Below are positions 1 to 64,000 of a stretch of 64,000 nt of DNA, piece after piece. Under the pieces are notes generated by a model. That model ran no database searches, was not told the origin of the DNA, and saw only the letters and a list, made by a program, of their open reading frames with translations. The stretch is from NCBI GenBank assembly GCA_937924775.1, contig CALDUT010000001.1, positions 310,001-374,000 on the forward strand, given 5' to 3'. How positions within the stretch are numbered: position 1 is the stretch's first letter; each line of letters opens with the position of its first letter. Made by a program: the position numbers and the translations under genes. Origin of the DNA: an uncultured Gemmata sp. (GTDB lineage Bacteria > Planctomycetota > Planctomycetia > Gemmatales > Gemmataceae).

Positions 1-30
1 CGGGTTTGGGGAGCGATCCCCTCGTTAGAA

Positions 31-579
31 ATGCCGGTGTTGGAACACAATCGCCTCAGTTCGTCGGTTCTGGCGTTACAAAAAAAACCGCAGTCGCAGC
101 GGCCGACGGCGTGGTTGCGCATTGTGATCGGGGCCGCGGTGATGGTTGTGGCGGTTGTGATGGCGGATGCTATTCGCAGCGGGGCGCAGAAATACTCAGG
201 GGGAATGTTGAAGGTCCACAGTGTGGGGCAGGCGCAATTCCTGACGTGGCAAATCGCGGTGTTAGGCATTCTGGGGGGGGCCGCGCTGGCGGGAGCGAGT
301 ACCGGGTCGGGAATCCGTCATGGCTTCATCACCGGGGTGCTCGGTGCTGCCGGCGTGTTGGCACTGACCGCGACGCAGGGGGAAAGTTTCCGCCCGGTGA
401 AGTATTGGCTCAACCAACTGCAACTCGGCGGTGTCGCTCCCCACGACCCCGCCGCGCTGATCGCCACCACCCTGTGGCTTGTCCTGTTGGGTGTTATCGG
501 CGGCTGGTTCGGCAACATGCTCTTCCAACCGATCGCTCCACCGCACATGCGGCAGCGGCTGCGCAGCGGCTGGGATTAA
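31..579 (+). CDS. Hypothetical multi-pass membrane protein, possibly 5'-truncated by the window edge
   Basis: I do not recognise this 182-residue protein. It has four hydrophobic stretches at about residues 29-49, 72-93, 101-122 and 143-168, joined by short loops, so it is probably an inner-membrane protein. The reading frame stays open upstream to base 1 with no stop, so the ATG at 31 may be internal and the real gene may begin outside the window; I see no clear ribosome binding site before it. The C-terminus is short and basic (HMRQRLRSGWD). It converges on the VirD4-like gene that follows on the other strand, so the two are not co-transcribed. Function unknown; only the coding and membrane character are supported. 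Confidence 0.6.
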   Translation: MPVLEHNRLSSSVLALQKKPQSQRPTAWLRIVIGAAVMVVAVVMADAIRSGAQKYSGGMLKVHSVGQAQFLTWQIAVLGILGGAALAGASTGSGIRHGFITGVLGAAGVLALTATQGESFRPVKYWLNQLQLGGVAPHDPAALIATTLWLVLLGVIGGWFGNMLFQPIAPPHMRQRLRSGWD

Positions 580-675
580 GCCCGCGGGAGGGTAGCCCGA
601 GTCCTCATTTCTTCCCATCAGGGGGGCTATTCTGCCGGTGGGTGCTGGGTGGCTTTGTAACCCCGCTGGCGATCG

Positions 676-2076
676 TCATTTCTCCCAACGGAGGAAGCGT
701 TGGTTGGGGTCGAAACGGCCGGCGAAGGCTTTATCGTGCAGGTAATTGGCGCGGGTGTGCCGCATGGTGGTGCCACCGGTGATCGCCACCAGCATTTCGT
801 CCGGGTGCAGTTCCGACGCCAGTTGCGCGTCTTCGCCCAGGATCAATTGCCAACTGTGCCGCGACGCATGCCCTGGTACACCAAAGGCTTGCAGCACCGC
901 GGCATTGTTGACCAGCGATTCCCAATGGTGGGGATAGAGTTTCATCATCTGGCTGAGGTCTTGCCAGAAGGTCCACACCTGCATGCCATAGCCGCGCAGC
1001 AGGGAGACGGCTTGGGGTAAGAGGTCGAGGGACCCCAGTTGTGCGGCTTCATCGAGTAAAAACAGGGTGCGGCGTTGCGGCAGCCGCGTGCGCCGCATCA
1101 CCACCGTCATGAGGGTGACCACCCACAACCGCAACAACGCCCGGTGGCTGTGCAATTTCTCTGGCGGCAGCACCAGATAGATCGTCATCGGTTTGTTGTT
1201 GAGCAGATCGTTGAGCGAAAATGTCGAGCGCTCTAAACAGCGGGAAACGCTGGTGCTGCCGAGGCATTTCACGAACGTTGTCGCGGTGGTGCGAATGCAC
1301 GGCCGGGTTTTGTCCGACGGCGCAGCGAGGTAAGCAATGAACTCGTCGCGGGCCAGGGGCGACATGGTTTTCTTGCGGGTATCCAAGGCCACGGCCATGG
1401 TGTAATCGAGGTCATCGTTGTAGAGGAGTTCGCGTAAGGTGCAGAGATTGCGTTTTTCAGGGGGAGAACTGGTAGCGACATCAGCCAACAGTCCCGAAAC
1501 CAGGCCGCGCCCGGTATCTTCCCAGTAGCGATCGGTACTGAACTCATGCCCCACGGCCAATTGGGCCGCGAGCATCTCCGCGTCCGATTCCACATCCGAA
1601 CCGGGAATAGTAAACAGGTCGAAGGGATTCAGTTTGTCGGTTTTGTCCTTGGGTGTAACCAGGCTGAACGGATCGAGTACGACCACCTGTTGACCGATTT
1701 CCCGGCGGTAACGGGCAGTGACTTGATAATTCTCCCCCTTGATGTCGGTCACGATAATCGAACCGGGGTAAGTGAGCAGGGCGGGAATGATCGCCCCCAC
1801 ACCCTTGCCGGCCCCGGTCGGGGCGATGGTCAGCAGGTGGCCATCGCCGCTGTAGGTGAGCGGTTCGCGGAGATCGTGGACCGCGGCCGGGGGGCGGAAA
1901 CCCAGTTGCGGCTTGTGGGCGGTGCCTTTCCAGCCCAGAAAGAGAGCCGAGCCATCATCCGGCAGAACGCGGGAAGCCTTGGGTCGGCGCACGCGGGGGA
2001 CTTTCGCCGCCGCGTGCTCGCGTCCGCCGGGCGGAGAGGTCTCGGAAGAACTTTCAACGCTTGGTCGATCAGTCAT
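676..2076 (-). CDS. Type IV secretion/conjugation coupling ATPase, VirD4/TraG family (orphan)
   Basis: This 466-residue protein resembles the nucleotide-driven coupling proteins that feed substrates into type IV secretion channels. A Walker A motif (PTGAGKG) lies near residues 86-92. The family-typical 'TDIKGENY' segment follows, then a Walker B (LFLLDEAAQLG) near 338-348 and the WQDLSQ motif after it. The N-terminal transmembrane pair of classical VirD4 is not visible, so it looks like a soluble or peripheral form. I chose the ATG at 2076 because GGGAG sits six bases upstream. The frame stays open to 2244, but those 56 extra residues are low-complexity and lack a good start. No relaxase, VirB channel or pilus genes are nearby, so its partner is unknown. 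It could also serve a chromosomal, non-conjugative system. Confidence 0.82.
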   Translation of the reverse strand: MTDRPSVESSSETSPPGGREHAAAKVPRVRRPKASRVLPDDGSALFLGWKGTAHKPQLGFRPPAAVHDLREPLTYSGDGHLLTIAPTGAGKGVGAIIPALLTYPGSIIVTDIKGENYQVTARYRREIGQQVVVLDPFSLVTPKDKTDKLNPFDLFTIPGSDVESDAEMLAAQLAVGHEFSTDRYWEDTGRGLVSGLLADVATSSPPEKRNLCTLRELLYNDDLDYTMAVALDTRKKTMSPLARDEFIAYLAAPSDKTRPCIRTTATTFVKCLGSTSVSRCLERSTFSLNDLLNNKPMTIYLVLPPEKLHSHRALLRLWVVTLMTVVMRRTRLPQRRTLFLLDEAAQLGSLDLLPQAVSLLRGYGMQVWTFWQDLSQMMKLYPHHWESLVNNAAVLQAFGVPGHASRHSWQLILGEDAQLASELHPDEMLVAITGGTTMRHTRANYLHDKAFAGRFDPNQRFLRWEK

Positions 2077-2493
2077 CAACGGCTCCCGCGGCACCACATC
2101 CTTCAGCCGGCCGAATCGCCGAAATGATGAATCTTGCGTCCTCACGCCGGTTGTTCGGCGTCCGGTCGAATCGTGCCACCGCTCTCTGTCTTGCAGCGTT
2201 ATTCCATAATACGCCACGTCCTCCCGGCGTGTTTTTTTTTCCACCCTTCCTCCACACCTACTCGATGAACCCCGGGATTACCACCTCAGTTGGCCAAAAT
2301 CCTGACAACGCCCCACGGGCCGAAATGCTGGCGCCGCCGATCCCCTCGCACCGGCATTTTTCGAAGAGAAGATACCCAATTCTTGCAGAAAGGAATTATT
2401 GCCGAATGGGCCGCCCGAACGACCACCGCCCGGCAGAGGCAGCCGGGCGGTGGAGCGGGTTCTCAGATAATCAAGCGGTCGGTGGTTAGGATG
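2077..2493. other. Intergenic region, 417 bp
   Basis: It lies between the VirD4-like gene and the cytochrome gene, both on the minus strand. The only clear structure is the 12-bp hairpin at 2423-2453. The part nearest the VirD4 gene (to 2244) is an open in-frame extension that I consider non-coding. No other feature is supported. Confidence 0.5.
2423..2453 (-). terminator. Strong hairpin downstream of the cytochrome c gene
   Basis: Perfect 12-bp inverted repeat (CCACCGCCCGGC / GCCGGGCGGTGG) with a 7-base loop, 40 bp past the stop codon of the minus-strand cytochrome gene. No T-run follows on the minus strand, so it is a terminator-like or mRNA-stabilising hairpin rather than a textbook intrinsic terminator. 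Confidence 0.6.
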
Positions 2494-2907
2494 TTACCGG
2501 TGGGCTTTGTGGCAACCCATGCAGTCGAAGCTACCCAGACCTTTGGTGACGGCTTTGACGTCCTTGTCTTCGCAGGCCTTCAAAATGTTCTTGGTGTTGG
2601 TCGCGAACTTTTCGCATTGCATCTTCCATGATTCTTCAGTGCCTTTGGGTGGTTTGTTCTGACCGATCACCGCGCCGAGATCGGCCCATTCCTTGGCCAG
2701 TTTGGTGGCGTCCTCCCATTTGCCGGCTTTCGCGGCAGTCCCGATGCTGGTCTTGTAGTTATTCTTGTCCTTGAAGCTTTTCCGCATAATTTCGCTGATT
2801 TCGACGACTTTGTCGTCGGCCGCGCTACTGCCGCTGCTGTAGGCGATGAGCAAGGCTGCCAGGCCCAACGCACCAGCCACTGTAACTTTTAACAACTTAC
2901 GAACCAT
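2494..2907 (-). CDS. Small secreted cytochrome c (cytochrome c'-like, C-terminal CMGCH)
   Basis: This is a 137-residue exported protein. The N-terminus is a signal peptide (MVRKLLK followed by a hydrophobic core to about residue 28, ending SSAADD). The middle is a helical, Lys-rich domain. One haem-attachment motif, CMGCH, sits at residues 129-133, almost at the C-terminus. That arrangement fits cytochrome c'/c556-type four-helix proteins, which bind one haem c in the periplasm. A role in electron transfer or small-ligand binding is family knowledge; the partner is unknown. I chose ATG 2907 because AGGAGT stands seven bases upstream, and the extra 11 residues of the longer frame would spoil the signal peptide. 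It is a single gene with a strong hairpin downstream. Confidence 0.85.
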   Translation of the reverse strand: MVRKLLKVTVAGALGLAALLIAYSSGSSAADDKVVEISEIMRKSFKDKNNYKTSIGTAAKAGKWEDATKLAKEWADLGAVIGQNKPPKGTEESWKMQCEKFATNTKNILKACEDKDVKAVTKGLGSFDCMGCHKAHR

Positions 2908-3321
2908 CGAACACACTCCTGTTGCAGACAATCTGACCACGAACCGGACGGGCGACCGTCACACGCCCGGTGGGTCGTTTTTGCGAATCCTGGAGGAATC
3001 AACAGCCGTTGCCGGCTCGCCCCTTCAGACGCGAGTCAGGTGGCAGGTATTCGCACAAATTGTTTTCCCAGGATGGTTTATCAACTTGCACGAACGTTCG
3101 CGGCGGTCGGATTTCGCAGAAGGTAGAGAGAAGATAAATTCCGCGTTTCGGTCAGTCAAGAACGAACCCACCACAACCGGCCACTTCCCCCCACCTCTGT
3201 ACCCGTTCTTCACATAACCAGCCACACCGGCCCGAATTTTCCCCCCATCGGCTGATGATCCGTTATGCTGGTAGCGGCCCACCAGGGTTCGGATGATCCG
3301 TCTCTCATCGAGGAAATCCCT
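2908..3321. other. Intergenic region between divergent genes, 414 bp
   Basis: It separates the minus-strand cytochrome gene from the plus-strand sulfatase, so promoters for both must lie here or nearby. I could not identify a convincing -35/-10 pair or repeat. Ribosome binding sites are at both edges: AGGAGT for the cytochrome and AGGAAA for the sulfatase. Confidence 0.4.
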
Positions 3322-4704
3322 ATGGAACGCTGGCTCTGGATACTTGTCGCTCTGCTCATCGGAGTCGCGACCGCTTCTACGCAGGAGAAGCCGAACATCG
3401 TCTTTTTCCTCGCCGATGATTTGGGGCGGGAAGACTGCGGCTTCATGGGCGGCCAAGACATCCGCACGCCCCACCTCGACAAACTTGCAGCCGCCGGTGC
3501 CATCCTCGACGCCTTCTATGTACAACCGGTCTGCACGCCGACGCGAGCTGCGCTTATGACCGGCCGCTACCCCATGCGGCACGGCCTGCAAGTGGGAGTG
3601 ATTCGGCCCTGGGCACGCTATGGATTGCCCCTCGACGAGCGTACCCTCGCCCAAGCCCTCCAAGAAGCTGGTTATGTGACCGCCATTATCGGCAAATGGC
3701 ACCTGGGCCACTTCGCCCCGGAGTACCTGCCCACGCGCCGCGGTTTCGACTATCAATACGGCCACTACAACGGTGCCATCCACTACTTCACTCACCGCCG
3801 CGATAACGGCCTGGATTGGCACAAAAACGATCGCGCCTGCCACGATGAGGGCTATTCCACCCACTTGATCGCTCAGGAATCCGTCAAATTCGTCCAAGAG
3901 CAGGCCGGGAAAAAACCGTTCTTCCTCTATGTGCCCTTCAACGCGGTTCACACCCCGCTACAGGTTCCCGAAGAGTACTTGAAGCCCTACGCGAATCTCC
4001 AGGGTCAGCGCCGCACCCTCGCGGGTATGCTGGCCGCCATGGACGAGGCCATCGGCCAGATTGTTGAAGCCGTCGAAAAAGCCGGAGTGCGGAAAAATAC
4101 GCTTTTCATCTTCAGTAGCGACAACGGCGGCTTTCAACCGGAGGTGGTCACCAACAACGGCAAGTACCGGGCTGGGAAAGGCACTCTCTACGAAGGCGGC
4201 GTGCGGGTCTGTGCCTTCGCCACATGGGACGGCAAAATCCGAGCCGGTAGTACCATTACCGCACCGCTCCACATCGTCGATTGGTACCCGACGTTGTTGA
4301 AACTTGCCGGAGCAAAACTAGAGCAGAAACTCCCCCTCGATGGCCGCGACATCGGGCCCACACTGACCGAAGGGAAACCCTCGCCACACGACGCCATTCT
4401 ATTGAACGTCACACCTAACACTGGGGCCGTCCGCGTTGGGGATTGGAAGTTGGTTGTTATCAACGGCCCCGAAGACCCCGACGGTAACCCGGTGCCGAAA
4501 AAGAAAAACGTCAAACCCAGCGTTGAACTCTTCAACCTCCAGGACGACCCGTATGAGAAAAAGAATCTCGCCGCGGAAAACCCCGACAAAGTGGAACAAC
4601 TCCAGAAAGTCCTGGCAGCTTTCGCCCGGGAAGCGGTCCCACCCAAGGCCCACCCCCAACCAGCCGACTTTCAAGCCCCACAAGTTTGGGGTGAGAAAGA
4701 CTGA
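3322..4704 (+). CDS. Secreted sulfatase (arylsulfatase family, formylglycine-dependent)
   Basis: This 460-residue hydrolase of the alkaline-phosphatase superfamily has an N-terminal signal peptide (hydrophobic residues 4-18, then STQEKPN). The metal-binding start of the domain is 'NIVFFLADDLG'. The maturation motif CTPTR has its cysteine at residue 71; a maturase converts that cysteine to formylglycine, the nucleophile that cleaves sulfate esters. Further family signatures are GKWHLGH and FSSDNGG. The C-terminal subdomain holds 'VRVGDWKLVV' and 'ELFNLQDDPYEKKNLA', typical of full-length arylsulfatases. I chose ATG 3322 because AGGAAA precedes it by five bases; the frame extends 19 codons further up but without a signal-peptide start. 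The substrate cannot be told from sequence. It is the only sulfatase here on the plus strand, just upstream of ftr. Confidence 0.92.
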   Translation: MERWLWILVALLIGVATASTQEKPNIVFFLADDLGREDCGFMGGQDIRTPHLDKLAAAGAILDAFYVQPVCTPTRAALMTGRYPMRHGLQVGVIRPWARYGLPLDERTLAQALQEAGYVTAIIGKWHLGHFAPEYLPTRRGFDYQYGHYNGAIHYFTHRRDNGLDWHKNDRACHDEGYSTHLIAQESVKFVQEQAGKKPFFLYVPFNAVHTPLQVPEEYLKPYANLQGQRRTLAGMLAAMDEAIGQIVEAVEKAGVRKNTLFIFSSDNGGFQPEVVTNNGKYRAGKGTLYEGGVRVCAFATWDGKIRAGSTITAPLHIVDWYPTLLKLAGAKLEQKLPLDGRDIGPTLTEGKPSPHDAILLNVTPNTGAVRVGDWKLVVINGPEDPDGNPVPKKKNVKPSVELFNLQDDPYEKKNLAAENPDKVEQLQKVLAAFAREAVPPKAHPQPADFQAPQVWGEKD

Positions 4705-4767
4705 GCAGAGCCCGGTGCAGTTTGTATCACAAGCTCACGCACAACTGTTGGTTGCGGAGCCTTCGCC

Positions 4768-5676
4768 TTGGTCACACTCAATTCGGTCGAAGTCGAAGAA
4801 ACGTTCGCAGAAGCGTTCCCCATGACGGCCCTGCGGGTGGTGGTCACGGCGGAAACGCTGGCCTGGGCCCGGGTGGCCGGCCAGGCGGCCACCGGATATG
4901 CCGCCAGTGTCATCGGTTGCGATGCCGAAGCCGGGATCGAACGCGACCTGGCCCCCGCGGATACGCCCGATGGCCGGCCGGGGGTATCCCTGTTGTTTTT
5001 TAGCTTCAGTCGCGAAGCCTTGCAAAAAGCCGTCACTAATCGCATCGCCAACTGCGTTCTTACCTGTGCAACGACCGCATGCTTCAACGGTTTAGTGGGT
5101 GAACCGGGCAAAACCGTGCGCATCGGCGGGCTGCTGCGCTACTTCGGCGACGGCTGGCAGATCAGCAAACTGCTGAACGGCCAACGCTACTGGCGCATGC
5201 CGACCATGGACGGTGAATTTCTGTGTGAAGATGTCTTTGGCACGGTGAAAGGCGTCGGTGGCGGCAATTTCCTGATTTTGGGCGAAACGCCCGCGGCGGC
5301 TTTGGCGGCGGCGGAGGCGGCGGTGGCGGCCATCCGCAACGTTCCTGGGGTGATTCTGCCTTTCCCCGGAGGAATCGTGCGTAGCGGCAGTAAAGTGGGC
5401 AGTAAATACAAGGGTCTGAAAGCCAGCACCAACGAGGCGTACTGCCCAACTCTCCGCGGTGTGGTAAAGTCGCGTTTGCCCCTGGGGGTCAACGCGGTCT
5501 ACGAAATCGTGATCGACGGACTCGATCTGCCGTCCGTCGAGCGGGCGATGTGGGTGGGCATCGACGCGGCCACACGTTGCCCAGGGGTGCGACGCATCAC
5601 CGCAGGCAACTATGGGGGCCGCCTGGGACCGTATCACATTCACCTGTCGAAACTGGTGACTTCACCCGTTTCGTGA
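4768..5676 (+). CDS. ftr: Formylmethanofuran--tetrahydromethanopterin formyltransferase
   Basis: Ftr moves the formyl group between methanofuran and tetrahydromethanopterin, a cytoplasmic C1-transfer step shared by methanogens, methylotrophs and many planctomycetes. The protein is 302 residues, the family's normal length. It carries the canonical N-terminus 'VEVEETFAEAFPMTALRVVV' and the later segments 'PFPGGIVRSGSKVGSKYK' and 'TNEAYCPTLRG'. The start is a TTG, chosen because homology begins at once and GGAG lies eight bases upstream; no in-frame ATG fits. It follows the sulfatase by 63 bp, but no other H4MPT-pathway gene (mch, fhcA/B/C, fae, mtdB) is in the window, so it stands alone here. 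Transcription probably ends at the hairpin over its stop codon. Confidence 0.93.
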   Translation: MVTLNSVEVEETFAEAFPMTALRVVVTAETLAWARVAGQAATGYAASVIGCDAEAGIERDLAPADTPDGRPGVSLLFFSFSREALQKAVTNRIANCVLTCATTACFNGLVGEPGKTVRIGGLLRYFGDGWQISKLLNGQRYWRMPTMDGEFLCEDVFGTVKGVGGGNFLILGETPAAALAAAEAAVAAIRNVPGVILPFPGGIVRSGSKVGSKYKGLKASTNEAYCPTLRGVVKSRLPLGVNAVYEIVIDGLDLPSVERAMWVGIDAATRCPGVRRITAGNYGGRLGPYHIHLSKLVTSPVS

Positions 5677-5702
5677 GCCCAGAAGAAGGCTCATGAAACG
5701 GG
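5665..5702 (+). terminator. 15-bp hairpin overlapping the ftr stop codon
   Basis: CCCGTTTCGTGAGCC (5665-5679) pairs with GGCTCATGAAACGGG (5688-5702) over 15 bp with one G-T wobble and an 8-base loop. The TGA stop of ftr (5674-5676) lies inside the left arm. There is no T-run, so termination or 3'-end protection is inferred from the stem alone. Confidence 0.6.
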
Positions 5703-5976
5703 ACTCGGATCGGGCCAACCGACCGTTCACCTTCCCATCAAGACCTTGGAGGGCGTTTTCAACAGATCATCGGTACCCATGAAAAAGCTGTGAATTTTCC
5801 CCATTGGTACCCGAAAGCCGCAGCCGCATGGACTTCCGCCACGATACCACTGAGAGCGTGGCAGATCATATCACGATCTCTGTTTTGGCAAAATGACCGG
5901 TCGGCGGCCGAGTGCCGGCACGGCTGCGAATCGGGAGTTCGCAATCCCGCCCACGGCTGTGGGGCGGGGGAGGCCC
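5677..5976. other. Intergenic region between convergent genes, 300 bp
   Basis: It lies between the ends of ftr and the next sulfatase. Apart from the right arm of the ftr hairpin I see nothing in it. A 73-codon minus-strand frame at 5759-5980 has no ribosome binding site and no recognisable sequence. Confidence 0.4.
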
Positions 5977-7743
5977 TCACTTCTTTTGAACCGTCACATA
6001 AAAGGCACCGCAGAGGTCCTGGCCGTTGGCATCCGCGAACCAGGCTTTGAAGGTGGTTTTGCCGGCCGGGAGCTTCGCGGTGAGAGTGACACCGGTTTGC
6101 CGCGGATCGGCCGGAGCTTCTGCTGTAATAGTGGCGATAGCGATTTTGCCCCGGGCGATCGTGGGGAAGGCCACCGTCGTGCGTTTTCCTGGGGGGCGAT
6201 TGTCCGGGGATTTGTCACTGGGTTCGTATTTATCCCCCAGCGCCGCCCCGGTTTGCTCGGGCCAGCGGCGTAGGGTAAACTGATATTCGCCCGGCTGTTC
6301 GACAAAGATATGCCAGCGGCCCCCCGTCGGCCCACCGACGGCTTGGCGGACATAGCCGCTATTATCCGCGTAGATGTTCTCCCAATCCCCGCTATTGAGT
6401 TCCACGACCGGTTGCTGTTTCGACCCGATACTGATGGGAACGAAATCATCCCGAAGCGGTTCAACACCCTTCCACCACTGTTCGTAATAATCCCGCAGTG
6501 TGGTCAAAATATCACTATGTTGATCCGCAAGGTTCGTTTTTTGTTGGCGGTCGGCGTGGATGTCGTACAGTTCGTTCCCATGAACCAGTCGCCACTGGCC
6601 CCAAATGACACACGCCTCGAACTTTTTGGGGATTTGCCCGTATTGGACGACGAATTTACGGTCGGGGAAATCCGCCATTTTCCCCCGCAACAGCGGCACA
6701 AGACTCTGACCGCGATAGGGTTCGTCCTTGGGGTCCCCTTTGGGTCGGTCGATACCGCACAGTTCACACAGCGTGGGGAAAAGATCGGTATTTTGGGTGG
6801 GAGTGTCGATGTCCCGCGGCTCACCGAGGCGACCTTGAGGCCAACGTATCCAACAGGGCACCCGATGCCCACCTTCGTAGTACATCGTTTTACGCCCGCG
6901 CAAACCGGCGTTGAAGAGGTTGACGCCGGCGGTCCCGCCGTTGTCAGTCATGAAAATCACGATGGTGTTGTCGCGGAGCTTTTCCCGGACCAGAAATTGG
7001 TCCAGGTCGCCGAAGCGTTTGTCGAGGTGGGCGATCATGCCGAAGAAGCCGGCCGGACCTTGGCCCTGATACGGCCGGATGTATTCGTCCAGGTCAATAT
7101 GTGGCGCATGGGGGGCGTTGGTGGGAATGTAACAGAAGAACGGCTGCTTCTGGGTCTGGCATTCCTTCATCCAGGCCATGGCGCTATCGAACCAAAAATC
7201 GGTGCAGTGGCCTTTGTACCGTTTTTGAACGCCGTTGTGGAAGTAGCGGCCGTCGATGAGTGGCCAATCGAATTCGGGGGTGCTGTGCAGTTGACCCCAA
7301 CCGAGATGGTAAATCGCTTCGTGGAAGCCTTTGTCCATGGGGCGATGCGGGTAGTGGTCGCCGAGATGCCATTTGCCGAAAAGGCCAGTGCGGTAACCGG
7401 CTTGGGCGAAGACCTCCGGCAGCGTCGGCAAACCGGGGCGCAGGAAGGTTCGCCCCGCGGTCACGCTGGTGACCCCGTTGCGCAGAGCGCTGAGGCCACT
7501 CATGAGTTGCCCGCGGGTGGGGCTGCACATGGGGCTGACGTGGAAATCGGTGAAGCGAACCGCTTCTTTCGCGAATGCATCCAGATGCGGCGTTTTCAGC
7601 ACCGGATTGCCCGTGAAGGAAAAGTCGCCCAGCCCCTGGTCGTCGGTCATGACAATCAGGACATTCGGCCTGGCGGTGTCCGCGGCCAGTGCCGGAGCTG
7701 TGGCGATTCCCGCAATCATCAGAGAGAGCATACATCGAGACAT
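5977..7743 (-). CDS. Secreted sulfatase with C-terminal extension
   Basis: The 588-residue sulfatase has a short signal peptide (cleavage near ALAADT, residues 18-23), the metal-site segment 'LIVMTDDQGLGD' and the maturation motif CSPTR with its cysteine at residue 73. GKWHLGDHYP and 'FMTDNGGTAG' follow. After the usual end of the sulfatase fold ('ELYDIHADRQQKTNLAD') there is about 140 extra residues. They resemble a small beta-sandwich module ('NSGDWENIYADNSGYVRQAV', 'KTTFKAWFADANGQDLCGAF'), possibly a carbohydrate-contact domain as seen in other planctomycete sulfatases. The ATG at 7743 follows GTGAGG; a GTG five codons upstream is less likely. It lies 63 bp downstream of the natural end of the next sulfatase gene, so the two were probably co-transcribed. 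Confidence 0.92.
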   Translation of the reverse strand: MSRCMLSLMIAGIATAPALAADTARPNVLIVMTDDQGLGDFSFTGNPVLKTPHLDAFAKEAVRFTDFHVSPMCSPTRGQLMSGLSALRNGVTSVTAGRTFLRPGLPTLPEVFAQAGYRTGLFGKWHLGDHYPHRPMDKGFHEAIYHLGWGQLHSTPEFDWPLIDGRYFHNGVQKRYKGHCTDFWFDSAMAWMKECQTQKQPFFCYIPTNAPHAPHIDLDEYIRPYQGQGPAGFFGMIAHLDKRFGDLDQFLVREKLRDNTIVIFMTDNGGTAGVNLFNAGLRGRKTMYYEGGHRVPCWIRWPQGRLGEPRDIDTPTQNTDLFPTLCELCGIDRPKGDPKDEPYRGQSLVPLLRGKMADFPDRKFVVQYGQIPKKFEACVIWGQWRLVHGNELYDIHADRQQKTNLADQHSDILTTLRDYYEQWWKGVEPLRDDFVPISIGSKQQPVVELNSGDWENIYADNSGYVRQAVGGPTGGRWHIFVEQPGEYQFTLRRWPEQTGAALGDKYEPSDKSPDNRPPGKRTTVAFPTIARGKIAIATITAEAPADPRQTGVTLTAKLPAGKTTFKAWFADANGQDLCGAFYVTVQKK

Positions 7744-7806
7744 TTTCGCAAACCTCACGCGTGTTTGGGCCCAGTACCGAAAGTTGTTGGCGGACAGCCC
7801 AGAAGG

Positions 7807-7935
7807 TTACTGCGGTTTTTGGGAAGGCGCGTTGTCCTTCCAACCGGTCGCCAGTTGCTGGGCGAGTTTTTCGATCAGGGATTTGTTGGCCGGATCGTCG
7901 GCGCTATTGGTCTTTTCGTGGGGATCGGTTTGCTA
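7807..7935 (-). pseudogene. Detached C-terminal coding remnant of the sulfatase at 7933-9285
   Basis: In the same frame as the sulfatase upstream, the codons after the TAG at 7933-7935 still read 'QTDPHEKTNSADDPANKSL' and continue to a TAA at 7807-7809. That is the normal C-terminus of iduronate-2-sulfatase-like proteins. The stretch is 42 codons long and undamaged apart from the TAG itself. Confidence 0.75.
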
Positions 7936-9285
7936 GTCGTACAATTCGCGGGCCACAACTTCGCCATTCGTGCGTTTCCGCCACTCCACGTAGCGGTAAC
8001 GGTCGGTGCGGATCGCATAGCCCATGAGAGGGCCGGTGTCCTTGGTGCTGCGGGGATACGAACTGAACGCCGCGGCTTTCCACCGCTGCGTGAGGTCATC
8101 CAGAAGCGGTGCGAAACTGTGGCCTTCCACTCCTTGGCGTCGAGGCAAACCACACACCTCAACCAGTGTTGGGTAGATGTCGATGAGTTCCACCAAGGCC
8201 TCGGTCGTGCGGCCGGGGGCTTTTTGATCCGGGCGGCTCATCACCAGAGGGGCACGCGTCGCTTGTTCGTAGTTGGTATGCTTGCACCACATGCCGTGAT
8301 CGCCCAGATGCCAACCGTGATCCCCCCACAGGATAATCACGGTATTATCGGCGAAGCCATGGTCCTTGAGGGCATCGAGAACCCGCCCCACTTGGACATC
8401 CATGTAACTGACGGCGGCGCAGTAACCGTGAACCAGCTTCTTGGCTGTATCGGGGGGGATGGGGCCAGTGGCCGGGATATCGTGGTAGGCCCGCAATTCG
8501 GCACTATTGGTGAGCGCGAAGGCCGGGGCTCCCTGCAGCGGCTTCGACGACTCAGCAGCCGGGGGTTTGTCGGCCTCGTACAGGTCCCAGTATTTCCGGG
8601 GGGCCACAAACGACAGGTGTGGTTTGATAAACCCGACGGCGAGAACGAAGGGTTCTTTCTGACCTTTGCGGGCTTTGAGAATTGCGCTGGCCCGCTGGGC
8701 GGTCCAGCCGTTGTTGAGATAATCGTCGGCCACGTCGGGGACTTTCAAAGGCAAGCCACGCACGCGGGTCACATCCTCCGCGGCAGCTTTGGCTTTCGCT
8801 CGCAGTTCTGCAAGGAGCTTTTGCCTTTGTTCGCCAAAACCGCGGCCTTGACTGGCTTCCCACGGTACACGCCACGAGGCCTCATCGGTGAGGCTGCCAT
8901 GGTAGATTTTCCCCACCCCGTGGACGTAGTAGCCGTGGTTCTTGAAGTACTGCGGAAGGGTGACCAGGTGGGGGTGTTTGTCGCGGAAGTGTGTGGTGTT
9001 CTGCCAAACACCAATCGTATCGGGTCGGCAACCGGTGAGAAGCGACGACCGCAACGGATTGCAAACCGCTTGCTGGCAGTAAGCGCGCGTGAAGACCGTG
9101 CCGCGTTGAGCCAGCCGGTCGATGTGAGAGGTTTTCGCATACGGATCGCCCGCACACCCGAGGGTGGGTTTCAGATCATCAACCGCGATGAATAGTACGT
9201 TCAGCTTGGGCTCGTCCGCAGACCCCCGCGGGGTTAAAGCCAACAGTAGGGTGAAGGACGCGGCAAAAACGAGTGTCAGACGCAT
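7933..9285 (-). CDS. Iduronate-2-sulfatase-like secreted sulfatase, ended early by an in-frame TAG
   Basis: The 450-residue product has a signal peptide (residues 1-23) and the sulfatase start 'NVLFIAVDDLKPTLGC'. The maturation site reads CNPLR, with cysteine 75 and leucine at 78 where close relatives have serine (CNPSR). 'VGKIYHG' and 'ILWGDHGWHLGDHGMW' are intact. Translation stops at TAG (7933-7935) right after 'ARELYD', but the frame continues with well-conserved family sequence to 7807, so the natural protein should be 492 residues. Both oddities, TCG to TTG and probably CAG to TAG, are C-to-T changes on the coding strand. The start at 9285 has AGGAA five bases upstream. It may be a recent pseudogene, a slightly shortened active enzyme, or a sequencing error. 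No amber-suppressor tRNA is visible here. Confidence 0.8.
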   Translation of the reverse strand: MRLTLVFAASFTLLLALTPRGSADEPKLNVLFIAVDDLKPTLGCAGDPYAKTSHIDRLAQRGTVFTRAYCQQAVCNPLRSSLLTGCRPDTIGVWQNTTHFRDKHPHLVTLPQYFKNHGYYVHGVGKIYHGSLTDEASWRVPWEASQGRGFGEQRQKLLAELRAKAKAAAEDVTRVRGLPLKVPDVADDYLNNGWTAQRASAILKARKGQKEPFVLAVGFIKPHLSFVAPRKYWDLYEADKPPAAESSKPLQGAPAFALTNSAELRAYHDIPATGPIPPDTAKKLVHGYCAAVSYMDVQVGRVLDALKDHGFADNTVIILWGDHGWHLGDHGMWCKHTNYEQATRAPLVMSRPDQKAPGRTTEALVELIDIYPTLVEVCGLPRRQGVEGHSFAPLLDDLTQRWKAAAFSSYPRSTKDTGPLMGYAIRTDRYRYVEWRKRTNGEVVARELYD

Positions 9286-9329
9286 GAAAATTCCTCACCG
9301 GCAGACCGTCTTCGGGAAGCGTCAGAACG

Positions 9330-10853
9330 TTATTTGTCGGGCACAGGAAGGATGCGGAACGGCGCGGCAGGCAGGCCACGCCCGTTTGCAAGGTTGCAGG
9401 TGGGGTTGGATGCCCACGCATAGCGCACCGCCACCGGTTTCTTCACATCAGGATGAAACACGACGACCGTATCGCCCTCAATGCGTGCGGTCGCGGGCTT
9501 CCACACCATATCGGGGCCAGCGATTTCGAAGCCTTTCACGCCCCCGGGGGCTTGCAAGCCGCCGTCGGTATGCCTGAAGGAAACGACTATCGTGCCCTCA
9601 CTCACGGTGTGCTTCGCCAGCAGTGGGCCACTGGTGGCGATGCCTTTCTGGCCATACACCCCTCCCAACGCCCACAGTGCCAGCCGCCGGCCGACTTCCT
9701 GTTTATTGACCGGGTGAATGTCTTTCGGATCGCCAATGTCGATGGTGATGGCCATTCCCGTGTTGGGCAACTGGAGTGTGCGCAACATGCCCTCTCGGAC
9801 GAGCGACCAGCCGTCGCCAGGGCGTTCGAAATTCGGCAGTTGCACCCACGCGAAGGGCAATTCCTCGCCCCAGCGGCTGCGCCAATCGGTCACGAGAGCC
9901 TGGAGCTGGTGGTGATACAACGCCGCCCGCTCGGGAGAATGTGTGTTGGCTTCCCCCTGATACCACAGAACGCCGCGGATGGCGAAAGGAATGAGCGGAT
10001 GAATTTTGCCGTTAAAAAGCCCGCCCGGCGGTCCGCGGCGCTCGTGCGCGGCGACCGGATCGGTTGGCCGCGCCGGCGGCCTCTGGCCGGCGGCTTTGGC
10101 CGCTTCGGCCTGTTCACGCCAGCGGGCCAGCGCCTTGGCGTAATTCTCTTGGGCCTTCGCGACATCGAAATTCTTATACGCTTTCACGCTGGCTTCGTGG
10201 GCCGCTTGGAGTTCTGGGATGCGGGCTTGCACATCGGCAGCAATCCACGATTCAATCGGGGTTCCGCCCACCGAGGAGTTGATCAGCCCTATGGGAACCT
10301 TCAATTCCCGGTGCAATTCCCGGCCGAAAAAGTAGAGTGTCGCGGAAAAGCCGCCCACCGTGTCCGGGGAACAGACAGTCCACGTCCCGGTGGCATCGGT
10401 TTGAGGTGTAGCGCTGGCCGGGGATTTTTCCTGGAACATGCGAATCTGCGGGTACTGGGCCACGGCTTTCTCCGCCGCGAAGTCGCGGCAGCGGCTGACC
10501 GTCATGGCCATGTTCGATTGCCCTGAACCGAGCCACACTTCGCCCACCAGCACATCCTTCACTTCCAACTTCCCCGCGGCCGACGAAACCACCAACGAGC
10601 GTGGCTCGGCACTGGCCGCGAGTTGGTCCAGTTGCACTTGCCAGCGGCCCTGCGCATCGGCGACAGCCGAGTGCATTTGCCCCGCGAAGGTGACGGTGAT
10701 CTTCTCGTTGGGGCTGGCCCAGCCCCATACCGGCACGGGTTTGTTCCGCTGGAGAACCATGTGATCGGCAAAGACGGCGGCCAGTTTCACGTCCGCGGCC
10801 ACTAACGGGGAGGCCAGCCACAGCACCACGACAAGGAAGAAGAAGCGTTTCAT
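9330..10853 (-). CDS. Sialate O-acetylesterase-like carbohydrate esterase (SGNH fold), secreted
   Basis: The 507-residue exported esterase probably removes O-acetyl groups from sugars. A signal peptide covers residues 1-20 (…ASPLVAA). A beta-rich N-terminal domain starts 'VKLAAVFADHMVLQRNKPVP', the usual opening of bacterial 9-O-acetylesterases. The SGNH nucleophile motif GEVWLGSGQSNM places the serine at residue 113. 'WYQGEANT' and the catalytic DxxH segment 'DIGDPKDIHPVNK' follow. A charged helical insertion (roughly 215-270) sits between the blocks. It stands 44 bp upstream of the TAG-interrupted sulfatase, so deacetylation and desulfation of one glycan may be coupled; that link is inferred from context. 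The site before ATG 10853 is weak. Confidence 0.88.
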   Translation of the reverse strand: MKRFFFLVVVLWLASPLVAADVKLAAVFADHMVLQRNKPVPVWGWASPNEKITVTFAGQMHSAVADAQGRWQVQLDQLAASAEPRSLVVSSAAGKLEVKDVLVGEVWLGSGQSNMAMTVSRCRDFAAEKAVAQYPQIRMFQEKSPASATPQTDATGTWTVCSPDTVGGFSATLYFFGRELHRELKVPIGLINSSVGGTPIESWIAADVQARIPELQAAHEASVKAYKNFDVAKAQENYAKALARWREQAEAAKAAGQRPPARPTDPVAAHERRGPPGGLFNGKIHPLIPFAIRGVLWYQGEANTHSPERAALYHHQLQALVTDWRSRWGEELPFAWVQLPNFERPGDGWSLVREGMLRTLQLPNTGMAITIDIGDPKDIHPVNKQEVGRRLALWALGGVYGQKGIATSGPLLAKHTVSEGTIVVSFRHTDGGLQAPGGVKGFEIAGPDMVWKPATARIEGDTVVVFHPDVKKPVAVRYAWASNPTCNLANGRGLPAAPFRILPVPDK

Positions 10854-10943
10854 GGTCGATCTCGAGGAATCTACCAGAGAGAACGTCTCGTTGAAAGAAA
10901 CCCATCGACGGGAGAATCAGGCACCCCATCGCTGAAAACGAAG

Positions 10944-12713
10944 TTACTTTCTTAGAATCAGTTCGACCTGCTGCACATCCGCGACTTGCCGGCCGAGAAT
11001 TTTCGTCGCTCGCAGCGTGAGTGTACCTTTCCCCGCCGGCAGTTCCACGATGCCCAAGGACATGGGCCGGAAGTCCTTCACATACGATTCCGCACCCCGG
11101 TGGACGCGGTCGTGTTCTCGCCCGCGTAAGGGTGGATCGTAGGCCTCACGGATTGTGCCCGTCCATTGGGCATTTCCCAAAACCAATTCCACGGTCGAGC
11201 CGACATCGGCAGCGGGGCAGGTGTAGCGCAGGATCGCTTCATAGCGGCCGGCGGTGCGTACGTCGATGTCCCACGTCATGCGGTCCTCCGGTTTGGTCCA
11301 ATGCGTGAAGAAGGAGCAGTTCGGGGCGTTGGCACTCCGCTTGACACCCGCGTGGGGAATACCGTCGCGGGCGGGCAACACCGTGCGCGGAAATTCCGGA
11401 TAACCAACCGGGAACGGCCGTGGGTCGCCGGCGGGCCAGGCACTGAGAACGTCGCGTTTCCATGTAGCGATGGCAGCGGTGAGTTTCTTCACCACCTCCG
11501 GTTTTGTGTCCGCGATGTTGTGGGTCTGGCCCGGGTCGGCGTGCATGTCGAATAGTTGCCCGGTGTGGTCAAGCCGGTAGCGTTGGTCGCGAGCGCTGAT
11601 GCGGCCCGCCCAATGTTGAAACAACACGCGGTCGGGCATTTTCCTGTTCTGGCCCAGTAACAGCGGGGCGAAGCTGATACCATCGAATGGTCGATCCCCG
11701 ACACGGCGAATGCTGGCGAGGTCGATGAGCGTGGGGTAGAGGTCGATCGCGGCGGCAATGGGTGTCACCACGGTGCCCGGTGGGATCTGCCCTGGCCAGC
11801 GGATATGCAGGGGCGACCGCACACCGCCTTCGTCGGTGCTGCCTTTCTGCCCTTTCATCCCACCGTTCCAACGTGCGCCGTTGGGTCCATTATCGCTGAA
11901 GTACACCACGATGGTTTTGTGGTCGATGCGGTTTTCGCGTAGCGCCAGCAGCAGCCGGCCCACGTTGTCGTCGATGTTTTCGCACATCGCCAGTGCGGCC
12001 CGGGTGTGGTCGAGGTTCTCTTTCTGGGTTCCGCTGAGCGCAAGCGGGGCTTGCGCGAACCGCCGCCAGTATTCGTCAGGAACTTGCATCGGTGAGTGGG
12101 GCGTGTTGAAGGCGAGGTACACGAACGATGGCCGCCCGGCGGTGGCGTTCGTCTTCAAAAAGTCGATCGCGCGGGTGGTGAGGTCGTCGGTGATGTAGCC
12201 GGTTCCCCTCACATCTTTACCGTTGTGATCCAGCAGCGGGTCGAAGTATTCGCCCCAATGCCCCGAGGTGAAGCCGTAAAACTCGCGGAAGCCGCGGGCG
12301 TTGGGATGGTAGGGGTATTGGGTGCCGTTGTGCCATTTGCCGAAACAGGCGGTCGCGTAGCCGGCGGCTTGGAAGGCTTCAGCGATGGTACGTTCGTCGA
12401 GGTTGAGCCGCTCTTGCCCGGTGCTGACGCCTTGGACACCGCCGCGGGGGTGCCAGCGGCCGGTGAGGAATTCGGCCCGCGTCGGCGAACAGACCGGTTG
12501 AACAAAGAAGCGTTCGAACTTAGCTCCGTCTTGGGCGAGGGAATCGACGTGCGGTGTGCGCAGGTTGGTATTGCCGTTGAGGCTCAGGTCGCCCCAACCC
12601 TGATCGTCAGTGAGAATCACCACCACGTTCGGTTTCTCTGCGGCTGGCAGCGGGGCCGACACGCCGCCGGTCAGTATCGCGACCACCAGCCGTAACAGGG
12701 TGGAGGAATGCAT
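10944..12713 (-). CDS. Secreted arylsulfatase with C-terminal extension
   Basis: The 589-residue sulfatase has a signal peptide ending near 'PLPAAEKPN' (residue 25). The metal-site segment is 'VVILTDDQGWGDLS', and CSPTR has its cysteine at residue 75. 'ACFGKWHNGTQYPYHP' and 'VYFSDNGPNGARWNGG' are intact. Beyond 'QLFDMHADPGQTHNIAD' it carries about 150 extra residues with a beta-sandwich look ('GRYEAILRYTCPAADVGSTV', 'GKGTLTLRATKILG'). Similar tails occur on planctomycete sulfatases and may contact the substrate. It is 90 bp upstream of the sialate O-acetylesterase gene on the same strand. The ATG at 12713 has no strong Shine-Dalgarno but gives a clean signal peptide. The substrate is unknown. 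Confidence 0.92.
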   Translation of the reverse strand: MHSSTLLRLVVAILTGGVSAPLPAAEKPNVVVILTDDQGWGDLSLNGNTNLRTPHVDSLAQDGAKFERFFVQPVCSPTRAEFLTGRWHPRGGVQGVSTGQERLNLDERTIAEAFQAAGYATACFGKWHNGTQYPYHPNARGFREFYGFTSGHWGEYFDPLLDHNGKDVRGTGYITDDLTTRAIDFLKTNATAGRPSFVYLAFNTPHSPMQVPDEYWRRFAQAPLALSGTQKENLDHTRAALAMCENIDDNVGRLLLALRENRIDHKTIVVYFSDNGPNGARWNGGMKGQKGSTDEGGVRSPLHIRWPGQIPPGTVVTPIAAAIDLYPTLIDLASIRRVGDRPFDGISFAPLLLGQNRKMPDRVLFQHWAGRISARDQRYRLDHTGQLFDMHADPGQTHNIADTKPEVVKKLTAAIATWKRDVLSAWPAGDPRPFPVGYPEFPRTVLPARDGIPHAGVKRSANAPNCSFFTHWTKPEDRMTWDIDVRTAGRYEAILRYTCPAADVGSTVELVLGNAQWTGTIREAYDPPLRGREHDRVHRGAESYVKDFRPMSLGIVELPAGKGTLTLRATKILGRQVADVQQVELILRK

Positions 12714-12796
12714 GGTACAGGCCTCAAGCCGGGGAAGGGAAGTTCTGAGTGGCAGCCGCTGTTGGTGCCGGGAGGTTCGCTAGTGCAAGCAGCGGC

Positions 12797-13714
12797 TCAC
12801 TTTTTGTGCGGCGGCGGTTCGACAGCATCGGGGCGGAATGTGGCCAGGTCCGGCAGCCGGACTTTCACCCCCTCTTGGGGGACCTGTTGCTTCGCACTCC
12901 AGACGATCGCGTTGAGGATGAGGACGCGCAGATCGTCGTTGGCCCAATTGCGGTAAAAGTGTGGCATGACAATACCCACGCCGCGGCCGCCATCGGCCCG
13001 CTCCACCGCCCACGCGACGGTTTCGCGATGGGGCTTCTCCGGCGGCAGCATCGCGGTGGCCAAGGCGGTCACATTCTTCGCGGGCCCATTCGCGCCAAAG
13101 TAGTTGTTGATGTACGGTTCATCGTGAATCGTGAATGCCTTCCAACCGCGGAGAACGGGGTGGTTCTTCTCTGCCGGCTCGATCGTGGCTTGGCGGAAAA
13201 CCCGGGCGATCGACTGATGATGACGGCAGCGCGTGGCGAAGTAGCCGCCCATCCAGTGGAGCAGCGGGTGGTCGCCATCGGCCGCGACATGCTGAGCTTG
13301 CAAACCAGTGGCGTAGTGCAGACACACGATCCCGCAACCGGCTTTCATCATCGCGGCCAGATCGTTCATGATGGTGTTGCGCTCGGGCATCACTTCCGGC
13401 GGGAAGAGATCACCGATGAACACGATGGTGGCGACGTGGGCAAATTCTTGAGCCGCGTCCTTGGGCCATTGGGTGATCAGGTCCGCTTTCCACTGCGCCG
13501 ATGCGAAGGCTTCGACACAGTGTTTCAGCAAGCGTCCGCCGGCAGCGACTTCATGCGTTCCCGGCGGGTGATTCGATGGCCCAACAACAATCAGTACGCG
13601 CGTGGTGGTGTCGTGTTTGTGGGCGGCAGGCAGCGGCCACGACGCCAGCAGAGTCGCGGTACCGGCAGCCAAGGCATCGCGGCGGGTGGGCGAGGAATTG
13701 GCGGTGGCAGTCAT
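12797..13714 (-). CDS. ThuA-like (trehalose-utilisation family) Tat-exported protein
   Basis: The 305-residue protein starts with a twin-arginine signal (SSPTRRDALAAG, hydrophobic to about residue 30). A flavodoxin/GATase-like ThuA domain follows: 'TRVLIVVGPSNHPPGTHE', 'GCGIVCLHYATG', 'NHPVLRGWKAFTIHDEPYIN' and 'GRGVGIVMPHFYRNWAND'. ThuA domains occur in sugar-utilisation loci, but their reaction is not settled, so I give no activity. The ATG at 13714 was chosen for AGAGG eight bases upstream and because the Tat motif begins there; the frame upstream lacks family sequence. It is followed by the arylsulfatase and preceded by the isomerase-like and oxidoreductase genes, so it probably works in the same sugar pathway. 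Confidence 0.85.
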   Translation of the reverse strand: MTATANSSPTRRDALAAGTATLLASWPLPAAHKHDTTTRVLIVVGPSNHPPGTHEVAAGGRLLKHCVEAFASAQWKADLITQWPKDAAQEFAHVATIVFIGDLFPPEVMPERNTIMNDLAAMMKAGCGIVCLHYATGLQAQHVAADGDHPLLHWMGGYFATRCRHHQSIARVFRQATIEPAEKNHPVLRGWKAFTIHDEPYINNYFGANGPAKNVTALATAMLPPEKPHRETVAWAVERADGGRGVGIVMPHFYRNWANDDLRVLILNAIVWSAKQQVPQEGVKVRLPDLATFRPDAVEPPPHKK

Positions 13715-13734
13715 ATGGGAACCTCTTGTGCAAG

Positions 13735-14796
13735 TTACGGCTTGGGGATAATGCCGGTTTTGGCGATATACGCGAATGATTCGCGAACATTTGCATCTTC
13801 CACAGCGTATTGTTCCTTGGCGCTCAGTTGGTTGATCCGCGGAAGCGGTTCCTTCCGGGTGTTTTGGCGAACGAAAGCTAGCATGCGAGCCAACTGGCGA
13901 GCGGGCACACGGTCGAGCGTGGCCCAATACTTCTCCGTCAGGCAGGGGATGGCGAGCGGATCGCGGGTGATCATTTCCAACTGAAAGCGAATCTTCGGAT
14001 GGGCCTTATGAATCGTGCCGATGATCGCTTTCAGATCGAGAACACCTTGACCCAGCGGAACTTCGGCGAGCCGAAAGCCTTCTGGTGCTTCCTCCACGCC
14101 CACATCCTTCAAATGCACCGTGCGGCCATACGGAGCCAGTGCCGTGATTGTGGTTTGCGCCTCTTCGAGCAAGGCTAGGTTATTCCCGGTGTCGATACAA
14201 ACGCCGACGAATTCGCTGGAAATCGCTTGGAGCAAATCGAGCAATTCATCGGTGCGAAAATCCTTGTGATTTTCCACCGCCAGGTGAACACCGTGCTTTT
14301 TCGCCACTGGTTCCGCACGTTGTAACATCGCCTCAGCCTGTTGCGCGAACGCGGTGTAGTCCTCCGCATGGGTGAAGGTTTCGTAACGCCGCCCCCCGAG
14401 CATCACGGTGCGAACGACCGTGGCTCCGCAGTTTTTGGCCGTGGTTATTTCCGCGGTGAAGCGATCCAGCCCCGCACGGTTGTCGGCCGGGGGTGCAACG
14501 ATGCCTTCGATGGCCATCGCGGCTCTTTCTGCAGCGCGGCGGATGGCATGAGCGTCGGCTTCCGGTTGAACCCCCAGTGGAATTTGAATCGCCGCTGCTC
14601 CGCGTTGTTGGGCAAAGCGGAGGAACCGGAGCGGGTCGGCGAAACCCTGGTCTTTTTCGGCTCGGGCCCGAATGCCGTAGGAATAGATGAGTAACCCGAG
14701 ATTGACTCGGGGCCATTCCTCCGCAGCCGCCGTTGGCGGCAGAGCGGCGACGCTGAGCGGTACGGAAGCGACGAATTCGCGCCGCGTGAGGTTCAT
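13735..14796 (-). CDS. TIM-barrel sugar isomerase/epimerase-like protein (xylose isomerase-like domain), Tat-exported
   Basis: The 353-residue protein belongs to the AP-endonuclease-2/xylose-isomerase-like TIM barrels. The N-terminus is a Tat signal (NLTRREFVASVPLSVAAL). The barrel shows the expected acidic metal-ligand strands: 'GVHLAVENHKDFRTDE', 'FVGVCIDTGNNLALLE', 'TVHLKDVGVEE' and 'IRFQLEMITRDPLAIP'. Members isomerise or epimerise sugars, or degrade inositol-type compounds; the exact substrate is not visible. ATG 14796 is chosen for AGGAGAAGGGA just upstream; the open frame above it has no family resemblance. It ends 20 bp before ThuA and starts 52 bp after the Gfo/Idh/MocA gene, so the three probably form an operon handling an unusual sugar in the periplasm. 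Confidence 0.85.
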   Translation of the reverse strand: MNLTRREFVASVPLSVAALPPTAAAEEWPRVNLGLLIYSYGIRARAEKDQGFADPLRFLRFAQQRGAAAIQIPLGVQPEADAHAIRRAAERAAMAIEGIVAPPADNRAGLDRFTAEITTAKNCGATVVRTVMLGGRRYETFTHAEDYTAFAQQAEAMLQRAEPVAKKHGVHLAVENHKDFRTDELLDLLQAISSEFVGVCIDTGNNLALLEEAQTTITALAPYGRTVHLKDVGVEEAPEGFRLAEVPLGQGVLDLKAIIGTIHKAHPKIRFQLEMITRDPLAIPCLTEKYWATLDRVPARQLARMLAFVRQNTRKEPLPRINQLSAKEQYAVEDANVRESFAYIAKTGIIPKP

Positions 14797-14848
14797 GGTC
14801 CCTTCTCCTGGGAATTTCCGCAGCGTAAGATGGCGGGTCTTTTCTCTT

Positions 14849-16225
14849 TCATCCCACACCCAGTGCTTGCAATTCTTTGTCCCATGGGGCGCGGTAAGGC
14901 CGGGTGAGCCGTTGATTGGCTTCCGCATCGTGGGGCACACTGTTAGTTTGCCAATCCCATCTGAGGCTGCGTCCCAGTTGCAGCGACAGATTCGCCAAGT
15001 GGCAGGCGACCGCGGTCCGGTGAGCGCTGGCCAGGTCCGCAATCGGCGTTTTCCGCGATTTGATGCAATCGAGGAAATTTCGAGCGTGGGCAAGGTATTG
15101 CGTGGCACTGTTGCCGGTGGTGTCTTCGAGGGCTTCGGTGCGAGGTTTGTCGGAACCGGCGTGCGGTTCGACCTGGGGTCCACCTGCGGGGTGGCCGTCG
15201 CGGGCCCCGGGGATTTGATGAGCCGCCGGGGTACTTGGGTCGGGTATGACGCGAAAACCGCTGCGGCTGAGGCTGAGGCTGCCCCGCGTACCGTAGAAGG
15301 TGAGGCCGGACTCGGAGCGTTCGCCGCGGGCCGCTTCCCGCATGACGAACGCCGCGGAGTAGGTTTTGCAGTCGAAGAGGGCATCTTGCGTGTCCGGGGT
15401 TTCGCCATTGTCGGTCAGGGCGTAGCGTCCGCCGAACGACACCACCGCGCGCAACGATTGCAAGCCCATCATCCAATCGACGATGTCGAGGTGGTGGGCT
15501 CCGAGGTTGGTCATTTGCCCACCGGAGTAATCCCAAAACCAGCGGAAATGATAAAGGGCCCGGTGCGGGTTGTACTTGCGGAAGGGGGCCGGACCGAGCC
15601 ACAAGTTGTAATTCAGTTCCGCCGGTGGGGGGCCATCGGGCGGGGAGCCGAACCCCGGGGTGATATTGCGGATCGACGGCATGCGCACCGATACCACCGT
15701 GCCGATGTGGCCGCTGCGGATCAGCTCGCGGGCTTTTTGATAATGGACACCGGACCGTTGTTGCGTGCCGACTTGGACAACCCGCTTAGTACGGGCTGCG
15801 ACCGTTTGCATCCACTCGCCTTCCCGCACAAAGAGCGTGAGGGGTTTTTCGACGTACACGTCTTTGCCAGCATCGCAGGCCAGCATCGTCATGAGAGCGT
15901 GCCAATGGTCCGGTGTGGCGACGATCACCGCTTGCACGTCTTTGGAGTCGAGCAGTTTGCGGAAGTCGGCATAACCAGTGGCGTGACCACCCGCAGCGGC
16001 CACGCCCTCTTGGACCCGTCCGCTGTGACAATCGGCCACCGCGACAATCGTCGCATCGGGGAGCTTACGAAACGTCGCTACATGGGTTTTGGCGATCAGT
16101 CCGTAACCGATGAGGCCGATACCGACACGCTCGTTGGCTCCGTGAACATGGGAATAGGTCGCCGCGGTCAGCGCGGAGGCACCGGCCGCTGAGAGAAACA
16201 CGCGGCGATCCGCAGCCGTTTGCAT
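14849..16225 (-). CDS. Gfo/Idh/MocA-family oxidoreductase, Tat-exported
   Basis: The 458-residue NAD(P)-dependent sugar dehydrogenase-like protein begins with a twin-arginine-type signal (AADRRVFLSAAGASAL). The Rossmann start is 'RVGIGLIGYGLIAKTH' (about 33-48), 'VEKPLTL' holds the family Lys at residue 127, and 'GGQMTNLGAHHLDIVDW' is the typical C-domain motif. Family members oxidise or rearrange sugars, inositols or glycosides; a tightly bound NAD would have to be loaded before Tat export. ATG 16225 follows AGGAG by eight bases. The gene starts 12 bp after the end of the adjacent upstream sulfatase and reads straight into the TIM-barrel gene, a strong operon signal linking desulfation with later sugar oxidation. 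Confidence 0.9.
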   Translation of the reverse strand: MQTAADRRVFLSAAGASALTAATYSHVHGANERVGIGLIGYGLIAKTHVATFRKLPDATIVAVADCHSGRVQEGVAAAGGHATGYADFRKLLDSKDVQAVIVATPDHWHALMTMLACDAGKDVYVEKPLTLFVREGEWMQTVAARTKRVVQVGTQQRSGVHYQKARELIRSGHIGTVVSVRMPSIRNITPGFGSPPDGPPPAELNYNLWLGPAPFRKYNPHRALYHFRWFWDYSGGQMTNLGAHHLDIVDWMMGLQSLRAVVSFGGRYALTDNGETPDTQDALFDCKTYSAAFVMREAARGERSESGLTFYGTRGSLSLSRSGFRVIPDPSTPAAHQIPGARDGHPAGGPQVEPHAGSDKPRTEALEDTTGNSATQYLAHARNFLDCIKSRKTPIADLASAHRTAVACHLANLSLQLGRSLRWDWQTNSVPHDAEANQRLTRPYRAPWDKELQALGVG

Positions 16226-16237
16226 GGGTCAACACTC

Positions 16238-17731
16238 CTACCGTTTCGCGGGCGGCACATCGGGCGGGAATTGCTGGTGCAGGGCTGCGCGGGCCGCTTT
16301 CAACTCCGCCGTGTCTTTCTTAGCGTCGTAAAGGTTGCGGGCGTTTTCCAACTCGGCCACCTGTTCGTAGTACTCCACACCGACCAATTTCCCGATCTCC
16401 CAATCGCGCCACTCGGTATAACGACCGTGGCGAGTGCGGGCACTATAGCCCATGGCCTCGGGCAGGCCTTTCTCCGTGCGGTCGTAGTACGCCGGCCGTG
16501 GATGCTGCGTGAACGCGACCGTTTTCGTTCCCTTCGCACCATCGAGAATGGGCGCGAGGCTGTGCCCTTCCAAGCCGGGGGGGTGTTTCAACCCGCACAG
16601 GTCGGTGAGAGTGGGGAACAGGTCGAGCAGTTCCACGATGGCGGTGGTGGCTTTTCCTGCGGTCTTCATCGCGGGGGCGGCAATGATCAGCGGAACGCGA
16701 GCATCCAATTCGAAGCAGGAGGTTTTCGCCCACAGCCCGAATTCGCCGAGATGGTAGCCGTGATCAGACAAGAACACCACGATGGTTTTGTCGGTGAGCT
16801 TGTGGTCGTCGAGGGCTTTGAGCAGCTTGCCAATTTGGGCATCAAGATAGCTGATAGTGGCGAAGTAGCCGTGCCGCATCTCGGCGATTTGCGCCGGATT
16901 GGGTTGAATTTGTTTGGGCGGGACACCGAGAATTTCCTGGCTATCGTGGAAGGCAATGGCCGGTGCGCCGGGGGGGCGGGCGACCGCGCGTAGCTCGGGG
17001 ATGTCTTGCGGGTTGTACAAGTCCCAGTACTTCTGGGGGGCATTGAAAGGGGCGTGGGGCTTCCAGAAGCCGACAGCCAGAAAGAACGGCTGATCTTTCA
17101 CTTCCGCCAATACACGGACCGCTTCTGCGGCCACGCGACCATCGTAGTAGGCTTCGTCGGGTACAGCGCGTTTTTCGCACAGCGGGACTTTGCCGTACAT
17201 CCGGCCGATGTCGAGGGCATGATTCTGAGGCAGTTCGCCGTTCACTTGCGGCAAGTCGTCACCGTGATTGGCGTAGTGGAGAAATTCATCCGCGCTCCAC
17301 GAGCGGCGGTCGCCCTTGGCGCGCGTGTGCCAATTGTGGAAGATTTTGCCGACGCAGCGGGACTGATAACCGTTCTCTTTGAACCACTGCGGCAGGGTCA
17401 CAACATCCGGGTTCTTCTCGCGAAAGTGCTGACCGTTGGACCACAGATGCAACGTATCAGGGCGGCGCCCGGTCAACAGTGACGACCGTGACGGATTACA
17501 CACCGCTTGTTGGCAGAACGCCAGATCAAAGCGAATGCCCCGTTGCGCGAGGGCATCAAGATGCGGCGTTTTCGCCGGCGAACCATAGCAACCCAAATCG
17601 TTGCGCAGATCATCGGCCATGATGAACAGCACATTGGGCCGATCGGCGGCCACGGCCGTGGCCGGGGAGGCAGCTACAACCCCGACAGCCACCGCGACAG
17701 CCGCACACCAGGAGAAGCTCCTTTGTGACAT
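16238..17731 (-). CDS. Iduronate-2-sulfatase-like secreted sulfatase
   Basis: The 497-residue sulfatase has a signal peptide (cleavage near TAVAADR, residue 29) and 'NVLFIMADDLRNDLGCYG'. The intact maturation motif CNPSR has its cysteine at residue 78. 'CVGKIFHNW', 'FLSDHGYHLGEFGLWAKTS' and the end segment 'NARNLYDAKKDTAELKAAR' follow. It is the closest relative in this window of the TAG-interrupted gene at 7933-9285, so comparing the two shows what that copy has lost. AAGGAG lies eight bases before ATG 17731. It begins five bases after the stop of the sulfatase upstream and ends 12 bases before the oxidoreductase start. It is therefore probably the middle gene of a sulfatase-sulfatase-oxidoreductase operon. 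Confidence 0.93.
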   Translation of the reverse strand: MSQRSFSWCAAVAVAVGVVAASPATAVAADRPNVLFIMADDLRNDLGCYGSPAKTPHLDALAQRGIRFDLAFCQQAVCNPSRSSLLTGRRPDTLHLWSNGQHFREKNPDVVTLPQWFKENGYQSRCVGKIFHNWHTRAKGDRRSWSADEFLHYANHGDDLPQVNGELPQNHALDIGRMYGKVPLCEKRAVPDEAYYDGRVAAEAVRVLAEVKDQPFFLAVGFWKPHAPFNAPQKYWDLYNPQDIPELRAVARPPGAPAIAFHDSQEILGVPPKQIQPNPAQIAEMRHGYFATISYLDAQIGKLLKALDDHKLTDKTIVVFLSDHGYHLGEFGLWAKTSCFELDARVPLIIAAPAMKTAGKATTAIVELLDLFPTLTDLCGLKHPPGLEGHSLAPILDGAKGTKTVAFTQHPRPAYYDRTEKGLPEAMGYSARTRHGRYTEWRDWEIGKLVGVEYYEQVAELENARNLYDAKKDTAELKAARAALHQQFPPDVPPAKR

Positions 17732-17736
17732 GGCAG

Positions 17737-19119
17737 TTACTCCTTCTCCTTGCCCTTGAGCTTGGGCAATCCCGGTTGGTTGACCGTGGGTAGAAACTTC
17801 ATCAGTTCTTTCTTGACCGGGGCGAACTTTTCATCACTGGCCAGATTGGTCCATTCGTAAGGGTCGTTGTCGTGGTCGTAGAGTTCTTCATCGCCATTAG
17901 CATAGCGGATGTAACGCCATTTCTCGGTGCGGATGGCGTGATTGTGGGGGCGGTAGGTGGTGATCGCGGGTTTATTCCACTTCGCCTGCGGATCGCGCAG
18001 AAGGGGCGTTATATCCTCACCTTCGACGTGCTTGGGCTGGGGAATATTGCACAGTGTACAGAGTGTGGGATAAACGCTCATGAGATCGACGGTGCGTTCG
18101 CACAGGCCTCCGCCGCGAGTCACTCCGGGGACCACCCAGATGTAGGGTGTCCGTGTTGCTTCTTCCCACAACGCGAACTTGCGCCAGTGTTCTTTTTCGC
18201 CCAGATGCCAACCATGATCGCCCCAGAACACAACGATCGTGTTGTTCTTGTACCGGGATTTCTCGAAGGCCTCAAGCAGGCGGCCAATTTGCGTGTCGCA
18301 ATAGGCGATGGTGGCCAAATAGGCTTGCACGGCCTCTTTCCAGCGGTTGGATTGGAGAATCGCCGCGTGGTCGCCCTGGGGGTTGGCTAGGCGGACACCC
18401 GCCGGGGGAATATCTTTGAGATCGTCCTTGATATACGGGGGCAGTTCGATGGTATCGAGCGGGAACAGCTCGTAGTACTTCTGTGGCACGTTCCACGGCA
18501 AGTGCGGTTTTTGCAGCCCGATGGCGAGGAAAAAGGGCTTGTCGTGTTGGGCTTGTAGTTGTTTGATGCCGTAGTCGACAATGAATTCATCGGGCAATTG
18601 GGAATCGTCGGTCAGTGGTTGGAATTTGATCCCGCCGACGCCATCGTCTTTGGCGGTGGGGTGAGGTTTCATCTCGGCGAGTTTGCGGGGGAGGAAGTAA
18701 TCCGTCCATTCGCCCTCGCGGTGCGTGTTGGCGTGGTAGATCTTGCCGGCGCCGTAGACGTTGTACCCAGCTTGGAGGAACTGCGTGGTCAAGGTGTGTT
18801 CTTTGGGAATGACCGGCTTCCAGTCTTGCGAATTCTCGTACACGCCGGTACTACCCGGACGCCAACCGGACATCAACGCAGCCCGGCTCGGATTACACAC
18901 TGGGGCGGCACAATAGGCCCGTTTGAAACTCACCCCCATCTTCGCAAGCCGATCGATATTGGGGGTTTTGGTCTGTGCGTTCCGCCCCAGATGACCGACC
19001 CAATGATTCAAGTCATCCACCGCAATAAACAACACATTCGGCTTCTCCGCGGCAACCCCAGCGACCGCGGAAGCCAGAAGCGTGCAGATGGCAAGAATGG
19101 CCCCACAGCCATGGTTCAT
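17737..19119 (-). CDS. Secreted sulfatase (iduronate-2-sulfatase/choline-sulfatase-like)
   Basis: The 460-residue exported sulfatase has a signal peptide of residues 1-24 (…VAGVAAEK), 'NVLFIAVDDLNHWVGHLG', CNPSR with cysteine 75, 'GAGKIYHANTHREGEW' and 'VFWGDHGWHLGEKEHWRK'. The C-terminal 'EKWRYIRYANGDEELYDHDN' is the common end module. ATG 19119 is the clear start: AGGAGG stands eight bases upstream and a signal peptide follows at once, whereas the 50 codons above it have neither. Only five bases separate its stop from the next sulfatase start, so the genes are surely co-transcribed. A glycosaminoglycan-like sulfate ester is plausible but not proven. Confidence 0.93.
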   Translation of the reverse strand: MNHGCGAILAICTLLASAVAGVAAEKPNVLFIAVDDLNHWVGHLGRNAQTKTPNIDRLAKMGVSFKRAYCAAPVCNPSRAALMSGWRPGSTGVYENSQDWKPVIPKEHTLTTQFLQAGYNVYGAGKIYHANTHREGEWTDYFLPRKLAEMKPHPTAKDDGVGGIKFQPLTDDSQLPDEFIVDYGIKQLQAQHDKPFFLAIGLQKPHLPWNVPQKYYELFPLDTIELPPYIKDDLKDIPPAGVRLANPQGDHAAILQSNRWKEAVQAYLATIAYCDTQIGRLLEAFEKSRYKNNTIVVFWGDHGWHLGEKEHWRKFALWEEATRTPYIWVVPGVTRGGGLCERTVDLMSVYPTLCTLCNIPQPKHVEGEDITPLLRDPQAKWNKPAITTYRPHNHAIRTEKWRYIRYANGDEELYDHDNDPYEWTNLASDEKFAPVKKELMKFLPTVNQPGLPKLKGKEKE

Positions 19120-19336
19120 CGGCGTTCCTCCTGTTGATGGTGATTGCACCCCGCAGCAGGCTACCAACGGTTCCTTCCCCGGCCGCTTGGAGATGAGGCT
19201 TACTCTGGGCGTGGCGACCTCAGCCAGTTGGTGACGGCTGGTGGTCCTCATCCATCGATCGATACGCAACTCAGCGAGCGATAAAAGCGACCCAGCCTTG
19301 GAAAAGACAACAAACTTGCTCTAGAGCTGACGTTCT

Positions 19337-21001
19337 CTATTTCTTCTTGGCCACCGGCCACGGTTCAACGAGGGCCCGTTTGGCGTAGGCATCGTATTTA
19401 GCAGCCAGTTCTTTCACTTTGTCGGTCATCGTGTCGGCCAGATTGTTCGCTTCGACCCGATCTTGGGCGATGTCGTACAGCTCCCAATTCTGATTATGCT
19501 TGGCCACGAGCTTCCAATTCCCCACTCGCACGGCCCGGTTACCTTCGTGTTCCCAATAGAGAGCATCGCGGTCGAGGGCTTGGTTGGCAAACACTGGCAA
19601 CAGGCTTCGTCCTTCCAAAGGCGTGGCGTTGGCGGGGTATTGCGCCTTGGCCAGTTCGTAGATGGTCGGGGCGATGTCGATGAGGTGCCCCGGCTGATGG
19701 CGAAGTTCCCCTTTGGCCGTGATTCCCTGCGGCCAGTGGACAATCAAGGGCGTACTGATGCCGCCTTCATGGACCCAGTGCTTGTATTCGCGGAAGGGTG
19801 TATTGGACACATTCGCCCAGCCGCGGCCGTAGGCGATGTAAGTATCTTCCGGGCCGGGCATCACTTGGTTGCCCATGCGGATCGGGTAGCCGTCGCGGGT
19901 TTGCATGGGAACACTGCCGGTGGCCAAATCCTCAGGCTTCAGGGGCGGGAAGGTGGGTTTCTCTGGTCGCGGAATGTTGGGATGATTCTTGTTGCCAGTC
20001 CGGCCCATAGGTTCGGCACAGGCACCATTGTCCTGCAGGTAGACGATGAGCGTATTGTCGAATTGGCCGTTCTTCTTCAACTCGGCCACAATCTTACCGA
20101 TGCCTTGATCCATGCGATCGATCATCGCGGCATACACTTCCATACAGGCCGCTTCCCACTTCTTGTCTGCGACTTTGTTCCAATCCTCCGCTTGCGGGCA
20201 CATGGGCTGTTTCGGATCGATCAGCCCCAGTTTCGTCGCTTGCTCGAAGCGGGCTTGGCGGATCGGTTCATACCCACCGTCGTATTTGCCTTTGTACTTG
20301 GCGATGTCTTCAGGCAGAGCGTGCATTGGCCAGTGGGCCGCGGTGTAAGCCACATAGCAGAAGAACGGTTTCTCCTTATGCTGTTGCGCGTGTTCCCGCA
20401 GGAAGCGGACCGCGTGATCGGAAATGGCATCGGTGTAGTAGTATGTCTTGGGCTTGTATTCGGGGTCGGCGTAGGGGGAAATCATGGTGTTGTCGCGCAC
20501 CAGCGACGACGGATCGTAGAAGCTACCGGCCCCGTGGATGGTCCCATAGAAGCGGTCGAAACCGCGTTGCAAGGGCCAATTGTGTTTGGGTCCGTCTTTA
20601 CTGGTGAAACGGGTGACATGCCACTTGCCCACGGCGTAGCACCGGTAGCCCACTGGCTTCAGCACTTCGCCCAACAGGCGGCACGACGTATTGAGGTCGC
20701 CGCGGTAACCCGGTTTGCCGTCGTCGGTCATCATGTGCCCGATGCCCGTTTGATGCGGATACAGACCCGTCAGCAGGCTGGCCCGTGTCGGGCAGCAGCG
20801 AGCCGTGTTGTAAAACTGCGTGAAGCGCAGACCGTTGGCAGCGAGGGCATCGAGCGTCGGAGTCGCGATTTCACCGCCATAGCAACCCAGATCGGTGAAG
20901 CCCATATCGTCCGACAGGATGATCAACACATTCGGTTTCTCAGCAGCGGGTGCCAACCCCACGAGAACGAGAATCACTAGAAGACTCAATCGGCAGCGCA
21001 T
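19337..21001 (-). CDS. Secreted arylsulfatase
   Basis: The 554-residue sulfatase is of the arylsulfatase A/choline-sulfatase branch. A signal peptide covers residues 1-20, followed by 'NVLIILSDDMGFTDLGCYGG'. The maturation motif is CCPTR (formylglycine cysteine 69, with a second cysteine next to it). 'AVGKWHVTRF' and 'YLQDNGACAEPMG' hold the remaining active-site residues. A long central insert ('PIRQARFEQATKLGLIDPKQ') matches the large arylsulfatase subgroup that has a helical lid. The tail 'NRAVRVGNWKLVAKHNQNWE' ends the sulfatase fold. ATG 21001 has AGGA nine bases upstream. It is 217 bp upstream of the next sulfatase and 240 bp from the prolyl oligopeptidase stop, with a hairpin in that gap, so it may start its own transcript. 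Confidence 0.92.
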   Translation of the reverse strand: MRCRLSLLVILVLVGLAPAAEKPNVLIILSDDMGFTDLGCYGGEIATPTLDALAANGLRFTQFYNTARCCPTRASLLTGLYPHQTGIGHMMTDDGKPGYRGDLNTSCRLLGEVLKPVGYRCYAVGKWHVTRFTSKDGPKHNWPLQRGFDRFYGTIHGAGSFYDPSSLVRDNTMISPYADPEYKPKTYYYTDAISDHAVRFLREHAQQHKEKPFFCYVAYTAAHWPMHALPEDIAKYKGKYDGGYEPIRQARFEQATKLGLIDPKQPMCPQAEDWNKVADKKWEAACMEVYAAMIDRMDQGIGKIVAELKKNGQFDNTLIVYLQDNGACAEPMGRTGNKNHPNIPRPEKPTFPPLKPEDLATGSVPMQTRDGYPIRMGNQVMPGPEDTYIAYGRGWANVSNTPFREYKHWVHEGGISTPLIVHWPQGITAKGELRHQPGHLIDIAPTIYELAKAQYPANATPLEGRSLLPVFANQALDRDALYWEHEGNRAVRVGNWKLVAKHNQNWELYDIAQDRVEANNLADTMTDKVKELAAKYDAYAKRALVEPWPVAKKK

Positions 21002-21178
21002 GGGAGAGGTCCTTTCCGGGGAGAGTGGTTAGGCCTTTTCGGTTGTAACGTCTGTGATCTGGAATTTCCAAGAATTTCTTCATCCATAAAGAATCTGTGA
21101 AACGGCGAAGTCAAGTAATCGTCCGGGGGCACTCCCCGGGGCCACTCAAGACCCGTCAAGGCCACCGTCACAGACCTG

Positions 21179-21202
21179 CGGCCGGGTTGTTGCCCGGCCG
21201 CG
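21179..21202 (-). terminator. Hairpin downstream of the prolyl oligopeptidase gene
   Basis: GCGGCCGGG pairs perfectly with CCCGGCCGC across a 6-base loop, 39 bp past the stop of the minus-strand peptidase gene. A second weaker stem (CCGGGG / CCCCGG, 21124-21140) lies just beyond. No T-run follows either. Confidence 0.55.
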
Positions 21203-21241
21203 AGAGGGTTTCCTTCTCTTCCAGCGTCGGACCTTAGCGAC

Positions 21242-23407
21242 TCATTTGGGAATCGCCGGCTCGAAGTCGAGCGTTTTGACGAGGAACGCCCATTGATCAG
21301 CAACTTCCTCGATGATTTTCGTTGTCGGTTTGCCCGCCCCATGGCCGGCTTTGGTCTCAATACGGATCAACACCGGGGCGGAACCGCGTTGATGGGCCTG
21401 GAGGGCCGCGGCGAACTTGAAGCTGTGGCCGGGCACCACCCGATCATCGGTATCGGCCGTGGTGATCAGGGTCGCGGGATACTCCCGGGGGCCATTGCGC
21501 AAAAGCACATGGTAGGGGCTGTATTTGTAGAGAGTTTGAAATTCCTCCGGATTGTCACTGGAACCGTAATCGTCCACCCAGAAGCGGCCGGCGGTGAACT
21601 TCTGGAAGCGGAGCATGTCCATCACCCCCACCGCCGGGAGGCAGGCCCCATACAGATCGGGCCGCTGTGTCATACAGGCACCAACGAGCAACCCCCCGTT
21701 GCTGCCGCCTTGAATCGCCAGCTTCTTGGAGTTGGTGTACTTCTGCTGAATCAGGTATTCGGCCGCAGCGATGAAATCATCAAAGACGTTTTGCTTTTGC
21801 AGTTTGGTACCAGCGCGATGCCAGGCATCGCCATATTCGCCCCCCCCGCGGAGGTTCGCTAGGGCAAAAACCCCGCCCATCTCCATCCACTGCAACCGTG
21901 ACACCGAGAAACCCGGGGTCAGCGAGATGTTGAAGCCCCCGTAGCCGTAGAGCAACGTCGGATTGTTCCCGTCGAGCTTGAGTCCTTTTTTGTGTGCGAT
22001 AAACATCGGCACTTTCGTACCATCTTTACTGCTGTAGAAAACTTGCTTCACCTCATAATCGTCGGGGGAGAACTTCACCTTGGCTTCGCGAATGAGCTTG
22101 CTTTCACCGGTGATGATGTCGTAGCGGTAAATCCGCGTGGGCGTGGCGAAGCTGCTGAAGGTGTAGAACGTTTCGGTGTATTCGCGTTTGCCGCCGAAGC
22201 CACTGGCTGTGCCGATACCCGGCAACTCCACATCGCGGACAAACTTCCCGTCCACTTCGTATACCTTCACCGCGGTTTTGGCATCCTTCAGGTAGCTGCA
22301 GATGAAGCGATTGCCCACAAGGCTGACACTCTCCAGCGGTTCGTTGGCCTCCGGGATGATGGTTTTCCAATTCTTCTTGTCCGGATTTTTCGTATCGATG
22401 GCGATCACCTGATACTTCGGCGCTTGATAATCGGTTTGGAAGTAGAAGACGCCGCCATCGTTGCCGAGGAAGTTGAATTTGTTGTCGTGATTGTCAATGA
22501 GGTCCACTATTTTGCTATCCGGCACGCTCAGGTCCTGATACGCGATCCGCACCTTGCGGCTGGTGGTGCCATCGCCAATAGCAATAACAAGCCATTGGCC
22601 ATCTTCGCTTACCTCCGCACCAATGGTCCATTGGGGGTTGTCGGGGCGTTCGTAAATGAGTTTGTCTTCGCTTTGGGGCGTCCCGACTTTGTGGTAATAA
22701 AGCTTCATGTCCACGTTCAGGTCTTGGAACGCGGCCCCCCTCTTGGGTTCGGGGAAACGACTATAATAAAAGCCCTTGCCGTCGTTGGTCCACGCGGCGC
22801 TGCTGAATTTGATCCACTTGAGTTCATCCGGCAGCGGTTTGTTGGCGGCAATATCGAAGACTTTCCACGTCGTCCAATCCGAGCCCGCCTCCGCGACGCC
22901 ATAGGCCATGAATTGGGCATCGTCGCTAATGGCCAAACCGGCCAGTGCGATCGTGCCATCTTTGCTCCAGGTATTAGGATCCATGAGCAATTTTGGCTCA
23001 GAGTCAAGTGAATTTTGAAAAAAAAGAACATTTTGGTTCTGCAGGCCGTCATTACGGAAAAAGAAATACCGGCCGCCGACCTTAAACGGGGCCGAAATCT
23101 TCTCGAAATTGAACAGATCCGTGATCCGTTTTTTGATCGCTTCACGCTGGGGAATACTCTCCAGATAGGCAAACGTTACGCGGTTCTGGGCTTCGACCCA
23201 GTTGGCGACCTCCTGGCTTTTGCGCACATCTTCTTCCAACCACCGGTAAGGATCAGCCACCATCACACCGTGGTAATTGTCGACAACATCAACTTTCTTC
23301 GTTTCGGGATACTTCAACGCTTTTGACTCCTGAGCAGAGGTGATGGAAACCACTGTCGCGGCCAGAGCGATGAGAAACGTCATCATCACCCAGCAAATCC
23401 TGCGCAT
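21242..23407 (-). CDS. Prolyl oligopeptidase, S9A family, secreted
   Basis: The 721-residue serine peptidase cleaves short peptides after proline. A signal peptide (residues 1-25, …SITSAQES) sends it across the membrane. An N-terminal cap beginning 'YPETKKVDVVDNYHGVMVAD' leads into a seven-bladed propeller (about 110-440). A C-terminal alpha/beta hydrolase domain follows, with nucleophile GGSNGG (Ser about 569), DTDDRVVPGHS (Asp about 654) and KAGHGAGKPT (His about 689). The order and spacing match known enzymes, and the length is normal. AGGAGT precedes ATG 23407. The gene stands alone between two gaps and is not obviously tied to the sulfatase block; a nutritional role on peptides is likely. 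Confidence 0.95.
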   Translation of the reverse strand: MRRICWVMMTFLIALAATVVSITSAQESKALKYPETKKVDVVDNYHGVMVADPYRWLEEDVRKSQEVANWVEAQNRVTFAYLESIPQREAIKKRITDLFNFEKISAPFKVGGRYFFFRNDGLQNQNVLFFQNSLDSEPKLLMDPNTWSKDGTIALAGLAISDDAQFMAYGVAEAGSDWTTWKVFDIAANKPLPDELKWIKFSSAAWTNDGKGFYYSRFPEPKRGAAFQDLNVDMKLYYHKVGTPQSEDKLIYERPDNPQWTIGAEVSEDGQWLVIAIGDGTTSRKVRIAYQDLSVPDSKIVDLIDNHDNKFNFLGNDGGVFYFQTDYQAPKYQVIAIDTKNPDKKNWKTIIPEANEPLESVSLVGNRFICSYLKDAKTAVKVYEVDGKFVRDVELPGIGTASGFGGKREYTETFYTFSSFATPTRIYRYDIITGESKLIREAKVKFSPDDYEVKQVFYSSKDGTKVPMFIAHKKGLKLDGNNPTLLYGYGGFNISLTPGFSVSRLQWMEMGGVFALANLRGGGEYGDAWHRAGTKLQKQNVFDDFIAAAEYLIQQKYTNSKKLAIQGGSNGGLLVGACMTQRPDLYGACLPAVGVMDMLRFQKFTAGRFWVDDYGSSDNPEEFQTLYKYSPYHVLLRNGPREYPATLITTADTDDRVVPGHSFKFAAALQAHQRGSAPVLIRIETKAGHGAGKPTTKIIEEVADQWAFLVKTLDFEPAIPK

Positions 23408-23460
23408 GAGGCAACTCCTGTGAAAAACGGGCGAAGGGGATGAGAAGGATTATAGACCGA

Positions 23461-23895
23461 TCAGCGACGCAAGGCGGTGCGAACGGTTTCTAAGAGGGTT
23501 GCGACGGTAAAGGGTTTTTGTAACAGTGGCTCATCCGCCGGGAGCGGTTCCGGCGCTGTACCCGCGCCCCCGGGAAAGGCCGACATGAACAACACCGGCA
23601 CCTCGGGCCGTACCTGCCGCACACACGCGGCCAATTCCGTCCCAAGTGCTTGTGGCATAACCACATCGGTCAAAACCAAATCGAACTGCGCCGGATTGGC
23701 TATAAACAATTCCCGAGCGCTTTGACCATTGCTGGCCGCAACGACGATGTAGCCGGCTTGTTGTAAAACCGTAATCACGAAACTCCGGACCGCGTCGTCG
23801 TCTTCCGCAACCAGGATGGCCGGCGACCGATTCGGCACCGCGGCAGCGTGCATGCGAGAACTGACGGTAGAGGACAATCCTTGTTCAACCGACAT
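23461..23895 (-). CDS. Single-domain response regulator (receiver protein)
   Basis: The protein is essentially one CheY-like receiver domain of about 120 residues after a short variable N-terminus. Numbered from ATG 23895 (144 residues), it has acidic pocket residues Glu31/Asp32 (VAEDDDAVR), phospho-acceptor Asp77 (LVLTDVVMP), Ser105 (FMSAFPG) and Lys127 (LQKPFT). No output domain follows, so it should act by protein contact or as a phosphate relay. The start is uncertain: a GTG at 24000 gives 179 residues and an ATG at 23853 gives 130; none has a strong ribosome binding site. The HDOD-kinase gene lies 221 bp upstream on the same strand and could be a signalling partner; no histidine kinase is nearby. 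Confidence 0.85.
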   Translation of the reverse strand: MSVEQGLSSTVSSRMHAAAVPNRSPAILVAEDDDAVRSFVITVLQQAGYIVVAASNGQSARELFIANPAQFDLVLTDVVMPQALGTELAACVRQVRPEVPVLFMSAFPGGAGTAPEPLPADEPLLQKPFTVATLLETVRTALRR

Positions 23896-24116
23896 CGCGC
23901 ACCCTATCCAAAGGCCAAGGGAACTCAGACGCGAGTTACTGACCGTGCGAATCAAATGCCGAAAATGTTGTCTCTCTGAGTAAGAACCCACAGCCGACAC
24001 GGCAACACAAAGCCGCGAATTTCCGAGAAAGTCATGAGAAGGAATTCAGGTGAGAGCTGAATCACTCACTCCGGCCTGATATGATACCGGCTCGATACTG
24101 GATCAGGCCGACCTGC

Positions 24117-26063
24117 TCAATACTCGCTCAAAGCGGCCACGACGGCATTCGCATGGGGGTAACGGTCTGTCGGTTTTTTGGTCAGCAGGCGGAGAATCAC
24201 GGCTTCGAGCCACTCGGGGATGTGGGGCCGGACCTGACGGGGAGCGACGGGCTGAAGGGAACAGACCGCGTGATAGACCGCAGCACAGGTTTGCCCAGGG
24301 AAAGGAAGACGCCCAGTAGCCATCATGTACAGCACCGCGCCCAGGCTGAAGAGATCCGACAGTGGCGTCGCCTCCTCGCCTTGGATGATCTCCGGAGCCA
24401 TGTAAAATGGTGTGCCCACCAGGGACCCGTCGGCGGTCATCTTGGCATCGTCGCTGACACGAGCCAGCCCAAAATCGGTGATCTTCGCCCGGCCACTGTC
24501 GTGTTCGATGAGAATGTTGGCCGGTTTGATGTCGCGGTGAATGATGTTCTTGGCATGGGCAGCGGCAAGCCCCTTCGCTACTTGCCGGGCGATGGCGAGG
24601 ACCAGGGGAATCGGAAGTGGACCATGTTGTTGAATCTGGCTCTCCAAACAGTTGCCGTTGATATACTCCATGGCCAGATAAGTCATCCCTGCGAATTCGC
24701 GCACCGCATAAATGCGAACCACATGTTCGTTCTGAATGGCGGCCGCCACCCGAGCTTCGCGGGCAAACCGCTGCTGGGCGGCCGGCATCGCCGCTAACTC
24801 CGGGGCCAGCATCTTGATGGCGACAAAACGATCCAGACTCGGTTCCCAAGCCTTGAAGACGTAACCCATCGCCCCGCGACCAAGAATCGAAAGCAGGTGG
24901 TATTCTCCTAACAAACAGCCGCCCGCCGGGAAGTTCTCAAAAAACAACGGGCCAAACTCCGGCAATTCTCCCCCCGGGGCATATCCGGCGGTCATCACCG
25001 ACGTTTGGGTTGCGTCCGGCCTGGCGGTACGCAGTGGTGCAGAGCGAATTGTACCGCTGAGACGCGTTCGGCTCGTTTCGACCGTCAGATTCACTAACTC
25101 CGCAGCCCCAACGGCCAAGATGGCCGCAAAATCCGGGCATTGGCCAATATCCTGATTGAGAACGTTAGCAAACGCCTCGACTTTGGGGGCTATCCGTTGT
25201 AGGAATTCAATCAACGCCGATTGGGAGAGCTGGAATCGCTCCCGAGCGACCTGCAGCAATTGTTCGAGCAATTCCGGTCGCTGCACGACGGCATCGAGTT
25301 GAACCAGCCGGCTGGCGAAAGCCAGTAACTCCGCGCGTTCCCGGCGGTGCGGAAAGGCCATCACCATAGCGTCTGGCTGATGATGGAAGCGAATCGGCTC
25401 CACAATATCGTCGGGCAGTTTCCAGTTGCGTAACAGCTCGGCGCTGACATCCGCATGGTCGATGCCGAACGAGGCAATTTCGGCAACGCAGGGATTGTCG
25501 AGGATTTGATGGCTATTCTGTTGGGTATGCTGCGCCCAACGCTGGGGAAAGGCTTGTTGCAGCAGAACTACGCCCATGTCGCGGAGCAAACCGGCGACCA
25601 AATCGTCGTCCGGGGCCGGCCGGCGGTTGAGCAGGGCCAGTTCCCGAGCGATAATCGCTCCCCCGACCGAGGAAATCCAAAACTCGCGCAGTTCCGCCTC
25701 ATTGGCCTGGGGATTCTTGACCGCGGGCAGAGATAACCCCAAGGCCAGCGAGCGAACCGTTTTCAGCCCTAGCACCTGAACCGCCCGAGCCACCGATGCA
25801 ACCGGTTGCTTCAACCCGTAGATACACGAGTTGACCGCCCGCAACAGTTTGGCGCACAACGCCGGATCTAAGCTGAGAAGGGCAATGATTTCCTGCGGCT
25901 CGCAATCCGGTTTGCTGGCCGCGTTCACCACTTGCACCGCGACCGCGGGCGGGGTGGGTAACCGATTGGGATCCAGTATCGCCGCCAACAATTCGGTGCG
26001 GGTCGAAACCGGCCGATTGGAAGGCGGTGGGGTTATGGTAGGAACGTACGTTATTGCCGACAC
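24117..26063 (-). CDS. HDOD-domain/serine-threonine protein kinase fusion
   Basis: The 648-residue cytoplasmic protein joins two signalling modules. Residues about 30-235 form an HDOD domain ('LPTPPAVAVQVVNAASKP', 'SFGIDHADVSAELLRNWKLP'), which lacks HD-phosphohydrolase metal residues, as usual. Residues about 388-645 are a complete Hanks-type kinase: glycine loop GRGAMG, Lys417 in VAIKML, Glu436, catalytic HRDIKPAN (Asp511) and DFG at 530-532. No membrane segment is seen, unlike PknB-type kinases. The start is a GTG preceded two codons earlier by an in-frame TAA, so the protein cannot begin further up. HDOD proteins usually act as adaptors that sense or recruit partners, so here the HDOD part may control the kinase; that is inference. 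It is divergent from glgX. Confidence 0.92.
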   Translation of the reverse strand: MSAITYVPTITPPPSNRPVSTRTELLAAILDPNRLPTPPAVAVQVVNAASKPDCEPQEIIALLSLDPALCAKLLRAVNSCIYGLKQPVASVARAVQVLGLKTVRSLALGLSLPAVKNPQANEAELREFWISSVGGAIIARELALLNRRPAPDDDLVAGLLRDMGVVLLQQAFPQRWAQHTQQNSHQILDNPCVAEIASFGIDHADVSAELLRNWKLPDDIVEPIRFHHQPDAMVMAFPHRRERAELLAFASRLVQLDAVVQRPELLEQLLQVARERFQLSQSALIEFLQRIAPKVEAFANVLNQDIGQCPDFAAILAVGAAELVNLTVETSRTRLSGTIRSAPLRTARPDATQTSVMTAGYAPGGELPEFGPLFFENFPAGGCLLGEYHLLSILGRGAMGYVFKAWEPSLDRFVAIKMLAPELAAMPAAQQRFAREARVAAAIQNEHVVRIYAVREFAGMTYLAMEYINGNCLESQIQQHGPLPIPLVLAIARQVAKGLAAAHAKNIIHRDIKPANILIEHDSGRAKITDFGLARVSDDAKMTADGSLVGTPFYMAPEIIQGEEATPLSDLFSLGAVLYMMATGRLPFPGQTCAAVYHAVCSLQPVAPRQVRPHIPEWLEAVILRLLTKKPTDRYPHANAVVAALSEY

Positions 26064-26358
26064 GGATTACCGTCCGTGAATAAGTGCCATTCTGGATGGC
26101 GATATTGCGCGTGTGTAACTTGCGATACGATTGCCGCGAGGTCAAATTCTTTCGTATCTTCTTTCCCTTTCAGAACTTAATATTCCTGCACGAGTGAAAC
26201 AACAGTCTCAACCGCCACCTGCCCCCACCAATGGGGCCATGTCAAGTGCGTCCGGGGACAGCGGGATGTGTTGCAACCGTGAACATCGCCACCGGTGGTT
26301 GCCTCTCCGGGTGTGAACCATAACCGTAACTCGGTTCGTCCTTCGTCGGAGTTCGAGA

Positions 26359-28653
26359 ATGTCCAAATTTCGTACAAGTCGCGGACGGCCTTTGCCGCTG
26401 GGGGCGACAGCGACCCCGGAAGGGATCAATTTCGCTCTGCTCTGCCGCCACGGACACGATGTGACGCTGGTGATTTTACCGGAAGAAGGCGGAAACACTC
26501 CGCTGGCGGAATTTCGCCTCGATCCCCATAAGAACCGCACCGGCGACCACTGGCACATCCGCGTTCACGATTTGCCGGATGTTTTCTGTTATGGCTGGCG
26601 GGTGGATGGTCCGCGCGGGCCCCGGACCCGCTTCAATCCCTCGCGGTTACTGCTGGATCCAGCCGCCACGATACTCTCGCATGGCGAAGTGTGGGCCGGA
26701 ACATGCGAAATTGATCCCGACCGCACCCTGCGCCGCAGTCTCTTCCGCCGGGGCATCCGCTACGATTGGGGCGACGACGCCCCACCGCTGATCGAATATG
26801 AAGATTCCATCATCTACGAATTGCATGTCCGCGGCTTTACCTGTCATCCCTCCAGCGGGGTCAAACACCCCGGAACTTTCCGCGGTATCATCGAGAAGAT
26901 TCCCTATCTGAAATGGCTGGGGATTACCGCGGTCGAACTGATGCCGGTGTTCGAATGGGACGAATGCGATTGCCCGTTTACCAATCCTTTCACCGGGGAG
27001 AAAATGACCAACTTTTGGGGCTACAACCCCATCGCGTTTGCCGCCCCGAAGGCCGCCTTTGCCTCTAATGCCAAACAACACCTGCAAACGCACGAATTCC
27101 GCGACATGGTGAAAGCCCTGCACGCCGCGGGTATCGAAGTGATTCTCGATGTGGTGTTCAACCACACTGGCGAGGGCGACGATCGCGGACGCACCTACAG
27201 TTTCCGCGGCCTTGATAACGAGCTGTACTATCTTCTGGATGAACAGGGACGCTATCTGAACTACTCAGGCTGCGGCAATACCGTCAATTGCAATCATCCG
27301 GTGGTGCGCGATCTGATCATGACGTGCTTGCGCTACTGGGTCGGGGATATGCATGTGGATGGTTTCCGCTTCGATTTGGCCAGTATTCTGGGGCGGGACC
27401 GCCGCGGGCATGTGATGGTCGAACCCCCGGTGATTGAAAGCATCACGGAGGATGGCGTTCTGGCCGATGCCAAGCTGATTGCTGAACCGTGGGATGCCGC
27501 GGGCTTGTATCAGGTGGGCCGGTTCCCGTTTGGCCGCCGCTGGAGCGAATGGAATGGTAAGTATCGTGATGATGTTCGTCAGTTTTGGCGGGGCGATCTG
27601 GGCTTCGCAGGAGCAGTCGCTAGCCGCATTTGCGGCAGTTCTGATCTGTACCAGTGGAATGGCCGGCTACCGCGGCATTCTATCAACTTCATCACCGCCC
27701 ACGACGGCTTCACTCTCTACGACCTGGTGAGCTACAACCACAAGCACAACGAAGCCAACGGGGAAGGCAACCGCGATGGCTCCAACGAAAACCACTCGTG
27801 GAATTGCGGTGTAGAAGGCGACACCGACGACCCCACCGTTCTGCGTCTCCGCTATCGGCAAGCCCGGAACATGATGACCACGTTGATGCTCAGCCAAGGA
27901 GTGCCGATGATTCTGGCTGGGGATGAGTTTCTCCGGACCCAAAAAGGCAACAACAATCCATGGTGCCAAGATAACGAAATTTCGTGGGTGAATTGGGAAT
28001 TCGCAGAAAAACACAAGGATTTCTTACGCTTTGTTCGGGAGTTGATCTGGCTCCGGAAACGGCACCCGGCACTGCGGCGGCGGCGATTTTTCCTCGGCGA
28101 CCTGCTCCGCTGCGATTGGCCCCGAGACCGCGGCCTGCATGCCGCCCCGTTTTTGTCCGCCGCGGTTCCCATTCCGCCTGAAGTCGCGGACTGGTTTCCC
28201 AGCGCTGGCCCGGTTCGCCCTGGGGATGCCGGCTTACCCCGCGAGGTGGAAACACCGCCACCTGCCGGCTTCAACCGCCCCAGCCGCGATCCGAGCTTGA
28301 CAGCCCCTGTACTGGCCGACATCCACTGGCACGGCGTTGAACCTTATAAACCCGATTTTAGCTTCACCGCGCGCACGCTTGCGTTCGCTCTCGATGGCCG
28401 CTTTACTGGTCGCGAACGCGATCCCGATTACCAAATCGACAACGACTTTTACGTGGCCATGAATGCCTGGAGCGACCCGGTGCAGTTCCGCATTCCAGCG
28501 GCTCCCACCCGTCGGCGTTGGCATCGGGTCATCGATACGGCCTTGGCTCCCCCAGAGGATTTTGTACCTGAAGGAACTGGACCAGTGATCGCAGAAGGCA
28601 CGATTTATCCCGTGGCCCCGTATAGCATGATCGTGCTGATTTCAGAATCGTGA
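26359..28653 (+). CDS. glgX: Glycogen debranching enzyme (isoamylase type, GH13_11)
   Basis: The 764-residue cytoplasmic enzyme hydrolyses alpha-1,6 branch points of glycogen or limit dextrin. An N-terminal CBM48-type domain (about 10-110) precedes the GH13 barrel: 'VILDVVFNHTGEGDDRGRTY', nucleophile Asp339 in DGFRFDLAS, acid/base Glu376 in LIAEPWD and Asp449 in ITAHDG. The C-terminal part keeps 'DIHWHGVEPYKPDFS' and 'TLAFALDGR'. A Pro-rich stretch of about 70 residues (581-652) is inserted between 'RRRRFFLG' and 'DIHWHG', where GlgX proteins normally have only a few residues. The ATG at 26359 is the first in frame after the family start. No other glycogen gene is adjacent. The stop codon lies in a 13-bp tandem duplication. 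Confidence 0.95.
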   Translation: MSKFRTSRGRPLPLGATATPEGINFALLCRHGHDVTLVILPEEGGNTPLAEFRLDPHKNRTGDHWHIRVHDLPDVFCYGWRVDGPRGPRTRFNPSRLLLDPAATILSHGEVWAGTCEIDPDRTLRRSLFRRGIRYDWGDDAPPLIEYEDSIIYELHVRGFTCHPSSGVKHPGTFRGIIEKIPYLKWLGITAVELMPVFEWDECDCPFTNPFTGEKMTNFWGYNPIAFAAPKAAFASNAKQHLQTHEFRDMVKALHAAGIEVILDVVFNHTGEGDDRGRTYSFRGLDNELYYLLDEQGRYLNYSGCGNTVNCNHPVVRDLIMTCLRYWVGDMHVDGFRFDLASILGRDRRGHVMVEPPVIESITEDGVLADAKLIAEPWDAAGLYQVGRFPFGRRWSEWNGKYRDDVRQFWRGDLGFAGAVASRICGSSDLYQWNGRLPRHSINFITAHDGFTLYDLVSYNHKHNEANGEGNRDGSNENHSWNCGVEGDTDDPTVLRLRYRQARNMMTTLMLSQGVPMILAGDEFLRTQKGNNNPWCQDNEISWVNWEFAEKHKDFLRFVRELIWLRKRHPALRRRRFFLGDLLRCDWPRDRGLHAAPFLSAAVPIPPEVADWFPSAGPVRPGDAGLPREVETPPPAGFNRPSRDPSLTAPVLADIHWHGVEPYKPDFSFTARTLAFALDGRFTGRERDPDYQIDNDFYVAMNAWSDPVQFRIPAAPTRRRWHRVIDTALAPPEDFVPEGTGPVIAEGTIYPVAPYSMIVLISES

Positions 28654-28675
28654 GATTCCAAAGTGAGATTCCAAA
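28650..28675 (+). repeat. 13-bp perfect tandem duplication covering the glgX stop codon
   Basis: GTGAGATTCCAAA occurs twice head to tail. The first copy contains the TGA stop of glgX (28651-28653). Because 13 is not a multiple of three, the copy places a second TGA in another frame. Confidence 0.9.
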
Positions 28676-28822
28676 GCCCGAGGGTCACGCAATCATCAGT
28701 AAACGAATCAGCCATATGAACATAATTTCGACCCGGCATCCGCCCTGGGGGTGCAGGACAGATGCCAGGCGAATGAGCAACGCCGTCAGAGACGATGAGC
28801 CTGAAGGTTAAGAACTTTTTGC

Positions 28823-29935
28823 TCAGAAATCGACGTTGATCACTTCTCCCCCAGCGCGGGTGCCCATGGCCGAGAAGGCCGCCGGGGAGATCGTGTCGCG
28901 GATGAAACGGACGCTACCATCCCCCATCACAAAGTTCGCACCGCCGGCATGCCGACTGCCGAAGCTCACTTCGTATGCCGCCCAGCTCATGTCGTTGTCG
29001 GCCCAGGTTGTCGCGGTGGGATGCGGCCGGGGGTAATTGATGCGGACCGCGGTGCTACCGCCCATTTCCGACCAGTCGGTACCTTCCCAACAGTCGAAAT
29101 CGTCGCCGCCAATAATGTAGTGGTCTTTCTTACCCGCATTGCGGTTCGATTCACCCAACGACGAGTAGGTCGGCAATAGCGGGTCCGGTTCCGCTTCGCC
29201 AATCATCAGCGTGTTGGAAAGACCATCCGTCACGCTCATGAGCGTGACCGGCCCCCCTGGGCCACCATTAGCCAACCGCGTACCGCTACAGCCTGTACCC
29301 AACGGACGCGGACGAACAATGAACATGCCATCGAGTTCCGATAGGTGCTTGGCTCCCGGAATCACCCCCGCGCCGACACCCCAACCGAGTTGGCAGGGGA
29401 TTTGGCCACCAGCCGGTTTGCCGTCGTGCGGTTGCAGCCCGGTCACAACCCCTAGATAGTTTCCCGTGGCCCGATCGGCAAACCAGGGTGGATTTTCCAC
29501 CGAACCGTCGAAGAGCCGCTCGGGGATGTTCGTTGAGGGGCAGCGGTAGGTTTTGATCGGGATTCCAGCCGCCGCCACATGGCGTTCAAAGGCACTGCTG
29601 GAGGTGATTTGAGGATTAACGACCGCCGTCGCCGCGGCCCAGTTCACTGCCCCGAACGTCAAAGCCTTGAAGGTGGGCTCTTGCTCGATGTAGGGCAACA
29701 AAAACGCGGTCCAGTGACCGCCTTCTTCCGCCTCGCCCAACATCGGCACGCGGTCGTTGTGAACGTTGGCGAAGTTATGGACTGCCAGCCCCATTTGTTT
29801 GAGGTTGTTCTGACAGCTCATCCGCGCCGCCGCTTCGCGGACTTTCTGCACCGCCGGCAATAACAAGCCGATAAGAATCGCGATAATCGCGATCACCACC
29901 AACAACTCAATCAGCGTAAACCCTCGGCGCTTCAT
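28823..29935 (-). CDS. DUF1559 family protein with type IV pilin-like N-terminus
   Basis: The 370-residue protein is of the large planctomycete DUF1559 family. Its N-terminus is a type IV prepilin signal ([20 protein letters not shown]) cut by prepilin peptidase before the Phe. A hydrophobic helix and the conserved '[20 protein letters not shown]' follow. A long beta-rich domain then contains '[11 protein letters not shown]' and ends with the family hallmark '[20 protein letters not shown]'. The exact role is unknown; these proteins are thought to be surface or pseudopilus components. ATG 29935 has GGGAGGT close upstream, and the 32 codons above it are not pilin-like. The lipoprotein gene lies 55 bp upstream in the same direction, the usual pairing for DUF1559 genes. 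Confidence 0.93.
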
Positions 29936-29990
29936 GATGCACCTCCCTAAAAAGTGGTGATAACCACCATCGACACAGTTCGGTGGGCCG

Positions 29991-30467
29991 TTATTTCGCC
30001 GGAATATCGTATGTAAACATATTTTCACCACTTGTGACCGTGAAACGCACGGGTGTGGTGCTGTTGGCTTTACCTTCCAAATGGCTGTCGGGCACCAACT
30101 CGATCATGGTGATGCCAGCCTCGCTCGGCTTGTCGTCGGGGCTCAGTTTGGCGGCCGCCGCGGTGTTCTGTTTCGGCACCTGACAGGTGAAGGTGACGAC
30201 GTATTCGCCCGCGGGCAGCCCCACCCCAGTATTGCTGCGGACCACCAAATTACCGTGTTGGTCGGTTTCGCCCACGCCCATGTTGAAGCGGTTGACCTCG
30301 CCCGACGCGGGGCGGAAATAAACCAACAACCGTGGATAGGCTTTGCCACCCAAAGTCACTTGACCTTTGATCTCGTAGATGGGGGGATCGCCCCCACAAC
30401 CGGTCATAGCCGCTACGACCACCAAACTCGCAAACGGCGTCAGCCACCGGATCACTTGTGTGAACAT
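29991..30467 (-). CDS. Small lipoprotein with transthyretin/carboxypeptidase-regulatory-like beta domain
   Basis: The 158-residue lipoprotein has a signal with lipobox AAMTGC (cysteine near residue 24). The mature part has a beta-sandwich pattern: '[20 protein letters not shown]', '[20 protein letters not shown]' and '[13 protein letters not shown]'. This is the pattern seen in the small lipoproteins that accompany DUF1559 genes in planctomycetes. It has no catalytic motif, so a structural or binding role is likely. GGGGAG stands upstream of ATG 30467. It is the first gene of a two-gene unit with the DUF1559 protein, and its promoter should lie in the 531-bp region that follows. Confidence 0.85.
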
Positions 30468-30998
30468 CGTTGCACTCCCCAGGTGCCAGATTCGCGCAAT
30501 TAGAGTAATCCGCGTTGAAGAATGTCTTGTGATCTATTTTTGTAGATTCAGTACAGATCGAGAATCTGTATCTTACACCGTGACCTATACAGTAATCTGT
30601 CCTACCCGGGCCAATCCTTCGTTGCCTTCCGTGGTCAACGACACCTTGAGCGGAAGAAATCCGAGTTGTTGTTGGCACGCGACCACGCGGTGGGTGCAGG
30701 CGAACAAAAGCCTCAGGCAACGAGAGGTCCGGCTTGGTGAAAGGCCCCCCCGGTGACGAAGATTTCTCATAGTGGCATATTGGGGGGGGGCCGTCTGTGA
30801 TCAATTCTTGGACAGCTACAGGGCGAACCGATGACGCAATTTGGGAGATCGGCCCCTTATTTCGCCCGCAACAGGAGGAAGTGCATATAAGAAATCCTAA
30901 TGCGAATCGGCCGGCGCAAGGGGACCATATACGCTCATTTTGAGAACGCGTAAGATTCCCTGCACCGGAGGCTAATAACAACTAAAACCGAGGGAACC
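30468..30998. other. Divergent intergenic region, 531 bp, with a 7-bp inverted repeat
   Basis: It separates the lipoprotein gene (minus) from icd (plus), so it should contain promoters for both. The clearest element is TACAGAT-5-ATCTGTA at 30552-30570, a candidate operator or small hairpin in an AT-richer patch, followed by a further CAGTAATCTGT. A run of nine G lies at 30782-30790. Reading frames here have no ribosome binding site or recognisable protein. Confidence 0.4.
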
Positions 30999-32462
30999 AT
31001 GACTGCAAGCAGCTCCAAGAAGGCCGTGACGCTGATTCCCGGCGATGGGATTGGCCCCGAATGCGTGGACAGCGCCCGGCGTATCATCGACGCGACCGGT
31101 GTCGCCATCGAATGGGAAGTGCGGCACGCGGGTGAAAGCGTTTTCAAACAAGGGGTTCCCTCGGGTGTTCCGCCTGAAACGATCGAATCCATTCGCAAAA
31201 CCCGCTGTGTTCTCAAAGGGCCTCTGGGCACACCTGTTGGTTACGGGGAAAAATCGGCCAACGTCACGCTCCGCAAGCTATTCGAGACCTTCGCCAACAT
31301 TCGTCCGGTCCGCGAACTGCCCGGTGTGCCCACACCCTACAGTGGCCGTGGGATCGACCTGGTCGTTATTCGCGAAAACGTTGAAGACCTCTACGCGGGC
31401 ATCGAACACATGCAGAGCCCCGGCGTCGCGCAGTGCTTGAAATTAATCAGTCGCAAGGGTTGTGAGAAAATTGTGCGTTTGGCGTTTGAGTTTGCCCGCA
31501 GCGAAGGCCGTAAGAGTGTCGCTTGCGCCACCAAATCGAACATTATGAAACTCACCGAAGGGATGCTGAAGCGCACCTTCGAAGAAATCGCCAAGGAATA
31601 TCCGGACATTCAAGCCTGGCATGTGATCGTCGATAACTGTGCGCATCAATTGGTGAAAAAGCCGGAGCAGTTCGACGTGATCGTGACCACGAACATGAAT
31701 GGCGACATCCTCAGCGATTTGACCAGCGCCCTGGTAGGCGGTTTGGGGTTTGCCCCCAGCGCCAATTTGGGTAATGATGTCGCCATTTTTGAAGCGGTGC
31801 ATGGCAGCGCTCCCAAATACGCCGGTAAGAACATTATCAATCCCACCGCCGTAATAGGAAGTGCCATCATGATGCTGCGGCATTTAGGGGAATTGGAAAC
31901 GGCGGCCCGCATCGAAAATGCCCTCCTCGTCACTTTAGAAGAAGGAAAGGTCCGCACCGGAGATGTGGTAGGTTATGATAGTGGCCAAGCCGGGACCACC
32001 ACCGCCTTCACCGACGAAATTATCCGCAATCTGGGGCGAACCCCAAAATCGGTAACAACCCGTAGTTACCGGCCGCTGCAGATTCCGCGGTTACCGTCAG
32101 ACCCAGTCCGTGTACGACCGCAAAAGCGGAGAGCGATGGGCGCGGATGTGTTTGTCGAAACCGGTGAGCTGCCCCCCGTTTTGGGCCCAGCCCTAGAAGC
32201 GTTAGCCGAAGGCACCGCTTTGAAGTTGAAGATGGTTTCCAACCGCGGCACACAAGTGTACCCCGACAAGGGTACCATGATCGACTGTGTGGACCATTAC
32301 CGTTGTCGATTTGTACTGCGCGATCCACAGGGGGAATTGACCGACCCACAATTATTGGAACTTCTCAGCCGCATCAGTGCGAAATACCAATGGATGCATG
32401 TGGAGAAGTTGCAAGAGTTTGACGATCAACCCGGCTACACCAAAGCCCAAGGCGAAGATTAA
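30999..32462 (+). CDS. icd: Isocitrate dehydrogenase (NADP-type) with C-terminal extension
   Basis: The 487-residue TCA-cycle enzyme oxidatively decarboxylates isocitrate to 2-oxoglutarate. Its catalytic region (about 1-345) shows 'VTLIPGDGIGPECVDSAR', the substrate segment 'KSANVTLRKLFETFANIRPV', 'LVVIRENVEDLYAGIE', the metal-site 'NMNGDILSDLTSALVGGLG' and 'AVHGSAPKYAGKNIINPTA'. A further 140 residues ('PVRVRPQKRRAMGADVFVET' onward) match the C-terminal domain of the Thermus-type long enzymes, so its length is normal for that branch. Coenzyme choice is inferred from the family, not read from residues. ATG 30999 follows GAGGGA. It ends 18 bp before the ABC gene, so they may share a transcript, with no obvious functional link. 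Confidence 0.94.
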   Translation: MTASSSKKAVTLIPGDGIGPECVDSARRIIDATGVAIEWEVRHAGESVFKQGVPSGVPPETIESIRKTRCVLKGPLGTPVGYGEKSANVTLRKLFETFANIRPVRELPGVPTPYSGRGIDLVVIRENVEDLYAGIEHMQSPGVAQCLKLISRKGCEKIVRLAFEFARSEGRKSVACATKSNIMKLTEGMLKRTFEEIAKEYPDIQAWHVIVDNCAHQLVKKPEQFDVIVTTNMNGDILSDLTSALVGGLGFAPSANLGNDVAIFEAVHGSAPKYAGKNIINPTAVIGSAIMMLRHLGELETAARIENALLVTLEEGKVRTGDVVGYDSGQAGTTTAFTDEIIRNLGRTPKSVTTRSYRPLQIPRLPSDPVRVRPQKRRAMGADVFVETGELPPVLGPALEALAEGTALKLKMVSNRGTQVYPDKGTMIDCVDHYRCRFVLRDPQGELTDPQLLELLSRISAKYQWMHVEKLQEFDDQPGYTKAQGED

Positions 32463-32480
32463 CCCGCGGTCGGAGGCGTG

Positions 32481-34250
32481 ATGACCGAAGAAACCCAGAC
32501 GCACCACAGCCCGGTCGAATCCGCCCACGACCACGACCCGGGCCAGGATCATGGCTACAGTCATGGCCACGATCACCCACCGGCCCGTCCCTTCACCCGG
32601 CTGCAACACCTGCTGCAGCCGGAACGCCAGGATATTTTTGCCATCATCCTGTTCGCTTTCGCCGTGGCGGTGCTGTCGTTGGCCACTCCTATCGCCGTCG
32701 AAACCTTGGTCAACACCGTGGCTTTCGGCATTCTCATGTGGCCGGTGATGGTCATTGCCACTGTATTGATGTGTTGCTTGGGTTTGGCCGCAACCATTCG
32801 AGCCATGCAGGTCTACGTCATCGAGTGTCTGCAACGTCGCCTGTTTGTACGTGTGGTCGCGGATTATGCTTATCGGATGCCCCGGTTGCGGCTGGAATCG
32901 TTCGACTATCGTTATGGTCCGGAGTTAGTCAATCGCTTCTTCGATGTTCTGAACGTCCAGAAGTCGGCTGCCACCCTCTTGGTCGATGGTGTGGCAGTGA
33001 TCGTTACCGCCAGCGTGGGCATGGTCGTTCTGGCGTTCTACCACCCCTTTCTCCTCGGTTTCGACATTATTCTGATCTGCCTAATGGCTTTCCTAATGTT
33101 CGGCTTGGGTTGGGGGGGGATCCGTACCAGCTTAGAAGAATCGCACGCCAAGTACGATGTGGCCGCGTGGTTGGAAGAGTTGCTCCGCTGCTTGCGTGCC
33201 TTCAAGTTCTCCAGTGGGCAGACGCTGGCGTTGCAAAAAGCCGACCTTTTGGCCAACCAGTATGTGCGGGCCCGCGAACAACACTTCCGCATCGTCTGGC
33301 GGCAAACCCTGTTTGCTTTCGGTGTTCAAGTGGTCGCCAGTACAACCCTGTTGGGTTTGGGCGGCTATCTCGTCATCACGCAGCAACTAACATTGGGCCA
33401 ACTCGTGGCTGCAGAGATGATTGTGACCCTGGTGGTGGCTTCGGTTTCACGGCTTGGCAAGTATGCCGAAGTCTTTTACGATTTAATGGCCGGGTCTGAA
33501 AAATTGGGCCTGATCACCGATCTCCCCTTGGAACGGGAAGGAGGCGAAGCCCCCCCCGATTCGGGCAAGGGTGTCACCATCCGAGTACGCGGTGTCGATC
33601 ATATTATTCGTCACTCTCTACCCACAACCAATGAGCTGACGATCGCCGCCAATGAACGCGTCGCGATTGTCGGTCCGCCGGGTTCCGGGAAGACCACCTT
33701 CTTTGAATTCATTTGTGGTTTGCGGGAATCCCGGCATGGCCGCGTGGAAATCGACGGGATCGACATCCGCTCGCTGTCGCTCGAATATCTCCGCGAACAG
33801 ATGGCTTTGGTGGAATGGTCCGACATTTTCATCGGCACCGTCCTGGAGAATGTCCGCGTGGGCCGGACCCACTTGAGCGCAACCGATGTCCGTGATGCCC
33901 TTCAAGTCGTGGGCTTACTCAGCGTCGTCCACGATTTGCCCAACGGTTTGGAAACCCAGTTAGTTCCTAATGGTCGGCCCCTGTCGGCCAGCCAAGCCCT
34001 CCGTCTGACAATCGCCCGGGCCATCGCTGGCCGGCCACGATTACTGATTCTCGATGGTGTGTTGGATGCCCTCGATCTGCGCGAATGCCCAGAACTGTTG
34101 CCCTGTTTGTTCGACCGCCAAAACCCCTGGACCTTGCTAGTCGCCTCTGCCAATCCTGTGGTGGTTGGCCTGTGTGACCGCATTATCAGCCTTTCCGCCA
34201 CCGATTTGACGCGACTGGCCCAATTTACCGAACCGGAGAGCAATCCATGA
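32481..34250 (+). CDS. ABC exporter subunit (membrane + ATPase domains) with degenerate ATPase motifs and His-rich N-terminus
   Basis: The 589-residue half-transporter begins with a histidine/aspartate-rich tail ('HDHDPGQDHGYSHGHDHPP', about 16-34). Six-helix exporter segments run about 50-340, and the nucleotide-binding domain from about 365. Walker A (GPPGSGKTT, 398-406) is intact, but the signature reads LSASQ instead of LSGGQ. Walker B ends LILDG, so the catalytic Glu is Gly526, and the H-loop reads ASANP with no His. The Q-loop position is also non-canonical. As a homodimer it should hydrolyse ATP poorly or not at all. It is translationally coupled to the HlyD-type gene (ATGA overlap), so it belongs to a type I-like export complex. 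I chose ATG 32481 over GTG 32478 because GGAGG is four bases upstream. Confidence 0.9.
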   Translation: MTEETQTHHSPVESAHDHDPGQDHGYSHGHDHPPARPFTRLQHLLQPERQDIFAIILFAFAVAVLSLATPIAVETLVNTVAFGILMWPVMVIATVLMCCLGLAATIRAMQVYVIECLQRRLFVRVVADYAYRMPRLRLESFDYRYGPELVNRFFDVLNVQKSAATLLVDGVAVIVTASVGMVVLAFYHPFLLGFDIILICLMAFLMFGLGWGGIRTSLEESHAKYDVAAWLEELLRCLRAFKFSSGQTLALQKADLLANQYVRAREQHFRIVWRQTLFAFGVQVVASTTLLGLGGYLVITQQLTLGQLVAAEMIVTLVVASVSRLGKYAEVFYDLMAGSEKLGLITDLPLEREGGEAPPDSGKGVTIRVRGVDHIIRHSLPTTNELTIAANERVAIVGPPGSGKTTFFEFICGLRESRHGRVEIDGIDIRSLSLEYLREQMALVEWSDIFIGTVLENVRVGRTHLSATDVRDALQVVGLLSVVHDLPNGLETQLVPNGRPLSASQALRLTIARAIAGRPRLLILDGVLDALDLRECPELLPCLFDRQNPWTLLVASANPVVVGLCDRIISLSATDLTRLAQFTEPESNP

Positions 34251-35644
34251 TTGCTACCGTCCGACCGCGCCCCAGTTTCACACCACCAGGCTCATTCGCG
34301 ACTCTGCAACGGGTTCGCACACCCCGAACCGCCCGGTGGATGGGGCGATTCCTGCTACTGTGTTTCGTCTTTGGGCCGTTTATCCTGATCTTCGTGCCGT
34401 GGCAACAAACCGTCCGCGGCCGAGGGCAAATTGTGGCCTTTGCACCCACTGAACGCAAGCAAGTGGTGACCGCCTTGGTGAGCGGGCAGGTTCGCAAGTG
34501 GTATGTTGTCGAAGGATCTCGGGTCAAGATAGGCGACCCAATTGTCGATATTAACGATAATGACCCCGAGCTGGAATCCCGCTTGCTGACCCAACGGGAA
34601 TTTCAGTTAAGTCGCAAAAAGGCCGCAGAAGACATTGTCGATTTACAAAATAAAGCCCTAGCCGCTCAAATTGAAGCGCAGAAAGCCGCAGTTTTGGCGG
34701 CGAAAGCCAACCGCGATGCCGCACGGCTGTTCATCAACGTGGCTAAAGAAACGAAACGGAACAATGAATTTGCCCGGGACTTCGAGAAACGCCGCTTTGA
34801 TATGTTCGAACGGCTCTTCCAGGACCGCGAATTCGGCGGCCTCGAATCGGGGCTCAACCGCGACGAAGCCAAAATGCGCTTCGACCGTGCGGAAACCGAC
34901 GTGGCCCGTGCCGCAGCGGAAATCAAACGGGCCGAAGCCACCTTGCTGACGAACGAATCCTTGGTGCTGCGAGCTGAAGCCGACGAGATCTCCGCGGTTG
35001 CGGCAGCCAAACGGGAACTCCGCCGGGCTGAACAGGAACTGTTCAACATCGAACGCGAGATTCAAGATATTGAAAACCGCATTCAACGTTTCAAAGCCCG
35101 CTTTGTCCGCGCCCCCTGCGATGGAACGGTGTTCCGAATCTCCGCCAATGCCAGCCAAGGCGGCCAATTGGTCAAGGAGGGCGACGAATTGGCAGTGATC
35201 GTCCCCGACACAGAAGACCGTGTGGTGGAACTGTTCATCAACGGGGTCGATGCCCCGTTGATTGCCGCCCACATGGAACAAACCGGGCGTGGACCGCATG
35301 TGCGCTTGCAGTTCGAAGGATGGCCGGCGATCCAATTTGCGGGCTGGCCGTCGGTCGCGGTCGGAACCTTCGGTGGACGGGTGCGGCAAATGGACCCCAC
35401 CGACGACGGACACGGACGGTTCCGCATCCTCGTGGAACCCGAAGAAATGTTCGAAGGCGATCAGTGGCCAGAAGGACTGTACTTGCGTCAAGGCAACCAG
35501 GCGGTCGGCTGGGTGTTCCTCAACCGGGTCACATTGGGATTCGAACTATGGCGACAGTTCAACGGATTCCCACCGGTCGTAGCCCCCAAACCGCCCGACA
35601 AGGACAAAGACAGCAGCAAACTACCCAAGGTTCTCGTCAAATAA
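34247..35644 (+). CDS. HlyD-family membrane fusion protein (periplasmic adaptor)
   Basis: The 465-residue adaptor bridges an inner-membrane exporter and an outer-membrane channel. One membrane anchor lies near residues 29-47 ('FLLLCFVFGPFILIFVPW'). The first half of the barrel-sandwich/lipoyl motif is at about 60-110. A long alpha-helical coiled coil of about 170 residues, rich in Ala, Glu, Arg and Lys, spans roughly 110-285. The second lipoyl half is 'RFVRAPCDGTVFRISANASQ', followed by a beta-barrel domain. The start overlaps the ABC gene stop as ATGA. No substrate-binding feature is recognisable. Together with its neighbours it makes a complete tripartite ABC/HlyD/TolC set. No obvious secreted substrate (RTX protein or bacteriocin) is encoded nearby. 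Confidence 0.92.
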   Translation: MIATVRPRPSFTPPGSFATLQRVRTPRTARWMGRFLLLCFVFGPFILIFVPWQQTVRGRGQIVAFAPTERKQVVTALVSGQVRKWYVVEGSRVKIGDPIVDINDNDPELESRLLTQREFQLSRKKAAEDIVDLQNKALAAQIEAQKAAVLAAKANRDAARLFINVAKETKRNNEFARDFEKRRFDMFERLFQDREFGGLESGLNRDEAKMRFDRAETDVARAAAEIKRAEATLLTNESLVLRAEADEISAVAAAKRELRRAEQELFNIEREIQDIENRIQRFKARFVRAPCDGTVFRISANASQGGQLVKEGDELAVIVPDTEDRVVELFINGVDAPLIAAHMEQTGRGPHVRLQFEGWPAIQFAGWPSVAVGTFGGRVRQMDPTDDGHGRFRILVEPEEMFEGDQWPEGLYLRQGNQAVGWVFLNRVTLGFELWRQFNGFPPVVAPKPPDKDKDSSKLPKVLVK

Positions 35645-37308
35645 GAACGCCGGCTTGGCTCTGGATCGTCGCGGGGTTATTGATCTGTGGCTGGGGGTGC
35701 GTCAGCACGCCACCCAGCCGCGACGTGGCCTTTTCCGCCACTTGGCCGGCGTTGCCGCCATCCCTCGAACAGTCGGCGAACAAGGCCCAACGCTCGCCTA
35801 TTGAGCCAGTGTCGCACAGCGAACCAGCAGTTTCCGACGAAAAATTTGTTCTGTACCAGCCCGAACAACTCCCGCCGCCGCGGCCGGTGGTGCCCAAACT
35901 CGGGGCTGAGCCGCCACCACCGCCCAAAGAACTTCCTCCGCTGGTCGGTTCGCCGGCCAGTGTCGGTGGGCCGCTGCGTCTGGAGGAAGTTCTCGAGTCG
36001 GTGGAACGGCATTACCCCCTGCTGCGGGCCATCGAACAGGAACGAGCGATTACCGGCGGGCGGTTGCTGTCGACACTGGGAGTTTTCGACTTCAACCTCT
36101 TGGCCTCGGCCGAAGGTCAAGGCACGACCTACGACAACTTCCGCAGTGGGGCCGGTTTCAACCAAATGTTGCCGATCGCCGGCTTGGGGCTCTTTGCCGG
36201 CTATCGCCACGGCGCCGGCGATTTCCCCACCTACAATCTTGCTCAGAAAACGGCTGATGGGGGGGAATTCCGAGCCGGTTTCACTCTCCCGCTCCTCCGC
36301 GATCGGGCCATCGACCGCCCACGGGCTAATGTGCAGCAGGCCCGCCTCGACCGGCAAATCGCCGAGCCGACCATCGAACGGCAACGGATCGACTTCCAAC
36401 TGGCCGCAGCTCGGACCTACTGGAACTGGGTCGCTGCCGGTCAGCGGTTGAAGGTGGTCGATGGGCTGGTCAACTTGGCTTTGGAACGGGATGAACAACT
36501 CAAACGCCAGGTCGAACTCGAACGGATTGCAAATATCGAGCGTATCGACAATCAGCAGAATTTGGCCCTCCGCTATGGTTTGCTGATTCAAGCGCAGCGG
36601 GCCTTTCAACAGGCCTCGATCGAGTTATCGCTCTTCCTCCGCGACGAGATGGGGCAACCCACGCTCGCCAGTCTGGAGCGGTTACCCGAATTTCCCGCCA
36701 TTGAACCGGTGGATATTCGCCGCTTCGAAGAAGCCCTGCGGATCGCTTTTGAACTCCGCCCCGAACCGCGGCGGTTGCGGCTCCAGCGTGACCGCGCGGC
36801 CATCGAATACGAACTGGCGCGCAACCATTTGCTGCCGGCCGTCAATGCGGTGGTAGCGGCTTCGCAAGACGTCGGCCCAGGGAAAAGTACGCTGTCCGGC
36901 CCCAACGGCTTGGACCGGACCAACCTTTCTGCGGGCTTGGCCTTCCAACTGCCGGTCCAACGGCGTGATGCCCAGGGCCGTATGTTGGCGGCTCAGGGGC
37001 TGATGATCCAACTGGAGCAGCAACTCCGGCAAGCCGAGGATGTGGTGCGAGCCGAAGTGCAAGACACTTTCACCGCGTTGGAACGCGCGTATGAGTTTTA
37101 CCAACAGGCCAAGAATCGCGTTGAATTGGCGCGGATTGTGGCCCGCGGCGAACGCGAATTGCTCCGGCAGGGGCGTAGCACCGTGCTGGCCGTCACTCTG
37201 CGTGAGCAAGCCGCGTTTGACGCCGAGGTGATTGAAATCGATGCCCAACTCAACTACTTCCGGGCCTTGGCGGCATTCCGGGCCGCGTTGGGCATCGGTG
37301 GCAAGTGA
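35548..37308 (+). CDS. TolC-family outer-membrane efflux lipoprotein
   Basis: This is the outer-membrane channel of the export cassette, with two OEP-type repeats of long helices ('AARTYWNWVAAGQRLKVVDG' and 'AEVQDTFTALERAYEFYQQA'). A Pro-rich linker follows a lipoprotein signal ('WLWIVAGLLICGWGC', lipid Cys at residue 51 in this numbering). The start is a problem: the natural N-terminus seems to be at 35641, where ATAA overlaps the HlyD stop exactly as ATGA does for the gene before. The codon there is ATA, though, giving 'RTPAWLWIVAGLL' straight after it. The first canonical start in frame is ATG 35548, used here, which adds 31 polar residues before the signal and overlaps hlyD by 97 bp. Downstream TTG codons would cut the signal. 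Confidence 0.88.
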   Translation: MATVQRIPTGRSPQTARQGQRQQQTTQGSRQIRTPAWLWIVAGLLICGWGCVSTPPSRDVAFSATWPALPPSLEQSANKAQRSPIEPVSHSEPAVSDEKFVLYQPEQLPPPRPVVPKLGAEPPPPPKELPPLVGSPASVGGPLRLEEVLESVERHYPLLRAIEQERAITGGRLLSTLGVFDFNLLASAEGQGTTYDNFRSGAGFNQMLPIAGLGLFAGYRHGAGDFPTYNLAQKTADGGEFRAGFTLPLLRDRAIDRPRANVQQARLDRQIAEPTIERQRIDFQLAAARTYWNWVAAGQRLKVVDGLVNLALERDEQLKRQVELERIANIERIDNQQNLALRYGLLIQAQRAFQQASIELSLFLRDEMGQPTLASLERLPEFPAIEPVDIRRFEEALRIAFELRPEPRRLRLQRDRAAIEYELARNHLLPAVNAVVAASQDVGPGKSTLSGPNGLDRTNLSAGLAFQLPVQRRDAQGRMLAAQGLMIQLEQQLRQAEDVVRAEVQDTFTALERAYEFYQQAKNRVELARIVARGERELLRQGRSTVLAVTLREQAAFDAEVIEIDAQLNYFRALAAFRAALGIGGK

Positions 37309-37314
37309 ATCACT

Positions 37315-37347
37315 CTCGGCGGCTGGCCACGCTTGCTAGCCGCCGAG
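37315..37347. terminator. Bidirectional hairpin between convergent genes
   Basis: CTCGGCGGCT (37315-37324) pairs perfectly with AGCCGCCGAG (37338-37347) across a 13-base loop. It sits seven bases after the TolC-family stop and 24 bases from the stop of the minus-strand lipoprotein, so it can serve both transcripts. No T-run is seen on either side. Confidence 0.65.
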
Positions 37348-37371
37348 GGGTCGCATCCACTGATTTCACTT

Positions 37372-37845
37372 CTACTTCTTGGCCGGTTTTTCTTCGAATT
37401 CGCCACTGTACGGCTTCCCGTCCACCACACCGGTAACGGTTCCCTTGTACTCCATGTCCTTGGCCAAACCTTCATGCTGGCCCGTGAAGGCATGGGCTTT
37501 CCCGTCGGCGTCCTTATCCGCGGGCAGCAAGTCCACTTCGATCGGTGGCTCGGTATTGGTGACGATCACCCGGATTTTTTCGGCTTTGACGCGAACGGGG
37601 GTCTTCTGATCGACACCGAAAAGCCACACGGTCGCTTCTTTCTTGCCGTGGTCGGGTTTGAATTCGCCGTGGTATTTGCCGAAATCGAAGATGGTTCCCC
37701 CGTGGGGGCCTTCACCATGTTCATGGTCGTCGTCCTCGGCGGGTTGGCTGGCCGCTGGTCGTGTTGGTTCAGGCGGACGACTGCAGCCGGCGGCGGTGAG
37801 CCAGCCCCATCCGAGTAAAAGTGTAGCCAGTGTCTGCCATTTCAT
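37372..37845 (-). CDS. His/Asp-rich lipoprotein linked to RND metal efflux
   Basis: The 157-residue lipoprotein has lipobox LTAAGC (cysteine at residue 21). An acidic His-rich stretch (AEDDDHEHGEGPHGG) suits divalent-metal binding. A compact beta domain ('GEFKPDHGKKEATVWLFGVD', 'GTVTGVVDGKPYSGEFEEK') follows. I do not know a named family. Its start codon overlaps the stop of the CzcA-type gene by four bases (ATGA), so it is translationally coupled and made with the pump. A likely role is metal capture or periplasmic buffering for the efflux complex; that is inferred from composition and position. It is the last gene before the shared terminator. Confidence 0.82.
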   Translation of the reverse strand: MKWQTLATLLLGWGWLTAAGCSRPPEPTRPAASQPAEDDDHEHGEGPHGGTIFDFGKYHGEFKPDHGKKEATVWLFGVDQKTPVRVKAEKIRVIVTNTEPPIEVDLLPADKDADGKAHAFTGQHEGLAKDMEYKGTVTGVVDGKPYSGEFEEKPAKK

Positions 37846-40800
37846 GGTTGACCTCCCTGGTGAGAATTCCGTGCAGGATGCGACCCATCATCCTGTGGGG
37901 GCGGGTCCGCGAGGGGATCCGCGGCCTGACCGCGACCGGCCAGGCGTTCCGCGTCGTGGCCGCTGAAACGCCAGAACAAGCCGGGGTGAATCAAAAATTC
38001 GCAAAAGGTACTCGTTGTCAAGCCCCCCAGAATGACCGTGGCTACTGGGTAGAGAATCTCGCGCCCCGGTTTCAACCCCTCGGCCACCAGAGGGACCAGG
38101 GCCATGCCGGCTGCCAAGGCGGTCATCAATACGGGCGCCAACCGTTCGAGACTGCCGCGGAGAATCATCTGCGGAGTGAAACGTTCGCCCTCTTCCCGCA
38201 TCAAGTGGATGTAGTGAGACACTAGCAGAATGCCGTTCCGCGTGGCGATTCCACCCAACGAGATGAAACCGACGAGGCTCGCTACCGTCAGCGTTTGCTC
38301 GGTGATGATAAGGGCTATAACCCCGCCGATGAAGGCTGTGGGAATGGCGTTGAGAATCTGAAGCACGATCCGCCACGAGGGGAACAGCAACAACAGCACC
38401 GCGAAAATGCCCACGACCGAAACCCCGGCCAGCATCGTAATGAGCCGGGTAGCGCGGCGTTGGCTTTCGAATTGCCCGCCGTAATCGATCAAGTAGCCCG
38501 CGGGCAGCGTGGGCTTGATGCGTTCATCGACCCGTTTCTGAATATCCAAAACCGTGGACGCCAAGTCGCGATCCTGCACGTTGCAACGAACGATGATGCG
38601 GCGGCGGATGTTTTCCCGGTTGATGGTGTTGGGCCCGAGTCCTTCGTGAATATCGGCGACTTCGCCGAGCAGTACCGGTTTTTGCCCAGGGCGGTCGATC
38701 CGGAGTCGGCCGAGGTTGGGTAAATCCGTGCGGAACGGTTCATCCAGCCGCACGACCAGATCGAAACGTTTTTGCCCTTCAATGATTTCGGAAACCTCTT
38801 CCCCTTGCAGCGCGGTTTTGACCACACTGGCGACCTCGGCCCGGGTCAAGCCGTGGAAAGCCAGATCGGCCGGCCGCAAGCGCACATGAATTTCGCCGGT
38901 CGCTTGTTGCAGTTCAACGATGGGTGTGACAACACCTGGCACATCGGCAATTGCCGCTTTGAGCCGTTCGGCTTCGCGCTTGAGAATCTCAAGATCATCG
39001 CCATAGAGCTTGATTGCGATTTGGGCCGACACTCCCGAAACGGCATGGGAGATGAGGTGGGCCAGGGGTTGTTCGGCCTCGATGTCGGCCCCCGGCGCGG
39101 CTTCTTTCAGATCGGCAAGGAGCCGCTTCAGCACTTCCTCCCGCGACAGGCCCGACTCAGGATTGATGCTCAGAATGTATTCGGTGCGGTTGATGGGTTC
39201 AACATGCTCATCGCGTCCGGCACGCCCGGTGCGGCGGGCAAAGTGCAAGACCAGCCCGTTGGGATTGTCCTCCGTCTTTTGCAAGTATTTCAAGCGAGCA
39301 TCGATGACGTGGCAGATAGTATTGGATGCCGCGAGCGAGGACCCCACTGGCAGGGCGACGTTCACTTGCACGCTGCCTTCATCAAACGGTGGCAGAAAAT
39401 CCGCCCCGAGGCGCGTCAGTTGCCAGCCCGCGAGGCCGACCGCGACCCAGGTCAGCACAATCAGCAGCAGGGCCCGATTCATGCTGAAGCGAATGAGCGG
39501 TTTGGCGAAGAATTTCAGCAGCCGCAGTAACGGACCATCGCGTTCGGCATGAACGGCCCGCGAACGTGCGAGCAGATAGTACGACATCACTGGCGTGACA
39601 GTCACTGAAACCAACAGCGACGCGAGAATCGAGACGATGTAAGCCAAGCCCAGAGGGGCAAATAATCGTCCTTCGATTCCCGAAAGAGCAAATAGCGGCA
39701 GAAACACCAGCACGACGACCGTTGTCCCAAAGACGATCGCCGAGCGGATTTCCCGGCTGGCTTCGTACACCACGCGTAAGGGATGCCGTGGCTGCGGAGC
39801 ATGGTTGTTCTCGCGCAGGCGGCGGAAGATGTTCTCGACATCGACAATGGCATCGTCGACCAACTCACCCATAGCCACCGCGATACCGCCGAGGGTCATG
39901 ACGTTGATCGACAATTCGGTCCCGGTGAGATGCCTGATCACTTTGAATACCATCACGGTCACCGCGATCGAGAGCGGAATGGCCGTTAAGGAAATGAACG
40001 TGGTTCGGACGTTCATCAAAAAGAGGGTCAGGAGGATCAGCACCAGGAAAGCTCCCAGAACGAGGGCTTCGCCCACGTTGTAGATGCCACGATCAATGAA
40101 GTTCTTCAGTTGGAACAGCTCATGATTGACGACGAGATCTTTCGGCAATCCTGGTTCGAGTTCGTAAAGCGCTTGGTGAACCGCAGCGGTGACAGCGCGG
40201 GTATCAGCATGAGGTTGTTTGACGATGGTGAGCAGCACACCGGCCGCACCGTTGATGCTAGCATCGCCGCGTTTGATTTCGGCCCCTTCAACGATGCGGG
40301 CGATTTGACCCAGCAAAATCGGCCGGGCCGTGAGAGTCGCGGTCGTTGTGAACGGATCGCGGGCTTCCGGGTGAATGTCTTCCTGGGGTGGCGGCGGTTT
40401 GACCACTACCTGCTGCAGATCGGCGATCACCTGGGCTGGATCAGGACCGAGCAAGGCCAGGACGCGAATCGGCTTTTCGCCATCGCCGCGGACATCGTAG
40501 CCGCCGCTGGTATTGAGATTGCTGGCCCGCAGAGCCGCTTCCACCTCTGGCACTGTGACGTGGAATTCCCGCATCGCGACCGGGTTGAGCAGCACCTGAT
40601 ACTGTTTCCGTTCCCCGCCCAGCACCATCACCTCGGCAACCCCAGGGACGCGGAGTAAGCGCGGGCGAATGGTGAAGTTGGCGAGCGTGCCCAGTTCCAT
40701 TGGCGAGGTGGTGTTGTCTGTCGAGGTCACCCCCACGAGCATAATCTGGCCCATGATCGAACTGGGTGGGGTCATTTGGGGTTTGATCCCCGGAGGTAAC

Positions 40801-41159
40801 TGGTCCATCACGGTGGCGATGCGTTCTTGCACTGTTTGCCGGGCGGCCCGCACTTCGACATTCCAGCCAAACTCGACATAAATCACCGCGACACCGGCAC
40901 CGCATTGACCGCGCACCGCTTCCACACCGTTGGCTCCCAGGATCGCGGTTTCCAGGGGGTAGGCCACCCGGGCTTCGATGTCGTCCGGGGCCATCCCGGG
41001 GCATTCGATGAGTAGCACCACGCGCGGCCGATCGAGGTCGGGCAGCACATCAATCGGCAGCGTGGTGGCGAGATACGAACCGTAGAGCAGGACCGTGATG
41101 GCACCGAGAACCACCAGTACGCGATAGCGGAGAGAGACGCGAATGAGTGTGTCGAGCAT
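37842..41159 (-). CDS. Heavy-metal efflux RND transporter, CzcA/CusA family
   Basis: The 1105-residue inner-membrane proton antiporter has 12 helices arranged 1+5+1+5 with two large periplasmic loops. The opening helix region 'LRYRVLVVLGAITVLLYGSY' is typical. The proton-relay motif of helix 4 reads 'GELVDDAIVDVENIFRR', matching the metal-exporting (not drug-exporting) RND branch. 'DFLPPFDEGSVQVNVALPVG' and 'GGIATRNGILLVSHY' are family landmarks. The C-terminus carries an extra hydrophilic tail (GRGQAADPLADPPPQDDGSH). Methionine residues diagnostic of Cu/Ag pumps cannot be placed with confidence, so Zn/Co/Cd/Ni or Cu are all possible. It lies 10 bp after the adaptor gene and overlaps the lipoprotein gene; no dedicated OprC-type channel gene is in this unit. 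Confidence 0.93.
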   Translation of the reverse strand: MLDTLIRVSLRYRVLVVLGAITVLLYGSYLATTLPIDVLPDLDRPRVVLLIECPGMAPDDIEARVAYPLETAILGANGVEAVRGQCGAGVAVIYVEFGWNVEVRAARQTVQERIATVMDQLPPGIKPQMTPPSSIMGQIMLVGVTSTDNTTSPMELGTLANFTIRPRLLRVPGVAEVMVLGGERKQYQVLLNPVAMREFHVTVPEVEAALRASNLNTSGGYDVRGDGEKPIRVLALLGPDPAQVIADLQQVVVKPPPPQEDIHPEARDPFTTTATLTARPILLGQIARIVEGAEIKRGDASINGAAGVLLTIVKQPHADTRAVTAAVHQALYELEPGLPKDLVVNHELFQLKNFIDRGIYNVGEALVLGAFLVLILLTLFLMNVRTTFISLTAIPLSIAVTVMVFKVIRHLTGTELSINVMTLGGIAVAMGELVDDAIVDVENIFRRLRENNHAPQPRHPLRVVYEASREIRSAIVFGTTVVVLVFLPLFALSGIEGRLFAPLGLAYIVSILASLLVSVTVTPVMSYYLLARSRAVHAERDGPLLRLLKFFAKPLIRFSMNRALLLIVLTWVAVGLAGWQLTRLGADFLPPFDEGSVQVNVALPVGSSLAASNTICHVIDARLKYLQKTEDNPNGLVLHFARRTGRAGRDEHVEPINRTEYILSINPESGLSREEVLKRLLADLKEAAPGADIEAEQPLAHLISHAVSGVSAQIAIKLYGDDLEILKREAERLKAAIADVPGVVTPIVELQQATGEIHVRLRPADLAFHGLTRAEVASVVKTALQGEEVSEIIEGQKRFDLVVRLDEPFRTDLPNLGRLRIDRPGQKPVLLGEVADIHEGLGPNTINRENIRRRIIVRCNVQDRDLASTVLDIQKRVDERIKPTLPAGYLIDYGGQFESQRRATRLITMLAGVSVVGIFAVLLLLFPSWRIVLQILNAIPTAFIGGVIALIITEQTLTVASLVGFISLGGIATRNGILLVSHYIHLMREEGERFTPQMILRGSLERLAPVLMTALAAGMALVPLVAEGLKPGREILYPVATVILGGLTTSTFCEFLIHPGLFWRFSGHDAERLAGRGQAADPLADPPPQDDGSHPARNSHQGGQP

Positions 41160-41168
41160 GGGCGGCCC

Positions 41169-42542
41169 TTAATCGTGTTCTTCGTGGAAGGTTCCGTCGG
41201 CATGCCAGTGACCTTTTTTGCCACCGCTGCCCCCCATGGCACTGGCTTGAAACGCCTTCAGGGCCCGGTTGACGGCGGCGGCGTTGTTGCACAGCAGATA
41301 CACTCCCGGCTCGATGCCGTTGCCGCGGGCGATGGCGACGTTGAGGCGGTCTTCGCCAAGAATCACGGCCCGGCGGCGTTCAAACGCTTCGCCATTCTGC
41401 CGAAAAACGTAGGCATCGACCCCGTCCCGCACGAGGGCCTCCGCAGGCAATACGAAGACGTTGGGAATCGTGCCAGTCGGAATGCGGAGGCGAACGTGCC
41501 GCCCTGGTCGATAACGCCACGCGAGGTACACTCTGCCATCGCGTTCGTAAGGTTTGACATCATTGACTAGACCGACGTAGAACGGGAACGTCCGCGTCGC
41601 CGGATCAGTCTTGCCTACAGAACGGATCACCAGTTGGGTTTCCTCCGGGCTGACCCCTTGATGGTTGTGATGGTCCTGGAAATCCACACCGATGGCCCGG
41701 CCATCGCCGGTGGCATCGGTGATCAGGTCTGCTTCGGTTTCAAAGGCTTGGCCTTGGATGAGCAATTCCCGGTAATCGGCCAACCGTGCGAGCAATTGTC
41801 CGGCGGTGACCCCTTGCCCTTGAGTCACGGCCACATATTCCACTTCAAACGGATACCCTGTGGATTCCGTGCCGCGGACAGGGGGCTGCGCCGCGGGAGC
41901 GGTCACCACGATTTCCGTAATAAAGTCCCCGGCTTCAGCTTGCTTGACCTGATCCGCCGAGAAGCCAAAGAGCTTCAGTTGCCGGCGGAAGCCCTCGAGC
42001 TGTGTTGTCAGCCGGCGGATGATGCTTTCCTCATCGAGGAGTTCGAGAGCCGCTTTGGTACCGATTTCCACCAGGCGTTTGGTCTGATCGCGGCGAGCGG
42101 TGGCCGCCACAAGGTCTTTGGCCGATCGCGACAGCTCAGTTTGAATCGTCTGCACCAATTCACTGGTCAACAGGATGGTAAACAGCGGATCGCCGGGCCG
42201 GACCGCCTCGCCGGGGACAACGTGAATCTTGGCGACGATCCCCGGGATGGGTACCGACACCGCCCGCGCCCGGCCGGGAACATCCACCATCACCCCAGGA
42301 ATTTCAATGACCTTCTGGTACGTCTCCAAACGAGCCTCTTCCGTACGCAGCCTCAACCCGCGGATGGCTTCCTCACTCAGTTTCACACTCGTGATCTCGA
42401 CCGGGGCCGGGGGGGCCGATGCCGCCACTGGGGCTGGCGTTTCGAGGGGAAGCCACCGCTCCCGTTGCGTCCACGCTGCCAAAACCAACCCAGTCAGTAA
42501 TACCAGCGTGCCCAGCACGCGTACCGCGCGACGCCACCACAT
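41169..42542 (-). CDS. RND efflux periplasmic adaptor (CzcB-like)
   Basis: The 457-residue adaptor has an N-terminal membrane anchor (residues about 8-25), a lipoyl half ('SVPIPGIVAKIHVVPGEAVR') and a helical hairpin (about 125-195). A barrel region ('PFYVGLVNDVKPYERDGRVY') and the family-typical 'GTIPNVFVLPAEALVRDGVD' follow. The C-terminus ends with a His-containing tail ('GKKGHWHADGTFHEEHD') that could bind metal. I chose ATG 42542 because GAGGT lies seven bases upstream; the 36 codons above include no good start. It is directly upstream of the CzcA-type pump, with 9 bp between them, and the small His-rich exported protein precedes it. The substrate metal is not identified. Confidence 0.9.
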   Translation of the reverse strand: MWWRRAVRVLGTLVLLTGLVLAAWTQRERWLPLETPAPVAASAPPAPVEITSVKLSEEAIRGLRLRTEEARLETYQKVIEIPGVMVDVPGRARAVSVPIPGIVAKIHVVPGEAVRPGDPLFTILLTSELVQTIQTELSRSAKDLVAATARRDQTKRLVEIGTKAALELLDEESIIRRLTTQLEGFRRQLKLFGFSADQVKQAEAGDFITEIVVTAPAAQPPVRGTESTGYPFEVEYVAVTQGQGVTAGQLLARLADYRELLIQGQAFETEADLITDATGDGRAIGVDFQDHHNHQGVSPEETQLVIRSVGKTDPATRTFPFYVGLVNDVKPYERDGRVYLAWRYRPGRHVRLRIPTGTIPNVFVLPAEALVRDGVDAYVFRQNGEAFERRRAVILGEDRLNVAIARGNGIEPGVYLLCNNAAAVNRALKAFQASAMGGSGGKKGHWHADGTFHEEHD

Positions 42543-42666
42543 AAGGCACCTCGCCGTAAATAAAGGCCAATAAAAGACTTCAGCGCGAAGGAAAATAACT
42601 TCGAGGTGAGAGTAACACTCATTAAAAAACAGTGTTACTCGCACAAGCAAGGAGTGAATCGACCGA

Positions 42667-43056
42667 CTAATTCCTTAATGCGCAATTTTTCAAAAAAAGC
42701 AAATCGGGAGGATGTTGAAAAACGGCCCACATTACCCACAACCCTGCGGGCGAACGATTGTCTTCGACCCAAAGCCGATCAAGCCAAGCCGCGGTCAGTT
42801 CTACCACAATCAAGGGGGGCGAGGGAGGAGCTGTGGCCAGAGCGTCAGTCAGGGCAATGGCGTCGGCGTCGTGGTCGGCCTCGGAGTAGCCATCCCCCAT
42901 CGGAACAGTGGGGAGGAGCCGTTCGAGCAGTTCGCAAGCGTGGAGGTGCGGGGTGGGGGTGTGAGAACGAGCGTGGGGGTGATGGTGCGCATGGGCCGCG
43001 GCCAATCCTGCCTGAAGCAGGACGAGGGTTATCGCCAATAGCCGCGTCAACACCAT
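42667..43056 (-). CDS. Small exported His-rich protein heading the metal-efflux unit
   Basis: The 129-residue protein has a signal peptide (residues 1-21, …LQAGLAAAHA) followed at once by a histidine cluster ('HAHHHPHARSHTPTPHLHAC'). An acidic, hydrophobic C-terminal part then contains two Trp. I do not recognise a family. AGGGG eight bases before ATG 43056 and the position upstream of the CzcB/CzcA genes support it as real. The His cluster at the mature N-terminus suggests periplasmic metal binding, as sensor or buffer for the pump; this is inference. Expression may start from the AT-rich region just upstream, which also holds a 7-bp inverted repeat. Confidence 0.65.
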   Translation of the reverse strand: MVLTRLLAITLVLLQAGLAAAHAHHHPHARSHTPTPHLHACELLERLLPTVPMGDGYSEADHDADAIALTDALATAPPSPPLIVVELTAAWLDRLWVEDNRSPAGLWVMWAVFQHPPDLLFLKNCALRN

Positions 43057-43218
43057 CGATCAACCCCTAATGACCTTATACCATCATCACCACCGGATGA
43101 TCGCCCGTCAATCGGGAAGTGATCAAATTCGCCGAAAGGTTTTCAATATTTTCCGCCACGGGGATTTCACCCCGGTGGTTTGTCCGTGATCTTCCACGAT
43201 TACATTATATTATATTTG

Positions 43219-43240
43219 CTGATAGTTCGATACCTATCAG
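43219..43240. promoter_or_regulatory. 7-bp inverted repeat, candidate operator
   Basis: CTGATAG (43219-43225) and CTATCAG (43234-43240) face each other across 8 bases, next to the AT-rich tract TATATTATATTT. A regulator for the metal-efflux unit or the nuo operon could bind here. No regulator gene lies adjacent, so the role is inferred. Confidence 0.4.
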
Positions 43241-43294
43241 AATTTGTAGCGTCGTCAGCGACCAGGGCTGTGGCTGGCCTGAGGGCCCCGTTGC

Positions 43295-43322
43295 TTGACA
43301 GCACAACCGGGCTCCATAATAT
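43295..43322 (+). promoter_or_regulatory. Sigma70-like promoter for the nuo operon
   Basis: TTGACA at 43295-43300 and TAATAT at 43317-43322 are separated by 16 bp, about 120 bp before the nuoA start. It is the best -35/-10 match I found in the window. Confidence 0.55.
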
Positions 43323-43440
43323 CACAGTAAGCGGATTGCGTTGGCCTCGACTCTTGTCGAGGTTGTTTTTTGGCTGCACTTGTGAAAAGATTCACAAAGC
43401 AGCGGTTGTCTTTCTGATTTCACCAAGCGCGAGGCCCTGG

Positions 43441-43881
43441 ATGCCTGCGATCCCTGTTCAAACACCGGCGGGTCTGGAACCTGCGTTCGACCTGAGCGCA
43501 TACTACCCGGTATTGATCTATGCCGCGGTGTGTGCCTTGGTGGGTTTTGGGGCCGTGGCCGCCACCCATCTGTTCCCGTTCAAGCCGCGTAAGCCCAATC
43601 GCATCAAGCAGATGCCGTATGAATCGGGCATGGACCCGGTGGGCTCTGCCCGGATGCAATTCGACATCAAGTTCTATCTGATTGCGATCACCTTCCTGAT
43701 TTTTGATGTGGAACTGCTGTTCCTCTATCCGTGGGTGGTGATTGCGTATGCCGACGGCGGCGATCCGCTGTGGCGCACCGTTTTTGGCACTGTCGCGTTC
43801 TTTTCGGTGTTGGCGTTTATTGGGCTATTGGGGATTGCGTACCTATACGAGTGGCGTAAAGGAACATTCTCATGGCGCTAA
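43441..43881 (+). CDS. nuoA: NADH-quinone oxidoreductase subunit A
   Basis: The 146-residue membrane subunit belongs to the quinone-end module of respiratory complex I. Three helices lie at about 26-45, 87-107 and 118-138. The conserved '[20 protein letters not shown]' loop and '[14 protein letters not shown]' place it firmly. The N-terminus is about 20 residues longer than in E. coli but otherwise ordinary. GAGG sits six bases before ATG 43441; the open frame above it is not conserved. It is the first of 14 nuo genes in the classical A-to-N order and overlaps nuoB by 10 bp. Confidence 0.95.
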
Positions 43882-44474
43882 CGAATTTGTTGCCGGACTT
43901 CATGGTGACGAAGCTCGACGCCCTCGCCAGCCTGTTGCGCAAGCACAGCCTCTGGCCGATGCCCTTTGCCACCGCCTGTTGTGGCATCGAATTGATGGCC
44001 ACCGCCAGTAGCCGCTACGACATTGCTCGATTCGGGGCCGAAGCGATGCGATTTTCGCCCCGGCAGTGTGACGTCATGATTGTGGCTGGCCGGGTGGTGA
44101 TGAAGATGGTTCCCGTGATGCAGCGCATTTGGCTGCAGATGCCAGAACCCAAATGGTGCATCAGCATGGGCGCATGTGCCAGTTCGGGCGGTGTGTTCGA
44201 TACTTACGCGGTGGTCCAAGGGATCGACCGCTTCATCCCCGTGGATGTGTACGTTCCCGGTTGCCCGCCGCGGCCGGAACAGCTCATTCGCGCGGTGCTG
44301 GATTTACAAGAGAAAGTCCAGAAAACCGGCACGATCGATGCCCGCGAATTCGCCGACCGCACCACCTACGAGGGGCCCACACCGCTGGCCCGAGAACTCG
44401 CCCCGGAACAAGCCATCGTCGCCCCCGGGGATTACCGCACGGCCACCCGGTTGCGCCCCCTCCCATTGGCGTAA
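43872..44474 (+). CDS. nuoB: NADH-quinone oxidoreductase subunit B
   Basis: The 200-residue peripheral subunit holds cluster N2, the last iron-sulfur centre before quinone. All four N2 ligands are present: the adjacent pair Cys36-Cys37 (FATACCGIE), Cys102 ([11 protein letters not shown]) and Cys131 ([11 protein letters not shown]). The conserved quinone-site stretch '[20 protein letters not shown]' is intact. A C-terminal tail of about 50 residues beyond the core is variable. It overlaps the nuoA end by 10 bases, consistent with coupled translation, and is followed by nuoC after 47 bp. Confidence 0.96.
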
Positions 44475-44521
44475 GGCCGGCAGCCGCGGATTTCCCCTTC
44501 ATCCCCACGCGAACCTCAGGC

Positions 44522-45025
44522 ATGGCCACTCTCGACAAACTGCAAGCGAAGTTCCCCGGGGCCTTCACGACCTCGTCGTTTCGCGACAACGTCCGGGTTC
44601 TCGTGAATGCCGCCAAAGCCCCGACCGTACTGTTTCTGTTGCTGAAATTTTTGAAGGAGGAGTGCGGCTTCGACATGCTCACCGAGCTGGGCGGTATCGA
44701 CTACCTGAACTACCCCAACGCCACCGATCGCTACTGCGTCGTCTATGGTTTGACGAATACCGCCACCGGGGAACGGCTGTGGGTGAAGGCGTTTGCCAAC
44801 GATCCCGACCCGGAATTGCCATCAGTGGTGGAATTGTGGAACGGAGCCAATTGGATGGAGCGGGAAGTATACGATATGTACGGTGTTCGCTTCACCGGCC
44901 ACCCCGACTTGCGGCGCATTCTGCTGCCGGCCGAATTCACCGCCTTCCCGCTCCGCAAAGACTACCCTTTACGCGGCTATGGGGAACGGCACAATTTCCC
45001 CATCGTGACCCGAGCCGAGAGCTGA
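44522..45025 (+). CDS. nuoC: NADH-quinone oxidoreductase subunit C
   Basis: The 167-residue 30-kDa-type subunit helps join the peripheral arm to the membrane arm. It shows the core sequence 'ANWMEREVYDMYGVRFTGHP' and ends 'ILLPAEFTAFPLRKDYPLRG', the usual C-terminus. NuoC and NuoD are separate genes here, not fused as in E. coli. ATG 44522 is preceded only by a weak CAGG; the frame stays open upstream inside nuoB without family sequence. A 213-bp gap separates it from nuoD, larger than other gaps nearby, and contains a small hairpin. Confidence 0.94.
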   Translation: MATLDKLQAKFPGAFTTSSFRDNVRVLVNAAKAPTVLFLLLKFLKEECGFDMLTELGGIDYLNYPNATDRYCVVYGLTNTATGERLWVKAFANDPDPELPSVVELWNGANWMEREVYDMYGVRFTGHPDLRRILLPAEFTAFPLRKDYPLRGYGERHNFPIVTRAES

Positions 45026-45115
45026 GGGCCAACGGTACACCGCAAACGTTTTCACACCCAAGACACCCCGAGGGCTGAAAAAAAACGCACCATGAGGCGA
45101 CGGTGAACCATCGGC

Positions 45116-45138
45116 GGGCTGTACCAGCCTACAGTCCC
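45116..45138 (+). other. Hairpin in the nuoC-nuoD gap
   Basis: GGGCTGTA pairs with TACAGTCCC across a 6-base loop, with one bulged T. It lies midway in the 213-bp gap. It may affect mRNA processing or attenuation; there is no T-run. Confidence 0.35.
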
Positions 45139-45238
45139 TCACCAGCGCTGGATTAACCCCGTGTGTGTTGGGCGATCCCTGGTGTGCCTTGGCCGTGCAT
45201 GCAATGGATTCTAGGCGAAGTTAGTCTGAGGTGGAGAC

Positions 45239-46474
45239 ATGCCACTCCAAAGCGCGTCACCTGTTCTCGACGACGATATTGCCGGTGCGGATCAGGAGTT
45301 TCTTTACACACTCAACTTCGGCCCGCAGCATCCGGCCACGCACACCACACTGCGCCTGATTCTGACTCTCGACGGCGAAACGATCGTCAAAGCGGTGCCA
45401 GACATCGGCTTTCTCCACTCCGGGTTTGAAAAACTCGGTGAAGACCTCGACTTCAACCAATACGTCACCATTGTCGACCGGATGAACTACATCTCCCCGG
45501 TGGCCAATGAAATCGCCTGGCATCACACCGTGGAGAAGTTGCTGGGTATCGAGATCACGCCGCGGTGCAAGTACATCCGCACGATTCTGGCCGAGTTGGC
45601 TCGGATCAGTGACCATCTGCTGTGTATCGGAGCCGCAGCGCTCGATTTGGGGGCCCTCACCGCGTTTTTGTACGCCTTCAATACCCGGGAGAAGGTGTAC
45701 AACATCATCGAAGCCACCTCGGGGCAGCGGTTCCACCCCTCCTACACCCGCGTCGGTGGCCTGATGGCCGACATTTCCGACGAAGTGATCGAGCTGATCC
45801 GTGATTTCGTGGCCACGTTCCCGAAAGCCCACAGCGACATCTGCCGCCTACTCAACCGCAACCGCATCTTCATTGACCGCACCAAAGGCATCGGTGTTCT
45901 GTCGAAAGAAGATGCGATCAACTGGAGCTGTTCCGGCCCCGTGGCTCGCGCCAGCGGCGTGGTGCGCGACCTGCGCAAAGATGAGCCGTACCTCGCGTAT
46001 GGCGAGCTGCAAAGTGCGTTCAAAGTGGTCTGTGGCAAAGGCGGCGACTGCTACAACCGCTACTTGGTGCGTATGGGTGAAATGCTGGAATCGTGGAAGA
46101 TCATCGCCGCGGCCATTGAGAATCTGCCGGCAGGCCCGGTGAATGTTGATCTGGACGACAAACTCACCATCCCGGACAAACAAGCGACTTACCGCAGTAT
46201 TGAAGGGCTGATTCAGCACTTTGAACTCTTCATGTGGAACCGTCGCTGGGAAACACCGATCGAAGAAGTCTACGGGGCGAACGAAACGGCCAACGGCGAG
46301 CTGGGCTTCTATGTCGTGGCCGATGGCAGTGGCAAGGCTTTCCGAGCCCGCACGCGGCCACCGTCGTTCATCCACTTCGCCCTCTTCCCCCTCTTGATGG
46401 AAGGCCACCAAATTTCCGACGTCCCGGCGGTTTTGGGAAGCCTCAACATCATCGCGGCGGAGTTGGACCGTTAA
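45239..46474 (+). CDS. nuoD: NADH-quinone oxidoreductase subunit D
   Basis: The 411-residue 49-kDa subunit forms the quinone pocket with NuoB. The N-terminal 'FGPQHPATHTTLRLILTLDG' loop is intact (its His is a quinone contact in structures), as is 'GFLHSGFEKLGEDLDFNQY'. 'GLMADISDEV', 'WSCSGPVARASGVVRDLRKD' and the C-terminal 'DVPAVLGSLNIIAAELDR' complete it. The length is normal. GGTGGAG stands just before ATG 45239. Its stop lies in a 13-bp tandem duplication, and the gap to nuoE is 157 bp. Confidence 0.96.
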   Translation: MPLQSASPVLDDDIAGADQEFLYTLNFGPQHPATHTTLRLILTLDGETIVKAVPDIGFLHSGFEKLGEDLDFNQYVTIVDRMNYISPVANEIAWHHTVEKLLGIEITPRCKYIRTILAELARISDHLLCIGAAALDLGALTAFLYAFNTREKVYNIIEATSGQRFHPSYTRVGGLMADISDEVIELIRDFVATFPKAHSDICRLLNRNRIFIDRTKGIGVLSKEDAINWSCSGPVARASGVVRDLRKDEPYLAYGELQSAFKVVCGKGGDCYNRYLVRMGEMLESWKIIAAAIENLPAGPVNVDLDDKLTIPDKQATYRSIEGLIQHFELFMWNRRWETPIEEVYGANETANGELGFYVVADGSGKAFRARTRPPSFIHFALFPLLMEGHQISDVPAVLGSLNIIAAELDR

Positions 46475-46493
46475 TAACAACCGTTAATAACAA
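46468..46493 (+). repeat. 13-bp perfect tandem duplication covering the nuoD stop codon
   Basis: CCGTTAATAACAA occurs twice in tandem. The first copy contains the TAA stop of nuoD (46472-46474). The arrangement is the same in kind as at the glgX stop, but the sequence is different. Confidence 0.9.
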
Positions 46494-46631
46494 TTGAGAC
46501 GGGCGATTATGAGAAAATCATGAGAACGAAAGACCACTCCATTCCCTCCGAGTAAGGGGGAGCGAAGTTTGTAACGATGAGAAACCGCAAAACCCCGACT
46601 GCCCACAGTTAAGCCTTCCGAGGTGACCCGC

Positions 46632-47114
46632 ATGCCGGTGCTGACTGACGAAATTCGCCAGAAGATCCAAAGTCTCATTCCCCAATACCCTCACAAACAA
46701 GCGGTTACGCTGCCGGCGTTGCATCTTGTTCACGATACCCTGCGGACCGTCAGCAACGAAGCCATCGTCGAAATCGCGGAATTGCTGGACTTACACCCCG
46801 CGGAAGTTCACGACACCATGACCTTCTACGCCTTCTTCAAGGGAGAAGGCGAGAAACTCGGCAAAACCCGGCTGTGGGTCTGCCGCGGGCTGGCCTGCAT
46901 GCTCCGCGGAGCCTACGAGCTGATCGACCATTGCGAACAGAAACTCGGCATTTCCTGCGGGCAAACCACCGCCGATGGGCAAATCACCCTGGAGTTCGCC
47001 GAATGCATCGGGGCTTGCGACGGTGCCCCGGCATGCCTGGTCAACGATGTCCACGCGATGAATATGACGCCGGAAAAAACAGATCAATTGATCGCCGAGT
47101 TAAAATTGAAGTAG
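46632..47114 (+). CDS. nuoE: NADH-quinone oxidoreductase subunit E
   Basis: The 160-residue thioredoxin-like ferredoxin carries the [2Fe-2S] cluster N1a of the NADH-oxidising module. Ligands are Cys84 and Cys89 (WVCRGLACMLRG) and Cys125 and Cys129 (AECIGACDGAP), the standard C-x4-C...C-x3-C pattern. An N-terminal helical bundle (about 1-75) precedes it. I chose ATG 46632, since AGGTGA sits seven bases upstream; a GTG three codons earlier is possible. The normal next gene is nuoF, but the broken toxin-antitoxin pair lies in between. Confidence 0.95.
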   Translation: MPVLTDEIRQKIQSLIPQYPHKQAVTLPALHLVHDTLRTVSNEAIVEIAELLDLHPAEVHDTMTFYAFFKGEGEKLGKTRLWVCRGLACMLRGAYELIDHCEQKLGISCGQTTADGQITLEFAECIGACDGAPACLVNDVHAMNMTPEKTDQLIAELKLK

Positions 47115-47132
47115 TCGCCGCGGAGTCCCCCC

Positions 47133-47460
47133 ATGCAACTGGAAGACTACTTCGAGTTCCCCACCACGCCGGCGGAATGTATCCGCATCAAAGATACGCG
47201 GATCGACCTCGATTTTGTGATCGAGTTGTACAAACGCCCCATGACCCCGGAGCAGATCGCGGTCTGCTTCCGCTGCCCGCTGGAACTGGTGCCAGTATAT
47301 GCCCCACGATCACCTACTAGCTGCAAAACCAAGCAGCCATCAACGCCTACCTCGAACGCCGAGAGAAAATTGCCGAGGAGAACTATCAAGCTTATCTCCA
47401 ACAAACCGCCTTGCGAAGCGGTCAAGCGGATAGGGGCCATCAAAGCGACACGACAGGCAA
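47133..47460 (+). pseudogene. DUF433 antitoxin-like gene, broken by frameshift and nonsense codon
   Basis: The first 58 codons from ATG 47133 read 'MQLEDYFEFPTTPAECIRIK' and '…LELVPVY', the fold of DUF433 proteins, usual antitoxin partners of DUF5615. At 47301-47306 (GCCCCACG) the frame shifts; the next frame reads 'TITYY', where the second Tyr is a TAG (47318-47320). It then continues 'LQNQAAINAYLERREKIAEE', clearly the rest of the domain. Two independent lesions therefore separate the halves. The original 3' end cannot be fixed, and I place it before the next start. It lies 18 bp after nuoE. An unbroken 214-codon frame across both genes is an artefact of the shifts. Confidence 0.8.
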
Positions 47461-47477
47461 ACACAAGTGGTGGCGTC

Positions 47478-47820
47478 ATGAAGCAGGTCCAGTTTCTGCT
47501 GGACGAAAATGTACCCGACTGGGTCCAAGATGCCATAATCGCTGTCGAGCCCTCGATCGTGGTACGGAAGATCGGCGAACACCCCAGTGTGCCCTCCAAA
47601 GGGTACATCGGATGCGGATGTTGTGTAATTTACGGAAGCCGAAGAATTGGCGATTGTCACCTTCGACAAGAAGACCATACCACGTTGCGTCGTCGAGCAT
47701 TTGGCCAGAGGTTATCATACCTGGGGAATCTGTCTGTTTTCCCAAGGGAATCAATTATCGGCAGAGTTCATTGCTGAGGAATTGGTCATGGTGTGGGCCA
47801 CATCGCACCGTGAAGAATAG
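47478..47820 (+). pseudogene. DUF5615 PIN-like toxin gene, broken by frameshift and nonsense codon
   Basis: From ATG 47478 the frame reads 'MKQVQFLLDENVPDWVQDAI', the start of DUF5615 PIN-like nucleases with the metal-site Asp-Glu pair. After 'HPSVPSK' (about 47600) the frame shifts by one base at a GGG. The new frame reads 'GTSDADVV', then TAA (47626-47628), then 'FTEAEELAIVTFDKKTIPR' and 'GNQLSAEFIAEELVMVWATS' to TAG at 47820. The second acidic segment (TFDKK) is intact but out of frame. With the DUF433 remnant it made a two-gene toxin-antitoxin module. Both genes are inactivated, so loss of toxin and antitoxin is consistent. Confidence 0.8.
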
Positions 47821-47902
47821 ATCGACCGAATTGAATATGTTCCATAAGAACTGACTTTTCATACACGAATAGTAACTCGACGCACAAACCCGTAACCGAC
47901 CT

Positions 47903-49267
47903 ATGCCCTACGAACCAGTACTGCTTGCTCGCATTCACAAGCCGGATAGCACCCGGTTGGAAGGTTATCGCGCCGATGGCGGCTACGAAACCTTCGCACG
48001 GGTGTTGAAAGAAAAACAGCCCCACGAGGTTGTACAGCAAGTCAAAGATAGCGGGCTGCGCGGCCGCGGTGGGGCTGGCTTCCCCTGCGGGCTGAAATGG
48101 ACCTTCCTCCCCAAAGACCACCCCGGGCCGATTTACCTGTGCGTCAACGCTGATGAATCGGAACCGTGTACCTACAACAACCGCATCCTGATGGAGAAAG
48201 ACCCCCATCAGGTACTCGAAGGCGTCATGCTGGCCTGCTACGCCATCCGCTCGCAGAAAGCCTTCTACTACATCCGCTACGAGTACGGTGACGCCTATCG
48301 GGCAACCCAAGCCGCCGTCGACGAACTCTACGCGGCGGGGCTTCTTGGCCAGAACATCCTCGGCAGTGGGTTCAACCTCGATATCGTCGTCCACCGGGGC
48401 GCGGGGGCCTATATCTGTGGGGAAGAAACCGGCCTGATTGAATCACTCGAAGGCAAACGGGCTTGGCCGCGAATCAAACCGCCTTTCCCTGCCATCGAAG
48501 GAGCCTTCCGGAAGCCAACGATTGTCAACAACGTCGAAACGCTGGCGTGTGTGAATCAGATCCTGCGCCGTGGCGTCGATTGGTTCAAATCGCTCGGGGT
48601 GCCGCCCAACCCCAATAACCCTCGCGACGCTGGCAGCTATGGCCCGAAATTGTACACCCTTGCGGGGCATGTCGAAAAACCGTGCTGCGTTGAATTGCCG
48701 ATGGGGGTCACACTCCGGGAATTAGTCGAACAACACGGCGGCGGTGTTTGGAAAGGCCGCAAAGCCAAAGCGATCAATCCCGGGGGCTTGAGCATGGGCT
48801 TCATTCGCTGCGATGCTCCCCTCAAAGGCGAAGACGGTAAAACCGAGTATGATATTCCCCTCGACTTCAACGGCCCCGGGCAAGCCGGCTGCCTCGGTTT
48901 GGGCACAGCCGCTGTGACGGTCATCGACGACCAAACCAGCATGATCGACGTTGTGCACAATACCTGCCAGTTCTTCGCTCATGAAAGCTGCGGGCAATGC
49001 ACCCCCTGCCGGGAAGGCACCGGCTGGATGCTCAAAATCATGGATCGGATGCGCCGCGGACTAGGCCGTCGCGAAGACCTCGACATTCTCATTGACGTGG
49101 CCGAACGAATCGGCATCATGCCCGGCACAACCATCTGCGGACTCGCCGACGGTGCCGGTTGGCCGGTGAAAACCGCGATCCGCAAGTTCCGCGATGAGTT
49201 CGAAGCGGCTATCAAAAGCGGCACGACGAGCCGATACGCCAAGTCGCTGGCCATGGCCGGGCACTGA
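47903..49267 (+). CDS. nuoF: NADH-quinone oxidoreductase subunit F
   Basis: The 454-residue catalytic subunit binds NADH, FMN and [4Fe-4S] cluster N3. 'GLRGRGGAGFPCGLKWTFLP' is the glycine-rich nucleotide loop. 'VNADESEPCTYNNRILME' and 'GAGAYICGEETGLIESLEGK' build the FMN/NADH site. The cluster ligands are in 'HESCGQCTPCREGTGWML', with the fourth at 'GTTICGLADGAGWP'. The length is normal. No strong ribosome binding site precedes ATG 47903. That may reflect insertion of the toxin-antitoxin pair, whose last codon lies 82 bp upstream. Confidence 0.96.
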   Translation: MPYEPVLLARIHKPDSTRLEGYRADGGYETFARVLKEKQPHEVVQQVKDSGLRGRGGAGFPCGLKWTFLPKDHPGPIYLCVNADESEPCTYNNRILMEKDPHQVLEGVMLACYAIRSQKAFYYIRYEYGDAYRATQAAVDELYAAGLLGQNILGSGFNLDIVVHRGAGAYICGEETGLIESLEGKRAWPRIKPPFPAIEGAFRKPTIVNNVETLACVNQILRRGVDWFKSLGVPPNPNNPRDAGSYGPKLYTLAGHVEKPCCVELPMGVTLRELVEQHGGGVWKGRKAKAINPGGLSMGFIRCDAPLKGEDGKTEYDIPLDFNGPGQAGCLGLGTAAVTVIDDQTSMIDVVHNTCQFFAHESCGQCTPCREGTGWMLKIMDRMRRGLGRREDLDILIDVAERIGIMPGTTICGLADGAGWPVKTAIRKFRDEFEAAIKSGTTSRYAKSLAMAGH

Positions 49268-49289
49268 TAACCCCTCGGGAGATCCCGCG

Positions 49290-50039
49290 ATGCGTTTCCG
49301 TCTTCTAATCGCGATTCTGCTGGCATTGCTGCTGGTCAGTGGGTGTGGGAAGCGGGTCAGCCAAAAGCCGGCACGCCACAACGAGGAAACGGCCGCCCTC
49401 CCGTCGCGTCCACCATCCGCCCCGGCCCTCGCCACCGAAAACCCCACAAAAACTCCCGACAAAGCCCCCCCCAATGAGGACGAACCCAATTGGCTCAAAC
49501 CTGATCCTCGGCCCGAATCCAACCCCGGTCCTGGTGGCAACGGCAAGGTGCCGGGGGCGATTGTCCCCCCCGATGGGGGCTGGCACCCCCCCAACCCCAG
49601 CCTCCCACCGAAGCCGCAACCCCAACCCCAACCCCCAGCCGTCGATCCCCCCAAGCCGCCCGGCCCAGGCCGACTCGATCCGCAGCCCCAGCCGGCCCAA
49701 CCACCAGCGAAACGGCCAGCGGTCGAACCCACCGAACTTCCGGTCGTGACCGAAGCCGATATGAAGGAGGTGTGGATTTTCATTGAGAACGCCTCGTTGG
49801 CCAGCGGAAAAATGCCGCCCCCGGTACTCACTTATAGTGCTTTGGTCGAAGCGAAATCCCCAGCCGCGCCATTGGTGAAAGCCGGTTCCATCTACCTCAC
49901 CGGCTCCCCGCAACGCGAAAGCATCTGGGCTTTCGACTTCCGCGCCCTCAGTCGCGGCGATCCGGTGCTGGTCGCCACACAAAACGGTGTCGAAACCCTC
50001 AGCGTGGAACAGCTCAAAGTCCGACTCAGCGGGAGATAG
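49290..50039 (+). CDS. Proline-rich lipoprotein inserted between nuoF and nuoG
   Basis: The 249-residue protein has a lipoprotein signal (MRFRLLIAILLALLLVSGCG, lipid Cys at residue 19). A low-complexity region of about 130 residues rich in Pro, Gln and Lys ('PKPQPQPQPPAVDPPKPPGP') follows. The C-terminal domain of about 90 residues ('EADMKEVWIFIENASLASGK', 'GSIYLTGSPQRESIWAFDFR') has a beta-rich look. I recognise no family. GGGAG precedes ATG 49290 by nine bases, and it begins 23 bp after nuoF, so it is co-transcribed with complex I genes. The Pro-rich tether could span the periplasm to hold the C-terminal domain near the wall or outer membrane; that is a guess from composition. Confidence 0.82.
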   Translation: MRFRLLIAILLALLLVSGCGKRVSQKPARHNEETAALPSRPPSAPALATENPTKTPDKAPPNEDEPNWLKPDPRPESNPGPGGNGKVPGAIVPPDGGWHPPNPSLPPKPQPQPQPPAVDPPKPPGPGRLDPQPQPAQPPAKRPAVEPTELPVVTEADMKEVWIFIENASLASGKMPPPVLTYSALVEAKSPAAPLVKAGSIYLTGSPQRESIWAFDFRALSRGDPVLVATQNGVETLSVEQLKVRLSGR

Positions 50040-50354
50040 TAGCGATAGGCAGGCAACCACCCCGAACACAGAACGAAGCCACACCCACTACGGAGCATGA
50101 CACCAAAACTCGCACGAAACGCCACCGACGGGAACCAACCCCCAAATGATAGGGGACGCCAATGATCGGATGGCATCGACGGCGTCATTCCGCCTCCTTC
50201 TTGGCGTCGGAGTGCGGCCGCACAAACCCGAGAAAGGCCTGACCCATTCGCAGGTCGGGAAGAAACTAACAGGGTGGCTCCTGGCGGTCCCACGGTGTTT
50301 GTGTGGTCCATACAACAACAAATATCCTGAGAAAGAATTGCTTAGGGTTTCTTC
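50040..50354. other. Gap between the lipoprotein gene and nuoG, 315 bp
   Basis: No conserved coding sequence is seen. The last 70 bases before nuoG are AT-richer (CATACAACAACAAATATCCT) and could hold a secondary promoter, but the match to consensus is weak. Confidence 0.35.
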
Positions 50355-52076
50355 ATGCCAACGGTCTATGTGAACGATCAGCCGGTCGAAATCGGCACCG
50401 CGAAACTCAACTGTGTGCAAGCCGCAGAGCGGGCCGGAGTCTTCATTCCGCATTATTGCTGGCACGAAGCGTTATCGGTGGTGGCCAGCTGCCGCATGTG
50501 CCTGGTTGAAGTCGGAGAATTGAAAGACGGCAAAGTGACGATGCAGCCCAAAGTCGTTCCCGGCTGCCAAACTCCGGTGAAAGATGGCACCGTTATCGTC
50601 ACCGGGGAATACGACAAACGTGACCCGTCGTTGCCGCCGCTACCCTACGATCCCAACTACACCAAGATTCCCCTCGGCGAACGGGCCAAAAAAGCCCAAG
50701 CCGACACTCTCGAAGCCTTACTCCTCAACCACCCGCTCGATTGCCCGGTATGCGATAAAGCCGGAGAATGCAAACTGCAAGACTTCAGCTACAAATACGG
50801 CCGCTCCGAATCGCGGATGATCGACGCGAAAAACACGCCGCCCAATAAACCCCACATCTCCAGCACCATCACGCTCTTCACCGACCGCTGCATCATGTGT
50901 ACTCGCTGTGTCCGCTTCACCCGCGAAATCAGCGGCACGGCGGAATTGCAAGTAGTCGGTCGCGGTCATCACGAAGAAATCGACATTTTCCCCGGCCGGC
51001 CACTGGAAAACAAATTGGCCGGCAATGTCGTCGATTTATGTCCCGTGGGAGCCTTGGGCAGCAAAGACTTCCTGTATAAACAACGGGTGTGGTACCTCCA
51101 GACCACCGAAGGCGTCTGCAACCGATGTTCAACAGGCTGCAGTACTTACGTCGATTCCAACAAGGACATCGTCTATCGGCTCCGGGCCCGTACCAATTTG
51201 CAAGCCCAAGGCTACTTCATCTGCGACGAAGGCCGCTACGGCTACCACCACGCCAACGCCGCCGAACGGTTCGTTCGCCCGGTGGTGAAAACCGACGGCC
51301 GATTCCAACCCCTTCCCTGGAATCGGTTACTTCCCCAATTGAAGCAGGAGTGGGCCGCCGCCACCCAAACCAATCCTCGCGGTGTCGTCGCGGTGCTGTC
51401 GCCCTTTCTGACCGTGGAAGAAGCCTACTTGCTGGGCACTTACTTCAAATCCCTGTCGCCGGACGTGCGGTTGCTGCTGGGACCAGTGCCGGTTATCGGA
51501 GAGGACGACAAATATCCCAAAAATACCCGCGGCGAGCCGGTTGAGCCGGTCAAATTCATCATCCGGGCCGAGAAAGCCCCCAACCGCATCGGTGTGGCAG
51601 AAGTTCTCAAAGCCCTCCAAGGGGACGTGATTCCGTTGGCTGCCATCCGCGACGAGCCGCTTTCCGCCATGTGGTTCGCCGGCGGTTACCCGGATCCAGC
51701 GCATGTGGATGCCCTCATTCCCACCCCTTGGCAACCGCCGGCCCTCTTGGTGGCCCACGACATCCTGCCGACTATGGTCAGTGCGGCAGCAAAATACATT
51801 CTGCCGGCGACCACCGGCTTCGAGAAAGACGGAACCTTTGTCAACCACGCCGGTTACGCCCAAACTTTCAGCCGGGCGGTCCGGCCCCCGGTGGAAGTCC
51901 GCAGCGAATTACAACTGGCGTTCGATCTGCTGGGCCGATCAGGGTTAGTCCAACCGCCGGCGATTCGCCAGGAACTGGCCGCGGCCATCCCGTATTTCGC
52001 CGCGTTAGCGGCCAGCGCCACGCCGTCGAACCCACAGATTCCCAACAAAAGCCCCAACACGCGATCACTCTTGTAG
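50355..52076 (+). CDS. nuoG: NADH-quinone oxidoreductase subunit G (short form)
   Basis: The 573-residue subunit carries the iron-sulfur wire of the NADH arm. The [2Fe-2S] N1b ligands are in 'HYCWHEALSVVASCRMCLVE' plus 'PGCQTPV'. The His-and-Cys N5 site is 'HPLDCPVCDKAGECKLQ'. N4 is 'CIMCTRCVRF' with 'DLCPVGAL'. The extra N7 motif 'CNRCSTGCSTYV' with 'FICDEGRYGY' is also present. The molybdopterin-oxidoreductase-like C-terminal region is shortened compared with the 700-900 residues of many NuoG proteins, although it still keeps 'ILPATTGFEKDGTFVNHAGY'. The N-terminal start fits; TAGGG lies upstream. The short C-domain is a variant, not a truncation, because the frame ends cleanly before nuoH. 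Confidence 0.95.
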   Translation: MPTVYVNDQPVEIGTAKLNCVQAAERAGVFIPHYCWHEALSVVASCRMCLVEVGELKDGKVTMQPKVVPGCQTPVKDGTVIVTGEYDKRDPSLPPLPYDPNYTKIPLGERAKKAQADTLEALLLNHPLDCPVCDKAGECKLQDFSYKYGRSESRMIDAKNTPPNKPHISSTITLFTDRCIMCTRCVRFTREISGTAELQVVGRGHHEEIDIFPGRPLENKLAGNVVDLCPVGALGSKDFLYKQRVWYLQTTEGVCNRCSTGCSTYVDSNKDIVYRLRARTNLQAQGYFICDEGRYGYHHANAAERFVRPVVKTDGRFQPLPWNRLLPQLKQEWAAATQTNPRGVVAVLSPFLTVEEAYLLGTYFKSLSPDVRLLLGPVPVIGEDDKYPKNTRGEPVEPVKFIIRAEKAPNRIGVAEVLKALQGDVIPLAAIRDEPLSAMWFAGGYPDPAHVDALIPTPWQPPALLVAHDILPTMVSAAAKYILPATTGFEKDGTFVNHAGYAQTFSRAVRPPVEVRSELQLAFDLLGRSGLVQPPAIRQELAAAIPYFAALAASATPSNPQIPNKSPNTRSLL

Positions 52077-52143
52077 CCAGGACATTCGGCAAACCCGGAA
52101 GCTGAGATACCGTTCCCCCTGTTAACAACCGACCGTCATCACC

Positions 52144-53385
52144 ATGCCGCTCTTTGATCCTTACACCACCGCTATTCTCATCGTTGCCGTAATTGCTGGC
52201 GTGATGGGAGTTTGCGCGTATTTAACCTTGGGCGAGCGGAAGATCTCCGCGTGGATGCAAGACCGTATTGGCCCCAACCGCGTCGGCCCCGGAGGCTTAC
52301 TACAGCCGATCGTCGATGGCGGGAAGTTCTTTCTGAAAGAAGAAGTCATTCCCGATCATGTGGACAAAGTGTTCTATGTGATCGCTCCGGCGGTGGCCCT
52401 CAGTACCGCCCTATTGGCTTTGGCCGTGGTGCCGGTCGGAGCTACCACACCGGTTCCGGACCCGGTCGCGGTGACTTCCCCGGGTGCTGTCGATACCTTC
52501 TATCAGCACCAGGCCGACTACCAAAGCCAACTCAACTTCATCATTGCCCCCGGCCTGGATATTGGCATTTTGTACATTTTCGCGCTCGGTTCCTTGGCCG
52601 TCTACGGTGTGATCCTCGCCGGTTGGAGTGCCAACAACAAATACTCTCTGTTGGGAGCCCTCCGCAGCTCGGCTCAAATTGTCAGCTACGAAATTCCCTT
52701 GGGGCTGTCCGTGTTGGGAGTGTTCCTCATCGTCGGTTCGCTCAACCCGGAGAAGATCATCGCGTGGCAAACCGCCAACGGCTGGTTCATCGTCTTCATG
52801 CCGCTAGGGTTTCTGCTGTTTTTGACCAGTAGTTACGCCGAATGCAGCCGCCTGCCCTTCGATTTGCCCGAAGCGGAACAAGAACTCGTGGGCGGCTATC
52901 ACACCGAGTACAGTTCGCTCAAACTCGGCCTGATGCTATTGACAGAATACGTTCACCTGGTCACGGCGAGTTTCATCATTTCGGTTCTGTTCCTAGGCGG
53001 CTGGAGCTTCTTTGGGCTCGAAGCGATGATCGAAAACCCGGTCGCAGCTGCGGTGGTGAAGTTGCTGGTGCTGTGTGGCAAGATGCTGAGTTTGTGCATT
53101 TTTGCACAATTTATTCGCTGGACCATTCCCCGGTTCCGCTTCGACCAACTGATGAATCTGGCGTGGAAGGTGATGATCCCGCTGACACTGTTGAACTTTT
53201 TGGCGGTAATGGTCCTGCTCCAGTTCCAGATGCCCCTATTTATACTAACGTTCATCAACATTGTGCTATTTCTCGGGGCCGGGCTTTTCGGGGTGTGGTT
53301 CCGCGGCTCGATGTCCAATCCCAAACGCCGGGTGGTGAAGCTGCCGCCAGGATTGCCCCCGGGTGTAACCTTTGCCGGCCGCTAG
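52144..53385 (+). CDS. nuoH: NADH-quinone oxidoreductase subunit H
   Basis: The 413-residue eight-helix membrane subunit sits at the junction with the peripheral arm and shapes the quinone channel. Hallmarks are 'GERKISAWMQDRIGPNRVGP', 'GLLQPIVDGGKFFLKEEVIP' and the acidic loop 'SRLPFDLPEAEQELVGGYHT'. A loop of about 40 residues ('TTPVPDPVAVTSPGAVDTFY') between the second and third helix is longer than in E. coli. The C-terminus ends with a basic tail. It begins 67 bp after nuoG and nearly abuts nuoI. Confidence 0.95.
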   Translation: MPLFDPYTTAILIVAVIAGVMGVCAYLTLGERKISAWMQDRIGPNRVGPGGLLQPIVDGGKFFLKEEVIPDHVDKVFYVIAPAVALSTALLALAVVPVGATTPVPDPVAVTSPGAVDTFYQHQADYQSQLNFIIAPGLDIGILYIFALGSLAVYGVILAGWSANNKYSLLGALRSSAQIVSYEIPLGLSVLGVFLIVGSLNPEKIIAWQTANGWFIVFMPLGFLLFLTSSYAECSRLPFDLPEAEQELVGGYHTEYSSLKLGLMLLTEYVHLVTASFIISVLFLGGWSFFGLEAMIENPVAAAVVKLLVLCGKMLSLCIFAQFIRWTIPRFRFDQLMNLAWKVMIPLTLLNFLAVMVLLQFQMPLFILTFINIVLFLGAGLFGVWFRGSMSNPKRRVVKLPPGLPPGVTFAGR

Positions 53386-53434
53386 TCCGACCAGAGCTAG
53401 AGCCTATGTTGGAGATGACGATTTCTTTCGGTGG

Positions 53435-54028
53435 ATGGAGAAACTGACTCACGGTGCTACTATGCCGATCCCTGAATCCGAAGTGACATGGGTGGAAGAA
53501 GCGAAATTGGGCCTTTGGGAACAACTGTACGTTCCTGCGCTGGTAGCCGGGCTCAAAACCACGCTCAGCCATATGTTCAAACCCAAAATCACCGAGCAAT
53601 ACCCGGAGCAAGAACCGAAGTTGCCAGCGAACTACCGCGGCGTCCATCGCCTCAATCGCGACGAAGCTGGCCGAGTGAAATGCGTGGCTTGCTACATGTG
53701 CGCCACCGCTTGCCCCGCCCACTGCATCGATATTGTCGCGGCTCCGGCCCCCCCGGAATGGCAAAAGGATGGTCGCGAAAAATACCCAGAAACGTTCGTG
53801 ATCGACGAACTGCGATGCATCTACTGCGGGATGTGCGAGGAGGCCTGCCCGGTCGATGCCATCGAACTGACCACCCTCTACGACCTCACCGGCCTTAGTC
53901 GCGAGCAGATGATCTTCGACAAGGAGAAACTCTTAAGTGTATTTGATGTAACCACCCAAGCTGGGACTGACCCGATCCGCACCCGCTCCGGGCCACTCGG
54001 GCCGGCCAGCGAACCACCCCCGATGTGA
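53435..54028 (+). CDS. nuoI: NADH-quinone oxidoreductase subunit I
   Basis: The 197-residue subunit holds two [4Fe-4S] clusters, N6a and N6b. The two ligand sets are complete: CVACYMCATACP (Cys83, 86, 89, 93) and CIYCGMCEEACP (Cys128, 131, 134, 138). 'TTLSHMFKPKITEQYPEQEP' is the usual lead-in. The start is uncertain: ATG 53435 is used here, ATG 53462 would also work (188 residues), and neither has a good ribosome binding site. The frame is open to 53372 without family sequence. A C-terminal tail of about 30 residues rich in Pro and Ser follows the core. Confidence 0.93.
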   Translation: MEKLTHGATMPIPESEVTWVEEAKLGLWEQLYVPALVAGLKTTLSHMFKPKITEQYPEQEPKLPANYRGVHRLNRDEAGRVKCVACYMCATACPAHCIDIVAAPAPPEWQKDGREKYPETFVIDELRCIYCGMCEEACPVDAIELTTLYDLTGLSREQMIFDKEKLLSVFDVTTQAGTDPIRTRSGPLGPASEPPPM

Positions 54029-54414
54029 CATTCGCCGGTTGATACTCGACCGATGGGCCCAGCCCCAACCGTGTCTGGACGGTGCAATCCACCCACGCCG
54101 CCTAAGGCTCGAAGGTGGTAGTCACAAACGCTGCTCACCCAATAATTTATCGCCGGTAGTGGGTTCCTGCGAGACCGATTCCCGCCATCTCTTCGCGGGT
54201 CTCGCCCCCCACGGGGATTTCGGCCCAGGTTGTTTGTTTCTCGTCGCTATTGCCATTCCCGATCACAGCTACCCGAAATGCATCTGCTCCAACACCGGTT
54301 CTACCACCGGGATTTTGACTTTCTCACGTCGGATTTCGCCATGCAGCGCTGACGTAACGACGTCAGCTTATATATCATCGTCGTTCGGCTTGTGACAAAC
54401 TTCACGAGCAAGGT
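54029..54414. other. Gap between nuoI and nuoJ, 386 bp, with a hairpin
   Basis: This is the largest gap within the nuo locus. It contains the 8-bp hairpin at 54348-54367 followed by TTATATATCAT. It has no credible reading frame. It divides the operon into A-I and J-N sections. Confidence 0.45.
54348..54367 (+). promoter_or_regulatory. 8-bp hairpin with AT-rich flank before nuoJ
   Basis: GCTGACGT pairs perfectly with ACGTCAGC across loop AACG, followed by TTATATATCAT, 47 bp before nuoJ. It could be a weak terminator/attenuator for the upstream section, or an operator with a -10-like TATATA for a second promoter. Confidence 0.45.
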
Positions 54415-55638
54415 ATGACACTGTTGGCACTGAGTCAAACGCAGGAAAGTACGATCTTTGTCGCCCTCGCGACGATGTTGGGCATCGCGGGAGTGTTTTG
54501 GTTACTACCGCGACCGAAGGGGCGGTTCGTACCGGGCGGGATCGCCTTGTTGATCGCCGCGGCCGCGGTGTTTGGCACTTGGTTGTACCAAACCTTCGGT
54601 CAACCGATGCCGGATGTGATCGGCTCAACGCTGTTTTGGCTATTTGCCGCCGGGGCCCTCGTTTTTGGGACTGTTCTCGTCACCCAGCGTAATCCGGCAC
54701 GCGGCGCTTTAGCCTTCGCATTCGTGATTCTGAGCACCTGCGGGCTATTCCTGCTGTTGGCGGCGACCTTTCTGATGGCCGCGACGATCATCATCTACGC
54801 CGGGGCGATCGTCGTGACATTCCTCTTTGTGCTGATGCTCTCGCCTTCCAACGCCCCATCCGACGAAAACGACCGCAGCCGCGAGCCCCTCGCCGGAGCG
54901 CTCGCCGGGTTCGCCTTCGTCGGACTGGTGCTTCTGGCGTTGTTCCAAACCAGTATGGCCACTCAGCGGGATCATTTGCTGGCGCAATTGGTAACTGCCG
55001 ACGAACGGCAGAAACTCGCCGCGGCGATCGCTCAGTTGGAAGCGGCTGAAAAAGCTCTCAGTGGCGATACCAGCACCGCCATCGCGCGTGATGAGCGTTT
55101 GGCGGCGTTTGAGATGGCTTTCGCCCCGGTGCGTGACGAATTGGCTGAAGTGGTAGGGGTCTCCAGCGCCGAGCAAATTCAAAGCCCGCAAGAAGGGTCG
55201 CTCCCGCAGCGGTTGGGCCGCTGGGGAGACGCCGTGGGCGAACCTGAGAAACTCTTTCGCGCCGATATCTCAGCCCGACAAACGCTAACACAAGCCGCGA
55301 CTGTCCGCGAATTGCTGCATCAGGTTCCGCAGAAGGTGGAAGCGATCGTCAGTATGCCGCCCCCGGGTCACCCCCCGGATGTGGCCGCGGCCCAAGCGGA
55401 AGTGCGGAAGCTCCGGGATGCCGTGGTGATTCTCCATGGAGCCGGACTGTTGCCGGCCCGGAATGTCGCGAACTTGGGCTATGTGTTGTATTCCGAGCAC
55501 CTGCTGGCCATAGAGTTGGCCGGAGTTTTACTGCTGGTAGCCACCATCGGTGCGGTGGCCATTTCCCACCGGAAACCGGAGCGTTCGTCGACGAACTCTC
55601 CGACGCCGGCTCCCGCCCAGGCGGAGGGGGTGCAGTGA
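54415..55638 (+). CDS. nuoJ: NADH-quinone oxidoreductase subunit J with large insertion
   Basis: The conserved NuoJ core lies at about 73-178 ('STLFWLFAAGALVFGTVLVT', 'ATFLMAATIIIYAGAIVVTF') and 353-383 ('NLGYVLYSEHLLAIELAGVL'). At 407 residues it is about twice the usual size. Two extra hydrophobic segments precede the core (13-31, 41-58). About 170 soluble residues (181-352), Ala/Glu/Gln-rich and partly coiled-coil-like ('AAAIAQLEAAEKALSGD'), are inserted before the last helix. In known structures the loop between helices 4 and 5 faces the periplasm, so the insert should lie there. It ends in a GTGA overlap with nuoK. All family residues around the pi-bulge helix appear present. Confidence 0.93.
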   Translation: MTLLALSQTQESTIFVALATMLGIAGVFWLLPRPKGRFVPGGIALLIAAAAVFGTWLYQTFGQPMPDVIGSTLFWLFAAGALVFGTVLVTQRNPARGALAFAFVILSTCGLFLLLAATFLMAATIIIYAGAIVVTFLFVLMLSPSNAPSDENDRSREPLAGALAGFAFVGLVLLALFQTSMATQRDHLLAQLVTADERQKLAAAIAQLEAAEKALSGDTSTAIARDERLAAFEMAFAPVRDELAEVVGVSSAEQIQSPQEGSLPQRLGRWGDAVGEPEKLFRADISARQTLTQAATVRELLHQVPQKVEAIVSMPPPGHPPDVAAAQAEVRKLRDAVVILHGAGLLPARNVANLGYVLYSEHLLAIELAGVLLLVATIGAVAISHRKPERSSTNSPTPAPAQAEGVQ

Positions 55639-56066
55639 CCATCACTCTGTGGCATTTTCTCGCGGTGGCGACCGTGTTGTTCGGTCTGGGTTGGGTCGGT
55701 TTTCTCACCCGGCGCAACCTGATCACCATGTTTTTGTGTGCGGAGATGATGCTGCAAGGCGTCGCGATCAATTTCGTGGCCTTCGCGTTCTACCACGGGA
55801 ATTTGCAAGGCCAAGTGTTTGTGTTGTTCCTGCTGGCGGTCGCCGCGTGTGAAGCTGGCATCTCCTTAGCATTATTTGTCAGCCTCTATCGCCGCCAGCG
55901 GTCGTTGGATAGCTCTGATTGGCAGGAGTTGCGGGAACTGGGCCTGCCGCCGGCGGTAGATGAAGAGCCGCTGCCCGCGGTGTCGGAAGAATCCTTCCCC
56001 ACGCTGCCTCCTGCGGGGGTTCGTCCGCAGCCAACGGTGGGTACGGAGGAGGTCGCCCGTGTCTGA
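55635..56066 (+). CDS. nuoK: NADH-quinone oxidoreductase subunit K with C-terminal extension
   Basis: The 143-residue three-helix subunit is part of the antiporter-like chain. The two buried glutamates are visible in 'TMFLCAEMMLQGVAINFVAF' and 'LLAVAACEAGISLALFVSLY'. After the core (about 1-95) a soluble tail of some 48 residues follows, acidic and Pro-rich ('LGLPPAVDEEPLPAVSEES'), absent from the 100-residue E. coli protein. The start is a GTG overlapping the nuoJ stop (GTGA), and the gene overlaps nuoL by eight bases, so J, K and L are translationally coupled. Confidence 0.94.
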   Translation: MTITLWHFLAVATVLFGLGWVGFLTRRNLITMFLCAEMMLQGVAINFVAFAFYHGNLQGQVFVLFLLAVAACEAGISLALFVSLYRRQRSLDSSDWQELRELGLPPAVDEEPLPAVSEESFPTLPPAGVRPQPTVGTEEVARV

Positions 56067-58014
56067 ACCAACCTCATTAGCGTTGGCGATTCTCGCCTTA
56101 CCTCTGGCCGCTGCTGTACTGGCGTGGCTGTCTGCGGCTCTGCCCGCCACGAAAAAACTCGCCCACATCCCACTGATTCTCGCCTGTGCCGCTGCGGCCG
56201 TACTGGCGTTTCTGCTGCTGGAGAAGATGCTGGATGGGCACGAAGCCCACTACATCTCCACACCCCTGACGTGGTTTGCCGCCGGCCACCTTCAGGTGCA
56301 TTTCACCATCACCGTCGATGCTCTGGCGACGATCATGCTGGGCATGATCACCTTCATCGCCACGTTCATTGCCTTGTTTTCCAGCGGCTATATGCATGGT
56401 GATCGCGGCTATGCCCGGTTCTTCGCGGTGATGAGTTTCTTCGTCTTCAGCATGTGCGGCTTGGTTTTAGCCAATAACTTTTTGCTTTTGGTGGCGTTTT
56501 GGGAAGGGGTTGGTCTGTGTTCTTATCTGTTGATCGGGTATTACTTTGCTAAACCGAGTGCCGCGGCGGCGGCGCGCAAGGCGTTTCTTGTCACCCGCTT
56601 GGGGGATACGGGGTTTTTGCTGGGCATTTTCCTGTTGTGGAAGATGGGTGGCTGGCACACCGATTTGGACTCACTTTTCAGCCATATCCGCGACAATCCG
56701 CCGGAATCGGGACTGCTGACGACGGCCTGCCTGCTCCTCTTTTGCGGGGCCGTGGGCAAAAGTGCCCAATTTCCCCTCTATGTGTGGTTGCCGGATGCGA
56801 TGGAAGGCCCCACTCCGGTATCGGCCCTCATCCACGCCGCGACGATGGTGACCGCGGGCGTTTACCTGCTGGCGCGCTGTGCCCCGCTGTTTGTACTTTC
56901 CCCGGAGGCCCAAGTGATCGTGGCATGGATTGGCGGCACCACCGCACTTTTGGCCGCCTTCCTGGCCTTGGGCCAAACCGACTTGAAGCGGATCCTGGCC
57001 TACTCCACCGTCAGCCAATTGGGCTACATGTTCATGGCCTTGGGCACCGGGGGGGCGATCAGCCCGGCGTTCGCGGTCAGTGCGGCGATGTTCCACCTGT
57101 TCACCCACGCCTTCTTCAAAGCGTTGCTATTTCTTTCCGCCGGCAGCGTGATGCACGCGATGGGGAACGTGATCGACATCACCCGTTTCAGTGGCTTACG
57201 CAAGGTGATGCCAATCACCCACATCACCTTCCTGTGTGGAGCCGCGGCCTTGGCCGGGGTTCCGCTGTTGTCCGGTTTTTGGAGCAAAGACCTCATTCTG
57301 GAATCGCTCACGGAAGCCAGCGAAAGCGCAAGTCCTTACAGTGCCAGCTATTTCGTACTATTGCTGGTGGCTTGCCTCACCGCTTGGCTCACGGCGTTCT
57401 ACACCTTCCGGGCATATTTCCTCACCTTCTGGGGCCCGGAGAAGCTCCCTGAGGAAGCCGGCGACCACGCCCACGAATCCCCCCGGTCGATGACGCTACC
57501 GCTGATGGTCCTGGCCGTGGGAGCGGTGGTTGTCGGGGGAGTGTTGCAGCCGTTCACCCATTGGTTCAGCGATTTTCTGGGCACCAGTCCTTCGCTGACC
57601 GAAGCCCAGGCCCCGGCGGCCCGCCTCGTGGAACATCACCTGAATGGGGTTTTGCTCGCGATCAGCACCGTTTTGGCGCTCACCGGGATCGCTTTGGCCT
57701 TCGTACTTTACCGCCATGGCGAAGAGAAACCGCTCGGCGGGATTGACACCCTCTTTGCCCTCTCGCGCAACCAATTGTACATCGATGAACTGTATTCCGC
57801 GTTGGTGGTCAAACCGGCGGAAGGGCTGGCGTTTTTGCTGCGTGTCTTCGATGGCTTCCTGGATGGGCTCACCCGGCTGATCGCCGCGATTCCCCGTTTT
57901 CTGGCGTCACTGATTCGCCCATTGCAAAACGGCTTGGTACAGTTTTACGCGCTGGCAATGGCCTTGGGTTTAGCGGTGTTCGTGGCGTTTGTGATTTTCC
58001 GCGTGGCCCGTTAG
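56059..58014 (+). CDS. nuoL: NADH-quinone oxidoreductase subunit L
   Basis: The 651-residue antiporter-like subunit sits at the tip of the membrane arm, with the long lateral helix at its C-terminal end. Proton-path residues are in 'LLLVAFWEGVGLCSYLLIGY' (Glu) and 'GKSAQFPLYVWLPDAMEGPT' (Lys), with 'SALIHAATMVTAGVYLLAR' and 'THAFFKALLFLSAGSVMHAM' following. The length is normal (613 in E. coli). The start is a GTG at 56059 with GGAGGT six bases upstream, overlapping nuoK by eight bases; the 33 codons above it belong to the nuoK region in another frame. Confidence 0.96.
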   Translation: MSEPTSLALAILALPLAAAVLAWLSAALPATKKLAHIPLILACAAAAVLAFLLLEKMLDGHEAHYISTPLTWFAAGHLQVHFTITVDALATIMLGMITFIATFIALFSSGYMHGDRGYARFFAVMSFFVFSMCGLVLANNFLLLVAFWEGVGLCSYLLIGYYFAKPSAAAAARKAFLVTRLGDTGFLLGIFLLWKMGGWHTDLDSLFSHIRDNPPESGLLTTACLLLFCGAVGKSAQFPLYVWLPDAMEGPTPVSALIHAATMVTAGVYLLARCAPLFVLSPEAQVIVAWIGGTTALLAAFLALGQTDLKRILAYSTVSQLGYMFMALGTGGAISPAFAVSAAMFHLFTHAFFKALLFLSAGSVMHAMGNVIDITRFSGLRKVMPITHITFLCGAAALAGVPLLSGFWSKDLILESLTEASESASPYSASYFVLLLVACLTAWLTAFYTFRAYFLTFWGPEKLPEEAGDHAHESPRSMTLPLMVLAVGAVVVGGVLQPFTHWFSDFLGTSPSLTEAQAPAARLVEHHLNGVLLAISTVLALTGIALAFVLYRHGEEKPLGGIDTLFALSRNQLYIDELYSALVVKPAEGLAFLLRVFDGFLDGLTRLIAAIPRFLASLIRPLQNGLVQFYALAMALGLAVFVAFVIFRVAR

Positions 58015-58064
58015 CCGAGAACGGACGCGTTTCCGGTACCCCGAAATTCAGGAACTGGGACGAA

Positions 58065-60122
58065 ATGTCGATCAACGCTGTTCTCCGCCTTGTCGTTTTG
58101 CTCCTGGTGCTAATGCCGCTGGCGTCGGCTCTGTTGGTGCCATGGTTGGGCCGCTTCGCCCGGCGGACCGCGATGATTCTAGCGCTTGTACATGTCGGGC
58201 TGACCGCTGCGGTGGTGGCAATGGCGATTCCCACCATCGCCCTGCGTGCCGAAGACGACACCGGCCGCGGCAGCAACAGCATGGCCTTCCAACCGGAATT
58301 CGTGCCCGGCGATACCTACGCCCGCTTCAACGACGATGGCAGCGAGGGGCGCACCCGTTGGACGCTTCTGCGGCTTTCGGCCAATCCCGCGCCCGTGGGC
58401 CAACCCGGAACGAGCATCCAATTTTTCCTCGGGATTGATGGCTTGAATCTATGGCTGGTAGCCCTGGCCAGCTTTATGCTCGTGCCGGTTGTTCTCATCT
58501 CGTGGAACACCGTCACGGACAAACCGGGGGCTTATTATGGCCTGCTTTTCCTGCTCCAGGCCGGTCTGATCGGCTGCTTCCTCGCTTTCGACGTCATTCT
58601 CTTTTACGTGTTCTTTGAACTGACGCTGATCCCGGCCTTTTTCCTGATTGGCCGCTGGGGCGTTGGCTCAGGGCGACGGGATGCAGCCCGGAAATTCTTC
58701 TTGTACACGCTAGCGGGCAGTTTGCTGACGCTCTTGGGAATTGTCGGAGTCGTCTTAACCAATCCCGTTCCTGTTCACCCGGAAACGGGATTCTCCACGC
58801 AAAGTATTCTCGTGAAAGTCGAAGTGCCAGACGACAGCAGCCCCACCGGCAAAGCCCGCGAGTTCGTTTTGGCCCAGCGCGTACATACGTTCTCCCTGCC
58901 CGATCTGATGACCGCAGTCACCCGGTGGTTGACCGCGGAAAAAACAGCCCGCGCCGCCCTTGCTGAAGCCCAACGGGAACTGGAACTGGCACAATCCCTC
59001 GTCCGCGCGGGGGAACGCGAACTGGCTCAACGCCGCGCCGCCCTCGAAGCTGCCCGCCAAGGTAAAGACCCCCAAGCGATCCGCACCGCCGAAGCCGCGG
59101 TGCAACAGTCTGTTCAAATGTTGAACAACTGGCGGGTGGACTTCAACGCCGCTGTCCGACTTTACGACAGTGCAGTCAAACTCCTCCCCGAAGCCGAACG
59201 GTTGCAAGCCAACGCCTACCACTGGCAATTCTGGCTATTTGTCGCCCTCATGGCCGGCTTCATGGTGAAAGTGCCGATCTGGCCGTTCCATACCTGGCTG
59301 CCCGCGGCCTACAGTGAGGCCCCTCTAGGGGTGGTGATGCTCCTGTCGGGGCTGATGGCCAAACTGGGGACCTTCGGCATTGTGCGGCTAGTCCTGCCCC
59401 TGGTGCCGGATGCCGCGATGCAGTATGGCTTGCCAGTGATTGGTGTGTTGGCTTCCTTCGGCATCGTGTACGCGGCTTTCTGTGCTTATGCTTCCAAGGA
59501 TATGAAGCTCTTGATCGCGTACAGCTCGGTCTCTCACCTCGGTTTTCTAGTGCTGGGAATCTTCGCTTTCAATAGCGAAGGCCTTAGCGGCGCGGTGCTG
59601 CACATGATCAACCACGGACTGAGTACCGGGGCGTTGTTCGCCGTCCTGAGCTTTTTCACCAGTCGCTACGGCACTACCGAAATGGCCCGTTTCGGCGGAT
59701 TGATGGGCCGCTTCCCGGTGCTGGCCGTCCTGACGTTCGTCCTGGCGCTAGCCAGTGTCGGATTGCCCGGTTTGAACAATTTCGTCAGCGAAATGCTCCT
59801 GCTCGCCGGGCTATTCCATACAAACAACCCGAATGTCACGAACCTGTGGCCGGCCGTTGTGGCCGCCTTCGGCATCTTCCTCGGGGCTTGGTACACCCTC
59901 ACCCTGTTACAACGGGTGTTCTTCAACCCGCTGAAGGAGCCACCACCAATTATCACAACGCCGATAACCGATGTGAACAATCGTGAGTTTTACGCTCTGG
60001 GTCTTCTGGCCATGCTGTGCCTGGTGTTGGGGCTGTTCCCGCAACTGCTGCTCGACACAATCAAGCCAGAAGTGCAAATCCTCGCCAACATCGGCGACGC
60101 AGCCCGTAGCCGGGTACCCTAA
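58065..60122 (+). CDS. nuoM: NADH-quinone oxidoreductase subunit M with coiled-coil insertion
   Basis: This antiporter-like subunit is 685 residues long against roughly 500 in most bacteria. Proton-path residues Glu185 (YVFFELTLIPAFF) and Lys402 (MVKVPIWPFHTWLPAAYSEAP) are intact. The added length is in two places: about 50 residues between the second and third helix (62-116), and about 150 residues (235-385) between the helices that carry the Glu and the Lys. The second begins as a beta-rich segment and becomes an Ala/Glu/Arg coiled coil ('AALAEAQRELELAQSLVRAG'). By known topology that loop faces the periplasm. It is in frame and without stops, so it is a real insertion. It starts 50 bp after nuoL. 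Confidence 0.94.
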   Translation: MSINAVLRLVVLLLVLMPLASALLVPWLGRFARRTAMILALVHVGLTAAVVAMAIPTIALRAEDDTGRGSNSMAFQPEFVPGDTYARFNDDGSEGRTRWTLLRLSANPAPVGQPGTSIQFFLGIDGLNLWLVALASFMLVPVVLISWNTVTDKPGAYYGLLFLLQAGLIGCFLAFDVILFYVFFELTLIPAFFLIGRWGVGSGRRDAARKFFLYTLAGSLLTLLGIVGVVLTNPVPVHPETGFSTQSILVKVEVPDDSSPTGKAREFVLAQRVHTFSLPDLMTAVTRWLTAEKTARAALAEAQRELELAQSLVRAGERELAQRRAALEAARQGKDPQAIRTAEAAVQQSVQMLNNWRVDFNAAVRLYDSAVKLLPEAERLQANAYHWQFWLFVALMAGFMVKVPIWPFHTWLPAAYSEAPLGVVMLLSGLMAKLGTFGIVRLVLPLVPDAAMQYGLPVIGVLASFGIVYAAFCAYASKDMKLLIAYSSVSHLGFLVLGIFAFNSEGLSGAVLHMINHGLSTGALFAVLSFFTSRYGTTEMARFGGLMGRFPVLAVLTFVLALASVGLPGLNNFVSEMLLLAGLFHTNNPNVTNLWPAVVAAFGIFLGAWYTLTLLQRVFFNPLKEPPPIITTPITDVNNREFYALGLLAMLCLVLGLFPQLLLDTIKPEVQILANIGDAARSRVP

Positions 60123-60173
60123 TACCAGCTCGGGCTAGAACGGCACAGCCCCCCGCGACGATACGCCCCGTGG

Positions 60174-60192
60174 GATCCCGCGCAGCGGGATC
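60174..60192 (+). terminator. Palindromic hairpin in the nuoM-nuoN gap
   Basis: GATCCCGC pairs with GCGGGATC across a 3-base loop, 52 bp after nuoM. There is no T-run; it could be a processing or partial termination site. The rest of the 232-bp gap shows nothing. Confidence 0.4.
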
Positions 60193-60354
60193 ACTGCGAA
60201 CATAACAGGAGCCAGCAATACTTGGTTCCGCTGACTGACGGTTGAGGAAAAATTCCAGAGTCGGCCCCAGGTGCCCTAAAATCCGCGCCAGAACATCCCA
60301 GGTTTCCGTGACCGGGGATTTGTCTCACGGGTCACCACACCCCACCCAAACACG

Positions 60355-61926
60355 ATGACCGATCCGCTTTATCAACAGACGCTCACCGGTATCTTCCGGC
60401 ATGTTATCCCGGAAATCACGCTCATCGCCACAGCGTGTGTCGTCTTGCTCGTCGGCTCGGTGGTGAACCGACGATGGCTATGGTTTGTCGTTTCACTCCT
60501 GGCAGTGACGGCGGCCATGATTGTTACCGGAACGATCCGCCCCAAACCGCCGGAACTCATCGCCGCCTCCCCTCTCATTGCAGATGCCGCTGCGGCCTTT
60601 ATCCGCTGGGTTGCGTTGATCACGCTGGCGGTGATGATATTTGTGGCCTGGGGCGAAACGGATCGCACAAACGCGGCGGAATACTACGGCTGCTTGCTCA
60701 TCACCGGAGCTGGAGTTTCGCTAGTCGGGCGCGCCAACGATTTGGTGACGCTCTTTCTGGCTCTCGAACTGCTTTCTATCCCAACTTACATCTTGCTTTA
60801 TCTCCCGGTCCGCGAAAAACGCAATCAAGAAGCCGCGACCAAGTATTTTCTCCTGAGCGTCATGTCGGCGGCGGTTTTACTGTTCGGTTTCAGTTATCTG
60901 TACGGCCTGACAGGCAGCCTGAACCTCGCGATCATCGCCGAGGCGATCGCTCAAGCCCACGCCAATGCCGACGGCCCCCATCCCATGGCGATGCTCGCCG
61001 CGGTCATGGTCTTGGGTGGCATCGGCTTCCGGATTACGGCCGTGCCGTTTCACTTTTATGCCCCGGACGTATACGAAGGGGGCCCGCCGGGCGTGATCGC
61101 CCAATTGGCGTTTTTGCCAAAAGTCGCCGGTTTTGTGGCTTTAGCCCGGATTCTCGGCTTACTGGGGCCCGATCCGAAGAACATTCCCTTCCCCCCGGAT
61201 ACCCAACTGCCGCTTCTGTTGTGGGCCATGGCGATTTTGACGATGTCTGTCGGTAACGTGTTGGCCCTGCTGCAGGATAACCTACGGCGGATGCTGGCCT
61301 ATTCCAGCGTCGCGCACGGCGGCTACATGCTGATGGGTGTTGTGGTGGCCAGTTCACTTCCTGATGCGACAACCACACCCGATGTGGGGGGGCTGGACGC
61401 CCTTCTGGTGTACCTGGTCGCCTACGGACTGATGACACTTGGCGTCTTTGCGCTGATTGTGTTTCTCAGCACAGCCGAACGACCGGTCCAAGCCATCGAC
61501 GATCTGGCCGGTCTCAGCCAAACACACCCGATCTCCGCCGCGATGATGGCTATCTTTTTCTTCAGTCTCATCGGTTTGCCCCTGACCGCCGGCTTCGCGG
61601 GAAAGCTGTACCTCTTTCTGGGGGCCTTGAATGCCCCCCCGCAGACAGCCGCCATGGGGAACCTCTATCGGGTGATGGCGATTATAGCCGCGATCAACGC
61701 CGCGGTGGGGGCTTACTACTATCTGCGGGTGGTCGGTGTGATGTATCTGCGAACGGCACTTCATCCCTTGAAGCGGTCGTGGATGGTCCCGACGTTTTTG
61801 GCGGCGTTGGCCTTGGCCGGTGGAACCCTGGTGTTTGGGATTTATCCAGAACCACTGGCGAAGGCCGCGCGAACAGCGGCCCTGATTCCCACAAGTGTCG
61901 GAAAATCCGTCAGTGGGAGCCGGTAG
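60355..61926 (+). CDS. nuoN: NADH-quinone oxidoreductase subunit N
   Basis: The 523-residue antiporter-like subunit sits next to the quinone module. 'LVTLFLALELLSIPTYILLY' carries the conserved Glu. 'GIGFRITAVPFHFYAPDVYE' and 'LQDNLRRMLAYSSVAHGGYM' are standard motifs; in the first of these the usual Lys is replaced by Arg (FRITAVPFH). 'PLTAGFAGKLYLF' contains the second conserved Lys. The length is close to normal. ATG 60355 is the first in frame and no strong ribosome binding site is present. It closes the nuo locus, with a phosphotransferase gene 31 bp downstream. Confidence 0.95.
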   Translation: MTDPLYQQTLTGIFRHVIPEITLIATACVVLLVGSVVNRRWLWFVVSLLAVTAAMIVTGTIRPKPPELIAASPLIADAAAAFIRWVALITLAVMIFVAWGETDRTNAAEYYGCLLITGAGVSLVGRANDLVTLFLALELLSIPTYILLYLPVREKRNQEAATKYFLLSVMSAAVLLFGFSYLYGLTGSLNLAIIAEAIAQAHANADGPHPMAMLAAVMVLGGIGFRITAVPFHFYAPDVYEGGPPGVIAQLAFLPKVAGFVALARILGLLGPDPKNIPFPPDTQLPLLLWAMAILTMSVGNVLALLQDNLRRMLAYSSVAHGGYMLMGVVVASSLPDATTTPDVGGLDALLVYLVAYGLMTLGVFALIVFLSTAERPVQAIDDLAGLSQTHPISAAMMAIFFFSLIGLPLTAGFAGKLYLFLGALNAPPQTAAMGNLYRVMAIIAAINAAVGAYYYLRVVGVMYLRTALHPLKRSWMVPTFLAALALAGGTLVFGIYPEPLAKAARTAALIPTSVGKSVSGSR

Positions 61927-61957
61927 ACCACGGCGTTCTGTCCGATAATCTGACAAT

Positions 61958-62935
61958 GTGAACACCTATTGTGATATTCCGCCCTCACCGGTCCTGGATT
62001 TCTTCGCCCCGCACACGCGGGGCCTTGTGTGGTCTCTGGCTCCACGCGGCCTCAGCGGTGCGGAAGTCTGGTGTGGTCGCGACGACGATACCCCACGGAT
62101 CGCGGTCAAAGCGTGGCCGGCACCGGTGACGCACGAGCGTCTTCAAGAAATCCACACGCAGATGCAGCGGGCCACGGCCCTACCGTTTGTTCCGCAAGTG
62201 TTCGCGGGGGCCCACGGCACGACCTTCTCCTGGGCCGATCGCGTGTGGGATTGCTGCGCGTGGCAGCCGGGTCGTCCCCATTTCGCGCCAACCCTGGCAC
62301 AAGTCGAAGCCGCCGGCGCTGCCCTGGCGCAACTCCATCAGATGTGGCGGACGGAACCCCGCTGGGGCCTATGCCCCGCCGTGGCAAACCGTTTGCGTCT
62401 GTTGGCCGAATGCAAGCCGCTTTGGTCTACCCCGCCGAGCCGGTGGCCGCCGTTCCCCCACCCTCTCGATTCCCTGCTACCTGAGGTATTCACCATTTGT
62501 CGTTCGCTCACTCCGCATGTTATCGCCACGTTACGAAGCCTGGAAGCAACGCCGGTTCCACTCCAGCTGTGTCTACGCGATGTCCGAGCTGATCATGTGT
62601 TGTTCGAAGGAGAGGATGTGCGGGGAATCATCGACTTTGGAGCTGTCGCGGTGGATCATCCCGCGGTCGATCTGGCACGTCTGTTGAGCGATTATGAAAG
62701 CTGGGACGATCAGCGTGTGTCCGTGGTCATGGCCGGGTATCAGCGAGTCGCCGGAATGGCCGCGTTTTCGGCAGAGGATGTGCGGCGGTTGGCCGGCACT
62801 GGTGTGGTGTGTTCGATGGTCAGATGGTTGGTCCGACTTTTGGTGACGCAGGAATTTTGTGCGGACAACGAACTCCTGGTTCAGCGTTTATCGCAACTCT
62901 TCAGGCGTGCCGAGGCGGTGGCTCGGTGGCTGTAG
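61958..62935 (+). CDS. APH/choline-kinase-like phosphotransferase
   Basis: The 325-residue soluble protein has the aminoglycoside-phosphotransferase fold. An N-lobe with 'RIAVKAWPAP' (candidate ATP-binding Lys) and a hinge 'CCAWQPGRPHF' lead to a catalytic loop 'LCLRDVRADHVLF'. There the usual HGDxHxxN reads R-D-x-x-x-D-H, so the Asp is kept but the His and Asn are changed. The metal-binding 'GIIDFGAVAVDHPAVDLARL' is intact. Substrates in this family are small molecules with a hydroxyl group; nothing indicates antibiotic resistance. The start is a GTG at 61958 with no clear ribosome binding site. It closely follows nuoN, possibly read from the same transcript. Confidence 0.82.
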   Translation: MNTYCDIPPSPVLDFFAPHTRGLVWSLAPRGLSGAEVWCGRDDDTPRIAVKAWPAPVTHERLQEIHTQMQRATALPFVPQVFAGAHGTTFSWADRVWDCCAWQPGRPHFAPTLAQVEAAGAALAQLHQMWRTEPRWGLCPAVANRLRLLAECKPLWSTPPSRWPPFPHPLDSLLPEVFTICRSLTPHVIATLRSLEATPVPLQLCLRDVRADHVLFEGEDVRGIIDFGAVAVDHPAVDLARLLSDYESWDDQRVSVVMAGYQRVAGMAAFSAEDVRRLAGTGVVCSMVRWLVRLLVTQEFCADNELLVQRLSQLFRRAEAVARWL

Positions 62936-63240
62936 CGGCAGCGGCTGGAACCGTCGGATTTCCCGGCAATGTGGGAGAAATTCGCGGGGCCGGCGATTTG
63001 ACAGCGTCGGAGGCCGTACTACGGTTCGAGTGTGAACGGGCCGTCTGGCAAGGCCGCCTTGGTCAACCACCAACGCCCGATGGTTCCCCTTGCCATACCG
63101 GTTTTTAGGGACGCGGACCAGGCGACAGATTCGTCTTCGCCCCGACAAACTGTGAACAACGGGAGAGACCGCTAGCGGGCCGGTGCGTGGAACCGCAGCC
63201 GTGATCCAGCCGGCTCGTGCAACACACCCGGAGAGAAGCC
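62936..63240. other. Intergenic region before the pilin genes, 305 bp
   Basis: No convincing gene or repeat is seen. A promoter for the flp genes should lie here, but I could not find a good -35/-10 pair. GGAGAG just before 63241 is the ribosome binding site of the first pilin. Confidence 0.4.
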
Positions 63241-63444
63241 ATGCTCGGCCGGTTCACCCGAAGGGTCGTCGCCTTCATACGCAAGGAGGATGGCCCGACC
63301 GCCGTCGAGTACGCCGTGATGCTGGCGTTGATCCTTGTGGTCCTGATCGCCGCCGTCAGCAACATCGGTAGTACGACGAACGAGATGTACAGCGACTTGA
63401 GCCTGCAAGGTGTCAAACCACCTAGCGGCTCAACCGGCACCTGA
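63241..63444 (+). CDS. flp: Flp-type (IVb) pilin, first copy
   Basis: The 67-residue prepilin belongs to the tight-adherence family. A basic leader (MLGRFTRRVVAFIRKEDG) ends at the prepilin peptidase site, followed by mature 'PTAVEYAVMLALILVVLIAA' with the family's Glu-Tyr pair. A short polar tail (about 25 residues, Ser/Gly/Pro-rich) completes it. TadV/CpaA-type peptidase would cut after the Gly. GGAGAG lies upstream of ATG 63241; the in-frame GTG eight codons earlier is less likely. It is tandem with a second copy 97 bp downstream. Confidence 0.92.
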   Translation: MLGRFTRRVVAFIRKEDGPTAVEYAVMLALILVVLIAAVSNIGSTTNEMYSDLSLQGVKPPSGSTGT

Positions 63445-63540
63445 AGGGTGCCACAGTGGGGCCACCCGCGATGTATGCAGACGGGGAACTCATACATCGC
63501 CCATTCGTGCTAGTTCTTTTTTCCACGGGAGATTCTGACC

Positions 63541-63738
63541 ATGCGCAGCCTGACCAAGAACCTGGTGTCGTTCCTGAAGGCGGAAGATGGCCCGACAGCC
63601 GTTGAATACGCTGTGATGTTGGCGTTGATCATCGTGGTGTGCATCGCAGCCATCACCACGCTGGGCTCGAACGCCAACAGCACCTTCAGCTTCGTGGGCT
63701 CGTCGATCCAACCGCCGGCCGGTGGTACCACCACCTGA
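63541..63738 (+). CDS. flp: Flp-type (IVb) pilin, second copy
   Basis: The 65-residue prepilin closely resembles the first copy: leader 'MRSLTKNLVSFLKAEDG', cleavage after Gly, mature 'PTAVEYAVMLALIIVVCIAA', then a different Ser/Asn-rich tail ending 'SSIQPPAGGTTT'. A cysteine within the hydrophobic core is absent from copy one. GGGAGA precedes ATG 63541 by nine bases. The two copies probably arose by duplication and may be alternative or mixed pilins. A strong hairpin follows 41 bp downstream, then the gene that runs off the window. Confidence 0.92.
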   Translation: MRSLTKNLVSFLKAEDGPTAVEYAVMLALIIVVCIAAITTLGSNANSTFSFVGSSIQPPAGGTTT

Positions 63739-63779
63739 TCCGGTGGCTCGGTGCAGTGTGACTTACCGGGGGAAACAGG

Positions 63780-63816
63780 GACACGAGCCGGGCGCGGGTG
63801 CGACCCGGCTCGTGTC
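63780..63816 (+). terminator. 13-bp perfect hairpin after the second pilin gene
   Basis: GACACGAGCCGGG (63780-63792) pairs perfectly with CCCGGCTCGTGTC (63804-63816) across an 11-base loop. It could end the pilin transcript, or protect abundant pilin mRNA from 3' decay while letting some transcription continue. No T-run follows. Confidence 0.6.
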
Positions 63817-63879
63817 ACGCCAGGGGCAGCCCGCCAGCCCGTGACATCCCAATTACGCACGCCAGAGGTGATTTGATCC

Positions 63880-64000
63880 ATGAACCAGTCCGCACCGGTG
63901 TTGGAGACGCCCACCCCGTCCACCCGTCCTCTGAATCCAGAGGATTCGCTCGGCATCGACCGCGCCTTCCTGCTTCAGATGGCCCGCATGCCCCTGTTGG
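63880..64000 (+). CDS. Partial gene cut by the right edge, function unknown
   Basis: An open frame from ATG 63880 (AGAGGTGA upstream) runs to the end of the window without a stop, giving 40 residues. They are a polar start rich in Pro, Thr and Ser, then 'LGIDRAFLLQMARMPLL'. Too little is present to name it. Position after two Flp pilins suggests a tad pilus-assembly gene such as a peptidase or CpaB/CpaC protein, by context only. Confidence 0.5.
   Translation, partial: MNQSAPVLETPTPSTRPLNPEDSLGIDRAFLLQMARMPLL

What the first reader, a model, noticed from the sequence alone, without database searches (positions are those of the whole stretch)
58065..60122. NuoM with about 150-residue coiled-coil insertion between its proton-path helices
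Residues 235-385 split the segment between the helices carrying Glu185 and Lys402, with a beta-rich start and a long Ala/Glu/Arg helix. Topology again predicts the periplasmic face, the same side as the NuoJ insert. Together with the NuoK tail this suggests an enlarged periplasmic surface on this complex I. It could be a docking site for partners or for the lipoprotein encoded between nuoF and nuoG; the last idea is speculative.
Basis: partly seen in the sequence, partly recalled or inferred. Interest (0 to 1): 0.55.

Follow-up and report, generated by a model that had tools for sequence, protein, structure and literature searches.

The report
Lengthened outer loop on NuoM
One subunit of this planctomycete's respiratory proton pump carries a predicted hairpin of two long helices on its outer face; it is an extreme, line-specific lengthening of an ordinary loop, kept by selection, and shows no sign of having evolved together with the similar loop on another subunit.

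Summary
The feature is real. NuoM (58065-60122, 685 aa) has a 155-residue TM6-TM7 loop (residues 232-386); five solved relatives have 19-35. It is not one inserted block: the usual TFSLPDLM element is kept (275-282), and the loop is lengthened on both sides, by a probable beta-hairpin before and an antiparallel helical hairpin after (AlphaFold2, loop alone: helices 278-333 and 336-391, pLDDT 96-98 in the middle). Charges put it on the periplasmic face, away from the cytoplasm-facing half-channel. Proton-path residues are invariant in 116 of 116 aligned NuoM. The loop is under purifying selection, but its length runs from 21 to 155 in 87 loci of the order; only the window and one sister species reach 155. 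The NuoJ loop is far more widespread, and the two lengths are uncorrelated once kinship is allowed for. The NuoK tail is cytoplasmic by charge, and the lipoprotein's presence does not track the loop. Best reading: a periplasmic bracing element built into a core subunit, a new variant of a known kind; its function is unproven.

The parts
58065..60122 (+). nuoM, 685 aa, complex I antiporter-like subunit; E185 (TM5), K402 (TM7), K433 (TM8), E576 (TM12) kept
58758..59222 (+). elongated periplasmic TM6-TM7 loop, residues 232-386 (155 aa)
58791..58886 (+). predicted beta-hairpin, residues 243-274 (strands 243-253 and 264-274), ahead of the conserved element; low confidence (block pLDDT 52-59)
58887..58910 (+). 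conserved TM6-TM7 loop element TFSLPDLM, residues 275-282
58896..59063 (+). predicted helix 1 of the helical hairpin, residues 278-333
59070..59237 (+). predicted helix 2, residues 336-391 in the loop-only model; in the poor full-chain model it is broken at 373 and 383-384
58236..58412 (+). TM2-TM3 loop of NuoM, also long (59 aa; 14-19 aa in 16 of 29 rows outside the order), periplasmic by charge pattern
54955..55485 (+). NuoJ TM4-TM5 loop, residues 181-357; more widespread than the NuoM loop and independent of it in length
55635..56066 (+). nuoK with a C-terminal tail of about 40 aa, cytoplasmic by charge

Best explanation
NuoM is an ordinary proton-pumping complex I subunit whose periplasmic TM6-TM7 loop has grown, in part of this planctomycete order, into a small domain: a probable beta-hairpin, the ordinary loop element, and a long antiparallel helical hairpin (up to about 56 residues per helix, some 80 Angstrom at 1.5 A per residue). 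Shown: the loop's existence, limits, retention of the element, periplasmic charge pattern, purifying selection, graded lengths in relatives, intact pump residues. Predicted: the hairpin. Inferred: that it forms in the real complex, that its second helix leads straight into TM7, and that it braces or shields the periplasmic face of NuoM and a neighbour (NuoN or NuoL) without taking part in pumping, much as separate helix-turn-helix subunits do under mammalian ND4.
For: Loop limits and net gain of about 123-137 residues over five solved chains. Growth on both sides of TFSLPDLM, and lengths from 21 to 155 in 87 order loci. Helical hairpin predicted twice: pLDDT 82-92 over residues 301-370 in the full-chain model, 96-98 in the middle of it in the loop-only model. 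Hydrophobic period of 3.5 residues: reached by 100 of 2000 shuffles for residues 284-332, 20 of 2000 for 336-372, 10 of 2000 for 336-382. No indel in the loop and dN/dS 0.18 against the sister genome. E185, K402, K433, E576 in 116 of 116 NuoM, 19 of 19 long-loop order rows included. Positive-inside charges. Precedents: ordered extensions and an insertion loop stabilise the E. coli peripheral arm (PMC8357420, passages); helix-turn-helix CX9C subunits lie on the IMS face, NDUFB10 at the bottom of ND4, and knock-outs have assembly defects (PMC8762328, passages).
Against: No structure or functional data. The full-chain model is poor (mean pLDDT 49.3, pTM 0.40, six rows) and breaks the second helix at 373 and 383-384, against a straight run into TM7; AlphaFold2 on one sequence tends to make long straight helices (recalled). 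The periodicity of helix 1 is weak (100 of 2000 shuffles). The loop evolves faster than the core (dN/dS 0.18 against 0.064; its helical part 0.26), and 11 of 17 measured genomes of the same genus have 44-45 residues, so it is not needed for pumping and might do little. No contact surface was identified. No Foldseek PDB match reached E 0.001.
Confidence: 0.55

Rival explanations
1. Slack drift: the loop is a tolerated place for length change, and the Ala/Glu/Arg helices have little function beyond not disturbing the pump.
For: Length varies from 21 to 155 within one order and changes at least 4 times (threshold 80) or 6 times (threshold 60) on the tree of 83 first-type loci; the helical parts of two clades show little similarity (2 of 24 pairs above z 3); faster change than the core; the second complex I has its own loop of 107-114 aa at the same place.
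Against: dN/dS well under 1 and no indel across 23% loop divergence; heptad-like period in the window's helices (not tested in relatives); the beta part is recognisable between two clades (17 of 24 pairs above z 3).
Confidence: 0.23
2. Docking site: the helical stalk binds a periplasmic partner, such as another respiratory complex or a cell-envelope protein.
For: Long exposed antiparallel hairpins often serve as contact arms (general knowledge); the loop-only model would reach about 80 Angstrom.
Against: No partner found; the nuoF-nuoG lipoprotein occurs in short-loop genomes of the same genus; the helical part changes faster than the rest of NuoM in the one pair compared.
Confidence: 0.15
3. 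The NuoJ and NuoM inserts are one co-evolved periplasmic structure.
For: Both are on the periplasmic side by charge, and the uncorrected lengths correlate (Spearman 0.57, 83 loci; 0.25, 65 order loci).
Against: No correlation after correction for kinship; each occurs long without the other. NuoN lies between NuoJ/NuoK and NuoM in the arm (PMC10212512 and PMC9271201, passages).
Confidence: 0.05

Closest known systems
NuoM / ND4 / Nqo13 of respiratory complex I (TIGR01972; solved 8qby_M, 8e9g_M, 3rko_M, 4he8_M)
   Same: Sequence family, pump residues, gene order nuoJ-K-L-M-N, TM6-TM7 loop element
   Different: TM6-TM7 loop of 155 residues against 19-35 in the five solved chains compared; TM2-TM3 loop also longer
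IMS helix-turn-helix CX9C subunits of mammalian complex I, chiefly NDUFB10 at the bottom of ND4
   Same: Helical hairpin on the P side of the ND4/NuoM subunit (predicted here)
   Different: Separate disulfide-bonded polypeptides there; here part of the core subunit, with no Cys in the loop; no homology claimed
Lineage-specific ordered loops of bacterial complex I, such as the 94-residue G-loop of E. coli NuoG
   Same: A large insertion loop in a core subunit, said to be unique among characterised homologues
   Different: Peripheral arm and cytoplasm there; membrane arm and periplasm here
NuoM of the second complex I in the same genome (L186, G000:C10)
   Same: Long TM6-TM7 loop (108 aa) at the same place
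   Different: Its NuoJ loop is only 16 aa; the loop sequence looks different

Membership tests
NuoM (complex I antiporter-like subunit) | Match to the curated NuoM subfamily model above its cut-off | tested here: met
   TIGR01972 429.7 bits, cut-off 263.8; the narrower NF NuoM models listed are not reached (best 381.7 against 550)
NuoM (complex I antiporter-like subunit) | Conserved Glu TM5, Lys TM7, Lys TM8, Glu TM12 | tested here: met
   E185, K402, K433, E576; 116 of 116 aligned rows
NuoM (complex I antiporter-like subunit) | Encoded between nuoL and nuoN in a nuo operon | tested here: met
   H-I-J-K-L-M-N in order on the + strand
NuoM (complex I antiporter-like subunit) | Assembled in an active complex I | not testable with these tools
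   needs biochemistry
CX9C helix-turn-helix accessory subunits (NDUFB10 type) | Cysteine pairs (CX9C) bridging the two helices | tested here: not met
   No Cys in the window's loop; 1 of 19 long-loop order rows has a single Cys
CX9C helix-turn-helix accessory subunits (NDUFB10 type) | Separate polypeptide | tested here: not met
   Loop is within the NuoM frame
CX9C helix-turn-helix accessory subunits (NDUFB10 type) | Helical hairpin on the P side of the ND4 subunit | tested here: inconclusive
   Predicted hairpin and charge topology; no solved structure

The most novel reading that the evidence does not exclude
Probability: 0.13. Interest if true: 0.55.

Novelty: new variant of a known kind. 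Interest (0 to 1): 0.3.

Why it matters
Bacterial complex I is usually described as the compact core, with accessory mass added as separate subunits in eukaryotes (general knowledge). An order with loop lengths from 21 to 155 residues in the same core subunit is a natural series for asking what the periplasmic face of the pump tolerates and whether bracing it matters for stability. If the hairpin is truly continuous with TM7, it is also a natural handle on the helix that carries a key lysine.

Tried and rejected
Co-evolution of the NuoJ and NuoM loops: rejected on lengths. Single 150-residue insert: rejected, growth on both sides of a kept element. Internal duplication of helix 1 into helix 2: not supported (465 of 1000 shuffles score as high). 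Known domain in the loop: two Pfam matches at E up to 1, both under their cut-offs; two PDB sequences at E up to 1, best 0.37. Fold match: 921 Foldseek matches at E<=10, none at E<=0.001; the 50 listed are mostly long helical hairpins of unlike proteins. Regular-expression measurement of loops failed for many rows and was replaced by an alignment-based one. Pfam on three ORFs between nuoE and nuoF and on the lipoprotein found nothing. Papers: none held all of 'NuoM', 'insertion', 'complex I', 'Planctomycet'; the listed titles and abstract starts of further searches showed nothing on this loop (3 of 3 papers listed, 20 of 95, 15 of 146, 10 of 131, 6 of 6, 8 of 14); most subscription papers are not held, so this is no proof that nothing is in print. 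Rows dropped: of 102 genomes of the order, 4 had no match and 6 had only weaker ones (E 7e-47 at best) and were not fetched; five order rows were left out (L100, L130, L131, L133 broken or truncated; L171, whose 524-aa NuoM looks complete, was left out by mistake and by its length would be a short-loop row), and a NuoM frame over 800 aa (L119) was cut to its last 720 residues.

Full report
What is there. The window holds a nuo operon stretch, H-I-J-K-L-M-N on the + strand. nuoM is 58065-60122, 685 aa, without inner stops. It passes the NuoM model TIGR01972 (429.7 bits, cut-off 263.8), but the match is broken in two, as is Pfam Proton_antipo_M. In the five solved chains whose alignments were shown, the blocks leave 19-35 chain residues against 156-158 query residues, a net gain of about 123-137.

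Anatomy. In 116 aligned NuoM (121 rows, five dropped) the loop between TM6 and TM7 holds a short element, TFSLPDLM here; its Phe is aligned in 112 of 116. In the window 43 residues precede it and 104 follow it; 65 of 116 rows have 9-11 before and 77 of 116 have 7-28 after. So the loop was lengthened on both sides of an ordinary element. AlphaFold2 on the loop alone (residues 231-392, one sequence) gives strands 243-253 and 264-274 and helices 278-333 and 336-391, with block pLDDT 96-98 in the middle of the hairpin and 52-59 over the strands (mean 79.2, pTM 0.58). The full chain with a six-row alignment gives strands 247-254 and 265-272 and helices 278-332 and 336-372, at pLDDT 82-92 over residues 301-370, in an otherwise poor model (mean 49.3); there the second helix is followed by breaks at 373 and 383-384 before TM7. 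So whether helix 2 runs straight into TM7 (from about 387) is open. Hydrophobicity has a 3.5-residue period: 100 of 2000 shuffles reach it for residues 284-332, 20 of 2000 for 336-372 and 10 of 2000 for 336-382. No internal repeat was found.

Which side. With hand-set helix limits, loops of at most 60 residues hold 2 K/R in 52 residues on the side of the N-terminus and 11 in 75 on the other; the two longer loops on the N-terminal side hold 6 in 62 and 19 in 155 and were left out of that count. This puts the TM6-TM7 loop on the periplasmic side. In the literature the TMH8-9 and TMH10-11 loops of ND4 are named in the IMS-side pocket that NDUFB10 fills (with TMH11-12, which parity would not give; PMC8762328, passages). 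The N-terminal repeat, whose Glu of TM5 and Lys of TM7 form a pair, opens to the matrix or cytosol (PMC10212512, passages). So the loop does not sit in the proton path, although it lies between the two residues in sequence.

Is it real and kept? A second genome (G413, L081) has the same loop length, no indel in the loop, 77.4% loop identity against 89.3% in the core, and dN/dS 0.178 against 0.064 (the 43-residue part 0.038 with a nearly saturated dS; the helical part 0.264). It is thus selected, but looser than the core; this is one pair of genomes. Pump residues E185, K402, K433 and E576 are the same in 116 of 116 rows.

Distribution. The order has 102 genomes held; 98 have some match and 4 none. 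I took 91 places plus the window, leaving out six genomes with only weaker matches, and measured 87 (dropped rows are told in Tried and rejected). Loop lengths run from 21 to 155; 19 of 87 are at least 80 and 2 of 87 are 155, the window and G413. Of 17 measured loci of the same genus, two have 155, four 110-115 and eleven 44-45. A search with the loop alone finds 8 of 102 genomes: seven are in NuoM of this genus, and the eighth (G430) is a weak match on a contig other than that of its NuoM. On a tree of 87 loci (LG+G4, quick search, midpoint root, 11 open forks) long loops (>=80) need at least 4 changes and loops >=60 at least 6, four second-type rows left out. The beta part of three rows of the window's genus resembles that of eight rows of a sister clade and its genera (z above 3 in 17 of 24 pairs, range 0.9-7.8; the TNP at its start is shared with short loops too, which inflates this), while the helical part mostly does not (2 of 24 above 3). 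This fits an older beta part with repeated loss or regrowth of helices, but the count cannot tell gain from loss.

Test of the NuoJ link. The NuoJ TM4-TM5 loop is 175 residues in the window and at least 104 in 61 of 66 order loci where it could be measured. Of 92 loci with both loops, 25 have both long, 39 only NuoJ, 10 only NuoM, 18 neither (NuoM >=60, NuoJ >=80). Among the clearest splits, L191 has NuoJ 165 with NuoM 26, and the second complex I (L186, L197-L200) has NuoM 107-114 with NuoJ 15-23. The uncorrected rank correlation is 0.57 (83 loci), but independent contrasts give r = -0.02 (p = 0.84), and -0.13 (p = 0.32) in the order. The lengths say nothing on residue-level contact.

The NuoK tail follows RRQR after its last helix and is cytoplasmic by charge; similar tails stand in the two printed same-class rows from outside the order (L172, L185). 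The lipoprotein between nuoF and nuoG is found in 36 of 102 genomes, short-loop ones of the genus included, so its presence does not track the loop; binding was not tested.

How it works. Most likely the hairpin braces or shields the periplasmic face of NuoM and a neighbour. The comparison is with mammalian complex I, where disulfide-bridged helix-turn-helix subunits line the IMS face and NDUFB10 sits at the bottom of ND4 (PMC8762328, passages), and with the 94-residue G-loop of E. coli, an ordered insertion in a core subunit said to help stabilise the peripheral arm (PMC8357420, passages). It is not a member of the CX9C family: no cysteines in the loop and not a separate chain. The bracing step is inference. 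Drift with little function is the main rival, because close relatives do without the hairpin.

Verdict. A real, well-bounded, line-specific elaboration of a known subunit. The specific claims of a combined NuoJ-NuoM-NuoK periplasmic surface do not hold as stated. Interest is moderate to low (0.3), higher if the hairpin proves rigidly joined to TM7.

Noticed in passing
L186 (G000:C10:355000-369000), about 5799-11159: A second complex I gene set (J-K-L-M) in the same genome, with its own long NuoM TM6-TM7 loop (108 aa) but a NuoJ loop of only 16 aa; no NuoN was recognised in the stretch. Similar sets in L197-L200.
   Followed up: partly
54415-55638 (NuoJ): NuoJ has two extra predicted N-terminal membrane helices (residues 13-31 and 39-57) before the usual first helix; an N-terminal extension of 50 or more residues is in 64 of 66 order loci and 16 of 26 others.
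   Followed up: partly
55932-56066 (NuoK tail): A NuoK tail of about 40 aa, cytoplasmic by charge (pattern like SLDxSxWQxLRE ... PAGxxP), in the order and in two printed same-class rows outside it.
   Followed up: partly
58236-58412 (NuoM TM2-TM3 loop): This second periplasmic loop of NuoM is also long: 59 aa here, 27-92 in 87 order rows, 14-19 in 16 of 29 other rows.
   Followed up: partly
47133-47854: A stretch of about 0.7 kb between nuoE and nuoF with short ORFs that looked to me (recall only) like a toxin-antitoxin remnant; Pfam found nothing in three ORFs.
   Followed up: partly
49194-50039: Proline-rich lipoprotein-like ORF between nuoF and nuoG, no Pfam or NCBIfam match, found in 36 of 102 genomes of the order.
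   Followed up: partly
L175, L176, L177 (other planctomycetes): NuoM loops of 134-144 aa in complex I sets outside the order; the NuoJ loop is 35 (L176) and 20 (L177), and no nuoJ was found in L175. In L175 and L176 the growth lies before the loop element.
   Followed up: no
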